52,403 nucleotides of DNA from a candidate division WWE3 bacterium (lineage in GTDB: Bacteria > Patescibacteriota > WWE3 > UBA101185 > UBA10185), in contig JAAZNL010000016.1 in assembly GCA_012798315.1 (NCBI GenBank), positions 1 to 52,403 on the forward strand, written 5' to 3'. Shown here piece after piece: positions 1 to 52,403 of this stretch. A program made the position numbers and the translations under genes. Under the pieces are notes generated by a model. That model did not search any database. It had not been told where the DNA came from and saw nothing but the letters and a program-made list of their open reading frames with translations. Each line of letters opens with the position of its first letter. The first letter of the stretch is position 1.

Positions 1-3000
1 TCCAGCTTTGATAATAATTGCTACCCCTAAGATTTATCAAATTTTTAAATAATGAGTCTACTTTTTTCGAATATTCAAAACTACAAAGGATGTCCACAGC
101 CAGTATCAAATCATCACCAAGCAACAAACCTTTCGGATAAGTTACTATTTTCTGTAACCATATAAGAAACTCGTCGGAACCTTCAGTCTTATAAATCACT
201 TCAAGAACTTTACCATTGTGGTGATATGGCCACCAATGCATTTCTACAAAATTCTGATCATTCACATTTTTGGATAGGAATGCTTTTTCTTTTCTAATAC
301 AGGCCTTCCATAAGAGTAGACACTCTGTAGGTTTAGTTTCTAGATGCTCATCAATAAAATAGTAAATCCTTGAGTAAACCTCATGGTCGTAGTTTCTAAT
401 AAGGTACTTGAAATATCGTATTGAGATTGCAAAATTAGTTGCAAAACCTGCACCTGATTCTTTCGGGAGTTGCCAAAATTGCCATGCAAAATCAGCTCGT
501 ACATCTGAAGACGATGTTAGTAACAGTTTTTGAAGCAGTTTTTTAAATGGCTTGTCGTTAAATTTTTGCAAACGTAACCATTCCTTTTCGCCGTAAGCAT
601 CCTTATATCTTATATCCTTTACTGCTTCTTTCCTGAATTCCGCAAAAAAAACAAATAAGGATTTGCTTTCCTCCAGTATTTTGTCATCTTCTGTGTTTAT
701 GAAAATACTTAATACTTCCAAAGCATCTTCTGTAGAGAGTTTCCTTATGTGAGAAAAAACATGCACCAAAGCAAGCATTACTTGATGCAATTTTAAGTTT
801 TCAGGGTTTCTAAGGGTTGTGAATGCTAAAGTTTCAATTCTGTACGCTGTATCTATTGAGATAAATCGCTCGCGGGGATTTCCCGGTATAAAAGTATGCC
901 TATTCATTACAAATTGTTCGAGTGCGTTACACGCAAAAGACCGGACATAGAAGTTAGGATCATTAACTAGTGTTTCAATTAACGGCAAAGCATCTTCGAT
1001 ATATTTTCGACCATTTAAGACACAAATATGTCTAAGTAGCCAACAAACCCATACGCGAACACTGGTAATCTGATTTGTATCCTTTCCCGCGATTACTTGT
1101 TTATGAAGGTTGTGTTCACCATTAGGATCATCTGGTTCATTTTCAACAATTGGATCTGGGTCATTAATGAATAATTTAGCTATGCGAAGCGCTTCAACGT
1201 AATAGCCAGTCATCGCCAATTTTTCTCCAAATTGTACGAAAGCTTCTCTACAAGAACTTTGTGGTATACGCTCACATAAAGTAGATATTGAGGGATACTG
1301 AACTAGCCATTTATCTAACAAATCACCGTAAATTTTAGGAAGAAGTTTTCCATCGGAGCTTTCAAAATGACTAAATACGCTTGTAACTGCTCGTTGTTGG
1401 TTTTCAGTTAGGATGGAGTCCTTCCATATCTCTTGAAGCATACTCAACCCTTCGGAATAATCGATACGAATAACTTGAGTTATGGCTTTAGCTACATCCC
1501 AGATTTCAAACATACTTAATGTATTTTTGAAAAATTCGCTATTCAAAAATGTACGCAACAAAGTAATACCGCTACGCCTCGTAGCGTCATTAGATATTAA
1601 GCTAAAAACAGAATCTGTTATATTCCGATCAAGAAATCTGGATCTATTGTTGTATTCAGCATCCTGAGACCATCTAAATAATATTTCTAAAGCATCGCTA
1701 TTTCCTTTACTGGCCTCATCTGTAACAAGTTGTTCTACAAAGATATTCGCAGGTAATCCTTTATATATAGGTATTTTTAGTTGTAATACTGTAACTTCCC
1801 ATTTTAACTCACTTGGTATCTGAGAGTTTCTTAGTTCTTGAAAGATTAAATCCGTTTTATGAGGAATTCCTTGTCTCATTTCCATAAAATCCTTAAGTAT
1901 TTCCAAAGCTATATCCTTTTTAGTTTGATCAGCTAAAGCTAATACTATAACTGGAATAAAGGCTCTGTTTATATAATCTGGATTATCGCGGCAAACATTT
2001 TTTTCAAGTCTAATAATTGTTTTTTGTACAAACGCCCAAGCTTTTTCTGAGTCTGAGGCATATAATTCCTGAAATAACGAGCTAAGGACATTAGTAACAA
2101 AATGGTTATCTGAAACATGAAAGCAACCGCCAGAATTAGAGATCATTCCGCCCATGTGTTCCCAACCTACAAACTTTAGACCTTTTCCAAACCTTCCATA
2201 GTGTTTATCGTACTGGCTGTTAATTAGGTTTATAAAATCCCTTAAGGTCTTTTTAATATCAATTGAATACTCGCGCTTTACAATCTCAAAAATGTCTTTT
2301 GGGGTATCGTGCCAGTAGTTTCCTTGGTCTGACACAAGATCAAACGTCTCCACTACATATTTAAATATAGCCTTTCTAAGCTGGGTGTCATTACTGTCAA
2401 CGTAAATGTCTTTTAAACATTTGCAAATATGCTCAACTTCCCACGCATTGTGATCTCCTCTAGAATAACTGTCTGAATTATATTGATGTCTCTCGCACCG
2501 GTCATCTAATAAAAGTTTAACTAATTCAAACAGCTGCTCACTATAAGAAACATTAGATTTTAGTAGTAAACCAATAATATCGGATACTTCATTCCTAAAA
2601 AAATCCATCCTGAAGAAGTTAATATAGGGACTCTTTACAATATCTGGTAATAACTCCAAGAGATATTTTTGATTTTTAACCATTCCTATATTATTTTTAA
2701 AAACATCAAATGCTTTATGGTAGAAAGGTCCAGAAAGTGCGGCTCTCCACAAATTATTCCAACTCCTAAGGTTAATATTTTTTAGTCCTTCTAGTTTTTC
2801 AAGTACCAAATAATATATTTCAGGATTATTTGTAAGACTTGTTATGCTATTTTTGGACCACGCGATACTTTGTGGTTTTTTCAAAGCATTTAGTGCATCC
2901 TCTACGTTTTTATATATGTTCTTCTTTTCTGTTAGATAGCCTGTATCTTCGGTTAACTCCTTCACACGAGTAGTTATTTCAGACATTAGACTATTTCTTG

Positions 3001-3556
3001 TTACTATTTTGCTTTTTTCCGATCCAAAATATATCTTTTGAAGTACATAGCTATCTAAAATTTCTTCCATATTTTTTGTAGGAAGCCATACTCCGATAAT
3101 AGGTGCAAAAAATGAAATCGCGAGATTTCTGCTTATATCCACATCTGTTTCCCAAAATTTCAATCTGGAAAATAGTTTTATTTCAGCTTCACTAAATTTC
3201 TTCTTTTTTAGAACTCTAAGTATTTCCTCTCCAAAGTAGCGGTAGTTTTCTGAATCATTTTTAACTCTATCTTTTGTAGATTTACAAATAATCAACAACT
3301 CGTCTAATTCTGAAACTTTATTAGATTTTGCCAACTTACTCAAAATCTTCTTTACATCATAATAACCAATTGAATAAGCTTTGACCTCACATATAACTTT
3401 ATGCGAATCATTAAATACTAGATCAAAATCCTGAAGATTTGGTTGCTCCAAAGCAATATAATTAAAATCTGGATATCTTAAATTTTGTAAAAACAAGGAT
3501 ATTGCAGCCCACGCTTGATTATTTATTCCCTTGAAAGTACTAGTACCACCTGTCAT
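1..3556 (-). CDS. Giant protein (at least 1185 codons, truncated by window edge): N-terminal PD-(D/E)XK-like nuclease domain followed by long helical/HEAT-like region
   Basis: Manual reverse-strand translation from ATG at 3556..3554 stays open to position 2. Frame was checked at 2155 and at 4. N-term MTGGTSTFKGINNQAWAAISLFLQNLRY...LQDFDLVFNDSHKVICEVKAY has a D...EVK nuclease-like core. Further on, ALPLIETLVNDPNFYVRSFACNALEQF is HEAT-repeat-like. Missing from the ORF track because its stop lies outside the window. Confidence 0.8.
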   Translation of the reverse strand, partial: MTGGTSTFKGINNQAWAAISLFLQNLRYPDFNYIALEQPNLQDFDLVFNDSHKVICEVKAYSIGYYDVKKILSKLAKSNKVSELDELLIICKSTKDRVKNDSENYRYFGEEILRVLKKKKFSEAEIKLFSRLKFWETDVDISRNLAISFFAPIIGVWLPTKNMEEILDSYVLQKIYFGSEKSKIVTRNSLMSEITTRVKELTEDTGYLTEKKNIYKNVEDALNALKKPQSIAWSKNSITSLTNNPEIYYLVLEKLEGLKNINLRSWNNLWRAALSGPFYHKAFDVFKNNIGMVKNQKYLLELLPDIVKSPYINFFRMDFFRNEVSDIIGLLLKSNVSYSEQLFELVKLLLDDRCERHQYNSDSYSRGDHNAWEVEHICKCLKDIYVDSNDTQLRKAIFKYVVETFDLVSDQGNYWHDTPKDIFEIVKREYSIDIKKTLRDFINLINSQYDKHYGRFGKGLKFVGWEHMGGMISNSGGCFHVSDNHFVTNVLSSLFQELYASDSEKAWAFVQKTIIRLEKNVCRDNPDYINRAFIPVIVLALADQTKKDIALEILKDFMEMRQGIPHKTDLIFQELRNSQIPSELKWEVTVLQLKIPIYKGLPANIFVEQLVTDEASKGNSDALEILFRWSQDAEYNNRSRFLDRNITDSVFSLISNDATRRSGITLLRTFLNSEFFKNTLSMFEIWDVAKAITQVIRIDYSEGLSMLQEIWKDSILTENQQRAVTSVFSHFESSDGKLLPKIYGDLLDKWLVQYPSISTLCERIPQSSCREAFVQFGEKLAMTGYYVEALRIAKLFINDPDPIVENEPDDPNGEHNLHKQVIAGKDTNQITSVRVWVCWLLRHICVLNGRKYIEDALPLIETLVNDPNFYVRSFACNALEQFVMNRHTFIPGNPRERFISIDTAYRIETLAFTTLRNPENLKLHQVMLALVHVFSHIRKLSTEDALEVLSIFINTEDDKILEESKSLFVFFAEFRKEAVKDIRYKDAYGEKEWLRLQKFNDKPFKKLLQKLLLTSSSDVRADFAWQFWQLPKESGAGFATNFAISIRYFKYLIRNYDHEVYSRIYYFIDEHLETKPTECLLLWKACIRKEKAFLSKNVNDQNFVEMHWWPYHHNGKVLEVIYKTEGSDEFLIWLQKIVTYPKGLLLGDDLILAVDILCSFEYSKKVDSLFKNLINLRGSNYYQSW

Positions 3557-4449
3557 ACAGTATTACCCCCTTCTAGAAAACTTACTGTGGTATTAATAGA
3601 GCTAGACATAACAGGCAATTGACCTTTCCATTTCTGAAAAACTTCTACCATCTCAGAATTTATAGTATGAAAAATCATAGTAGGATCGCGCTTTATTAAT
3701 CTCCTTCTCGTAAAAAACTCCGTGATACAGTTGTCTAGGCATTCAGTGAGATTTTCAGCCGTACCTACCTTATGAGTCATGGTTTGAAGTAATGAATGAT
3801 ACAACAGTGATGGCGGTAATTCGTATTCAAATGCATCTACTTTAAATACATAATTCATTTCTCTCAAAATAGCAATAATTTGGTTATCCATGGGGCTACA
3901 GTTGGTCTCATCACCATTAAGAGCATCGCTATAACTATCGGATATATGAATCTGAACATTTTTGAATAATTTATATAACTTCTTGGCATCTGTTAAATCC
4001 TCAAGGTTTAACAATTTTGCAAGTTGCTCACATGAATTAACAACCGCACCTTGATAGGCGGAACTACATTCTATCGCCTGAATAAAATTCCAATAATCAG
4101 AAACTTTTCCTTTTAATTCTGGACTTAACACGATCGCACTGAGTATATTTGTTTTACCTGTACAGTATTCTTTTATGTTAAACACTGCTTCTCGAATTTC
4201 AGAAGTACCTTTGTACTTTTTATCTGTTTTAAAACCTTGACCAGTTTTTACCTCATATACGGTCTCCAATACTTCCCCATCAACTTCTTGGATAAGACGA
4301 ATATCAATAGATTTTTGTGAATTTGGCAGCGGGTAGTCAACATAAAACTCAAGTACCTTCTTACGACCCTGTAGCAGGGTAAGGTACTGTAACAAAGCGA
4401 ATTTATCTTGATAAATAAAACCAAGTCGAGTTGCTCTTATGCTTGACAT
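3553..4449 (-). CDS. Cap4/DUF4297-like dsDNA nuclease-domain protein (~298 aa)
   Basis: RATRLGFIYQDKFALLQYLTLL...KSIDIRLI...VYEVKTGQGF: GFxYQ helix plus D...EVK core. ATG at 4449 preferred over the TTG at 4455 used by the track. Stop TGA overlaps the next gene's ATG (ATGA). Confidence 0.65.
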   Translation of the reverse strand: MSSIRATRLGFIYQDKFALLQYLTLLQGRKKVLEFYVDYPLPNSQKSIDIRLIQEVDGEVLETVYEVKTGQGFKTDKKYKGTSEIREAVFNIKEYCTGKTNILSAIVLSPELKGKVSDYWNFIQAIECSSAYQGAVVNSCEQLAKLLNLEDLTDAKKLYKLFKNVQIHISDSYSDALNGDETNCSPMDNQIIAILREMNYVFKVDAFEYELPPSLLYHSLLQTMTHKVGTAENLTECLDNCITEFFTRRRLIKRDPTMIFHTINSEMVEVFQKWKGQLPVMSSSINTTVSFLEGGNTV

Positions 4450-4508
4450 ATTCAAGGTTATTATAACTCTTAATCGTTCAGTTTCCGTATTATCTTCGTG
4501 TATTTACC

Positions 4509-4553
4509 AAAATGGAACACTCCCTTTTTATACTGTCCCATTTGTTCCATTTT
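4509..4553. promoter_or_regulatory. Inverted repeat AAAATGGAACA...TGTTCCATTTT upstream of the nuclease operon (possible operator)
   Basis: Perfect 11-bp arms at 4509-4519 and 4543-4553. A related half-site (TGTCCCATTT) lies just inside the right arm. Confidence 0.45.
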
Positions 4554-4621
4554 TATCCCAGAGAGTATAATTTTTGAGGTGGGGTTCTAGACCGACATGC
4601 TTCACCAGAATTTATTTTTAC

Positions 4622-4658
4622 CCTATAGTTTGGCATATTTTCGTTTTTATAGTAAAAT
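4622..4658 (+). promoter_or_regulatory. Sigma70-like promoter with CCTATAGT box: CCTATAGTTTGGCA-N17-TAAAAT
   Basis: -35 TTGGCA 4630-4635, 17-nt spacer, -10 TAAAAT 4653-4658; preceded by CCTATAGT. Confidence 0.7.
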
Positions 4659-4733
4659 ATCCGCATCAATAACAGGACGTAGCAAACCTAAACTACAAAG
4701 CTATATAAGTCTATCATCAAAAGGAGAAAACTG

Positions 4734-5324
4734 ATGGACACTATTGCGATCAGCAGAGATGATGCTGAAAAGTATGGTTGCCCATACTGCGGCTACCAAT
4801 CCGGGTTCAATCACGTGTCGGGACGGGGCGCATCGGTTATTACCTGCGGCGAGTGTAAACAATGCTTCATTGTCCTCTCCCCAGGCGTCAACGTTTCGCC
4901 ATTTGGCATCGAATCGGGCAAAGGGCAGAAAGTTTACCCCAAGCTTTCCGAACACCCTCGCAAGGGAACACCAAAGCACGGCGCCCCGGACAAGCGGCCT
5001 GAAAAGGGAGGCGAGTTCTTTCACTCACGCGGTATCGGTCTTGATAACTGCATCTGTTTTGTGTGCGGCACCAGAGACCGGACTGGCAGGGGGCACTTCT
5101 GTCTGAACAACATCGCGGCTTTCGTCACTTGCAAAGCGGCAGGTGAAAGGGTTGTTGCAATGTTTGGACGCGGAGCACGGCTGGATTATCGCGAACGAGA
5201 ACCTGACCGCGTGCAAGTCAAAATCGGCGCCTGCGACAAACATCTTTCCAACCTGAAAAAGCTGGAAAAGCTTACCGAAAACGGCGTCATCACAGAAGAC
5301 ATGGTCCGTCAAGCAGGTGGCTAA
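4734..5324 (+). CDS. Orphan protein with two zinc-ribbon-like Cys clusters (cassette A)
   Basis: SD AAAGGAGAA before ATG. CPYC...CGEC and CFVC...C motifs. GC-richer than its surroundings. Confidence 0.75.
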   Translation: MDTIAISRDDAEKYGCPYCGYQSGFNHVSGRGASVITCGECKQCFIVLSPGVNVSPFGIESGKGQKVYPKLSEHPRKGTPKHGAPDKRPEKGGEFFHSRGIGLDNCICFVCGTRDRTGRGHFCLNNIAAFVTCKAAGERVVAMFGRGARLDYREREPDRVQVKIGACDKHLSNLKKLEKLTENGVITEDMVRQAGG

Positions 5325-5335
5325 TCCTTCTTAAA

Positions 5336-5381
5336 AATGGCACCTCATGGTATAGAGAAATCTAAATCATTGGGTGCCATT
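5336..5381 (+). terminator. Terminator-like hairpin AATGGCACC/GGTGCCATT
   Basis: Inverted repeat just after the cassette A stop; weak T tail. Confidence 0.55.
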
Positions 5382-5454
5382 CCTCTTTAAGTATTCCTTT
5401 CGTTTCATATTTAAATTTACCTACCATTATTAAGATATAATCCATGTAAGTTCT

Positions 5455-5973
5455 ATGAATAATTTAATTTACCTATTTATCTTAATATTAGCTTTATTAG
5501 GATACATAATTTTTATTATTTTTCCCCTTTCTAGGGGTGCTCCCTATGTGCCAACCAGCCAAAAAACCATAATGTCTCTGATAGAAATACTAAACGGATA
5601 CGGAGTTGCTAGTTTTAAAAAAGCTGTAGATCTGGGCTCAGGTGATGGCAGAATAATTATTGCTTTATCTGCAATCGGATTAAGTTGTGACGGTATCGAA
5701 CAAAACAAACTGCTTTTTAAGCTTTCAAAGAGAAAACTTAAAAATTTGAAGTTACTAAATATTAGCAATGTTTTTAACACAAACTTCTTAAAATACAATT
5801 TATCAGATTATGATCTTGTTACTCTCTTTCAAATTCCCTATATTATGCCAAAACTTAAAAATAAACTGCTTAAAGAGCTTAAACCTAACTCATTAATATG
5901 CAGTTATAGTTTTAAAATACCAGGTTTAAATGAGGTGCAAGAGCATAACGGCTGGTACGTGTACAGGACATAG
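5455..5973 (+). CDS. Membrane-anchored class I SAM-dependent methyltransferase
   Basis: N-terminal TM helix; AVDLGSGDGRIIIAL motif I. Confidence 0.75.
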   Translation: MNNLIYLFILILALLGYIIFIIFPLSRGAPYVPTSQKTIMSLIEILNGYGVASFKKAVDLGSGDGRIIIALSAIGLSCDGIEQNKLLFKLSKRKLKNLKLLNISNVFNTNFLKYNLSDYDLVTLFQIPYIMPKLKNKLLKELKPNSLICSYSFKIPGLNEVQEHNGWYVYRT

Positions 5974-6031
5974 AAAAACAGACTCGTAGTTTATTAGCTA
6001 AGGACAATAACTCATTCTAATACCTGTATAT

Positions 6032-6068
6032 CCTATAGTTTGCTAGTTTTCTGTAATTAGTGTAAAAT
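6032..6068 (+). promoter_or_regulatory. Sigma70-like promoter with CCTATAGT box: CCTATAGTTTGCTA-N17-TAAAAT
   Basis: -35 TTGCTA 6040-6045, -10 TAAAAT 6063-6068, 17-nt spacer. Confidence 0.7.
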
Positions 6069-6146
6069 AGTTGTATCGACAACAAAAGTAGCCAAAATAC
6101 CGGTTACAAGTTATCCTAACCTATCGTGTAAAAAGGAGTATGGAAG

Positions 6147-6923
6147 ATGGATGCGCATTACTTGGAGGTTCTTGTGCTAATTGCACGAGATGTTCATGGA
6201 TTTGCTTCAAAGCTTTGTAGCGCGATGGAAACATACGCCTACGTGGCCGTTGCCTCCTTTGATCAGGCCCAAAACGTTATTTCATATGGCAACTGGGCCG
6301 GAAATGTGCCGAATGACATTGTGTCTCGGGCGCCACATGCTGCCTACGGCAAATTGGGTGAACTGGTGTTACAAAGGGCCGGCATCGATGGAAAGCTTAT
6401 TATGACCCCAACCGCGGGCAACGATTTGAGCTTTCACTGGATGGGGGCAGTTGCGCAAAATGGATTTATCATCGCCGTGAGCAAGTGGGCACAAGAGCAC
6501 GATCGTCTATTGGCACTACTGACTCTCTACAATTACGTTCATCACACGCTCAAACTGCATCATGTTGGTTACCGATTTCCAAACCGGAAAGAGTACGTGA
6601 TCGCTAACTCGCGCTTTGGTAATGGCATCCGTCTGGACGCCGTCGATCACATGCGCACGTATTTCCCAACGGAAGGCGATTACTACCGGGAACACCAATG
6701 GTTTCCCGAGGGACCTTACGATGAAGCGCGACACTGGGACTTTGTCACCGACGAGCCCGAGGACCTGCTTAACTTCCTCGCAGCTGCCTACGGTCAGTCC
6801 CCTGTGTTCTTCGACGATGCTGGCAAAAACGATCCTGTCGGCGTTGTTTGGGTTAATGCGGAAGACGGCACCAAGCTCGGTGTTATGGCCCGAAAAACCT
6901 GGTGGAAAGTAGGAGAAATTTAG
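6147..6923 (+). CDS. Orphan hypothetical protein, 258 aa (cassette B)
   Basis: SD AAAAAGGAGT; own promoter and terminator; GC-richer. Confidence 0.7.
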   Translation: MDAHYLEVLVLIARDVHGFASKLCSAMETYAYVAVASFDQAQNVISYGNWAGNVPNDIVSRAPHAAYGKLGELVLQRAGIDGKLIMTPTAGNDLSFHWMGAVAQNGFIIAVSKWAQEHDRLLALLTLYNYVHHTLKLHHVGYRFPNRKEYVIANSRFGNGIRLDAVDHMRTYFPTEGDYYREHQWFPEGPYDEARHWDFVTDEPEDLLNFLAAAYGQSPVFFDDAGKNDPVGVVWVNAEDGTKLGVMARKTWWKVGEI

Positions 6924-6943
6924 ACCAGGATTGCATTACAATT

Positions 6944-6993
6944 GAGGCGATTTTTTACAGGCTTACATAGCTGTGGAAATCGCCTCTTTTTTT
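6944..6993 (+). terminator. Intrinsic terminator GAGGCGATTT/AAATCGCCTC-T7
   Basis: 10-bp stem followed by a T run. Confidence 0.85.
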
Positions 6994-7028
6994 GTGACGA
7001 TTTTGCGAGTTCCATTACCTCGTAGTCT

Positions 7029-7697
7029 TTATTTCAGTAAAATTGTATCTTCCCAAATAACTTTCATATCCGACTGGTTATCCGCATCCGTATGAAATGA
7101 TACGTGGATGTTATTTACAATGGTGCGCTTGTTATATAAACCGGATAGCAATTGCTTCAGCGTTTCTGTTAGTTCATTTACGTCTACATCAGGAACAGTA
7201 AAATTTCCAATTGAAATGTGCGGTTTGTAACAGTCAAAGACACGCGAATATCCGTATTTTTTTAAATACATAAGTTCCTGCTCAGTAAAATAACCGCTAT
7301 CTACACGTTCTAAATCTTTTGTACGTATACTATCGTCTCTATAGACATTTAACAGATTGGTTATTTCTTGATGTAAACGGGGTATTTCATTACTTAATAC
7401 TTCAATAAAAAATATATTGTTCCTCTCGCCATATTTAAGTTCCGAGAATTCTACAGTGTAAGGACGTAACTTTTTAATATAACTTATTATTTCAATTTTA
7501 GCCTTCTCCAAATTATTAATCGGAAAAGGTACTAACGCGTATGACAAATGCGGCGGAATATGCGAATACTTATTGCCAAATTTTTCATTCATGAACCGCT
7601 TAGCACTAATTATTATTGCATTATCAATAATTGAATCTACGGAAAAGACAGTATGCGTAAGTTTGCCATAAAAAGTTGTGCCCGCGTTTTGAATCAT
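7029..7697 (-). CDS. 2H phosphoesterase / 2'-5' RNA ligase-like protein
   Basis: Two H-x-S motifs: PPHLSYALVPFP and KPHISIGNF. Confidence 0.6.
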   Translation of the reverse strand: MIQNAGTTFYGKLTHTVFSVDSIIDNAIIISAKRFMNEKFGNKYSHIPPHLSYALVPFPINNLEKAKIEIISYIKKLRPYTVEFSELKYGERNNIFFIEVLSNEIPRLHQEITNLLNVYRDDSIRTKDLERVDSGYFTEQELMYLKKYGYSRVFDCYKPHISIGNFTVPDVDVNELTETLKQLLSGLYNKRTIVNNIHVSFHTDADNQSDMKVIWEDTILLK

Positions 7698-7705
7698 AAA
7701 CCCAA

Positions 7706-8023
7706 TTACGAAAACGTTACGGAATGCGAAAGACTATTAATTAATCTGGTTTTTTCTTCAGGACTTAAATTTGGATTTAAAAGTCTATTCATTGTTTTGG
7801 CCGCCGTTATAATATGCTCACCGCGTGTATTCATGATCTGACTCAACGATATTCCTTCATACGTAAAATCAACAAAATTTTTGGTATTAAGCCAAATGTC
7901 TATAACAGAACCCAAGTCATCGTAAAGCTCCGGGTAATCTTCTAGTAATAAATTTATATCCTGTTCTTGATAACCTTCACTAATCAATATATTTTTTGCT
8001 TTTGTTTTATCTATTAAATACAT
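7706..8023 (-). CDS. Hypothetical protein, 105 aa, co-operonic with the 2H phosphoesterase
   Basis: Same strand, 8-nt gap to the downstream 2H gene. Confidence 0.65.
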   Translation of the reverse strand: MYLIDKTKAKNILISEGYQEQDINLLLEDYPELYDDLGSVIDIWLNTKNFVDFTYEGISLSQIMNTRGEHIITAAKTMNRLLNPNLSPEEKTRLINSLSHSVTFS

Positions 8024-8132
8024 AATGTGATGATGGAAGATTCAAACACATAAGTCAATGAATAATACAAAAATATTGTGCGGTAAGAAACATATCATAT
8101 AATTACTTAACCCTAAAAACCGGAGAGAGATC

Positions 8133-8456
8133 ATGAGATATGATGACTGGCAGTGCGAGGTTTTGGAGGATATTGCTCTGGAAGTTAACAGTTATAATCC
8201 ACTGGTCAGAGAAAACGTCCGATACTCCGAGTTTGTGAGCAAATCACAAGGACGAGGACGTAAACGGCGCAGAGAACGTGAGATTAGACTGGTAACCTGG
8301 AGAGGAAAAACATGGTCAATTGGAAATCGTCTTACACAAGGACTTGAGTTTTTGATGCAGGATATATTTCCCGAGGAAATGGCTATGAATTCCGAACTGG
8401 ATTGGCTTGCCGCTTTTTTGGAAGCCCTCCGAAACCTTCCAAAAAACCGCAAATGA
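8133..8456 (+). CDS. Orphan basic protein, 107 aa (cassette C)
   Basis: SD GGAGAG, upstream TTGTGC-N16-TATAAT, downstream hairpin. Confidence 0.65.
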   Translation: MRYDDWQCEVLEDIALEVNSYNPLVRENVRYSEFVSKSQGRGRKRRREREIRLVTWRGKTWSIGNRLTQGLEFLMQDIFPEEMAMNSELDWLAAFLEALRNLPKNRK

Positions 8457-8493
8457 TACCCGGTTATTGTCTTTAAAGATGGTATCCGGGTAT
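8456..8493 (+). terminator. Terminator hairpin ATACCCGG/CCGGGTAT
   Basis: Inverted repeat followed by TTGTTTTCTTTTT. Confidence 0.7.
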
Positions 8494-8534
8494 TTGTTTT
8501 CTTTTTCGCCTATTTGAGGGTATAATTCCCTGTC

Positions 8535-10346
8535 ATGGAATTGCGAAATGTTGCCATTATAGCTCATGTTGACCACGGAAAGACCACCCTTGTTGATGGT
8601 CTGTTAAAACAATCTAAAACATTCAGAGAAAATGAATCTTTAATGTCCCAAAATTTAATAATGGATTCAAACGATCAGGAAAGGGAACGTGGGATAACAA
8701 TTTTAGCTAAAAACACCGCAGTTAACTACAAAAATTACAAAATAAACATTATTGATACTCCCGGACATTCAGATTTCGGCGGAGAAGTTGAAAGAACTTT
8801 GAACATGGCTGACGGTGCTTTATTACTGGTAGATGCCCAGGAAGGTCCGATGCCGCAAACAAAGTTTGTTTTAAAAAAAGCTCTCGAAATCGGACTTAAA
8901 ATTATCATTGTAATAAATAAAATTGATAAAAAGGATGCCCGAATTGATGACACCATCCGCCGGGTACATGATTTAATACTTGAACTGGCAACAGAAGATT
9001 CTCAGTTAGATACGGTTATAATTTACGCCATAGGCCGTGAAGCTAAAGCCTGGAACGATTTACCTTCCGATTACATTGCGGAAGCCGATTTAACACCCGT
9101 TTTTGACGCAATTATCAAGCATATTCCGGCTCCTACGGTAGACCATGACTCACCTTTTCAAATGCTTGTTTCTACCTTGGACTGGGATAATTTTAAAGGA
9201 AAATACGTAATCGGCCGTGTCAAACGGGGTAACGTCTTTCCAGGAATGCAGGTAACTTTACTTAAAGCAGATGGCACAAACGAAAACTATACTGTAGATA
9301 AAGTTTACGTGAACCAAGGATTAAAACGTGTTGAAGTAGAAAAAGGTGAATCAGGAGATATTATAGCTCTTACAGGTATAAAAAATGCCGGAATCGGAGA
9401 TACTGTTTCTGACGCCGGTAACCCGGAAGCTCTTCCCACAATAAAGATAGAAGAACCCACACTTAGCATGTCCATAGGACCAAATACTTCTCCTTTTATG
9501 GGTAAAGAAGGAAGGTTTTTAACCGGAAGACAGATTTTAGAAAGAATTGAACGGGAAATGCAAACTAATGTTGCAATGAGATTCAAAATAACCGAGGAAG
9601 GTCAATACGTAATTTCAGGCCGAGGAGAACTACACTTGTCCGTGCTGTTAGAGACAATGCGAAGGGAAGGGTTTGAAATGGAAGTAGGAAAACCAAAAGT
9701 AATAATTAAAGAAATTGACGGGATACAGATGGAACCTGTTGAGGAATTAACTATAGATGTCGATAACGAATACTTAGGTGACGTGAAAAGCGAAATAGGC
9801 AGAAGACGCGGAATTTTGGTGCGACAAACCGAAGAGACCCAGCACTCCACCAGATTATTATTTGAAATTACTACAAAAGGAATTTTGGGTTTAAGGGGAG
9901 CTTTACTGACAATATCTAAAGGAACTGCGGTTATGAGTTCGAGTTTCTTACGCTATGATCCAATAACTCCCGACATCAAGAAACTTAGAAGAGGCGTCTT
10001 AATAGCAGCTGAAACGGGTAAGACGGCATCTTACGGATTAGCTTCCGCGCAGGAAAAAGGTTCAATTTTCGTTGGACCTCAGATTCAGGTATATGAGGGA
10101 ATGATTGTAGGTATGAACGGACGGGACGAAGATTTAGAAATAAACGTCTGTAAGGAAAAACAATTAACAAATAACAGATCCGTTGGGGAAGAAGGAATTA
10201 TGCTAACTCCCCCGCTAATTATGAGTCTCGAACAATGCATAGGGTTTTTAGAAGACGATGAATTGCTAGAAATTACTCCACAAAATCTTCGTTTAAGAAA
10301 AAAGATTTTAGAAAAGACAGCCCGATATCGTGCTAATAAAAAATAA
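8535..10346 (+). CDS. typA: GTP-binding protein TypA/BipA
   Basis: RNVAIIAHVDHGKTTLVDGLL, DTPGHSDFGGEVER; full length with typical C-terminal domain. Confidence 0.97.
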   Translation: MELRNVAIIAHVDHGKTTLVDGLLKQSKTFRENESLMSQNLIMDSNDQERERGITILAKNTAVNYKNYKINIIDTPGHSDFGGEVERTLNMADGALLLVDAQEGPMPQTKFVLKKALEIGLKIIIVINKIDKKDARIDDTIRRVHDLILELATEDSQLDTVIIYAIGREAKAWNDLPSDYIAEADLTPVFDAIIKHIPAPTVDHDSPFQMLVSTLDWDNFKGKYVIGRVKRGNVFPGMQVTLLKADGTNENYTVDKVYVNQGLKRVEVEKGESGDIIALTGIKNAGIGDTVSDAGNPEALPTIKIEEPTLSMSIGPNTSPFMGKEGRFLTGRQILERIEREMQTNVAMRFKITEEGQYVISGRGELHLSVLLETMRREGFEMEVGKPKVIIKEIDGIQMEPVEELTIDVDNEYLGDVKSEIGRRRGILVRQTEETQHSTRLLFEITTKGILGLRGALLTISKGTAVMSSSFLRYDPITPDIKKLRRGVLIAAETGKTASYGLASAQEKGSIFVGPQIQVYEGMIVGMNGRDEDLEINVCKEKQLTNNRSVGEEGIMLTPPLIMSLEQCIGFLEDDELLEITPQNLRLRKKILEKTARYRANKK

Positions 10347-10366
10347 CTGGTTGCAAAGTCCGAAAA

Positions 10367-11644
10367 TTAGTATTCCACTAATGTAAGAGCGATACCTTTT
10401 TTATCAGCCCTACCGGTTCTCCCAATTCTATGTACATATGCTTCGTATGACTCAGGCATGTCGTAGTTAATAACATGTGACACATCTTTAATATCTAACC
10501 CTCTGGAAGCGACGTCTGTAGCCAATAACACTTTAATTTCGTTTGTTTTAAATTTCTTTAACGCTAACTGTCTTTGAGCCTGACTTTTGTTACCATGAAT
10601 TGCTTCTGCTTTATGTCCTTTTTGAACTAAAGCATCTGCTAATTTTTGAACTCCCCACTTGGTACTTCCAAAAACCAAAACTTTTGCACATTCTTCAGTT
10701 AAAAGTATTTGGTGCAATGTTTCCAACTTTTTTGTTCCACCTCCAAAGACTCTCACAATTTTTTGCTCAACATTAACCGCTGTTTCTTGCTTTTTTACAC
10801 TAACAGTAACAGGATCCTGAACAAACGATTGTAGTATTTCTTCTACTTTCGGGGAAACAGTGGCTGAAAAAAATAAGGATTGCCTGTTTTTAGGCATTAA
10901 AGAAATGAAAAGTTTTATATCAGAAATAAACCCAATATCAACCATTCTGTCAGTTTCATCCAAAACCACTGTGTTGTAATCGCTTATTCTAATCGCTTTT
11001 TGTTTTAATAAATCCTTTAATCTTCCGGGTGTTGCAATTACAAACGAAGGCTGTTTTTTTAGTTCAGTTTTTTGTCGTTCTATATTTGCTCCACCAATTA
11101 AAACCGCGGAATAAATTCTCATATCTGTAGAGTAACTGCGGAATTCTTCATATATCTGAACAGCTAATTCTCTTGTAGGAGTTAAGATTAAAACTTTACG
11201 TGACCTGTCCCGGGATACACGTTCTATTAGAGGTATTAAAAAAGCCGCGGTTTTGCCTGTACCTGTGTTGGCTATACCAATAATGTCCCTGCCGTTAATA
11301 ATTGCCGGAATAGTTTTATCCTGAATCGGTGTAGGGCTCGTGTATCCTTTGGTTACAATATTTTGCTTAAGTTTAGGAGATATTTCAAAATCGTTAAATT
11401 GATGTTTCGGTATATAGGAAGTCTCTTCAGGCTGTTCAAAGGGTTGAGTTTTTTTCAGATCTTGGATGACTTTTTCCAATTCGTATATAGGCCAGGTTTT
11501 TTGACGATTACTTCTACCACCGCCAAATCCTGATCTGTTGTTACTTCTATATCCTTTGAAAGTTCCTGTATTCATGGAACCTCTAAACGAACGTCCACCG
11601 GACGCACTTCTTGACCTGCTTCTATTTTCATTGCTATATGACAT
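10367..11644 (-). CDS. DEAD-box RNA helicase
   Basis: GTGKTAAFLIP, VLDETDRM (DETD variant of DEAD), SAT, HRIGRTGR. Confidence 0.93.
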   Translation of the reverse strand: MSYSNENRSRSRSASGGRSFRGSMNTGTFKGYRSNNRSGFGGGRSNRQKTWPIYELEKVIQDLKKTQPFEQPEETSYIPKHQFNDFEISPKLKQNIVTKGYTSPTPIQDKTIPAIINGRDIIGIANTGTGKTAAFLIPLIERVSRDRSRKVLILTPTRELAVQIYEEFRSYSTDMRIYSAVLIGGANIERQKTELKKQPSFVIATPGRLKDLLKQKAIRISDYNTVVLDETDRMVDIGFISDIKLFISLMPKNRQSLFFSATVSPKVEEILQSFVQDPVTVSVKKQETAVNVEQKIVRVFGGGTKKLETLHQILLTEECAKVLVFGSTKWGVQKLADALVQKGHKAEAIHGNKSQAQRQLALKKFKTNEIKVLLATDVASRGLDIKDVSHVINYDMPESYEAYVHRIGRTGRADKKGIALTLVEY

Positions 11645-11689
11645 GGTTGCCTTTGGAGGCTGTTAGCTATTAAGTTGAAAGGAAAATAG

Positions 11690-11824
11690 ATGGGAAAGAG
11701 TGACTTACCTCAAGCTACTATCGCAAATCAAAAATATTTTGGCTACGGCCTCAATGAAGAATCCGAGGACAAAGCCTTGGTTTCTTCTTTCCTTTCGGAA
11801 AAATTATTACGTCGAGTATTGTAA
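11690..11824 (+). CDS. Possible small ORF (44 aa) MGKSDLPQATIANQKYFGYGLNEESEDKALVSSFLSEKLLRRVL
   Basis: GAAAGGAAAATAG SD-like leader before ATG; below the track length cutoff. Confidence 0.35.
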   Translation: MGKSDLPQATIANQKYFGYGLNEESEDKALVSSFLSEKLLRRVL

Positions 11825-11873
11825 CAGGTATAAGGCGGTAATGCAAACGTACTATAGGACTCGCGTCTTACAT

Positions 11874-11913
11874 AAAAAAAAGGGTGTGTATTCCTAGGAT
11901 ACAAACACCCTTT
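11874..11913 (-). terminator. Intrinsic terminator AAAGGGTGT/ACACCCTTT-T run (minus strand)
   Basis: Stem 11879-11913, with an A run at 11874-11881 read as T tail on minus. Confidence 0.75.
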
Positions 11914-11934
11914 ATAAAAATCTCAGTCACCGGT

Positions 11935-12273
11935 TTAGTCCAAAAGAACCCGATATCGCTGAGGAAGTACTATCTCAACAGGAGTTCCGCAAAACTTAAA
12001 CGATACTTTGTAGGCTTCACAACGTCCAAAACGAGTGAGGCGCGTCTTGACTATTTCCGCTTCAATCGTGAGTGGTGCAACAAAAACACCTTTGGCGGGA
12101 CGAAACTCTACCATCAAACCACCATATGCATTCATGAAAAACTCCATGAAGCCCTTACGCACATCGACAAAAGTGCCATTTGGTCGATAATGGCCGGTTA
12201 CGGGACGGTTATTAAGCCACTTCCATACAACCGGCGGATTACCAATTCTGGACTTACCGTTTGAACCAAACAT
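11935..12273 (-). CDS. Orphan hypothetical protein, 112 aa (cassette D)
   Basis: SD AAGGAGAG; upstream TTGTCA-N17-TAAAAT; dedicated terminator. Confidence 0.65.
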   Translation of the reverse strand: MFGSNGKSRIGNPPVVWKWLNNRPVTGHYRPNGTFVDVRKGFMEFFMNAYGGLMVEFRPAKGVFVAPLTIEAEIVKTRLTRFGRCEAYKVSFKFCGTPVEIVLPQRYRVLLD

Positions 12274-12384
12274 AGCAGCTCTCCTTTTCTTTTAAGATGG
12301 CTTGATTTTATAGCCATTTTGGCCTTCTGACAAGTCCTATAAGATATATTTAATTCCCTATATACAATAATTAATTACATGTTA

Positions 12385-12398
12385 TAAAATATCCGCAT
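12385..12398 (+). promoter_or_regulatory. -10 region TAAAATATCCGCAT of cassette E
   Basis: Identical 14-mer to the cassette A -10/initial transcript (4653-4666). Confidence 0.5.
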
Positions 12399-12504
12399 GC
12401 AGACATGGAAGTTGCACATGTATATAAGATGTTTTATCAACGCTGAACAAGCGGGAATGACGTCTGTAGCATAGCAACTCCATAAATTTAAACAGACAGA
12501 AATT

Positions 12505-12528
12505 ACCCGCGAATAAGCGGGTTTTTTT
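12505..12528 (+). terminator. Intrinsic terminator ACCCGC-GAATAA-GCGGGT-T7 inside the leader of cassette E
   Basis: GC stem plus T run, located between the promoter-like site and the ORF at 12573. Confidence 0.75.
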
Positions 12529-12572
12529 GTTGTCCTAACCACAAATCTTGGTTATACGGAAAGGAGAGTCGA

Positions 12573-14150
12573 ATGAACACGCACGTTGATATATTCGTAT
12601 GCCTTAAGGGAGATACCCAGGCAGAGCAGTGCATTGCGCATTTGCAATCTTTAGGCTACCAAGGTCAAATCCTTGAAGAAGGACAATTAGCCCCTGTAGG
12701 AGCTGTAGCCCTTTATACCGGAGGTAACGACAACTGGCCGTCCCGAAACTTTCGTGTCGCATCACATCGCCTGGCCGACAATGAAAAACGGCCACTTTGG
12801 TCAATGACAACACCTTTTTTGGTTGCAATCAGGCCGATGGCAAAGGGCAAAATGCTTTTGGCGGCGCAAAACGTGGCGGAAATGTACATTAAATGGTTTA
12901 AGGGCGAAACAGGTGCAGAACTTCCGTGGGAAACCAGGAACGGTCAACCTTCTTCTAAGTATGATCTGGTAGAAGGCTGGTTGGATCAGGTAGCAGGTGT
13001 GATTGGCGCAGATGTCCTTCAGCAAGTGCTGAACTCGCAGAAAATCGACAGGGATAGACACGCGGGACGAGGTGGAGACATAGTGTTTCGTGTGCTCCAG
13101 ACTACCGGAAAAATAGTACTTTCACCTGACAGTCTGGCAACAACATTACCTCGCAATGAAGCTTATTTTGCGCTTACAGGTTTAACAAAACCACCTGTCA
13201 TTTACGGTACATCGGATGTTGCCAATCTCTTTGAACTGCTGCAGCTTCTAAAACTGGCATGGTTCTTGGAATTACCGGCAGTCTTCGAAACCTATCCGGG
13301 TGCGCACAACGTTGCACACTGGGTAAACGGGTTTTTAAACCCAAGTTTGGCTGTTGTAGGCACAAAGGTATGGTCAACCGACCTCTCAGATGAACCCAAC
13401 GCCAAATTTAACACTGTCATTACGGCCGAAAAGATGAAGCGGTTCATAAAGTCGGGAACACTGGAGCCGATTGCTGATGTGCTTATGTCATGGGCGGGTC
13501 TTCCAATGTGGCGTATCTACCAGAATGCCATGAAACATGCCACCGATTCTTTACTAAACGCTTTGGGAATATCCGTGGACTACAGGTTCACAACTACCGA
13601 AGACATATGTAAAGCAACCGGCCTTTGGGATATGCCTCTTTTAGAGTTGAGCAATACGCTAAAGTCATTAGTTGACCACGATGTTGTTGTCTACAACACT
13701 AAAAACAACATCCAGGTAAAGACTTCTAGCGTAATGCCAAACATGACGGTAGCAGAGCTTCATGAGAAAGGAGGTTGGCTTGGCGGGGCAGCTTTGTATT
13801 ACATGGTCTACCAGCTGTCCGACTTTGGGGGAGCCGTGGTAATGGTCAAAGACAGTACCCGCGGCAGGGTGAACCTTATCGCGCGGCCGTTTCTGGAAAA
13901 GAACCCACATCTGCGACTTGCGCCTGTTGGGCTGTTCAGACTGACGGGAGAAGAGCAGAACGAAGATTGGTCATTCGATCCTATTTTGATGATGCTTCTA
14001 ATTGCCACATGGGGTCCGGAAAAGACAGCCGAGTGCGCAAGGGCGATATGGGAAAACATGGAAGTACCACTAACGGAGGATCATATCGGGAGAAAAACCG
14101 TAGCAACCGTGTCAAACAAAGGCGTGCGGGTAAGAGTGCAGGATACTTAA
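12573..14150 (+). CDS. Orphan hypothetical protein, 525 aa (cassette E)
   Basis: SD AAAGGAGAG; long open frame; GC-richer. Confidence 0.75.
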   Translation: MNTHVDIFVCLKGDTQAEQCIAHLQSLGYQGQILEEGQLAPVGAVALYTGGNDNWPSRNFRVASHRLADNEKRPLWSMTTPFLVAIRPMAKGKMLLAAQNVAEMYIKWFKGETGAELPWETRNGQPSSKYDLVEGWLDQVAGVIGADVLQQVLNSQKIDRDRHAGRGGDIVFRVLQTTGKIVLSPDSLATTLPRNEAYFALTGLTKPPVIYGTSDVANLFELLQLLKLAWFLELPAVFETYPGAHNVAHWVNGFLNPSLAVVGTKVWSTDLSDEPNAKFNTVITAEKMKRFIKSGTLEPIADVLMSWAGLPMWRIYQNAMKHATDSLLNALGISVDYRFTTTEDICKATGLWDMPLLELSNTLKSLVDHDVVVYNTKNNIQVKTSSVMPNMTVAELHEKGGWLGGAALYYMVYQLSDFGGAVVMVKDSTRGRVNLIARPFLEKNPHLRLAPVGLFRLTGEEQNEDWSFDPILMMLLIATWGPEKTAECARAIWENMEVPLTEDHIGRKTVATVSNKGVRVRVQDT

Positions 14151-14161
14151 TTGCTTGGTAA

Positions 14162-14213
14162 GTCGGTTGGGATGTTGCAAAAACTTGGAGGTCAAGCAAA
14201 CATCCCAACCGAC
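14162..14213 (+). terminator. Long hairpin GTCGGTTGGGATGTT/AACATCCCAACCGAC
   Basis: Perfect 15-bp inverted repeat immediately after the cassette E stop; no strong T tail. Confidence 0.55.
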
Positions 14214-14231
14214 CTCATTATATAAAATAAA

Positions 14232-14948
14232 ATGGCTATAAACGACGATAACAATAAAAAACTTCTGTTAATTAGTGCGCACGCGGATGATCACATTGCG
14301 TGTGCTGGAACAGTTTTTAAACTAATTGACCGTGGTTACACCCCTTATGAGGTTGTATTAACTAACTCACAAGAAGGTCCCGATATGAGAAAAGCCGGAA
14401 TATCCCAGAGCGTAGACAATATCAAAAATACCAGAAAAGAAGAGCTTAGTAAGGCATCTAAATTTTTGGGAATCGCGCAAACTTTTAACATGGAAAATGA
14501 GGATTTAAGACTTACTTACTCCAAAGATCTAATGATTAAAGTAATGGCTATTGTCCGAGAGGTAAAACCTACAATCGGGTTTCTAATGAATTCGTACGAC
14601 TGGCATCCGGATCACAGAGAAGCATTTAAAATCGGTTCGGAGGCATTTAAGTGGGCAGCATCCGGAATTAGGCCTGAGTTAGGGCAAAACTGGAAAACCC
14701 CGATGGTACTGTGCGCAGAAGGTATGATTCCCGTTGCCGCAAATATTTTAGTTGACATTACAACATATGCTGATAAGAAAATGCAGTTATGGAAAATTTA
14801 CGATTCACAGGCTACATCTAAATCGGTAAAGTTCGAAGAGGGATTATTACAAGTCCGCGGCTATCAGCAAAGAAAGGTGGATGGTTTTTTTGCCGAAGCT
14901 TTTAGCACAGATCCTTTATCACCAATTTTATTATTTGAAAATGAATAA
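14232..14948 (+). CDS. PIG-L/LmbE-family deacetylase
   Basis: LLISAHADDHIACAGT and DWHPDHREAF. Confidence 0.85.
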   Translation: MAINDDNNKKLLLISAHADDHIACAGTVFKLIDRGYTPYEVVLTNSQEGPDMRKAGISQSVDNIKNTRKEELSKASKFLGIAQTFNMENEDLRLTYSKDLMIKVMAIVREVKPTIGFLMNSYDWHPDHREAFKIGSEAFKWAASGIRPELGQNWKTPMVLCAEGMIPVAANILVDITTYADKKMQLWKIYDSQATSKSVKFEEGLLQVRGYQQRKVDGFFAEAFSTDPLSPILLFENE

Positions 14949-15678
14949 AATAACTGTAGTGGCAGACAAATTAATTTACAAAAGGTTTAAACTGTCCGAA
15001 AAATGCACACATGAATTTGAGGCATGGAAACAGTTTAACGAGATAATTCCTCAAAACACACCTACGCTAATACTAAGAACTAATAATTTGTGCATTTATG
15101 AATTCCTCGAATCTGATTCAAAACTTGTAAGTAAACAAGAAGCCTCGGAATTTGCCGGCAAGGTTATCAGTAATATTTTCCACGCATACAAGCCTAATAC
15201 TTACAAAAAAGGACAAATGTGGGAATTGTCAGTTTACAAAATAATAGAGGATTTTAGCCAACACGAAATAAAATTAAAAAATATCGGATTAGAAAATTTT
15301 TATTTTTACACAATAAACCAGTTGCGCAAAATTAAAAAAATAAAATTTTCTAATATTAGTTTTTTGCACAGAGATATCCACAGAGGAAATATTTTATGTG
15401 AAAACGGGCAACCGTATTTAATTGATCATGAGCATGCTATGGAAGGTCCTATTGAATTGGAACTGCAAAATTCGATTTTTTGGAACGATAAAATGTCTCT
15501 AAATGTTGATAAAGTAAAAAAAATTCTTACCAATAATAATATTCCCTATTCCAGTTCCAATGAAATATTGCTTAAAAACTACTACGTGGCCGACCAGATC
15601 AATATAGCTATAAAAGAGAACAAATTTAGCAAAGTTAAAAAGCTCGCTTCAAAAAATGATCCGGCTATTTTATATTAA
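14941..15678 (+). CDS. Aminoglycoside phosphotransferase/choline kinase-like protein
   Basis: FLHRDIHRGNILCENGQPYLIDHEHA kinase motif; start at 14941 preferred over the track's 14881. Confidence 0.7.
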   Translation: MNKITVVADKLIYKRFKLSEKCTHEFEAWKQFNEIIPQNTPTLILRTNNLCIYEFLESDSKLVSKQEASEFAGKVISNIFHAYKPNTYKKGQMWELSVYKIIEDFSQHEIKLKNIGLENFYFYTINQLRKIKKIKFSNISFLHRDIHRGNILCENGQPYLIDHEHAMEGPIELELQNSIFWNDKMSLNVDKVKKILTNNNIPYSSSNEILLKNYYVADQINIAIKENKFSKVKKLASKNDPAILY

Positions 15679-16570
15679 TAAGCGGAACATCCCCATTTCC
15701 GCCCATATATGTCGGAAGTACTCCATTCCATTTTTCTATAGCCATTTTTTGCAAAACTAAAGGATCAATGGTCTGCCTTAAAACTTCCTGGGCTTTGGCT
15801 TCTCCTTCAGCTTTTATAATTTTCTGCTGCTTTTTAAATTCTTCCTGTTGTGCAATAAATTCCTCAGTCTTAATTCTTTCTAATTCTATTTGTTTTGTTT
15901 CTAGAGCCTGTAAATATTGGTCCGAAAATTTCATTTGTCTGACCAAGAACTCATCCAAAATAACTCCGTTTTCATTAAACGTCTGATTTAATAATTCTGC
16001 GACCCTTGCTTGATAGTTAAATACATCTCCTGTATAAAGCTCGTTAGCAGGAAATTCTCTGGCTACATTCCTGGAAACTGATCTGGCTTGCGCTTGAACA
16101 ATTCTTTGTGCGAGCTGATCCTGTGTACCTATTTTTTCAGCTATCCATAGAATCTTTGATGGGTCAATACTGTAACGCAAAGTAAACCTTATGCTGACCT
16201 GTTGTCCGTCTTTAGTTGAGGTATCTACAGCATAATCTGCCAAATCGGAATTGTATTTTTGCATATTACTGTTAAATATAGAGTTTGACTTGTTTTGATT
16301 ATAATAGGGGCTGGATTCAGGGCTTTCGCTCGTCTCGTAGATTATCTTTTGAGTAGAATAAAATGTTACCTTTTCTATTAACGGAATTTTTACGTTTAAA
16401 CCCGGGCTAGCTAATCTTTCTATTTTTCCGAAACGACTGACAACACCAACAGTACCGTATTCGACACTAAAAAAAGGGTTTGCCTTGGTTAATAAAGGCA
16501 AAACCAGGACTAGAATAATAAATAATATAAAAAGCTTTTTTAATAAGCCTTTAAAATTCAGGTTTTTCAT
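15665..16570 (-). CDS. SPFH/Band 7 (prohibitin/HflC-like) membrane protein
   Basis: N-terminal TM; VEYGTVGVVSRFGKIE; coiled-coil tail AEGEAKAQEVLRQ. Confidence 0.85.
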   Translation of the reverse strand: MKNLNFKGLLKKLFILFIILVLVLPLLTKANPFFSVEYGTVGVVSRFGKIERLASPGLNVKIPLIEKVTFYSTQKIIYETSESPESSPYYNQNKSNSIFNSNMQKYNSDLADYAVDTSTKDGQQVSIRFTLRYSIDPSKILWIAEKIGTQDQLAQRIVQAQARSVSRNVAREFPANELYTGDVFNYQARVAELLNQTFNENGVILDEFLVRQMKFSDQYLQALETKQIELERIKTEEFIAQQEEFKKQQKIIKAEGEAKAQEVLRQTIDPLVLQKMAIEKWNGVLPTYMGGNGDVPLINIK

Positions 16571-16611
16571 ACCTAAATAATATACCTTTTATTGTTATAT
16601 GTGGAGATTAA

Positions 16612-17031
16612 CTATTCCTGGCCAGTCTCTTCCGTTGTTGCGGTAGATTCTTCTGCAACAACTTCTTTTGTAGATGACACTTTAACTTTACCTTCTTTTA
16701 TTCTCATGGCTTCACGGCCTTTTTTCTCACGAAGGTAGTAAAGTTTAGCTCTTCTGACATCGCCTGTTTTTACCAGTTCAATCTTTTCTATATTAGGAGA
16801 AAACAAAGGAAAAATTCTCTCAACAGCAACGTTATCCGCACCAATTCTTCTGACAGTAAAACTCTTAGAGGTACCGGAACCCTTTCTGGATAGTACGATA
16901 CCTTCATATGGTTGAATTCTGGCCTTGTCGCCTTCAATAATCTTGTAGTGAACACGTACTGTGTCACCTGCCCTAAAATCAGGGTATGTACTCGGATCAG
17001 ATGTTATTAGTTTTACTTCTTTTTCTGCCAT
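16612..17031 (-). CDS. rplS: 50S ribosomal protein L19
   Basis: [29 protein letters not shown]...[15 protein letters not shown]. Confidence 0.95.
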
Positions 17032-17073
17032 AAGCTATGCTAGATTATCAAATAAATGCCTAAAATACAACCC

Positions 17074-19173
17074 CTAGCCTTGAACTGCCGCCTTTTCCAA
17101 GATATGAACTTTTAAACCCTTGGCATCGGCAGTCACCCGAACTTCTGCGCCTTCGGTTAAATCTCCATTTATTAGCTTCTCTGACAATAAATTGTCCAAT
17201 TCCTTTTGTATCAGCCTTCGCAGTGGGCGGGCTCCGTAGTCATCGTTATAACCGTGTTCTGCAAAATATTTAATAGCTTTTTCATCAACGACCAACTGTA
17301 CATTTTGCTCCAGCAGAAGTTTTTCGGTCTTTTTTATCATTCTTCGGCTGATCTCCGCAATATCATCGTGTGTTAAGGTCGAAAAAATGATGATATCGTC
17401 TATTCTGTTTAAAAATTCCGGTCTAAAAGCGTCGCGTAATAGACTGAATACTTTTTTCTCAAATTCTGTCTTATTCTGCTCAACGGTTTTTGCGTTTTTA
17501 TCGGTATCAAAGCCAATACTCGGACGTCGCAAAAACTCTGATCCCACGTTGGATGTTAATATCATTATAGTGTTTTTAAAGTCAACGGTACGACCCTTGC
17601 TGTCGGTCAAACGCCCGTCTTCCATAATTTGCAATAATGCATTAAATGTGTCCGGATGCGCTTTTTCTACTTCATCCAGTAGTATTACCGAAAACGGTTT
17701 TCGTCTTACTATTTCCGTTAAATTGCCGCCTTGGTCGTAACCGACATATCCGGGGGGCGCTCCGATCATTTTGCTTACCGAATGTTTTTCCATGTATTCA
17801 CTCATGTCCAATCTGACAATCATATCTTCATCACCATAGAGTGCCTCCGCGAGCGCCTTGGCTAATTCCGTCTTACCTACACCTGTAGGGCCTAAGAACA
17901 GAAAAGTTCCTATTGGTCTTTTCGGATCCTTCAACCCTGCCCTTGAGCGTCTTATAGCTTCAGCTAATGACTTAATCGCCGCAGTCTGTCCGACTATTCT
18001 CTCCTTAAGTTTTTCTTCAAGATGCAGTAAACGGTCCCGCTCTTCAACATTTAGTTTATCAAGAGGTATGCCTGTAGATCTGGATACCACTTTAATTACA
18101 GCTTCTTCTGTGACATCAGGTATTTCTTCTAGCTTGGTTCTGGTCCAAATATCCAAAAGTTCGCCCTTAATTTTTTCTAGCTCAGCAATACGTATTTCAA
18201 CACCTTTAAGTTCATCCGGTTGTAAATTTGTTCGCGCTCTTTCTTTTAGTGATGCCAATTCCTCTTCTACGGTTTTTAAGTTTTCCGGTTCTTTAACCTG
18301 CGATAACCTAACAAGTGCTGATGCTTCGTCTATAATGTCTATCGCCTTGTCAGGTAAAAATCTATCGCTAATGTATCGATCGCTCATTTTAACCGCGTTA
18401 AGTATTGCTTCGTCTGTTATTCGTACATGATGATGCTTTTCATATCTTTCACGAAGTCCCTTAATTATTTCAACCGTTTCCTCAGAAGTGGGCTCATTAA
18501 CCATAATCGGCTGAAATCGTCTTTCGAGAGCTGCGTCTTTCTCAATATATTTCCTGTATTCATCGATTGTAGTTGCACCGACCATTTGCATTTCACCCCT
18601 GGCCAAAGCCGGTTTTAAAATATTGGCGGCATCCATAGAACCCTCAGCTGAACCCGCACCGACTACAGTATGCAGTTCATCTATAAACATAATAATTTGT
18701 CCGGAAGATCCGATTACCTCTGTAAGAATATCTTTTAAACGACCTTCAAACATTCCTCTATGAGATGTACCGGCAATAACAGATGCTAAATCCAAAGCAA
18801 AAACGCGTTTACCCCGCAATGGCTCAGGAACCTGGCCGGCAATGATTTTCTGGGCCAATCCTTCAACAATCGCTGTTTTACCAACTCCGGGATCTCCAAT
18901 TAAAACAGGATTATTTTTTGTTCTTCTGGAAAGAATATGAATCACACGTTCAATCTCGTTTTTTCGGCCGATTACCGGATCAAGCTTACCTTCGCGAGCC
19001 ATTTGGGTTAAATCCCGGCCGAATTTATCAAGTTTACTTGCACTGTTAGTTGTTTCTTTCATAATCTCGTTGTAACAAACCTCACACAAGGCCATGTATA
19101 TTTGTTTGCCTTCAACAATTCTATTTATAGGAATTTTCGCGGGACGTTGTCCGCATCTATGACACAAAACCAT
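17074..19173 (-). CDS. clpC: ClpC/ClpA-type AAA+ ATPase, short N-terminal zinc-finger form
   Basis: Two AAA modules ([33 protein letters not shown]); N-terminal CHRCGQRPA...CEVC. Confidence 0.88.
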
Positions 19174-19245
19174 ATTGAGATTTTAACAGATCTATCACTT
19201 ATTGCAATAGAGTGATAATGCCTAGATCACAATAACACGTTAAAA

Positions 19246-21093
19246 TTAGTGTTCCCAAACATCTCCGATAAACGGATCTGATATAACTTTTACGTTTTTA
19301 ATAAAAAGCTGAGCTGCGCGTATCATTTGATCTGATTGAATTTTGGACCATTCCTCGGCCTGATCTTCCCTCACTTCCGTAACAATTTCGTCATGTACCG
19401 TATGTGTAATTGATCCGTCTATATGTTCGCTTTTTAGTTTTTCATTTATATAGACTAAGGCATATTTAACAGCGTCAGCGTTGGTGCCTTGAATCGGGTG
19501 GTTCTTTGCTTCGCGTTCTATGGAAGATACTTTTTTTCTAAATTCCGGATCGTCATTTTGTGGTTTATCGTACCAGCGTTTTCGCCCGGCAGGAGTCATA
19601 CTCCACCCATTTCTAACAGCAGTTTTTGCTGTTTTGTCTAAAAATTCTCTAACACTAGGATAACTCGCAAAATATTTGTTCATGTAATCTTCCGCTTCTT
19701 CCTTACTAACAGGTTTACCGGTTTCCATGTACAGTCGATTGGCCAGTCCCATAGGACCCATTCCGTACATTAATCCAAAACCGATTGGCTTTGCAATTTG
19801 GCGTAAATCCGGATATTTCTTTTTAAAATCAGGAGTATATTCTTTGCCAAACATTAACGAAGCTGTATACGAGTGTATATCAAGTCCTTCATTCAGTGCG
19901 TTAACCATCTTTACGTCTTTAGAAAGCTCTGCCAAAATTCTCATTTCGAACGCGGAGTAGTCCGCAACAACCAGTTTGTATCCATGTTTGGGGTTTATAC
20001 ATTGTCTGAAAGGAGCTTCTTCTGAATTACGTGGAATTTGTTGTAGGTTCGGATTGTTGCATGAAAATCTTCCTGTGGCAGTACCCATTTGGTTAAATTC
20101 CGGATGCACACGGCCTGTTACTTTATTTATTTTTTCTAACAGCGTGTCTCCGAATGCCGAAACTAATTTTTCATACTGACGGTAATCCCTAAGCATTTTT
20201 GCGACGGGGTGAGTACAACCTGATAAAATAGCATCACCGGTTGAAGGCAGGTCCAATCCCAATCTTTTGTTAAACAACTCTAATAACTGCACGTTGCTAT
20301 TTATATTTATAAAATCGCTGGAATTACCAAAAAGGTCTATTGCTGTTGCTCCGTAATAAGGTTTAATTGCTTCCTGGAATTCCTTAGCGTATTTTTCTCT
20401 CTTTTCCTTAAGACGGGAAATTATGTCGCGCCATTTTTCCTGATTTAAATAAATTCCGGTAAGTTCCATATCGCCTACTACGCGTGTAACCGCAAACTCT
20501 AATTTTCCAATGTTTATTAGATTTTCTTTTTTCAGTTTTTCAAGTTGTTTCTCAAAAATTGGAAACATTATTAAAGTATCAAGGGCGGCGTATTTTAACT
20601 GTGTCTCACTGAACTGAGTTTTAGAATTTGCAACCGCGAATGTCTTCCGGGTATCTTTCTCCATTGTTAAACCCAAGTATGCACTAGCTAAATCTTTTAG
20701 CGCGTAATAAGCTTTTCCAAGACCCGAATTTAGGATTGCTTCAGCTAACATTGTGTCAAAAATATTATCAACGGCAATTCCTGTGTGTACTTTAATAAAT
20801 TTGTAATCAAACTTTCCATTATGCAATATTTTTATTCTGTCCTTACTTTCTAGAAATTCCTTTAATCTGGGAAAATTCTTCATATCAATGCTTCTGGCAT
20901 CAAAAATATAAGATATTGACGGTGTGCTTACCTGGATCATTAACAAAATACCGGAATATGGGTCTAAGCTTGTAGATTCAACGTCAACTCCTACGACTTT
21001 TTCTTTTTCCAGCGCGTCCAACGCATTATTAGCCTCTTCTAAGGTCGTAACATATACAAATTTCGGGTTTTCAGGATCAAATTTAAACTCCAT
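19246..21093 (-). CDS. polA: DNA polymerase I (3'-5' exonuclease and polymerase domains; no 5' nuclease)
   Basis: VGVDVESTSLDPY exonuclease motif; DYSAFEMRILAELS, KPIGFGLMYGMG, HTVHDEIVTEV. Confidence 0.93.
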   Translation of the reverse strand: MEFKFDPENPKFVYVTTLEEANNALDALEKEKVVGVDVESTSLDPYSGILLMIQVSTPSISYIFDARSIDMKNFPRLKEFLESKDRIKILHNGKFDYKFIKVHTGIAVDNIFDTMLAEAILNSGLGKAYYALKDLASAYLGLTMEKDTRKTFAVANSKTQFSETQLKYAALDTLIMFPIFEKQLEKLKKENLINIGKLEFAVTRVVGDMELTGIYLNQEKWRDIISRLKEKREKYAKEFQEAIKPYYGATAIDLFGNSSDFININSNVQLLELFNKRLGLDLPSTGDAILSGCTHPVAKMLRDYRQYEKLVSAFGDTLLEKINKVTGRVHPEFNQMGTATGRFSCNNPNLQQIPRNSEEAPFRQCINPKHGYKLVVADYSAFEMRILAELSKDVKMVNALNEGLDIHSYTASLMFGKEYTPDFKKKYPDLRQIAKPIGFGLMYGMGPMGLANRLYMETGKPVSKEEAEDYMNKYFASYPSVREFLDKTAKTAVRNGWSMTPAGRKRWYDKPQNDDPEFRKKVSSIEREAKNHPIQGTNADAVKYALVYINEKLKSEHIDGSITHTVHDEIVTEVREDQAEEWSKIQSDQMIRAAQLFIKNVKVISDPFIGDVWEH

Positions 21094-21150
21094 AAAATTA
21101 TTATAGGTGGTCTTCCTATTTTAAAAAGCTATTTTCGTGTGGATATTAAA

Positions 21151-22467
21151 TTAACTTTGCAATAACTCGGTTAATATTTTTCTAGCCACTTCCGCCTCTG
21201 CCTTACCTTTAGACTCTCTCATTATCATACCTACTAAAAATTCCACTGACGCGGTACTCCCGTTTTTATAATCTTCGACAGCTTTAATGTTTTTTAAAAT
21301 TGCAGATTTAGCAAATTCTTTTATTTTTTCCGGGTCAGTAATTTTATCGTCTTCAGATTTTAGTTTTGAAATAAATTCTTCAACGGATAAACTCTGATAT
21401 TCCTTTTTGTTTACTAAAGTGTTTGCCGCTTTTTCAGCGGTTACACCTGAGTTAATAATCGAATCAAGTTTTTTACTCGTTTCTGGGCCAAAAGCAAAAA
21501 CCACAGCATTTGCCGTTTTCATCGGTATACCTAATTTCGTATAACGGGCGACAACTTCCTCTGGCAACTCCACCATTCTTGATTTTAATTTTTCAATATG
21601 TGCGTCATCAAAAACCATCGGCGGGATATCCGGTTCGGGAAAATATCTGTAATCATGCGCTTCTTCCTTATCGCGTTGAGGTACGGTTTTGGCGGTAGCT
21701 TCGTTATATCCTCGATTCTCTTGTTTTACAATTCCGCCTCCGTTTATTATTTCCGTCTGTCTTTCAATTTCGGCTAAAACGGCCTTTTCCATAAATCGAA
21801 ATGAATTAATATTTTTAATTTCGACTTTATATTTTGGTAGTTCTCCCCGTTTTTCCATTTCGGGAGTACGTAAAGAGATATTGGCTTCTAAACGCATTTG
21901 GCCTTTTTCCATATCAACGTCTCCGATGCCTAGAAACCTTACTGTGGTTTGTACTTTTTTACAAAATTCGGCAGCATCTTCCACAGAATTAAATACCGGT
22001 TTTGTAACAATTTCCACTAAAGGCATACCGGACTTATTAAAGTCAATTAGTGTTTTTCCACCTTGATGAAAAGATTTTGCTGTATCTTCTTCTAAATGGA
22101 TACGCTCAATTTCCATTTTTTTGCCATTGTCCAATTCTATCCAACCTCCTATGCAAAAAGGCTCTTTATATTGGCTTATTTGGTAACCTTTTGCTAAATC
22201 GGGATAAAAGTAATGTTTTCTATCGAATTTTGAGTTTTTGTTTAATTCACAATGAAGGGCAAGACCTAATAATTGTGCCTTTTCTATAGCATCATAATTA
22301 GGAACCGGTAAAGCACCCGGCAATCCCAAACATACCGGACACGTGTGAGTATTTGGCGAAGCATCATAAATGTCAGCCGGGCAGCGACAAAACATTTTAT
22401 TATTCGTTCTAAGATGCAGATGTATTTCCAGTCCTAAAACCAGTTTTAAATCATTTGAAGTGGACAT
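21151..22467 (-). CDS. gatB: Asp-tRNA(Asn)/Glu-tRNA(Gln) amidotransferase subunit B
   Basis: LVLGLEIHLHLRTNNKMFCRC, YRYFPEPDIPP. Confidence 0.95.
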   Translation of the reverse strand: MSTSNDLKLVLGLEIHLHLRTNNKMFCRCPADIYDASPNTHTCPVCLGLPGALPVPNYDAIEKAQLLGLALHCELNKNSKFDRKHYFYPDLAKGYQISQYKEPFCIGGWIELDNGKKMEIERIHLEEDTAKSFHQGGKTLIDFNKSGMPLVEIVTKPVFNSVEDAAEFCKKVQTTVRFLGIGDVDMEKGQMRLEANISLRTPEMEKRGELPKYKVEIKNINSFRFMEKAVLAEIERQTEIINGGGIVKQENRGYNEATAKTVPQRDKEEAHDYRYFPEPDIPPMVFDDAHIEKLKSRMVELPEEVVARYTKLGIPMKTANAVVFAFGPETSKKLDSIINSGVTAEKAANTLVNKKEYQSLSVEEFISKLKSEDDKITDPEKIKEFAKSAILKNIKAVEDYKNGSTASVEFLVGMIMRESKGKAEAEVARKILTELLQS

Positions 22468-22498
22468 ATCTTTTTTCCCGAATGAAGTATAGCACGCT

Positions 22499-22897
22499 TT
22501 AAGGCATGCGCACCCGGAGACGGGTTAACGCCGTTTTAAGCGTGGCGATAGCATCCCCTACCACATAATAAGGCGGGTCGTAGTCACTTTCGTGAACTAA
22601 ATTATTACGTATTTTGTGAGCTTCCCAAATTTTTCCGTATGTATCTTTATCAAAATATGTTTTAGCGTTTTTTAAACGCTCCCCCATTGATTCGCCGGAA
22701 ACCATATCTTTTAAAGCGGCATCAAATGTACGGTCTGCAATTATTAATGCTTGCCTCAAAGAAGACGGCTGTCTGGTAGCGAGCAATCCGGAAATTTTTT
22801 CCCAATCGGATACTATTTTACGTTCGGTCTTGATGGTAACAAAACCCCCGTCACCGGAACCAAAAGAAAATAAGTCAAAGAAATTAAACAAACCCAT
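22499..22897 (-). CDS. Hypothetical protein, 132 aa
   Basis: In the gat cluster, between gatA and gatB. Confidence 0.6.
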   Translation of the reverse strand: MGLFNFFDLFSFGSGDGGFVTIKTERKIVSDWEKISGLLATRQPSSLRQALIIADRTFDAALKDMVSGESMGERLKNAKTYFDKDTYGKIWEAHKIRNNLVHESDYDPPYYVVGDAIATLKTALTRLRVRMP

Positions 22898-22898
22898 A

Positions 22899-23093
22899 TT
22901 AATGTATAAATATCCTTTTACTCACGTAAAAGAGAACGCCCATTGAAATCCCATGCACCACGACTTTAGCAAAAGTAGGCACTTCCTCAATCGGACGCTG
23001 CAATACAAAGGATAAAAACCAATTTCCCAGGAGAATTGCGGCTACCAAAAAGCTGGTAAATATAATTATGTTAATAATACCTTTACTGTTCAT
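22899..23093 (-). CDS. Small membrane protein, 64 aa
   Basis: Two hydrophobic segments; start abuts the gatA stop. Confidence 0.6.
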   Translation of the reverse strand: MNSKGIINIIIFTSFLVAAILLGNWFLSFVLQRPIEEVPTFAKVVVHGISMGVLFYVSKRIFIH

Positions 23094-24520
23094 TATTTAA
23101 GTTCCGCTTTTACTTTATGATAATTTGTTACTTGTTGAAACCTATTTGCCGCTCTTAGAATTTTAGTCTCCTCAAACATGTTAGCCATAATTTGAAGTCC
23201 TACAGGCATTCCACCGCTTAACCCGCACGGAATTGAGATACCGTTAATTCCGGCAATACTGCTTGGTTCGGCAAGTACGTCCATAAGTTCTCCAAACATT
23301 GGGGACTTGTCACTTTCACCAAGATCCATTGCTACACACGGCATAGTAGGTCCTACTATTAAATCTACATCATTAAACGCTTTTTTAAAATCATTTACTA
23401 TTTCTGTACGTACTTTTTGAGCCTTTGCATAGTATTGATCATAATAACCGGCACTTAAAGCGTAAGCGCCTAGCATCATTCTCTTTTTAGCTTCGAAGCC
23501 AAAGTTTGTCCTGTCATTTCCGTATCTGATTCCATCTAGCCTGGCCAAATTAGAAGAAACCTCCGATCGTTGTAAAATTGTGTAAACCGCAATGGAGTAT
23601 TTCGGACTCAAAAGATCCATATCTACAATTTGCGCGCCCAGTTCTTTAAATGTTTCTATTGCTTCCTCGGTTCGTTCTCTGACTCCGGACTCCAGTTCAA
23701 TTTCAAAATAAGATCTTGGCTTTCCAATCCGAACTCCTTTTAAGTCTCCCTGTTGCATAAGTTTATAATAGTCATCCGTTGGCAAGGGTGAACTTGTCGC
23801 ATCAAAAGGATCTTTTCCAGCGATTATGTTTAAAATATAACCCGCGTCTAAAGCATTTTTTACCAGCGGCCCAGGTGAATCTGTAGATGACGCCATGGCT
23901 ATGAGCCCATAACGGCTTACTCTTCCGTAAGTCGGCTTAATCCCGGTTATTCCGCACCATGCCGCAGGGCCTCTGATACTCCCGGCTGTCTCACTTCCTG
24001 TAGCAAAAATGCACATATCTGCTGCTACCGCGGCGGCAGAACCTCCGGACGAACCACCGGGTACTTTTTTATAATTCCAGGGATTTGTTGTTTTAAAAAA
24101 ATCCGAAGTTTCAGTAGATGAGCCGTGGGCAAATGCGTCCATATTAGTCTTTCCCAACAATATAGCTCCTGCATCTTTAAGACGCTTCGTTACTGTAGAC
24201 TCGTATGGAGGAATATATCCTTTTAGAACGTTTGAACTCGCTGTGGTTTGAACTCCTTCGGTATTGTAATTATCTTTACAGGCATAAGGAATTCCTAACA
24301 GAGGGAATTCGCTAAAAGCATCGGCTCCTTTTTCTGCGAGTATTTGGTCCGCTTTTTTAGCTGATTCCAAAGCACTTTCTTTGGTTAACGTTACAAACGC
24401 TTTAATTTTGGAATCATACTTATCTATTTGCGTATAACATGAGTTAACCAGATCAACACTGGAAAACTTTTTTGTTTTAAGGCCCTCTATTGCTTCTAAA
24501 ATAGTTAAAGTGTTTATCAT
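23093..24520 (-). CDS. gatA: Asp-tRNA(Asn)/Glu-tRNA(Gln) amidotransferase subunit A
   Basis: Amidase signature KVPGGSSGGSAAAVAADM...GSETAGSIRGPAAWCG. Confidence 0.96.
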   Translation of the reverse strand: MINTLTILEAIEGLKTKKFSSVDLVNSCYTQIDKYDSKIKAFVTLTKESALESAKKADQILAEKGADAFSEFPLLGIPYACKDNYNTEGVQTTASSNVLKGYIPPYESTVTKRLKDAGAILLGKTNMDAFAHGSSTETSDFFKTTNPWNYKKVPGGSSGGSAAAVAADMCIFATGSETAGSIRGPAAWCGITGIKPTYGRVSRYGLIAMASSTDSPGPLVKNALDAGYILNIIAGKDPFDATSSPLPTDDYYKLMQQGDLKGVRIGKPRSYFEIELESGVRERTEEAIETFKELGAQIVDMDLLSPKYSIAVYTILQRSEVSSNLARLDGIRYGNDRTNFGFEAKKRMMLGAYALSAGYYDQYYAKAQKVRTEIVNDFKKAFNDVDLIVGPTMPCVAMDLGESDKSPMFGELMDVLAEPSSIAGINGISIPCGLSGGMPVGLQIMANMFEETKILRAANRFQQVTNYHKVKAELK

Positions 24521-24529
24521 AGAGTAAAT

Positions 24530-24829
24530 CTAACGGTCAAACACCGCGTCTGTAACAAAAAGGTCATTTAACTTTACTTTTGCGTTCGATAAAGCTTTTT
24601 CTTGAGATAAGGTTCCCGAAGGTTCGCTTTCCTTTTGGAAAACATTCGTTAGGCCGGTAACTTGATATGTGGGAGGTAGCGAAGCTAAATCCAACTCATT
24701 TAAAACTTCTATGCTTTTAAGGGTGTCGTTAAACATTTCAGCCAATTTTTCTTCAACTCCGCTAACATCGAGTTTGCACAATTTGGCTATTTTTTTAACT
24801 GTTTCTTGTGTGATAAGTTGTTCGGTCAT
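24530..24829 (-). CDS. gatC: Asp-tRNA(Asn)/Glu-tRNA(Gln) amidotransferase subunit C
   Basis: Size, KIAKLCKLDVS N-terminus, adjacency to gatA. Confidence 0.88.
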   Translation of the reverse strand: MTEQLITQETVKKIAKLCKLDVSGVEEKLAEMFNDTLKSIEVLNELDLASLPPTYQVTGLTNVFQKESEPSGTLSQEKALSNAKVKLNDLFVTDAVFDR

Positions 24830-24851
24830 CGTGGTAATAATAGCAGAGGCT

Positions 24852-25754
24852 TTACATGTTTTCTAGCCGTCTTATACGATCTTCAATTGGGGGATGCGTA
24901 TTAAACATATTCGCAAAAAATCCTGCGGCTTCGCCTCTGATCGGACTTTTTATATATAAATGGGCTGTAGCGCCGTTCGCCGCCTCTAAAATTTCGTTGT
25001 CGCCGGCAAGTTTTCTAAGGGCATTAGCCAAACCCAGGGGGTAGCGGGTTATTAAAGCGGCTGTTGAATCTGCCAAGTATTCACGATTCCGGCCGATGGC
25101 CAACTTTATTAGAGTAGCAATTAAAGGACTTAATAATATGAGAACAATACCGATTAAAAAGATGATTCCGGAGCCTTCGTTGTTGCTGTTGCTTCTTTTG
25201 CGACCGCCGCCGTATAAAGCGCCACGGGTGAACCAATCGCTTAATAATGTCACCGTTCCAACAAGAACAGACACAATGGACATAAGTAAAATGTCCTGAT
25301 TCCCAATATGAGACATTTCGTGTGCCACTACGCCTTCTAATTCACGTTTTTCCAAAGAAGATACGATACCGGTGGTAAACACAATAACACTGTGATCTTG
25401 GTCTCTTCCAGTAGCAAAAGCGTTCATTGCAGTATCATCTATTAAATAGACTCGCGGCATTTTTATACCGGAAGCTATGCTCATGTTCTGAACTAAGTTC
25501 AGCAAATCTCTATGGATTACTGGGTTAGCCTTAACAGCTCCTGATATAGACAAAACTATGCTATCGGAAAAATAATACGAAACAAAAGACGAAATGCCCG
25601 AAAAGATTAGGGCTATTCCCGTCATAAAATATCCGGATCCTTGAAAGTAATACTCGCCAATAAACCAACTAACTAAACATACTACAGCTGTAAAACCCAG
25701 CATAACTAAAAATGTTTCCTGTCTGTTTTTATCTATGTTTTGGTATATGGTCAT
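24852..25754 (-). CDS. htpX: Membrane zinc metalloprotease HtpX
   Basis: VVAHEMSHIGNQD HEXXH motif, YLIDDTAMNAFATGRD. Confidence 0.93.
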   Translation of the reverse strand: MTIYQNIDKNRQETFLVMLGFTAVVCLVSWFIGEYYFQGSGYFMTGIALIFSGISSFVSYYFSDSIVLSISGAVKANPVIHRDLLNLVQNMSIASGIKMPRVYLIDDTAMNAFATGRDQDHSVIVFTTGIVSSLEKRELEGVVAHEMSHIGNQDILLMSIVSVLVGTVTLLSDWFTRGALYGGGRKRSNSNNEGSGIIFLIGIVLILLSPLIATLIKLAIGRNREYLADSTAALITRYPLGLANALRKLAGDNEILEAANGATAHLYIKSPIRGEAAGFFANMFNTHPPIEDRIRRLENM

Positions 25755-26218
25755 GCTTTTTCTGTTTCATTTGGCAGCCAGCCATACTCCGAATAATATA
25801 TACCTGATCTAGCGTCCTCCCAACATTTTTTTACTGTTGGAATCAGGTTATCGGGTAAATTCTCCCATGAGAACCATTCCAGCTTATCGGACTTTTCCGG
25901 TTCGCATATTTTAGGTTCTCCAGTAAATGCTTTAACATAAAACACGTTATAGAAAAACTCATTTCCGGCAACCTTGGGTGAAATATGGAGTAAATGAATA
26001 AAATCCAAATCCTCTGTTTTTACCTGAATACCTATTTCTTCTTTTAACTCTCTGACCAAAGCTTCCCTAAGAGTTTCATTTCCATCGGAGTTCCCGCCAA
26101 CAAGAGAAAAATATCCATCCCTCCACCCTGTTTTAAATCTTCTTTGGAGCAGATATTTCCCATCTTTCTCAATAACCGCCAGCACCGCTATTCTAACGGA
26201 AAGTATATGGTTAGACAT
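25751..26218 (-). CDS. NUDIX hydrolase
   Basis: GGNSDGNETLREALVRELKEEIGI Nudix box. Confidence 0.9.
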   Translation of the reverse strand: MSNHILSVRIAVLAVIEKDGKYLLQRRFKTGWRDGYFSLVGGNSDGNETLREALVRELKEEIGIQVKTEDLDFIHLLHISPKVAGNEFFYNVFYVKAFTGEPKICEPEKSDKLEWFSWENLPDNLIPTVKKCWEDARSGIYYSEYGWLPNETEKA

Positions 26219-26231
26219 ATAGTGTTTAAAC

Positions 26232-26771
26232 TTAGAACTGAACTTTTACTGGAGCTCTCTCAGCCTCTTCGGCTTCGAAGAATTCCTCGGCCTTAAAACC
26301 AAAAACCCCTGCAATAAGATTGCCGGGAAACATTACCAGCTTTTCGTTGAACTGTCGTACTACACTATTGAAAAACTGTCTGGAGTAGGCGACTTTATCT
26401 TCAGTGTCACTCAATTCTTTTTGAAGGTTTATAAATCCTTCCTGAGCCTTAAGTTCGGGGTATGCTTCGGCTATCGCAAATAAGCTTTTTAATGCGCTCG
26501 AAAGCATTACATCTGCTTCACCAGCCTCTTTAGGAGTCTGAGCTCCCATTAATGCGGATCGGGCCTTTGTAACATTTTCAAATACTTCTTTTTCATGAGA
26601 TGCGTAACCTTTTACGGTTTCAACTAAATTAGGAATTAAATCTGTACGTCTTTTTAGCTGTACATCAATTTGACTCCAAGCTTCTTTAATTTTAACTTTT
26701 AGAGAAGCTAAACTGTTATAAAAACCTATAACAAACAGGGCGATCAGGCCCAAAATAATGGCAAACCACAT
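26232..26771 (-). CDS. lemA: LemA family protein
   Basis: [40 protein letters not shown]. Confidence 0.93.
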
Positions 26772-26853
26772 AAATCTAAACCTCCAATCACATAAATACT
26801 AAATTTATACTATCAATTTATTACTGTTTAGACAAAGTTGCAACGTAATACGG

Positions 26854-28599
26854 TCACGGACGTAACAAAGTTACAAAGTCCTTATATGAATTAGTGTTAA
26901 TAACATTTCTTTTCTCACAAAAGCCGCGGCGTGCTGTATCTATACCGTATTTCATAAGATCGAGTTGATCAGTAGAGTGTGCATCGGTATTTACTATCAA
27001 TTTAATTCCTTTTTTTACAGCTACCCTTACCAAATCTTCAGTCAGATCTAACCGGTCAGGCTGAGCGTTTATTTCTATAGTTTTGTCGTTCGCCAATAAA
27101 GCGTCAAAAACAATTTTCCAATCGATATCACACGCCTCACGTTCGTTTATCAACCTTCCGGTAGGATGCCCAATAAACGAAATATATGGATTTTCAATGG
27201 CTTTAACTACTCTTTTAGTTATAGTAGCTTTATCCTGAGTAAATGCTGTATGAATCGAACCCAAAGCGTAATCCAATATTTTTAAAAGATCGTCAGGCAG
27301 TCCCAAAGTCGCGTCTGCCAATATGTTTACTTCCATCCCGTATAAAACTTTTATTTTGTTTTGGGAAGCGTTGATTTTGTCAATTTTCTCTCTCTGGGCT
27401 AACAGCATCCTCTCTACTTCTTTATATCCTCTGTTTATTACACTTGGTCCGTGGTCCGTTACTCCGTAATATTCGTATCTCAAATTAATTGCTTTTTCCA
27501 CCATCTCCTCCAAAGTATTTGCTCCGTCAGAAAAAATAGTGTGCGATTGTAAGTCTCCTTTTATATCGGTTAAAGTAATTAAGTTTGGAAGTTGATCTTT
27601 CCTGGCTAAATCAATTTCATCTGTCCCCTGTCTCAATTCAGGCGGTATATACGGAAGACCCACGGCTCTATAAAAATTCTCTTCGGTCTTGTACTTGCGC
27701 AATTCTCCGTCCCTTTTAATACCGTACTCGGATAAGGACATACCTTTTTCCAAAGCGTATGTGCGTAACAATACGTTATGCTGCTTTGATCCCGTGTTAT
27801 ATTGAAGCATAGAACCGTACGCTTCCGGTGAAGATACTCTTAAATCAACCTGAATATCTCCTGTTAACAAAATAACTGCTTTTTTATCACCTTTGGCAAC
27901 TACATCGTGGCTTTCCGGATAATTTATAAAGTATTCAATAGCTGCAGCAGAATCTGTTGTAGATACGACCATGTCCAAGTCTCCTACAGTAGGATTTCTT
28001 CGGCGTATTGAACCTAACGCATCAACTTTTTCCACACCGGGGCAAGTTTTCATATACTCTATTACCCGGCCGATAATTTGTTCAGCTTTAACTAAAAGCA
28101 TACGTTGTTTGTCGTTTTTGCTTGTTTTTGATTGCTGGATTGAATCCAAAATGTCTGCCTCGGATTTTTCACCAAAGCCTTCGATTGTTTTAATATGTCC
28201 GGCTTGGGCGTGTTTTTTTAGTTCTTCTAAAGCTGTTGACCTGTCTTTAAGATCAAAGGTGGCTGCGAGTTTAAAAGCTTTTTTTGCACCAACACCACGC
28301 AGTCCTAGTAAGGCGAACATGCCGTCGGGTAGACCTTTTTTTACTGATTCAAATTCCGAAACCAACCCCTTAGTAAATAAATCGTTTAAATGAGACGCTA
28401 ATGCGCTGCCAATGCCCGGCACATCGTCTAAACGCCCCTCTTCCCAAATATCCTGAATAGAAGTTGTTAAGCCGTCAATTATAGCTACAGCGTTTTGGTA
28501 AGCTCTGATTCTAAACCTATCTGCGCCTTTTATTTCCATAGCGGCTAATACTTCTTTTAGAATAGCCACCACCTCGCTATTGCTTATACGGTTATTCAT
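26854..28599 (-). CDS. polX: DNA polymerase/3'-5' exonuclease PolX
   Basis: Pol beta-like domain (DALGSIRRRNPTVGDLDMVVS) plus PHP domain (HTIFSDGANTLEEM). Confidence 0.93.
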   Translation of the reverse strand: MNNRISNSEVVAILKEVLAAMEIKGADRFRIRAYQNAVAIIDGLTTSIQDIWEEGRLDDVPGIGSALASHLNDLFTKGLVSEFESVKKGLPDGMFALLGLRGVGAKKAFKLAATFDLKDRSTALEELKKHAQAGHIKTIEGFGEKSEADILDSIQQSKTSKNDKQRMLLVKAEQIIGRVIEYMKTCPGVEKVDALGSIRRRNPTVGDLDMVVSTTDSAAAIEYFINYPESHDVVAKGDKKAVILLTGDIQVDLRVSSPEAYGSMLQYNTGSKQHNVLLRTYALEKGMSLSEYGIKRDGELRKYKTEENFYRAVGLPYIPPELRQGTDEIDLARKDQLPNLITLTDIKGDLQSHTIFSDGANTLEEMVEKAINLRYEYYGVTDHGPSVINRGYKEVERMLLAQREKIDKINASQNKIKVLYGMEVNILADATLGLPDDLLKILDYALGSIHTAFTQDKATITKRVVKAIENPYISFIGHPTGRLINEREACDIDWKIVFDALLANDKTIEINAQPDRLDLTEDLVRVAVKKGIKLIVNTDAHSTDQLDLMKYGIDTARRGFCEKRNVINTNSYKDFVTLLRP

Positions 28600-28677
28600 A
28601 ACATTATTGTATCATCGTAAACGCAGTTTCGTTGACTAGGCGTTTTCTGTCTGTTACCATGATTACGCTTAAAGAGT

Positions 28678-28754
28678 GGGGCCGTAGCTCAGTTGGTTAG
28701 AGCGCTTCCCTGTCACGGAAGAGGCCGCGGGTTCGAGTCCCGTCGGCCCCGCCA
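28678..28754 (+). tRNA. tRNA-Asp (anticodon GTC), CCA encoded
   Basis: Cloverleaf: GGGGCCG acceptor, CTTCC-CTGTCAC-GGAAG, GTTCGAGTC, CGGCCCCGCCA. Confidence 0.96.
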
Positions 28755-28841
28755 ATAAGTTTTTTAATTTGCTTTTTCCCTTGTTTTAATATAACTTCTA
28801 GACACGCTATCAGGAATTCTACAAATGAAAGGATGAAAGCA

Positions 28842-29069
28842 ATGGATGCAAGAGAATTACCGTTTTATGTGTTGGTGTCGTTAAATAACAAAGGCCCCGC
28901 AACCGTCAATGAACTGTTGAACAGGGAAGGGCTTAAAAACAACACACGCGAACAGCTCCTGGCGGCTCTGGAAGAAGACAAACGCGACGGGTACATCGAC
29001 AGAGATTACTCAGACGTTTGGTTTATCACCCAGTCCGGAAAAAATCGTCTCCTAGTTGAACGAGATTGA
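28842..29069 (+). CDS. Orphan small winged-helix-like protein, 75 aa (cassette F)
   Basis: SD GAAAGG about 9 nt before the ATG at 28842; terminator follows. Confidence 0.6.
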   Translation: MDARELPFYVLVSLNNKGPATVNELLNREGLKNNTREQLLAALEEDKRDGYIDRDYSDVWFITQSGKNRLLVERD

Positions 29070-29088
29070 TTTATCCGAACATCAATGC

Positions 29089-29127
29089 AAAAAAGACTTA
29101 CCGGGAAATTCCTTGTAAGTCTTTTTC
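29089..29127 (+). terminator. Intrinsic terminator AAAAAGACTTAC/GTAAGTCTTTTT
   Basis: 12-bp stem plus T-rich tail. Confidence 0.85.
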
Positions 29128-29156
29128 TTTTTTAAAAAAAATTTACTTAAAAACTA

Positions 29157-29185
29157 TTGGCATACTTACGGCAAATATATATACT
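29157..29185 (+). promoter_or_regulatory. Sigma70-like promoter TTGGCA-N17-TATACT for the LysM gene
   Basis: -35 29157-29162, -10 29180-29185; about 140-nt leader to the ATG at 29334. Confidence 0.6.
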
Positions 29186-29333
29186 CAAGTTAGAGGAGTG
29201 CATGCCCGGATATAGAGTCACATTGTTCACAAATACTTATCAATTCTATTAATAGTTGGAGATGAAGACGAATTAACTACTGCCCGGTAGCCTAATTATT
29301 TATAAATTCTTACTTAGGAGGTGCATTTTTTTA

Positions 29334-29819
29334 ATGAGTGAAGAAACACAAAAAGAAAAACCACAAGATGGTCTGGCATTAATTATTGGTGGTTTGTTTA
29401 TATTGGCTTTGATTTTTGCGGCTTATAACTATTTTAAATCCGGCCGTGAAGCAGCGGTTACAGATACAGCAGATTCCACAGCAATAGAACTAAATGAAGA
29501 AAAAGGTGATTTAAATGGTGAAGGTGCAAAAGACGAAAAACTAGAAACAGTGGCTAAAAACAACGGGCAAACAGGGGAAAATTCTACAACCTCCGAAACA
29601 AACACCATCTGGACTGCAAATGATTACACTCAGGGAGATATTAAAGGCTCAACCTACACAGTAAAAAGTGGCGATACCCTTTGGGAAATTGCTGAAGGTC
29701 TTTACGGCAATGGTTCTCAATGGACAAAGATTCTGGAAATAAACAAAGCAAATGTTGGCTTTTTAGCCAATGGTCAGCAAGCGCTTATTGTGCCGGGACA
29801 GGTATTAGTTCTGCCTTAG
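29334..29819 (+). CDS. Membrane-anchored LysM-domain protein
   Basis: N-terminal TM; YTVKSGDTLWEIAEGLYGNGSQWTKILEINKAN. SD AGGAGGTG. Confidence 0.88.
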   Translation: MSEETQKEKPQDGLALIIGGLFILALIFAAYNYFKSGREAAVTDTADSTAIELNEEKGDLNGEGAKDEKLETVAKNNGQTGENSTTSETNTIWTANDYTQGDIKGSTYTVKSGDTLWEIAEGLYGNGSQWTKILEINKANVGFLANGQQALIVPGQVLVLP

Positions 29820-29847
29820 AACGTAAAATTAAATCCGGATATGATTT

Positions 29848-29890
29848 TAAAAAAACAACCTGGTTTGGAACGGCCGGGTTGTTTTTATTT
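29848..29890 (+). terminator. Intrinsic terminator after the LysM gene
   Basis: AACAACCTGG...CCGGGTTGTTTTTAT. Confidence 0.8.
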
Positions 29891-29927
29891 AAAAGGTAAA
29901 ATGTAGTTCGTGTTAGAATACTTCTAC

Positions 29928-30002
29928 GCGGGTGTGGCCTAGTGGTATGGCGTTTCCTTCCCAAGGAAAAGGTCGCGAGTTCGAATCTCGTCACCCGCTC
30001 CA
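29928..30002 (+). tRNA. tRNA-Gly (anticodon CCC), CCA encoded
   Basis: GCGGGTG acceptor, TTCC-TTCCCAA-GGAA, GTTCGAATC, CACCCGCTCCA. Confidence 0.95.
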
Positions 30003-30092
30003 AATAACTGATTTCCTAATTGTCTAATAAAACTTGTTTCAAATTCTCTGTAGTGTAATATGAATATAGTACATATTTATAAGGATCTATTT

Positions 30093-30461
30093 ATGGCAAA
30101 ATATATAGATGGGTTTGTGTTAGTTGTTCCAAAAAATAAGACAGAAGAATATAAAAAAATGGCTGAAACCGGTAGAGATATCTGGATGAAACACGGCGCA
30201 CTCGAATACTATGAGTGCAGAGGCGCTAATCTTGAGCCACAAGAAATGGGCGATGAAAAGTCCCGCTCGTTCGTCGAGATGGCTGGTGCGACTGACGATG
30301 AAACAGTTTGGTTTTCTTTTATCGTGTTTAAATCAAAAGAACATCGGGATGAAGTAAATGCCAAAGTAATGTCTGAGATGAGTGCCTTTAGTGACATGCA
30401 GATGCCGTTTGATATGAAACACATGTCTTACGGTGGTTTTCAAGTGGAAGTTGAAGGTTAA
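30093..30461 (+). CDS. DUF1428-family protein
   Basis: MAKYIDGFVLVVPKNKTEEYKKMAETGRDIWMKHGALEYYEC. ATG at 30093 with AAGGAT upstream preferred over 30060. Confidence 0.82.
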   Translation: MAKYIDGFVLVVPKNKTEEYKKMAETGRDIWMKHGALEYYECRGANLEPQEMGDEKSRSFVEMAGATDDETVWFSFIVFKSKEHRDEVNAKVMSEMSAFSDMQMPFDMKHMSYGGFQVEVEG

Positions 30462-30521
30462 TACACTTAAAGGATTAGGAATTCCGAGTCGGGCGGGTGC
30501 TTTACTAGATCAATCTTTGTT

Positions 30522-30561
30522 AAAAAAATACCCCGTGCAAAAAATGTTTCACACGAGGTAT
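30522..30561 (-). terminator. Intrinsic terminator ATACCTCGTG/CACGGGGTAT-T7 (minus)
   Basis: Stem after the cassette G stop; T tail on minus from the A run 30522-30528. Confidence 0.8.
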
Positions 30562-30569
30562 CAAAGAGG

Positions 30570-30986
30570 TTACTTCAAACTATGAACTGACAATCCCGCG
30601 CCTGACAACATCAACAAATCACTGTCGGTGATTTTGCCTTGCGCCCCAATGGGACCGTGTTTTTTGACATAGGCGGTAAGTTTCTCCATGCCTTCAAGAT
30701 GGTTCAGAAGTCCCGGGTAAATTTCTTCCGCCGTTCCGAGAATATCGAGTCCTCCGGTTCCGGAATTTCTGTTGAGCGCGTGCCAAGATATACCGCCATC
30801 GGGTGAAAACAGCAAGTAATTTCCAACATCGTAACACCAGCCACTCTTGTACAAGTAAGTATGCTGGTACTTGGCAAGCTGTTCCCGAAGTCTTTTTCCC
30901 TCTGCCAGTTGTTTTGCAATTACAACTATCACTACGGTAGCGAAAATTGCAAAAACGCCGAGATAAACACATACAGCCGTGAGCAT
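30570..30986 (-). CDS. Orphan membrane-anchored protein, 138 aa (cassette G)
   Basis: N-terminal TM; SD AAGGAGAG; CCTATAGT-box promoter; terminator. Confidence 0.7.
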   Translation of the reverse strand: MLTAVCVYLGVFAIFATVVIVVIAKQLAEGKRLREQLAKYQHTYLYKSGWCYDVGNYLLFSPDGGISWHALNRNSGTGGLDILGTAEEIYPGLLNHLEGMEKLTAYVKKHGPIGAQGKITDSDLLMLSGAGLSVHSLK

Positions 30987-31027
30987 ATATCTCTCCTTGG
31001 TTCTTTAATTGTGGGGTATTTGCTGCT

Positions 31028-31064
31028 ATTGTAGTATATCACCCGCACGGAGTCAAACTATAGG
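31028..31064 (-). promoter_or_regulatory. Sigma70-like promoter with CCTATAGT box: CCTATAGTTTGACT-N17-TACAAT
   Basis: -35 TTGACT 31056..31051, -10 TACAAT 31033..31028, 17-nt spacer. Confidence 0.7.
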
Positions 31065-31135
31065 TCTATAACAAAGTGGTTTGGAACCGGTAATTCAATA
31101 AACTAGCAAAGTTATTCCAATGCTATAATATTCTG

Positions 31136-31552
31136 ATGCATAAAATAAAAGCCTGTGTAATAACGTGTATAGACTTTAGATTTCAAAAAAACATTAAAGA
31201 TTATTTAGTACAAAATAACCATTTAGGGGATGCGGATATTATAAGCGTTGCCGGCGCCTCTCATGATATTGCGACACCACAAACGGCTGAACATCAATAT
31301 TATTTAATGAACCAAATTGGAATTTCAGTTTCTTTGCATAATCCGGATAAAATAATAATTGTGGACCACCAGGATTGTGGTATGTACGCTGCTACTGGAA
31401 AAATTGAAAAAGGCTTGGATCTGGCCGAAGATACACAAAGACACGCAGACTACTTGTTAAAGGCTAAAGAGCTAATTCAACAAAAATACAATAATATAGA
31501 AGTTGTTTTGTTAATGGCAGGACTGGATGGAAGTTTTACTGAAATAAGTTAA
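31136..31552 (+). CDS. Beta-carbonic anhydrase-like protein
   Basis: CxDxR (CIDFR) and HxxC (HQDCG) zinc-ligand motifs. Confidence 0.72.
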   Translation: MHKIKACVITCIDFRFQKNIKDYLVQNNHLGDADIISVAGASHDIATPQTAEHQYYLMNQIGISVSLHNPDKIIIVDHQDCGMYAATGKIEKGLDLAEDTQRHADYLLKAKELIQQKYNNIEVVLLMAGLDGSFTEIS

Positions 31553-31965
31553 TGTGTCTTTTTCCCTTTGTATTTAGATATAAGTTTAAGTCTCGCAATA
31601 TCGTTAGCTAATTTGGCTTGTATATCTGCCATATCAACATTTTCAACTTTTTCCTGCGCCTGAAGCTGTGCGCGCCGTATAGCCTCTTCTGTAGCAGCTT
31701 CATCTATCTCGTGAGCTTTCTCTGCGACATTGGCCAAAATGTTTATAAAGTTATCTACTACCTGAATTACACCCCCCGATACAAACACCGCCTCAGTTTG
31801 CTTATCTGCAAGTTGCACTTGCATTTCACCTCTACTTAAACTGGACATTAACGGGACATGCTGTGGCAATACCGTTATTTCGCCTTGCATTGTAGGGACA
31901 ACGAGTTTTAGGATTTCGGTATTTTCGTAAAGCTTTCGTTCGGGCGTAGCTAAAGTTAATTGCAT
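31549..31965 (-). CDS. atpC: F1Fo ATP synthase epsilon subunit
   Basis: LTLATPERKLYE...LPQHVPLMSSLSRGEM; end of the atp operon. Confidence 0.92.
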   Translation of the reverse strand: MQLTLATPERKLYENTEILKLVVPTMQGEITVLPQHVPLMSSLSRGEMQVQLADKQTEAVFVSGGVIQVVDNFINILANVAEKAHEIDEAATEEAIRRAQLQAQEKVENVDMADIQAKLANDIARLKLISKYKGKKTH

Positions 31966-31966
31966 T

Positions 31967-34198
<2,232 letters not shown>

Positions 34199-34206
<8 letters not shown>

Positions 34207-35494
34207 ACATCTTTTCGATTACTTCTAATTGTTCTTTTTCTGTCATTACCGAATACTGAGGCTGTTTCAGCAATTCCATAATAACTTTACCCCTATTTAT
34301 TTTTTCTTTTGTGGCTTCGTCTAAATCTTCGCCGCCGAACTGTGTGAATGCTTCCAACTCCTTAAATTGAGTAAGGGTTAAACGTAACTTACCGGACGCT
34401 TTTTTTAGTTCTTTAGTTTGCGCGGCTCCTCCAACACGTGATACTGAGTTTGCGGGATCTACCGAAGGTCTAAATCCTAAATTGAACATATCTTTATCTA
34501 AATATAACTGTCCGTCAGTAATAGAAATTACGTTAGTAGGAATATATGCCGAGACGTCACCAAACTGTGTTTCGATAATAGGAAATGCCGTAATTGAACC
34601 TCCACCGTTTTTTTCGTTCAGCTTACAAGATCGTTCTAGTAAACGACTGTGTAAGTAAAAAATATCACCCGGATAAGCTTCACGTCCGGGAGGTCTTCGT
34701 AGTATCAATGATATATGTCTGTAAGCATAAGCATGTTTTGTTAAATCGTCATAGACAACTAAAACATCTTTACCCTGTTGTAAAAAATATTCAGCTATTG
34801 CCGCCGCGCTGTAAGGTGCTATATATTGAAGGGATGCCGGAGCGGAAGCGGAGGCATCCACAATAATTGTATAACTCATACAGCCGTTTTCTTTTAAAAC
34901 TTCAATGATATTTTTAACCGTGGAATCTTTTTGACCAATTGCGCAATATATACAAATCACTGGTTTTTCCTCATTTTTTTGGTTGATAATTGCGCTAACT
35001 GCTACCGATGTTTTCCCGGTGCCTCTGTCCCCGATTATTAATTGACGTTGACCACGACCGATAGGCACCATGGCATCAACAGCCAATAATCCAGTTTTCA
35101 GAGGGGTATCAACAGGCTTTCTATCAAAAACACCGTAAGCTTTTCTCTCAACCGGCATGGTTTTAACATTATCTGTTGATAGAGCGCGCCCGTCTAATGG
35201 TTCACCTAAAGGGTTTACAACCCGGCCTATTATTTCATCGTTTACAGGCATGGAAAGAATTTCGCCGGTAGAAACAAATTCATCGTTTTCTAATATTTTA
35301 CTTTCTTCTCCTAAAGCAACAGCTCCTACCGAATCCTCTAGCAAATTCAGTACAAGTGCGTAAGATTCTCTTTCTTTGCAGTAAATCTTTTCCATAACCT
35401 GAACGTCAGATAAGCCTGTTAGTTCCAAAACACCATCTTTAACACTTGTTACTCTTCCAAAATTATTTAGCTTTGTGTGATTTTTTATTTCCAT
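34199..35494 (-). CDS. atpA: F1Fo ATP synthase alpha subunit (short, 431 aa)
   Basis: GRGQRQLIIGDRGTGKTSVAV, RRPPGREAYPGDIFYLHSRLLERS. Confidence 0.95.
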
Positions 35495-35799
35495 ATTTCG
35501 TTCTTAAATGAATTCAAAACTGACGAATCATATATATAATCTCTATATACAATTTTAAATCCCGCAATTAAGGTTTTGTCTTGAACATACTCAACAGTGT
35601 AATCCCCGTGGACTTTATCGGATATCCAACCGTTTATAATTTCCTTTGATTTGTCATCCAAAACGCCACTATAATATACTTTCACAGTAGTCAGATTTAT
35701 TAGCGTCTGTAACTCTCTTACGATATCTTTAATCTGCTTTAGAGAGTGGGTGCTAAATAATTGTGAGGCGATTTCCTTTGCGGGCTCATCTTTGGGCAT
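35485..35799 (-). CDS. atpH: F1Fo ATP synthase delta subunit, C-terminal domain only (104 aa)
   Basis: Operon position; ends with LIAGFKIVYRDYIYDSSVLNSFKN, delta C-terminal pattern. Confidence 0.82.
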   Translation of the reverse strand: MPKDEPAKEIASQLFSTHSLKQIKDIVRELQTLINLTTVKVYYSGVLDDKSKEIINGWISDKVHGDYTVEYVQDKTLIAGFKIVYRDYIYDSSVLNSFKNEIWK

Positions 35800-36283
35800 C
35801 GTTTAACCTCTCTACCGCGAGCTTCATTAATTTATTTTTCTGCTCTTCTGTTAACGACGATGCAATAACGGTTTCAGAAATTTTAACCGCATAATCGTAT
35901 ATGTCTTTTTTAGCTTCTGACATAAAGGCATCTCTACTTTGCCTGGCTTCCGTTGTGTATTCGTTCAATATTCTTTTACCTTCCTCTCGGGCGTTTTCTT
36001 TTGCTTGTTCAACCATTTGCGATGCTTCTTTTTTAGCTTTCTCCAAAGTTTCGTTATACAATTTTTTCAGCTCCGCTTTTTGTTCGGCGTCCGCAGATTC
36101 AAAAAAAGATTTCTGATTTTGTATGTCCTGCGAAAGTTTTTGGTAATCTGCATCTTGTTTTTTTTGTTTTGCAACAAATTCTACAACTGGCTTATACAAA
36201 AACTTCTTGAGTATAACCAACAAAATAGTGAAGTTAATCAACTGAAAAATGATTTGTTGTAAATTAATTCCTAAACTTTCCAT
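35786..36283 (-). CDS. atpF: F1Fo ATP synthase b subunit
   Basis: N-terminal TM then long charged helix; operon position. Confidence 0.9.
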   Translation of the reverse strand: MESLGINLQQIIFQLINFTILLVILKKFLYKPVVEFVAKQKKQDADYQKLSQDIQNQKSFFESADAEQKAELKKLYNETLEKAKKEASQMVEQAKENAREEGKRILNEYTTEARQSRDAFMSEAKKDIYDYAVKISETVIASSLTEEQKNKLMKLAVERLNDAQR

Positions 36284-36300
36284 ATAATGATTGTTTCTTA

Positions 36301-36516
36301 CTACTTAACAAATAAAATTACTAAGGCTACAACTAAAGAGTAAATTGCCAAAGCTTCCGCAAATGCGATTGCGAAAACCATGTTGGTTCTAATTTTTTCA
36401 GCGGCATCCGGATTTCTTCCGATAGCCTCCATGGCAGATTTCGCCAACGCCCCTATTGCTGTACCGGCGCCTATTGCTCCTAACCCAATTGCTATTGCAG
36501 CTGCGAGTGGTTCCAT
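36301..36516 (-). CDS. atpE: F1Fo ATP synthase c subunit
   Basis: GLGAIGAGTAIGALAKSAMEAIGRNP...AFAEALAIYSLVVAL. Confidence 0.95.
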   Translation of the reverse strand: MEPLAAAIAIGLGAIGAGTAIGALAKSAMEAIGRNPDAAEKIRTNMVFAIAFAEALAIYSLVVALVILFVK

Positions 36517-36549
36517 AAATTTCCTTTCTGGCTATTATAATAGCCTAAA

Positions 36550-37287
36550 CTAATGATGATCTACCGCAAGTGATATAAACACCAGAGATAGCATAGCAAA
36601 AACTAAGGCTTGGATAAACCCTACAAATAATTCCAAAATTAAAAAAGGCGTGGTTGCCGCCAATGGAATTAAAAAACCAATTACCAAAAGCAAAACCTCT
36701 CCTGCAAACACATTGCCGAACAATCTGAAAGAAAATGATAGTATTTTTGATACTTCGGAGATTAACTCCAAAATACCAACAAAAAAATTTACTGGGTTGC
36801 TAAAGTCAAAGAATTTGGAAAGCTGCACCTTAGGCCCAAGATACTTAAAACCGTAGTATTGAGCGGCAAATACGGAAAATAAGGCTAAAGCCAAAGTTGT
36901 ATTCAAATCTGCGGTAGGAGCTCTTAATAAATGTACAGATTCGCTATGTCCCCCTTCACCTGCAGTATTCCAAAAAACACCTCCGAGACCAGGGATTAAA
37001 CCAAACCAATTAGAAAAAATAATATACAAAAAGAAAGTAGCAAAAAGCGGAAAAAATATTTGCGCTTTTTTTTCACCCACTATAGATTCGCTAAAATTAT
37101 ATAATGCGGCGACTGTACCTCTAATGAACGCGTACGCGGTGCTACCCCTAAATTGGAACAAAACAACAACAATTATAAAGAACATGGTTACCGCCACTGT
37201 TGCCAGCATCGAATTAGTAACGCTATATCCAAAGAGATGAAAAACCTCTTCTGCCTTAAGTGAAATATGAAGTCCTTCCATTTTCAT
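36550..37287 (-). CDS. atpB: F1Fo ATP synthase a subunit
   Basis: SFRLFGNVFAGEVLL...LFVGFIQALVFAMLSLVFI. Confidence 0.95.
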   Translation of the reverse strand: MKMEGLHISLKAEEVFHLFGYSVTNSMLATVAVTMFFIIVVVLFQFRGSTAYAFIRGTVAALYNFSESIVGEKKAQIFFPLFATFFLYIIFSNWFGLIPGLGGVFWNTAGEGGHSESVHLLRAPTADLNTTLALALFSVFAAQYYGFKYLGPKVQLSKFFDFSNPVNFFVGILELISEVSKILSFSFRLFGNVFAGEVLLLVIGFLIPLAATTPFLILELFVGFIQALVFAMLSLVFISLAVDHH

Positions 37288-37380
37288 TTATATTGTACAA
37301 GGCATATCAACTTACGCAAAGCCCTATCCAGCTTCTTGTGCGAATTATTCATTGCTAATATAATCACAAAGAACAGATTT

Positions 37381-37455
37381 GCCAGAGTGGCTCAATGGTA
37401 GAGCAGGCGCATCGTAAGCGTCAGGTTGAGAGTTCGATTCTCTCCTCTGGCTCCA
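37381..37455 (+). tRNA. tRNA-Thr (anticodon CGT), CCA encoded
   Basis: GCCAGAG/CTCTGGC acceptor; GGCGC-ATCGTAA-GCGTC anticodon arm. Confidence 0.93.
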
Positions 37456-37515
37456 TAATTTCTTGTCAAAAGTGGTAAAATTAACCCAATATAGTTCCCA
37501 GAAAGGGTATCTAAA

Positions 37516-38406
37516 ATGAAAAATCATAAGCAAGTTACTAAGGCAGTTATTGCGTTAGCAGGTTATGGAACCCGATTTTTGCCCGCAACTAAGAATCAAC
37601 CAAAGCAAATGCTTCCCATTATAGATAAACCAATTGTCCACTATGTTGTAGAAGAAGCCGTAAAAGCAGGAATTCAAGATGTTATATTAGTAACTCAAGC
37701 AGGTCAGCACTCCATGGAAGATTACTTTGACAGCCATTTTGAAATGGAAAAAGTTTTAGAGGATAACGGTAAGACGGAATACTTAATAATGATTAAAGGT
37801 ATCCCGGAAATGGCCAATTTTATATTCGTGCGCCAACACAAAAACCTTCCATACGGTAACGGTACTCCCCTTTTAACTGTACAGAATCTTATTGATGACG
37901 ACGAGGCCTTTGTATATATGTTTGGAGATGATTTAACCAGATCAGAAGTTCCTGTTACAAAACAACTAATAGATATTTACGAAAAATATGACCCTAAAGC
38001 AGTATTAGCCGTTCAAGAAGTTCCGGACAATGAAGTAGAAAAATACGGCACAGTTAAATATAAAGAAAATCCGTCTATTCCAAATGAAATGGAATATATA
38101 TTAGAGAAAATGCCTTTAGGACAAAATCCATCTAATATGGCGCAATTTGGTAGATTTGTGTTTACATACGACGTAATTGAAGAAGCAAATAAAACCCCGA
38201 CAGGTAAAGGTAACGAATTGTGGGTTGCCGATATTTTGTGCAATATGGCCAAGGAAGGAAAAAAAGTAATTGCGCAACCAATTGACGGCGAATGGCTTAC
38301 TACCGGAGATCCGCTGCACTTTTTGCAAACAACATTAAAATTTGCTCTTGACCGTGATGATTTGCGGGACGATATTAAGGCGTACATGAAAGAATTACTT
38401 AAATAA
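37516..38406 (+). CDS. galU: UTP-glucose-1-phosphate uridylyltransferase
   Basis: KAVIALAGYGTRFLPATKNQPKQMLPIIDKPIVHYVVEEA. Confidence 0.95.
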   Translation: MKNHKQVTKAVIALAGYGTRFLPATKNQPKQMLPIIDKPIVHYVVEEAVKAGIQDVILVTQAGQHSMEDYFDSHFEMEKVLEDNGKTEYLIMIKGIPEMANFIFVRQHKNLPYGNGTPLLTVQNLIDDDEAFVYMFGDDLTRSEVPVTKQLIDIYEKYDPKAVLAVQEVPDNEVEKYGTVKYKENPSIPNEMEYILEKMPLGQNPSNMAQFGRFVFTYDVIEEANKTPTGKGNELWVADILCNMAKEGKKVIAQPIDGEWLTTGDPLHFLQTTLKFALDRDDLRDDIKAYMKELLK

Positions 38407-38420
38407 TGTAGAATTGAAGC

Positions 38421-39152
38421 GTGCCAAGGTATCCTACGAATAAAACAAAAATTACTAACGAAGAACTTAACAAAAAGTTGTTCAAAACTCTTTTGGCCAT
38501 TGTAGGTATTGTTTTGCTTCTGGTTTTGAGCGCGGTTTTTTTTGCGCCTCAAGTAGGTTCTTTTTTCGGACTTTTTTCCGTTAATAGAAATCAGCCTGAC
38601 GATATTGCCGTGATTAAACCAGACCAACCTGTTTTTTCGAATATCCCAAAAGCGTCTAAATCCAATTCAATAACAATAAATGGTTATACTCAACCCGGAT
38701 ATTCAGTAAAACTTTTTGTTAATGGCCCTGAAGTAGCGAGAGTAATTGCCGGATCCGACGGTATATTTACATTTAACGATATTAAACTCATAGATGGCCA
38801 AAATACAATTTTTGCAAAAGCAATAGATGATAGTAATGTAGAAAGTGATTCAACAAATATATTTAATATTTATGTTGATAAAGACAAACCCAAAATCGAA
38901 CTGACATCACCAAAGGACGGCGATAAAATAAAAAACCTTGATAAACGTATTACAATAATCGGCAGTGTCAATGAAAAATCACAGGTTAAAATTAACGATA
39001 AAATAGCAATAGTAAAGCCGGATCTGTCTTTTGAATTTCTTTTAGGCGTTCAAAATGAAGGTAATGTAAAGATTACTGTTTTGGCAATCGATGAGGCAGG
39101 AAACGAAAACAAGAAAGAAATAACGGTCAACTACGAAAAAGAGAGCTTTTAG
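38421..39152 (+). CDS. Membrane-anchored protein with Ig-like/Big repeats
   Basis: TM near the N-terminus; GYTQPGYSVKLFVNG...GIFTFNDIKLIDGQNTIFAKAID. GTG start. Confidence 0.75.
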   Translation: MPRYPTNKTKITNEELNKKLFKTLLAIVGIVLLLVLSAVFFAPQVGSFFGLFSVNRNQPDDIAVIKPDQPVFSNIPKASKSNSITINGYTQPGYSVKLFVNGPEVARVIAGSDGIFTFNDIKLIDGQNTIFAKAIDDSNVESDSTNIFNIYVDKDKPKIELTSPKDGDKIKNLDKRITIIGSVNEKSQVKINDKIAIVKPDLSFEFLLGVQNEGNVKITVLAIDEAGNENKKEITVNYEKESF

Positions 39153-40335
39153 CAAACAAAATCATAAGTAAAAAAAGTATTTGCGGATAAAAAATTGAAT
39201 TTATAAACTGCGATTCCAGCAACATGCCCATTAGCACACTGATAAGTGCCAAATCGCCAGAAGATCCCAGTTTAAGTTGATCCAACAGAGGCAAAAACCA
39301 CCACAGAAGAAAGAATGTGATTCCAAAAATTCCGGTGGTTACAAACACGAATAAAAAGCTGGAGTCTGATCCCGCTGAGGAATGGTCAAAGAAAGTATCG
39401 CCATTTAACATGCCTGCGTCGCGTTGGGCATATTTGTAAGCATTATAACCAACACCTAAAAACCAGTTTTTTCTTACTAGTGTCAAAGCGTTTCCCCATG
39501 ATTCCAACCTAAAACGTGCTGAGTCCGCCGGATCTGTAACACCGGATAAACGCGTTTGAACCCGAGGAATAGCAAAATAAGCCAAAAACACTATTAATAG
39601 CGCCATAAGTAACATTAGACGATTTTTGTAAAAGCCGTACAAAAAAATAATGATCGCCAGCATCCCCCACGCGCTTCTTGAAAAAGTAAAAAATACACAT
39701 ATGACAAGGAAGAAAAACAAAGAGTAATAAATTAACGGCCTTTTGGTATCTCTTAAATCGTATATTAGTATTGCAATAATTATGTTAAAAAATGCACCCG
39801 CAAAATTCGGATCAAAAAATGTGGAGGCGAGCCTGTTTTTATGAGGATCCCATCCAAGTTCTGGGTTTAGTACGGTAAAATCCGGAAGTAAAATTAACTG
39901 TACAATACCTCCTATTCCTACAATAATTGCGGCTATATACAAACTGTTTTTTAAGCCGGATGTAGTAATAGTTTTATCCTGCAACATATTATAAATAACA
40001 AGGCCGGATCCTGCGTAACATATAAACCTTAATAAATAGGAAAGTGCAACCAAAAATTCCTCAGGTGTTAAATTTATTCTGTTAAAAGTTAAAGAAGTGA
40101 AAGCTACGATTACAAATGGAAATAAGGCATAAAAATACTTAGTAATAAATAATTTTTTACGCAATAAATACAAAGTTAAACCAACAACTGAAAATAAAGC
40201 TACCGCAATATCAAAAAAATATAAATTAACACCGTCACTTTTACCTATACTTAACAATTGGCCCAAGCACAATGAAAAAAGCGCTAAGTAGTATAAAAAT
40301 TTAAGCATATTTTTCACGCCATGTTTTACGGGCAT
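39127..40335 (-). CDS. O-antigen ligase/polymerase-like membrane protein
   Basis: Multi-TM; FSRSAWGMLAII...NWFLGVGYNAYKY. Confidence 0.82.
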   Translation of the reverse strand: MPVKHGVKNMLKFLYYLALFSLCLGQLLSIGKSDGVNLYFFDIAVALFSVVGLTLYLLRKKLFITKYFYALFPFVIVAFTSLTFNRINLTPEEFLVALSYLLRFICYAGSGLVIYNMLQDKTITTSGLKNSLYIAAIIVGIGGIVQLILLPDFTVLNPELGWDPHKNRLASTFFDPNFAGAFFNIIIAILIYDLRDTKRPLIYYSLFFFLVICVFFTFSRSAWGMLAIIIFLYGFYKNRLMLLMALLIVFLAYFAIPRVQTRLSGVTDPADSARFRLESWGNALTLVRKNWFLGVGYNAYKYAQRDAGMLNGDTFFDHSSAGSDSSFLFVFVTTGIFGITFFLLWWFLPLLDQLKLGSSGDLALISVLMGMLLESQFINSIFYPQILFLLMILFAKSSLFRS

Positions 40336-41584
40336 TATAAAAAAGCAGTATTAAAATTATAAACTCCGAAAGATGTGTGATTACAGAAGAAGCATAAAAC
40401 CCGTATTTAGGTATAAAAAGAAAATTCAAAAAAACATTAAACAATGCGCTAACTAGGTATATTTTAGGTAAAACCTTTTGATTTCCCAAAGTAACCAATA
40501 ACCAAGACAAAGGTTGAGTTAAAAAATATATTAAAAGACCAGCCATAAGTATTCTCAGGACATTAGCCGATAAATTAAAAGCCGAACCCCCTAATATATT
40601 TATAATGTACGGAGCCAAAGTAATGCCTGCCAAACTACCAAATATTGAAACTAATATTAAAAAAAATAAAGCTCTTTTAAATACGTAAGCTAAATCTTTT
40701 GGACCTTGCTTATATTTAGAAATAAAAACCGGATACATGGAATTCATAAAAAAAGTTGGTACTACCAAAGCCACTTCGAAAATTTTGTACGGTAACGAAT
40801 AAATTGCAACCGCGTCGTTATTATTTAAATGTAAAAAAGAAGGAATTGGTAAAACCGATAACAGTATAGAATCTGATTTAAAACTGATTTGACTGAATAA
40901 AAACATAAGTCCCAAAGGTAAGGCTTTTATAATCAAGTCTTTCGCAATTTTAATATCAAAAATATATTTTATGTCGGGATAAGTATGCCTAATAAAAAAA
41001 GCCATAAATACAAACGTTAATAACCCGCCTATAACATAGCTTAAACTCACCGCAATAACGCCAAGGTTGAACCTGACACACATGTATGTCAAAAATAAAA
41101 TGGCAATGTATCCGGTCAAATACGCGTAAGTGGACAGATCATATCTTAGTTTGGATTGAAAAATAATGTTACCCGTAGCGTATAAACCCTGCGTCAGAAT
41201 TAAAAATAAACTTAACGCGATACCTGTTTTTAAGTAGCCGGAATAAGGAAAAAGTACCAACAATAAAGTCAAAAGTACAATTAAAACTACTGAAAATGCT
41301 AAACGCATCCGCAGTATAGTCATAAAATATTTTCCGGCATCGCTCCAGTTTTGGCTAATTTCTTTTACAGCGACAGCATTAAAACCGAAATCAACTATTA
41401 TAAAAAACAACGCGGGCCAGTTTTGCATAAGGCTAAATTCACCATATGCCGATCTTCCAAAATAACGGGCAACAACAACGGTAACTAACACTGTAATACC
41501 CATGCTTACAACTTTTCCTACAAGTTGAAATATAGTGTTGTATGCAATTTTCTTCGTCGTAAACACAGAATCCATAATTAACAA
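40301..41584 (-). CDS. Polysaccharide flippase (Wzx/MATE-like)
   Basis: Multi-TM; ARYFGRSAYGEFSLMQNWPALFFIIVDFGFNAVAVKEIS. Confidence 0.87.
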   Translation of the reverse strand: MLIMDSVFTTKKIAYNTIFQLVGKVVSMGITVLVTVVVARYFGRSAYGEFSLMQNWPALFFIIVDFGFNAVAVKEISQNWSDAGKYFMTILRMRLAFSVVLIVLLTLLLVLFPYSGYLKTGIALSLFLILTQGLYATGNIIFQSKLRYDLSTYAYLTGYIAILFLTYMCVRFNLGVIAVSLSYVIGGLLTFVFMAFFIRHTYPDIKYIFDIKIAKDLIIKALPLGLMFLFSQISFKSDSILLSVLPIPSFLHLNNNDAVAIYSLPYKIFEVALVVPTFFMNSMYPVFISKYKQGPKDLAYVFKRALFFLILVSIFGSLAGITLAPYIINILGGSAFNLSANVLRILMAGLLIYFLTQPLSWLLVTLGNQKVLPKIYLVSALFNVFLNFLFIPKYGFYASSVITHLSEFIILILLFYNARKTWREKYA

Positions 41585-42762
41585 CCAGAAACTACATATT
41601 CATCTGATTTTATAACGGGCGGGTTACCTTTAATCTTATTTAATTTTTTAATAACCTCATAATGCAAGTATGGAACGCGATCCCTGTTAATCCAGGAAAA
41701 ATGATCAAACGGAGGCTGATACCAAATTGTAAAAGGAATAACTGCACGCACACGATCATCGGACAGCCAGACGTCTTTGTATGCGGTTTTAAAATATTCG
41801 GAAACAGTTTCAACAGATGGGTATGAACCATTATAATTTTCTCCTTCCGCGTGAGCCCAACCTGTCTCCGTTATAAATACTGGTAGTGTTTTTTTAACTC
41901 CCAAACTAGATGTTAGATACTCCAGCTCATCTTCGTAAGCTCTGATGCTCCAACGACCACGCGCTGTAGGGCTACCTGAAAAGTTGGGCTGGGGATAAGG
42001 GTGTGAAGCCCAGCCGTCTAATTTATCAAAAATTCCTGGAACTTCCTGGTTCATTTGATACATAAATTCCAATGCGTCTATATGTTTACCATCGCTGGGG
42101 GCACTTGTATTTAACGCACCGTTTAACATAAAATAATCCGGATTTTCACCTTTAAAAATTTCTATAGAATAATTTAAAACTTTCGCGTATTCAGCGGGAT
42201 CTGTTTTTCCATACCAAAAGGAACTATCGTTAGGTTCGTTATAAACACTTATATACCGATATTTTATTGGCCACAAAAAGCTATTTAGAAAATTGGCCGC
42301 TTCCTGAGTTTGTTTTTTGTATTTGTCCAAATTCACATCCCAAAGCTGTATTATGGGAATTAAGTGTTTATTTCTAAGTTGTTCAAATACGCGATTCCAT
42401 TTATCGTAATCGCGATCCGCCATGTTGTAAGGAATTAAAACATAACCCCAATCACCGCCCGAAGAATTTACCAGATTTTGAGCGATTTCAAAAAAGCTTT
42501 CGTTTTCGGGATAAATATACATACCGTATTTGTTATTTGGCTCCCATAACGGGTAATCATGGGCATAATAATAGAACTCCAATACATTCTTTTGCGTGCA
42601 TACTTCGGCTTTAGCCGATGTAGTTGTCTGAGGAACCTCCTGCACGGCTCCGATTTTATCGTGTTTTTCAGCGTTGTCACGTACAAATGTAAAATAAAAC
42701 AATACCCCCAACAGCAGTATGTAAAACACCAGAGAACTGTAGAAAAAAAACTTCTTTTTCAC
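41578..42762 (-). CDS. Secreted glycoside hydrolase-like protein (TIM-barrel type)
   Basis: N-terminal TM; YISVYNEPNDSSFWYG and LPVFITETGWAHAEG resemble acid/base and nucleophile motifs. GTG start. Confidence 0.75.
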   Translation of the reverse strand: MKKKFFFYSSLVFYILLLGVLFYFTFVRDNAEKHDKIGAVQEVPQTTTSAKAEVCTQKNVLEFYYYAHDYPLWEPNNKYGMYIYPENESFFEIAQNLVNSSGGDWGYVLIPYNMADRDYDKWNRVFEQLRNKHLIPIIQLWDVNLDKYKKQTQEAANFLNSFLWPIKYRYISVYNEPNDSSFWYGKTDPAEYAKVLNYSIEIFKGENPDYFMLNGALNTSAPSDGKHIDALEFMYQMNQEVPGIFDKLDGWASHPYPQPNFSGSPTARGRWSIRAYEDELEYLTSSLGVKKTLPVFITETGWAHAEGENYNGSYPSVETVSEYFKTAYKDVWLSDDRVRAVIPFTIWYQPPFDHFSWINRDRVPYLHYEVIKKLNKIKGNPPVIKSDEYVVSGC

Positions 42763-42801
42763 TAGCTTATTCTAACATTTACTATTATTATTGGGAGAGT
42801 T

Positions 42802-44040
42802 ATGAAACGTAAACTCGCAGGTGCTATTAAAATAATCATACTGATATTAATCTTTTTAAGCGCTCTATTTCTTTTTGTATATAACAGTAAAATAACGAAT
42901 ACTGGATTCCCGCGTAAAATATTAAGTCCAATGGGTAACTCTTTTAGCATTATGTCACTACTAAAATCCCGACATGTCCCGAAAAAAATTATATACGGAT
43001 ATTTGCCATATTGGTCTATTCCTGACACCAAATACATTCAGTTGGACAAACTCACGGACATAGCGTATTTCGGGGTTTATTTAAACGAAGACGGTACTTT
43101 TATGGATAAGCTTGAGGATAATACAGCCGAACCGGGTCTGCTTGCGTGGCACGAAAACGAAGCTCTTGACGAATTAGTAGCCAGAGCAAAAAGCGCCGGC
43201 GTAAGGGTATCGCTTACCGTCATATCTCATAACGACGAGGTATCGGACAAATTTTTGGACTGTAAAGAGTGCTGGGCAAACTTTATAACAAACGTTGAAA
43301 AAGAGATGGATTCAAAAAAGATTAGAGATTTAAATTTAAACTTTGAATATGTTGACTTTACTAAAAAAGAAACTGCCGCGAAATATTCAGAATTTGTATC
43401 GTTCACAAATACCGAATTAGATAAAAAATACGGTGGATCTTTAGTTGTAGTATCTACTTTTGCAGATTCCCTGGTAAAAGATAGGGTTACAGATATTAAT
43501 TCTCTTGGTAAGGTCGCCGACATGATTTTTATTATGGGATATGACTTTCACCGACCGGATTCTGACAAAGCTGGTCCGGTGGCGCCGATAGATGGAAAAG
43601 GGGTATATTCGGAATACGATGTCAGAACAATGTTAAATGATTATGTTGCGGTAATGCCGCCTAGCAAAATAATCCTGGGTGTACCTTATTACGGATATAA
43701 CTGGGTAGTAAAGCAGGGCGAACCTAACGCCGAACGGATACCCGGAGATGATGATATTGGTTATTCGCAATCACAAACATATGCCAAAATAATGGATACT
43801 ATTCTTGAAATTAAACCCGAGCTTAAGTGGGATGATTTGGGTAAATCCTCATATTTTACATATTTAAGCCCCGAAACAGGGTCTATTCGAGAAGTATACT
43901 TTGAAAACGATAAATCATTAGAAGTAAAGTACCAGTTAATAAACGAATACAACCTGGGGGGAGTGGGCATGTGGGCTATAGGTTACGATGGCGGATACCA
44001 AGAGTTGTGGGAATTATTGGCTAAGTACTTTATAAAGTAA
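42802..44040 (+). CDS. GH18-type glycosidase-like protein
   Basis: YGYLPYWS; DLNLNFEYVDF at the GH18 DxxDxDxE position (degenerate); MIFIMGYDFH; GGVGMWAIGYDGG. Confidence 0.82.
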   Translation: MKRKLAGAIKIIILILIFLSALFLFVYNSKITNTGFPRKILSPMGNSFSIMSLLKSRHVPKKIIYGYLPYWSIPDTKYIQLDKLTDIAYFGVYLNEDGTFMDKLEDNTAEPGLLAWHENEALDELVARAKSAGVRVSLTVISHNDEVSDKFLDCKECWANFITNVEKEMDSKKIRDLNLNFEYVDFTKKETAAKYSEFVSFTNTELDKKYGGSLVVVSTFADSLVKDRVTDINSLGKVADMIFIMGYDFHRPDSDKAGPVAPIDGKGVYSEYDVRTMLNDYVAVMPPSKIILGVPYYGYNWVVKQGEPNAERIPGDDDIGYSQSQTYAKIMDTILEIKPELKWDDLGKSSYFTYLSPETGSIREVYFENDKSLEVKYQLINEYNLGGVGMWAIGYDGGYQELWELLAKYFIK

Positions 44041-44042
44041 TT

Positions 44043-44119
44043 TGGTGGGTCCATCAGGATTCGAACCTGAGACCTCTGCGATGTGAACACAGCGCTCTAA
44101 CCAACTGAGCTATGAACCC
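44043..44119 (-). tRNA. tRNA-Val (anticodon CAC), CCA encoded
   Basis: Minus strand: GGGTTCA/TGGACCC acceptor; CTGTG-TTCACAT-CGCAG anticodon arm. Confidence 0.93.
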
Positions 44120-44148
44120 CTGCCAAATTTGTTAAGGAGATAATACTA

Positions 44149-44889
44149 TTAAACGATCTTTCTATAAAGGCTAAAATGCTCTACCAGCTCTGATCCCCTA
44201 AGACTAGTATACGCATAATACAATATCGGCGATCCAATTATATAATCAACAACCCACTGAAAATTGTTTTTTAAATAAAGGCTGGCTTCCTGGTTAAGTG
44301 AATTTACTGCCTGCCAAACTACCGGTACATTTAACAAACCAAGGCTCATTGCGAGCATGACAGCAAATACTGCCGATTGAATAAAGCGCAGTTTTCCGTG
44401 ATCTCTAGGATCAGAATTTTCCCGCTGTAAGGCGAACTTATATATAAGATTGGAAGAAGTCATTAGAAACCAGATAAAAAAGAACATACTTACAAAATGT
44501 ACGAGTATAAGAAAGATTGCTCCGTTAGAAAAATAGTTCAACAAACTAGAGTATGTCTGGACCGGGTGTTGTAAGTATCTGTACCCAAAAGGAGTGTATT
44601 TTAGTATGGTAGTAACAAAGATCATTACGAAGGTATGGCAGAAAACATAATATAACAATTCCAGGCGAACTTTTTGACTCAAACGCAACTTATGTAAATG
44701 GTTGTCGAATACAAACTTTCGGGACAAAAAGCTCATAAGCCAAAAAAAAGTAGAATATAGAAAAATCCTAATTCCTGTCTCTGAACCAGTTTTTATGATT
44801 TTTGCCATATTCTCTAAAAGGAGGACCATACCGGCGGCATACCCAATATATATAAGGATATTTTCAATCTTAATTAATAGCGGTTTCAC
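44149..44889 (-). CDS. Multi-TM membrane protein, unknown function
   Basis: 246 aa, about six hydrophobic segments, GTG start. Confidence 0.65.
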   Translation of the reverse strand: MKPLLIKIENILIYIGYAAGMVLLLENMAKIIKTGSETGIRIFLYSTFFWLMSFLSRKFVFDNHLHKLRLSQKVRLELLYYVFCHTFVMIFVTTILKYTPFGYRYLQHPVQTYSSLLNYFSNGAIFLILVHFVSMFFFIWFLMTSSNLIYKFALQRENSDPRDHGKLRFIQSAVFAVMLAMSLGLLNVPVVWQAVNSLNQEASLYLKNNFQWVVDYIIGSPILYYAYTSLRGSELVEHFSLYRKIV

Positions 44890-44978
44890 TAAGTTAAGTG
44901 TAATACACTTGTTAACCTAACATCAATAGGGATCGGGCAAGTCTTGTTATAAAGCAAATCACAGCATAAAATACTTGT

Positions 44979-45527
44979 ATGAAATTTAAGGCATCATTGG
45001 CGATTTTGGGCGAATTCTTTGAAATAACGTGCATAATGGCCGCAGTTATAGTACTTTGTTATATTTTTGTAGGACAACTTTTGGAAGTATCCGGAGAATC
45101 CATGTTTCCTACTTTTAAGGATAAAGAGCAGTTGGTAGCTGAAAAACTGTCGTTAAGTTATAAACCACCTGTGAGAGGGGAGGTAGTTATCTTTGAGCAC
45201 CCAACACAAAAAGGCGAGTTAATAATAAAAAGGATTATCGGTATGCCGGGAGAAAGAATTACTATCAAAAACGGAGACGTGTACATCAATGACAACATAC
45301 TTGATGAGCCTTATCTTGCAGACGGAACTAAAACCGAGGGAAATATTACCATAAAAGATGATGCGGAATTTATAATTCCGGAGGATAATTATGTTCTCAT
45401 GGGCGACAACAGAGGAAAAAGCACCGATTCACGATATTGGGGAACTATAAATATCGATAATATGGTCGGAAGAGGATTATTTGTGTATTTTCCGCTTAAA
45501 AACTTTAGAATACTAATCGATAATTAG
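44979..45527 (+). CDS. lepB: Signal peptidase I
   Basis: [38 protein letters not shown]. Confidence 0.95.
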
Positions 45528-45784
45528 GCCTGAGGAACTACGTTTACTTTTTTCTTTTTTTTGGTTTCCCAAACGAACTCTACTACACCGTCAGCTAAAG
45601 CAAAAAGTGTAAAATCCTTGCCCATATCTACGTTTTTGCCCGGTATATATACGCGACCTCTTTGTCTAACTATTATTTGACCTGTTTTGATGAGAGATCC
45701 ACCGCCGATTTTTACGCCAAGACGCTTACCTGCGACATTACCGCCTTGTCCTGCTTTTGAACCTCCTGATTTTGTATGAGCCAT
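45524..45784 (-). CDS. rpmA: 50S ribosomal protein L27
   Basis: [29 protein letters not shown]...GQIIVRQRG. Confidence 0.96.
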
Positions 45785-45810
45785 AGTTTATAAATAATAT
45801 TACTAAATAA

Positions 45811-46263
45811 CTACTTTTTTTCTTTTACTGTTTTAGTTTTAGATGCAACTTTTTTTACGGAAACCGCCGCGGATTTACTCGCGGGTTTTTCGTTTTTCTC
45901 TGCTTTTTCAACTTTTTCCTCTTTTTTAGCTTCACCAAGCTCCACAACCTTTAAAATCACAACTCCTTGTCTGTGTCCGTGATTCTTTTTGTAGCGGGAT
46001 TTTGCCTTAAATCTCTTAACTGAAACTTTTTTTCCCATTTTCTCTTCTACCAAATCGAGTTTGATGTGAAAGTCTTTAATCTCCGGAGTTCCTGTTTGGG
46101 TGGTTTTTCCGTCTGTGTACAACAAAACTACTGGATCTAAACCTGTATTCTCAGGAACCTGAATCAGGTCGTTTTCCTTTATATTAAACTGTTTTCCCCC
46201 AATAGAGATGATTGCATGTTTCATAAGCCGACTTATTATAAAGGTCGAAACCCCATTTAGCAA
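45811..46263 (-). CDS. rplU: 50S ribosomal protein L21 with Lys/Ala-rich C-terminal extension
   Basis: AIISIGGKQFNIKENDLIQV...KRFKAKSRYKKNHGHRQ; start likely at the internal Met MKHAIISIGGKQ. Confidence 0.94.
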   Translation of the reverse strand: MLNGVSTFIISRLMKHAIISIGGKQFNIKENDLIQVPENTGLDPVVLLYTDGKTTQTGTPEIKDFHIKLDLVEEKMGKKVSVKRFKAKSRYKKNHGHRQGVVILKVVELGEAKKEEKVEKAEKNEKPASKSAAVSVKKVASKTKTVKEKK

Positions 46264-46273
46264 GATGCTGTTA

Positions 46274-46585
46274 TTAAAGGCCTAAAGCCGTCTCATCAAG
46301 CACGGCGAGCCCTTCTACAAGTTTAAAAGAGTCATCCCCCGCTATACGGTTTTTCTTTGTAATACCGCACTTTTCACACTTGTGTATCAGCATTTCTTCG
46401 CCATCGGGCTTTAGTACCTTCCCCAAAACGTACATTTTGCCTCCGCAAGAAGATTTTCTGTCGCCGGGAAAATTATCCACATGCACAGAACTCAAGCAAT
46501 AAGGGCAATGATTTCTGTGGTGAGTACCCGGCGCCGAAAAAGATACAGGACGCCCGCAATTAGAACAGATAAAACTTTTTTTCAT
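46274..46585 (-). CDS. RNHCP-domain protein
   Basis: CSNCGRPV...HHRNHCPYCLSSVHVD...CEKCG. Confidence 0.85.
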   Translation of the reverse strand: MKKSFICSNCGRPVSFSAPGTHHRNHCPYCLSSVHVDNFPGDRKSSCGGKMYVLGKVLKPDGEEMLIHKCEKCGITKKNRIAGDDSFKLVEGLAVLDETALGL

Positions 46586-46587
46586 AT

Positions 46588-47943
46588 TTACTGTTTAATA
46601 CCGGTGCCTAAGATGATCAATAAATCGTATTCTTCAGAATCAGACAAGCTGTCTTCTACTTTTAGAGTCCCATAGGCCTCTGCTAAATCAGTTTTAACCA
46701 AATCCTGGTAATTAACTTTTTCTTTCTTAAAGCGGAGAATTGTCGACTCGGTGGTGGAATCCGCGGTGCCAATAGAAGCCACTTTATAGCTTTTAGCTTC
46801 TAAATTGGTTTGGGTTTTAGCCGCCATACCGTTAATACCGGAACCATTCTCAATACGCAGGGTAAGATCTGACTGTTTTAGTTCGGGAGTCTTGGGTTGC
46901 TCTACAACAGGCTCCGGGGCGGGTATGTCTTGTGTGCTTAACACATCGTTTTGACTGCCTGCGTCTGCCAAATTCCCCTCGTCTGTGCCCTTTTTACCCC
47001 CTATTATCCCTGTAACAAACAATACTATTAAAAGAACGGCTATTCCGACTCCTGAGATAGCGCCAACTTTAGCCAAAGAAACGGGTTTCTTTTCGACAGC
47101 AGGAAGCGGCAAAACGTTAAGCAAATTAACCCGGCATTCATCCAAGTCATCAGCGGCATCTATAACAAAATGGGCTAATAAGTTTGTCTCAAAGCCTTTG
47201 TAGTCTATCCCTTCGTCCATATTAAACTCTACAGCTCTAGTAACGAACCCATTTTCTATTTCCGGTACCTGGTAATTTAAGGAGTATATAAACTTTATTG
47301 GTTTATCTTTACGGTAAACGGACAATTCTTTTACGGTTTTTTCCAGATCGAATTTTTTGCCTTGAGTAGAGTATTTATCGGAGAAGAATATCCCGCCTAA
47401 TTCTGAAAGTGCTACGGTTTCATCTCCCTGTCCACCGGAAATAAAAATAGAAGCTTCTTTGGTGTTTACATATTTGGGCAAAACAGAAACCCAAGGTATA
47501 ACGGAAACCAAAGGAATTCTCAGCGCATCTGAAACCTGAATAAGTTGTTCTAAATATGTTTTTTTAACTCCAACAAACTGAAAAACAAAAGGGGCAATTT
47601 TTTCAAATCCAAAATACGCATCTTCTAAATTATATTCAGGAAATTTGGATTTCACTTCAGAAACTATGAGATCGTCCACTGCTTCCGCGTGTTTTGGGAT
47701 TGTAACGTAACGTAAAAAAACGTGCTCAGGTTCGGTTACAAACGAAATATCAGTGTTTTTCGAGGATGCGCCAATTTTGGCTATTAAATCTTTTATTACA
47801 TTTGATATGGCGTTTACATCTTTAATAGTTGAGTTATCTAAAATGTCAGGCGATACTTCTGCAGAAACGGAATTAAACCCCTCTTTCTCGATAGAAGAAA
47901 GTTTAATATGGTTGTAGGCCATTGAAACAACTAGATGACGCAT
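46588..47943 (-). CDS. PilM/GspL-like actin-fold protein with TM and LytR_C-like C-terminal domain
   Basis: EHVFLRYVTIPKHAEAVDDLIVSEVKSKFPEYNLEDAYFGFE; TM; LTLRIENGSGINGMAAKTQTNLEAKSYKV. Confidence 0.65.
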   Translation of the reverse strand: MRHLVVSMAYNHIKLSSIEKEGFNSVSAEVSPDILDNSTIKDVNAISNVIKDLIAKIGASSKNTDISFVTEPEHVFLRYVTIPKHAEAVDDLIVSEVKSKFPEYNLEDAYFGFEKIAPFVFQFVGVKKTYLEQLIQVSDALRIPLVSVIPWVSVLPKYVNTKEASIFISGGQGDETVALSELGGIFFSDKYSTQGKKFDLEKTVKELSVYRKDKPIKFIYSLNYQVPEIENGFVTRAVEFNMDEGIDYKGFETNLLAHFVIDAADDLDECRVNLLNVLPLPAVEKKPVSLAKVGAISGVGIAVLLIVLFVTGIIGGKKGTDEGNLADAGSQNDVLSTQDIPAPEPVVEQPKTPELKQSDLTLRIENGSGINGMAAKTQTNLEAKSYKVASIGTADSTTESTILRFKKEKVNYQDLVKTDLAEAYGTLKVEDSLSDSEEYDLLIILGTGIKQ

Positions 47944-47962
47944 ACAAGTATATTAACACAAA

Positions 47963-49030
47963 TTAGTGTTCGTCTCCTCCCTTTAACCAAATGTTTTGAA
48001 GTACGCCCAGCATAATAAGAGACACAATTAATGAACTGCCCCCGTGAGAAACAAAAGGCAATGTAATTCCTGTTACGGGTAAAAGACCTAAATTCATTCC
48101 GACATTAACCGTAAATTGAGTCATAAATACCGAAAAAATTCCGATAGCGAGGAGGCTCCCATAAGCGTCTTTTGTTTTTAAGGCAACATATAATATAGAG
48201 ATTAAAAATATTGAATATAACAAAATAAGCACTATTACTCCAACAAAACCCCACTCTTCCGAAAATGAAGCAAATATAAAATCCGTCCAATGAACAGGCA
48301 AAAAGTTCATTTGTGTTTGTGAACCGTGTGCGAATCCTTTCCCTAAAACGCCGCCCGAACCGATTGAAATAATAGACTGAATTACGTTATAACCATGACC
48401 AAGTACATCAAGCTGCGGATTTAAAAAAACCAACACACGAATTTTTTGATATTCTTTTAACGCGTGCCACAACGGAGATGAAAGCAAACCTCCGATAATA
48501 ATCATAAGTACAAAATACATTTTACTAACACCCGAAAAAAACAACACGCATAAAAGAGTAGAAGTTAAAATTATGGTTGTGCCCAAATCAGGCTGAAGAA
48601 AAACTAAAATAATAAGTGGCAAAGTAAACAATAATAATTTCAATAATTTTTTTAGATTATTTTTAAAATCAGAATTTTCGGAAATATAAGCGGCCATTGT
48701 AAAAATTAAACAGACTTTAGCCAGCTCCGATGGTTGAAAGGTTACAAAACCAATATCGAGCCAGCGGGCAGAACCAAGCTTGGATATTCCTAAAACCTGA
48801 ACAAAGATAAGGGATAATATACTGAAAGCCAAAAAATATTTCCAGAAACTTTTAGTTACAGAATAGTCAACAAAAACAGTTACAAAATACAATATCAAAC
48901 CTATAAACAAGAAAATTAACTGGGATTTCGCTTTGTCAGGCGAGGAAGCCAGCAAAGTTATAGCCCCCAGGCTAAACAACATCAGGGGTACGATAATTAA
49001 AGCGTAATTTATTTTATATAAAAGTTGCAT
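47963..49030 (-). CDS. rodA: RodA/FtsW-type SEDS glycosyltransferase
   Basis: FQPSELAKVCLI, LQPDLGTTIIL, PFVSHGGSSLIVSLIMLGVLQNI. Confidence 0.92.
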   Translation of the reverse strand: MQLLYKINYALIIVPLMLFSLGAITLLASSPDKAKSQLIFLFIGLILYFVTVFVDYSVTKSFWKYFLAFSILSLIFVQVLGISKLGSARWLDIGFVTFQPSELAKVCLIFTMAAYISENSDFKNNLKKLLKLLLFTLPLIILVFLQPDLGTTIILTSTLLCVLFFSGVSKMYFVLMIIIGGLLSSPLWHALKEYQKIRVLVFLNPQLDVLGHGYNVIQSIISIGSGGVLGKGFAHGSQTQMNFLPVHWTDFIFASFSEEWGFVGVIVLILLYSIFLISILYVALKTKDAYGSLLAIGIFSVFMTQFTVNVGMNLGLLPVTGITLPFVSHGGSSLIVSLIMLGVLQNIWLKGGDEH

Positions 49031-51889
49031 TTAACCGATTTTATCTACTTTAAGAATGTCTCCGGCAATCAATTCGGCTGCGGATACTTTTGTTTTTATT
49101 TGGTCTCCAAATTTTATCATTAAGATCCCATTCTCTGGAGTATTTGGATAAGTTACACGTATATTGTCGCTTACGGTTAAATTAGCCTCTTTTCGAAGCT
49201 CCTGCACTTTTCTTATAAAATCTCGCATGTGTCCTTCAAGTTCAAGTTCTTCAGTTAGCTCAATGTTAAGTGCTACAGTTTTGGCTGTGTTGACCACATA
49301 ATTTTTTAAATCCAGATCAGTTGATTCAAAGTCTAATTGATCAATTTTTTTAATGTTGGTTTCATCTAGCACAATATCTGGAAAGTGAACTTTAGTTGCA
49401 CTGGCCATGGAAGCTAAAGGTTGACGAATACCAATTTTGGCTTGTGTGCGAAGCGCCAATAACTCTGAAACCACCTCCCTATCCGAAGACATATTTCTGA
49501 CTAAATCCTGATTTTTCTGTATACATTCAGCGTAATACTTTGGATATTCCTGTAAATGCACCGATTCATCGGCAGGTCGTAGATTTCGGTATATGGCTTC
49601 CGTAATAAACGGAATAATCGGAGATGCGGCCTGAGAGAAATCCAACAAAACCCTGTAAAGCGTATCTAAAGCAGCTTCTTCACCAGATGAAATTCTGGTT
49701 CGGGATCGGCGCACATACCAGCGGGAAAGGTCATCGACAAAAGTTTCTACATACTTTACTGCATCTGGAATTAGGTAAGTCTCCAAGTTATCAGCTATTC
49801 CCTTTATGGTTTCGTTTAATCTGGTCAAAATCCACACATCCATGGGGTTGGTAGAAGACGAAGTTATATCACCTTTGGGTTCCCAATTAAATTCTGCAGC
49901 ATAAATTAAGAAAAATTTGGCAGAATTCCACAATGGATTTACCACATTCTTAAGTTTGTTACTAAGTTCCTCGTTATCAAAATTGGCATTTTCACCAACC
50001 ATTAAGGGGCTTGCCATTAAATAAAGACGCAGGGCATCCCCACCTATTTTTTCCAAGACTTCTTTGGGATCAGTATAGTTGCCATAAGTTTTACTCATCT
50101 TTCTACCATCAGTACCGGACATTACACCTGTGGTAACTACATTCTTAAACGGATTCGTGTCGAATAAGGCTGTAGACATTACATGCATAACGTAAAACCA
50201 GGCTCTGACTTGAGCGATGTATTCAACCACATAATCTCCGGGAAAATTCTGTTCAAATTTTTGCTGATTTTCAAACGGATAATGTAATTGCGCGTAAGGC
50301 ATTGAACCCGACTCCATCCAACAATCCAACACTTCTGGAATTCTCTTGTAGATTTTGCCGTTTTTGTTAATTACTATTTCATCGATAAATGGACGGTGAA
50401 GATCGGTAACTTTGCTTCCTGACAGCTCTTCCAGTTCTTTAACTGAGCCAACAACAATAACATTGCCATCGTCGGCTTTCCAAATAGGCATTGGTGTGGC
50501 CCAAAAGCGACTTCGCGAAATTCCCCAGTCGGGGGCTTGCTGGACGCCAATACTGAAACGGCCCTCTTTTAAATGAGATGGAACCCAGTTAATTGGTTCG
50601 TTGTTTTTTAAAAGTTTTTCTTTCAGACTTTGAATGTTTATAAACCAGGAACTTTGGGCTCTTTGAATTAAAAGTGTGTTGCATCGATCGTGATAAGGAA
50701 CTCTGTGCAAAATTTTGGACTCTTCAAATAAAACACCTTTATTCTGCATGTCCTCGGTTATCAGTGGGTTTGCTTTTGAATAATATATTCCGGCAAACGG
50801 ATTTTCACCGGCGTCGCCCTGGACGAACTTTCCTTCATCGTCTATGGTCATCATTATGGTTAAACCGTAGTGACGACCCATTTCAGTGTCTATTTCACCA
50901 AATCCCGGAGCGGAATGAACAATTCCGGTTCCATCGTCCATGGTAACCATACCCTCATATTCATATACCTTAAATTCACCATCCTTTTTTGTAAAAAAGG
51001 TGTACGGAGGTTCATATTCCAAGCCTATTAAATCGGAACCTTTAATTTGCTCTACCGTCTTGTATTCGCGGTCGTGAAAAACAATTTGAACCCGGGGGGT
51101 AGCAACAATATATTTTTCTCCGGCATATTCCACAACCGAATAACTTTCATCGGATTTAATTACCAGAGCGCGATTTGAAGGAATTGTCCAAGGAGTAGTT
51201 GTCCAGGCAAGAATATTAACATTTTTAAATTTTCCTTCTGTAGAGACCTTAAATTTCACTGTGATCGCCGGATCTTCATACTCTTTGTAAGTATTGTCCA
51301 TAGCAATTTCAAAGTTGGAAACTGGGGTGCCACAGGTTGGGCAGTATAAAGATGTGCGAATGCCTTCGTAGATTAATCCTTTGTCATACAGCTGTTTAAA
51401 TGCCCAAATGACACTTTCCATGTAAGTAATATCTGTGGTTTTGTAGGCATGATCCATATCTACCCAGCGACCGATTTTGTCTATATACCACTTCCATTCT
51501 TCGGAAATTTCACTGGTATATTTGTAACATTCTTCCGTAAAACGCTTGAGGCCAAAATTCTCAATATCACGGCGATTTTTGATTCCCAGACGCTGCTGTA
51601 CTTTGTTTTCTACCGGCAAACCGTGAGCATCCCAACCCCACACACGTTCCACTTTTTTTCCTTTCATGGTCCAGTAACGTGGAATAACATCTTTGGCAAT
51701 TGACCCTAACAAGTGGCCGTAATGAGGCAAACCGGAAATAAAAGGAGGCCCATCGTAAAACACGTACCTATTGTCTGCAGAGCGTGTTTCAACAGATTTT
51801 TCGAAAATTTTTTTATCTTTCCAGTATTTTATGACCTCATCTTCCATTTGCTGGATAGACTTGTTTTCGGGTGCATTGAAATAAGACAT
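49031..51889 (-). CDS. ileS: Isoleucyl-tRNA synthetase
   Basis: YDGPPFISGLPHYGHLLGS, GWDAHGLPVENKVQ, GRKMSKTYGNYTDP. Confidence 0.97.
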   Translation of the reverse strand: MSYFNAPENKSIQQMEDEVIKYWKDKKIFEKSVETRSADNRYVFYDGPPFISGLPHYGHLLGSIAKDVIPRYWTMKGKKVERVWGWDAHGLPVENKVQQRLGIKNRRDIENFGLKRFTEECYKYTSEISEEWKWYIDKIGRWVDMDHAYKTTDITYMESVIWAFKQLYDKGLIYEGIRTSLYCPTCGTPVSNFEIAMDNTYKEYEDPAITVKFKVSTEGKFKNVNILAWTTTPWTIPSNRALVIKSDESYSVVEYAGEKYIVATPRVQIVFHDREYKTVEQIKGSDLIGLEYEPPYTFFTKKDGEFKVYEYEGMVTMDDGTGIVHSAPGFGEIDTEMGRHYGLTIMMTIDDEGKFVQGDAGENPFAGIYYSKANPLITEDMQNKGVLFEESKILHRVPYHDRCNTLLIQRAQSSWFINIQSLKEKLLKNNEPINWVPSHLKEGRFSIGVQQAPDWGISRSRFWATPMPIWKADDGNVIVVGSVKELEELSGSKVTDLHRPFIDEIVINKNGKIYKRIPEVLDCWMESGSMPYAQLHYPFENQQKFEQNFPGDYVVEYIAQVRAWFYVMHVMSTALFDTNPFKNVVTTGVMSGTDGRKMSKTYGNYTDPKEVLEKIGGDALRLYLMASPLMVGENANFDNEELSNKLKNVVNPLWNSAKFFLIYAAEFNWEPKGDITSSSTNPMDVWILTRLNETIKGIADNLETYLIPDAVKYVETFVDDLSRWYVRRSRTRISSGEEAALDTLYRVLLDFSQAASPIIPFITEAIYRNLRPADESVHLQEYPKYYAECIQKNQDLVRNMSSDREVVSELLALRTQAKIGIRQPLASMASATKVHFPDIVLDETNIKKIDQLDFESTDLDLKNYVVNTAKTVALNIELTEELELEGHMRDFIRKVQELRKEANLTVSDNIRVTYPNTPENGILMIKFGDQIKTKVSAAELIAGDILKVDKIG

Positions 51890-51979
51890 AACTGAAAGTG
51901 ATTTTAACAGATGGGACAGGGCATTTAAACTTGGTATTTTAAGCAGTGCGCGCTATTTAGAAAAGTGCAGCCTTTCCGG

Positions 51980-52403
51980 TCATCTGGTTAATTTCCACAC
52001 TAGATCGTTTTTTCCTTTTTTATTGTAATAGCGAGCCAAAACGAATAAATAATCCGAAAGCCTGTTCGCGTATTTTAGTAAATATTCCGAACCTTTGTGT
52101 TTGTGTTTATCAAAGTAGAGAACTAATTGTCTTTCAAACCTTCTGGAAACAGTCCGGGATATATGCAAAAAGCCCGACTCAAAGCTCCCACCCGGTAAAA
52201 TAAAATTCACAATCGGCTTATTTTGAGCGTCCATTTCATCAATACTGTTTTCAAAACCGGTTACTCTTTTTGCCAAATATCTTTCGAAGATATCCGCTTT
52301 AGGACTTCCGGCCAACCACGAACCCAGCATAAATAAATCGGATTGTATTTCTATAACCTGTTTTTTTAATAACGTTGAACGGGATTGGTGTAACACGCCC
52401 AGA
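51980..52403 (-). CDS. PduO-type ATP:cob(I)alamin adenosyltransferase (5' end outside window)
   Basis: FILPGGSFESGFLHISRTVSRRFER...YANRLSDYLFVLARYYNKKG; frame open to the window edge (LGVLHQS...). Confidence 0.85.
   Translation of the reverse strand, partial: LGVLHQSRSTLLKKQVIEIQSDLFMLGSWLAGSPKADIFERYLAKRVTGFENSIDEMDAQNKPIVNFILPGGSFESGFLHISRTVSRRFERQLVLYFDKHKHKGSEYLLKYANRLSDYLFVLARYYNKKGKNDLVWKLTR

What the first reader, a model, noticed from the sequence alone, without database searches (positions are those of the whole stretch)
1..4449. Candidate undescribed two-gene nuclease system: Cap4-like protein coupled to a giant PD-(D/E)XK plus HEAT-like protein
Seen: two minus-strand ORFs joined by an ATGA overlap (3553-3556). 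The first (~298 aa) begins RLGFIYQDKFALLQYLTLL...SIDIRLI...VYEVKTG. The second (at least 1185 codons, unlisted in the track) begins FKGINNQAWAAISLFLQNL...DFDLVF...ICEVKAY and continues as a long helical protein with a clear HEAT-like unit. Known: a GFxYQ-type helix plus D...(D/E)xK core is typical of Cap4/DUF4297-type nucleases in CBASS and related defence. Inference: both subunits carry related nuclease modules, and the giant one supplies a sensor or scaffold. No cyclase, methylase or helicase is visible nearby, so it fits no standard RM, CBASS or Gabija layout that I recognise.
Basis: partly seen in the sequence, partly recalled or inferred. Interest (0 to 1): 0.85.

Follow-up and report, generated by a model that had tools for sequence, protein, structure and literature searches.

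The report
Giant HEAT protein with swappable nuclease
A very small-genomed bacterium carries a two-gene module in which a giant, helix-rich protein with a built-in DNA-cutting domain is tightly linked to a second nuclease that relatives swap for unrelated nucleases, often inside restriction-modification operons; it looks like an undescribed family of antivirus systems.

Summary
Two minus-strand genes (298 aa and >=1185 aa, ATGA overlap at 3553-3556) sit at the left contig end of a Patescibacteria genome. The reading 'Cap4-like nuclease plus giant PD-(D/E)XK/HEAT protein' holds. The small protein's AlphaFold model matches Cap4, Avs3, HamA and LmuA in the PDB. The giant is an N-terminal restriction-endonuclease-like domain (D43...E57-x-K59) followed by a HEAT solenoid. 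It has no curated-threshold match in Pfam, NCBIfam or PADLOC, and no Walker A motif.

The gene directly upstream is exchangeable: Cap4-like, second Cap4 type, Schlafen/AlbA_2, or another PD-(D/E)XK nuclease. Giants 85-92% identical carry unrelated partners. In one pair the flanking hsdR-hsdM and the giant match at 81-83% DNA identity while only hsdS and the partner differ. Ten of 22 loci lie downstream of type I, IIG or III RM genes; the window's own RM context is hidden by the contig end.

Best reading: an undescribed sensor/scaffold plus swappable-nuclease defence module, perhaps a backup to RM. No function has been tested.

The parts
3553..4449 (-). Small partner gene, 298 aa, Cap4-like PD-(D/E)XK nuclease (type A partner)
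   Evidence: ORF; AF2 model (pLDDT 65) with PDB best matches Cap4 6wam, Avs3 8dgc, HamA 8zue, LmuA 9nxx/9hr5; 7 homologues all directly upstream of a giant
4246..4305 (-). Predicted catalytic motif of partner: D49 (4305-4303) ... E66-V-K68 (4254-4246)
   Evidence: Invariant in 7 of 7 homologues
3553..3556 (-). ATGA stop/start overlap joining the two genes
   Evidence: Sequence; a 4-nt overlap in 9 of the 20 partner-giant pairs, all 20 gaps between -23 and +17 nt
3566..3574 (-). Shine-Dalgarno-like AGAAGGGGG before the giant's ATG
   Evidence: Sequence; not tested
2..3556 (-). Giant protein, >=1185 aa, cut by the contig end about 5-40 codons before its expected stop
   Evidence: ORF; full-length homologues
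3092..3556 (-). Giant residues 1-155: restriction-endonuclease-like domain, catalytic D43 (3430-3428), E57-V-K59 (3388-3380)
   Evidence: AF2 secondary structure H8-25 E31-36 E44-48 E53-59 H65-78 E86-91; motif conservation; hhalign to Cap4-type partners
2..3000 (-). Giant residues ~186-1185: HEAT-type alpha solenoid
   Evidence: AF2; Foldseek PDB CAND1/importin-beta/transportin; Pfam HEAT 857-883
1799..2239 (-). Giant residues 440-586: core kept in the most distant relative (GWExMGG ... DRHF ... PDxLNRA ... KGIPHK motifs)
   Evidence: Only stretch shared with the 735-aa relative in L016; consensus and motif table

Best explanation
The two genes are an undescribed two-component defence-type system. 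The giant is the constant component: a HEAT-solenoid sensor or scaffold that also carries a Cap4-type nuclease domain at its N-terminus. The co-translated upstream gene is an interchangeable nuclease effector, here a second Cap4-like DNase. Most likely the proteins form a complex that is silent until the solenoid binds an infection signal (a phage protein or DNA end, or a sign that the neighbouring RM enzyme has been blocked); the nucleases then degrade DNA (Cap4 and REase types) or RNA (Schlafen types), aborting infection or clearing foreign DNA. Shown here: gene architecture, domain identities, conserved catalytic residues, pairwise linkage, partner swapping, RM association in relatives, spread between distant lineages. 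Inferred: complex formation, the trigger, nuclease activity, antiviral function.
For: Partner fold is Cap4/Avs3/HamA/LmuA-like. The giant's N-terminal nuclease motif is kept in 21 of 21 giants that have the domain. The partner type is scrambled over the giant tree: 12 changes against 12.8 for shuffled labels. Giants 85-92% identical carry Cap4-A (L020), Cap4-C (L024) or Schlafen (L032) partners, and L020 and L032 share hsdR-hsdM (83% DNA) and the giant (81%) while hsdS and the partner differ, with breakpoints close to the ends of the partner ORF. Partners: PF14130 Cap4 nuclease over cut-off in L012, L029 and L030, SLFN_AlbA_2 in L011 and a Schlafen match of the type B profile in the PDB, PD-(D/E)XK motif in type D. 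RM genes upstream in 10 of 22 loci; 4 of about 13 N6-methylase ORFs in eight phylum genomes lie within 6 kb of the giant, against about 0.15 expected (my arithmetic). No solo window-type partner in 388 genomes.
Against: No function has been shown. Eight or more loci have no RM genes beside them. One giant (L017) has no partner and one (L042) lacks its own nuclease domain, so neither nuclease is strictly required. The giant model has pTM 0.54 and the partner model pLDDT 65, so arrangement and interface are unknown. No homologue was found in plasmid or phage records.
Confidence: 0.66

Rival explanations
1. Guard of restriction-modification: the pair stays silent while the linked RM enzyme works and fires when a phage inhibitor blocks it, in the manner of PrrC next to EcoprrI or PARIS with BREX/RM. 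(A special case of the best explanation.)
For: Pairs lie immediately downstream of type I (L015, L020, L025, L032), type IIG (L014, L018, L033, L042) or type III-like (L023) genes. Backup nucleases, Schlafens included, next to BREX are described in PMC12839542.
Against: The RM types are unrelated to each other, so one direct protein contact is unlikely. L021, L026, L030, L031 and L043 have no RM neighbour. Position could reflect defence-island clustering.
Confidence: 0.25
2. Toxin-antitoxin-like unit: the upstream nuclease is a toxin and the giant its inhibitor.
For: Small gene upstream with overlapping start; swappable toxic domains; no solo window-type partner in 388 genomes; a solo giant exists (L017).
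Against: The giant carries its own conserved nuclease motif in 21 of 22, odd for a pure antitoxin; one giant family would have to neutralise unrelated folds.
Confidence: 0.14
3. An accessory restriction activity: the giant and partner form an endonuclease that directly cuts unmodified DNA alongside the linked methylase.
For: Operonic linkage with methylases; most partners are of the PD-(D/E)XK class.
Against: Schlafen-type partners are not typical DNA restriction enzymes; the same giant family occurs with type I, IIG, type III or no methylase; no ATPase motif.
Confidence: 0.15

Closest known systems
Lamassu (LmuA-LmuB-LmuC)
   Same: LmuA is a Cap4-fold nuclease in a system with variable effectors; PDB matches 9nxx, 9hr5 and weak PADLOC LmuA matches
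   Different: No SMC/ABC ATPase (LmuB) and no LmuC; the constant protein is a HEAT solenoid without Walker A and with its own nuclease domain
Avs/AVAST (Avs3 etc.)
   Same: Giant sensor with Cap4-type nuclease at the N-terminus and a repeat solenoid; partner matches Avs3 8dgc
   Different: No STAND NTPase, no Walker A; second nuclease is a separate swappable gene
Hachiman (HamA-HamB) and HerA-DUF4297
   Same: Two-gene pair of a Cap4/DUF4297-like nuclease and a large partner; HamA 8zue match
   Different: The large partner here is not a helicase or HerA ATPase
CBASS Cap4
   Same: Nuclease fold; PF14130 over cut-off in some partners
   Different: No SAVED domain recognised and no cyclase gene recognised in the neighbourhoods read
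PARIS / OLD-ABC with alternative nucleases; PrrC or RloC in hsd operons
   Same: RM/BREX-linked backup module with fixed sensor and exchanged nuclease (PMC12839542; PrrC and RloC from own knowledge)
   Different: No OLD-ABC or other ATPase; unrelated constant protein

Membership tests
Cap4-fold nuclease (window partner) | REase-like core with D...(E/Q)xK after an N-terminal GFxYQ-type helix | tested here: met
   Motif invariant 7/7; model's best PDB matches are Cap4, Avs3, HamA, LmuA, from a model of modest confidence
Pfam PF14130 Cap4_nuclease (window partner) | Score above the curated cut-off | tested here: not met
   No match for the window protein; E=0.13 for homologue L020; over the cut-off only in type C partners
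CBASS | CD-NTase cyclase gene in operon and SAVED sensor on Cap4 | tested here: not met
   No SAVED match in any partner scanned; no cyclase recognised among ORFs of the neighbourhoods, the latter by reading, not by profile for every ORF
Lamassu | SMC-like LmuB with ABC ATPase | tested here: not met
   Giant has no ATPase match or Walker A; only LmuA is resembled
Avs/STAND | STAND NTPase domain | tested here: not met
   No NTPase match in the window giant, no Walker A in any of 22 giants
Hachiman | HamB helicase | tested here: not met
   No helicase domain in the giant; weak HamA match of one partner only
HEAT-repeat protein (giant) | Tandem helical hairpins forming a solenoid | tested here: met
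   AF2 model and Foldseek CAND1/importin-beta; Pfam HEAT just under cut-off
PD-(D/E)XK nuclease domain (giant N-terminus) | alpha-beta-beta-beta-alpha-beta core with D...ExK | tested here: met
   Secondary structure order, motif 21/21 with one Q for E, hhalign E=6e-5 to type C partners; no separate fold search of the domain was possible and Pfam gives no family
Anti-phage defence system | Protects cells against phage | not testable with these tools
   Needs a wet-lab phage challenge

The most novel reading that the evidence does not exclude
An undescribed immune architecture, best represented here in Patescibacteria: an ATPase-free HEAT-solenoid receptor with a built-in Cap4-type nuclease that licenses any of several unrelated nuclease cassettes (DNase, Schlafen RNase, in a distant branch perhaps a CHAT-type protease), and that acts as a guard of the restriction-modification operon in which it often sits.
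Probability: 0.28. Interest if true: 0.87.

Novelty: new variant of a known kind. Interest (0 to 1): 0.74.

Why it matters
The giant family has no significant match to Pfam, NCBIfam (June 2026) or PADLOC apart from sub-threshold HEAT, so present defence finders miss the system. It offers a natural experiment in effector swapping: nearly identical giants with unrelated partners next to the same RM genes, so the docking interface and what the solenoid senses become directly testable. It also shows that very small Patescibacteria genomes keep a 4.5-kb two-gene nuclease module. If it guards RM, it would add an ATPase-free receptor class to a theme known from PARIS and PrrC.

Tried and rejected
Single-sequence scans for relatives found nothing in viral contigs (small protein) or genome contigs (giant); only the giant alignment worked, and the same alignment found nothing in viral contigs. 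tblastn in plasmids and phages: nothing. Two viral scans with the small-protein alignment failed technically; a later one gave one contig, a near-copy of the G203 locus with hsdM-hsdS-hsdR directly upstream. The weak OloA match of the giant (E=0.0022) was not taken as homology: it covers helical repeats, and the other giants scanned give no OloA match. I tried to find the window's missing flank: contig C42 (2285 bp, hsdM) holds the genome's only N6_Mtase hit, but I found no link between its ends and C44 and it may be contamination, so the RM context of the window stays open. A PF01384 search was irrelevant and is ignored. Hits of the small-protein profile to the designed protein Tako8 (a 28-residue stretch, no domain passing) were discarded as a composition artefact. 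Foldseek TM-scores of the giant are low and E-values generic for HEAT, so no specific eukaryotic relative is claimed. CBASS, Lamassu, Avs, Hachiman: rejected as memberships, see the table.
Full report
Observation. Searches confirm two minus-strand ORFs at the left end of the window, which is an entire contig (C44 of 71; genome 899 kb, 98.6% complete). The small gene runs 4449..3553 (298 aa) and overlaps the giant's start by ATGA (3556..3553). The giant runs off base 1 after 1185 codons. Alignment with full-length homologues (1157-1224 aa) shows only its last few codons are missing. The genome shares its phylum with G278, whose contig has the same length and content as PFAJ01000012.1, named Candidatus Doudnabacteria, so it is Patescibacteria in the GTDB sense (inference).

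Relatives. Profile scans of Pfam, NCBIfam and PADLOC gave nothing above thresholds for either window protein, only sub-threshold HEAT, LmuA and OloA. Whole-genome searches found the giant in 6 further genomes of 294 and in 8 of 388 phylum genomes (the draws overlap). A genome-contig scan with the giant alignment gave 17 loci, including records named Deltaproteobacteria, Syntrophaceae, Armatimonadetes, Margulisbacteria and Elusimicrobia. Some of these contigs are short and could be misbinned; the 646-kb Deltaproteobacteria contig (L026) is not short. The scan patterns lay in the nuclease motif, so they favour giants that have it. Three loci are duplicates (L011=L018, L012=L024, L013=L031), leaving 22 loci including the window, plus a distant 735-aa relative in L016.

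The giant. AlphaFold with 16 sequences (pLDDT 78.9, pTM 0.54) gives an N-terminal helix, three strands, helix, strand order followed mainly by helices to the end. E37, D43 and K59 are invariant and E57 is Q once among 21 giants. Foldseek hits are generic HEAT solenoids: CAND1, importin-beta, transportin. No Walker A motif occurs in any giant. One giant (L042) lacks residues corresponding to profile positions 1-216 yet keeps a window-type partner. The stretch 440-586, with GWExMGG, DRHF, PDxLNRA and KGIPHK motifs, is the only part shared with the distant L016 protein and is a candidate sensing or docking core (inference).

The partner. The window partner's model is modest (pLDDT 65, only four sequences), but its top PDB matches are all defence nucleases of the Cap4 fold: Cap4 6wam/6wan/6vm6, Avs3 8dgc, Hachiman 8zue, Lamassu LmuA 9nxx/9hr5. 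hhalign relates the giant's N-terminus, window-type partners and PF14130-type partners, with the D and K motifs in one register (E=6e-5, 3e-4, 8e-4), against 0.55 and 0.46 for comparisons of unrelated partner types.

Partner swapping. Directly upstream of the giant (gap -23 to +17 nt in all 20 pairs) lie seven Cap4-like type A genes (window, L015, L019, L020, L033, L042, L043), six AlbA_2/Schlafen-type genes (L018, L021, L023, L026, L028, L032), three PF14130 genes (L024, L029, L030) and four other PD-(D/E)XK-like genes (L014, L025, L027, L031). L017 has none and L022 is cut. On the giant tree the partner labels need 12 changes against 12.8 for shuffled labels, so partner type does not follow the giant's descent. 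The sharpest case: L020 and L032 share hsdR-hsdM (83% DNA identity) and giant (81%), but hsdS differs and the partner is Cap4-A in one and Schlafen in the other; L024, with a third partner type, has a giant 87-92% identical to both. Identity breaks close to the start codon of the partner and resumes within about a dozen codons of the giant's start. In the distant L016 the upstream gene has HG...SCC motifs that suggest a CHAT-type protease, but Pfam and PDB searches did not confirm it.

Restriction-modification link. Upstream genes are hsdM-hsdS-hsdR (L015), hsdR-hsdM-hsdS (L020, L032), hsdS-hsdR (L025), N6/N4 methylase plus ResIII (L023), Eco57I-type methylases (L018, L014, L033, L042), and a partial type IIG-like end in L024 judged by its tail motif only (and for L032). 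The assignment in L015 rests on a profile for hsdS and an N6_Mtase hit; hsdR there is by reading. In eight phylum genomes with the giant, about 13 N6_Mtase ORFs exist over about 8.3 Mb, and four lie within 6 kb of the giant where about 0.15 would be expected (my arithmetic). Other loci lie beside serine recombinases or unremarkable genes. The window's own RM context is unknown because the contig ends inside the giant; no RM gene lies on its other side in the window.

Co-occurrence. A profile of window-type partners hit 3 of 388 genomes, each next to a giant; none was solo. All 8 giants in those 388 genomes have a gene immediately upstream in the same direction, although in G137 both proteins are divergent.

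Mechanism. The strongest reading is a constant sensor/scaffold with an interchangeable nuclease effector, both likely silent until triggered. Swapping effectors on a fixed receptor is what Lamassu, Avs and OLD-ABC systems show (established knowledge; OLD-ABC with alternative nucleases as BREX backup in PMC12839542). Whether the trigger is phage material or failure of the linked RM enzyme cannot be told from sequence. No published description of this giant with such partners was found in seven literature searches of the held library; that library lacks most subscription papers and most preprints, so absence there is weak evidence.

Verdict. The finding is real and its interpretation largely right. 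The new result here is that the giant, not the Cap4-like protein, defines a family with exchangeable nuclease partners and frequent RM linkage. Function is unproven.

Noticed in passing
window 31967-33352 (-): atpD (ATP synthase beta) reads as one 462-codon frame with a single in-frame TAA at the usually conserved Q of 'FRD-Q-G-x-DVLLFID'; the gene is otherwise intact. Probably a point error or a real nonsense change; no other long gene in the window was seen to be split this way.
   Followed up: partly
L016:7907-11118: Distant 735-aa relative of the giant's core preceded by a 337-aa protein with HG...SCC motifs, possibly a CHAT-type protease; would widen the effector range beyond nucleases.
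   Followed up: partly
L042:8057-11041: Giant that lacks the N-terminal nuclease domain but keeps a window-type partner downstream of an Eco57I/N6 methylase.
   Followed up: partly
L017:1213-9059: Giant without a partner gene, flanked on both sides by serine-recombinase-like ORFs; similar ORFs also lie near L012, L013, L023, L027 and L043 (identified by reading), suggesting carriage on integrative elements.
   Followed up: no
G000 contig C42 (L044): 2285-bp contig with hsdM and repeat-like ends in the window's genome; the only N6_Mtase hit of the genome and possibly contamination from another organism.
   Followed up: partly
window 4456-7000: GC rises from about 0.30-0.37 over the pair to 0.44-0.48 in parts of the stretch just upstream, with a divergent zinc-ribbon-like ORF at 4734-5324 (+); the region looks mosaic.
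   Followed up: no
L029:7112-9119: Vsr-like endonuclease ORF (by reading) and a KAP-type NTPase directly upstream of a Cap4-C partner and giant.
   Followed up: no
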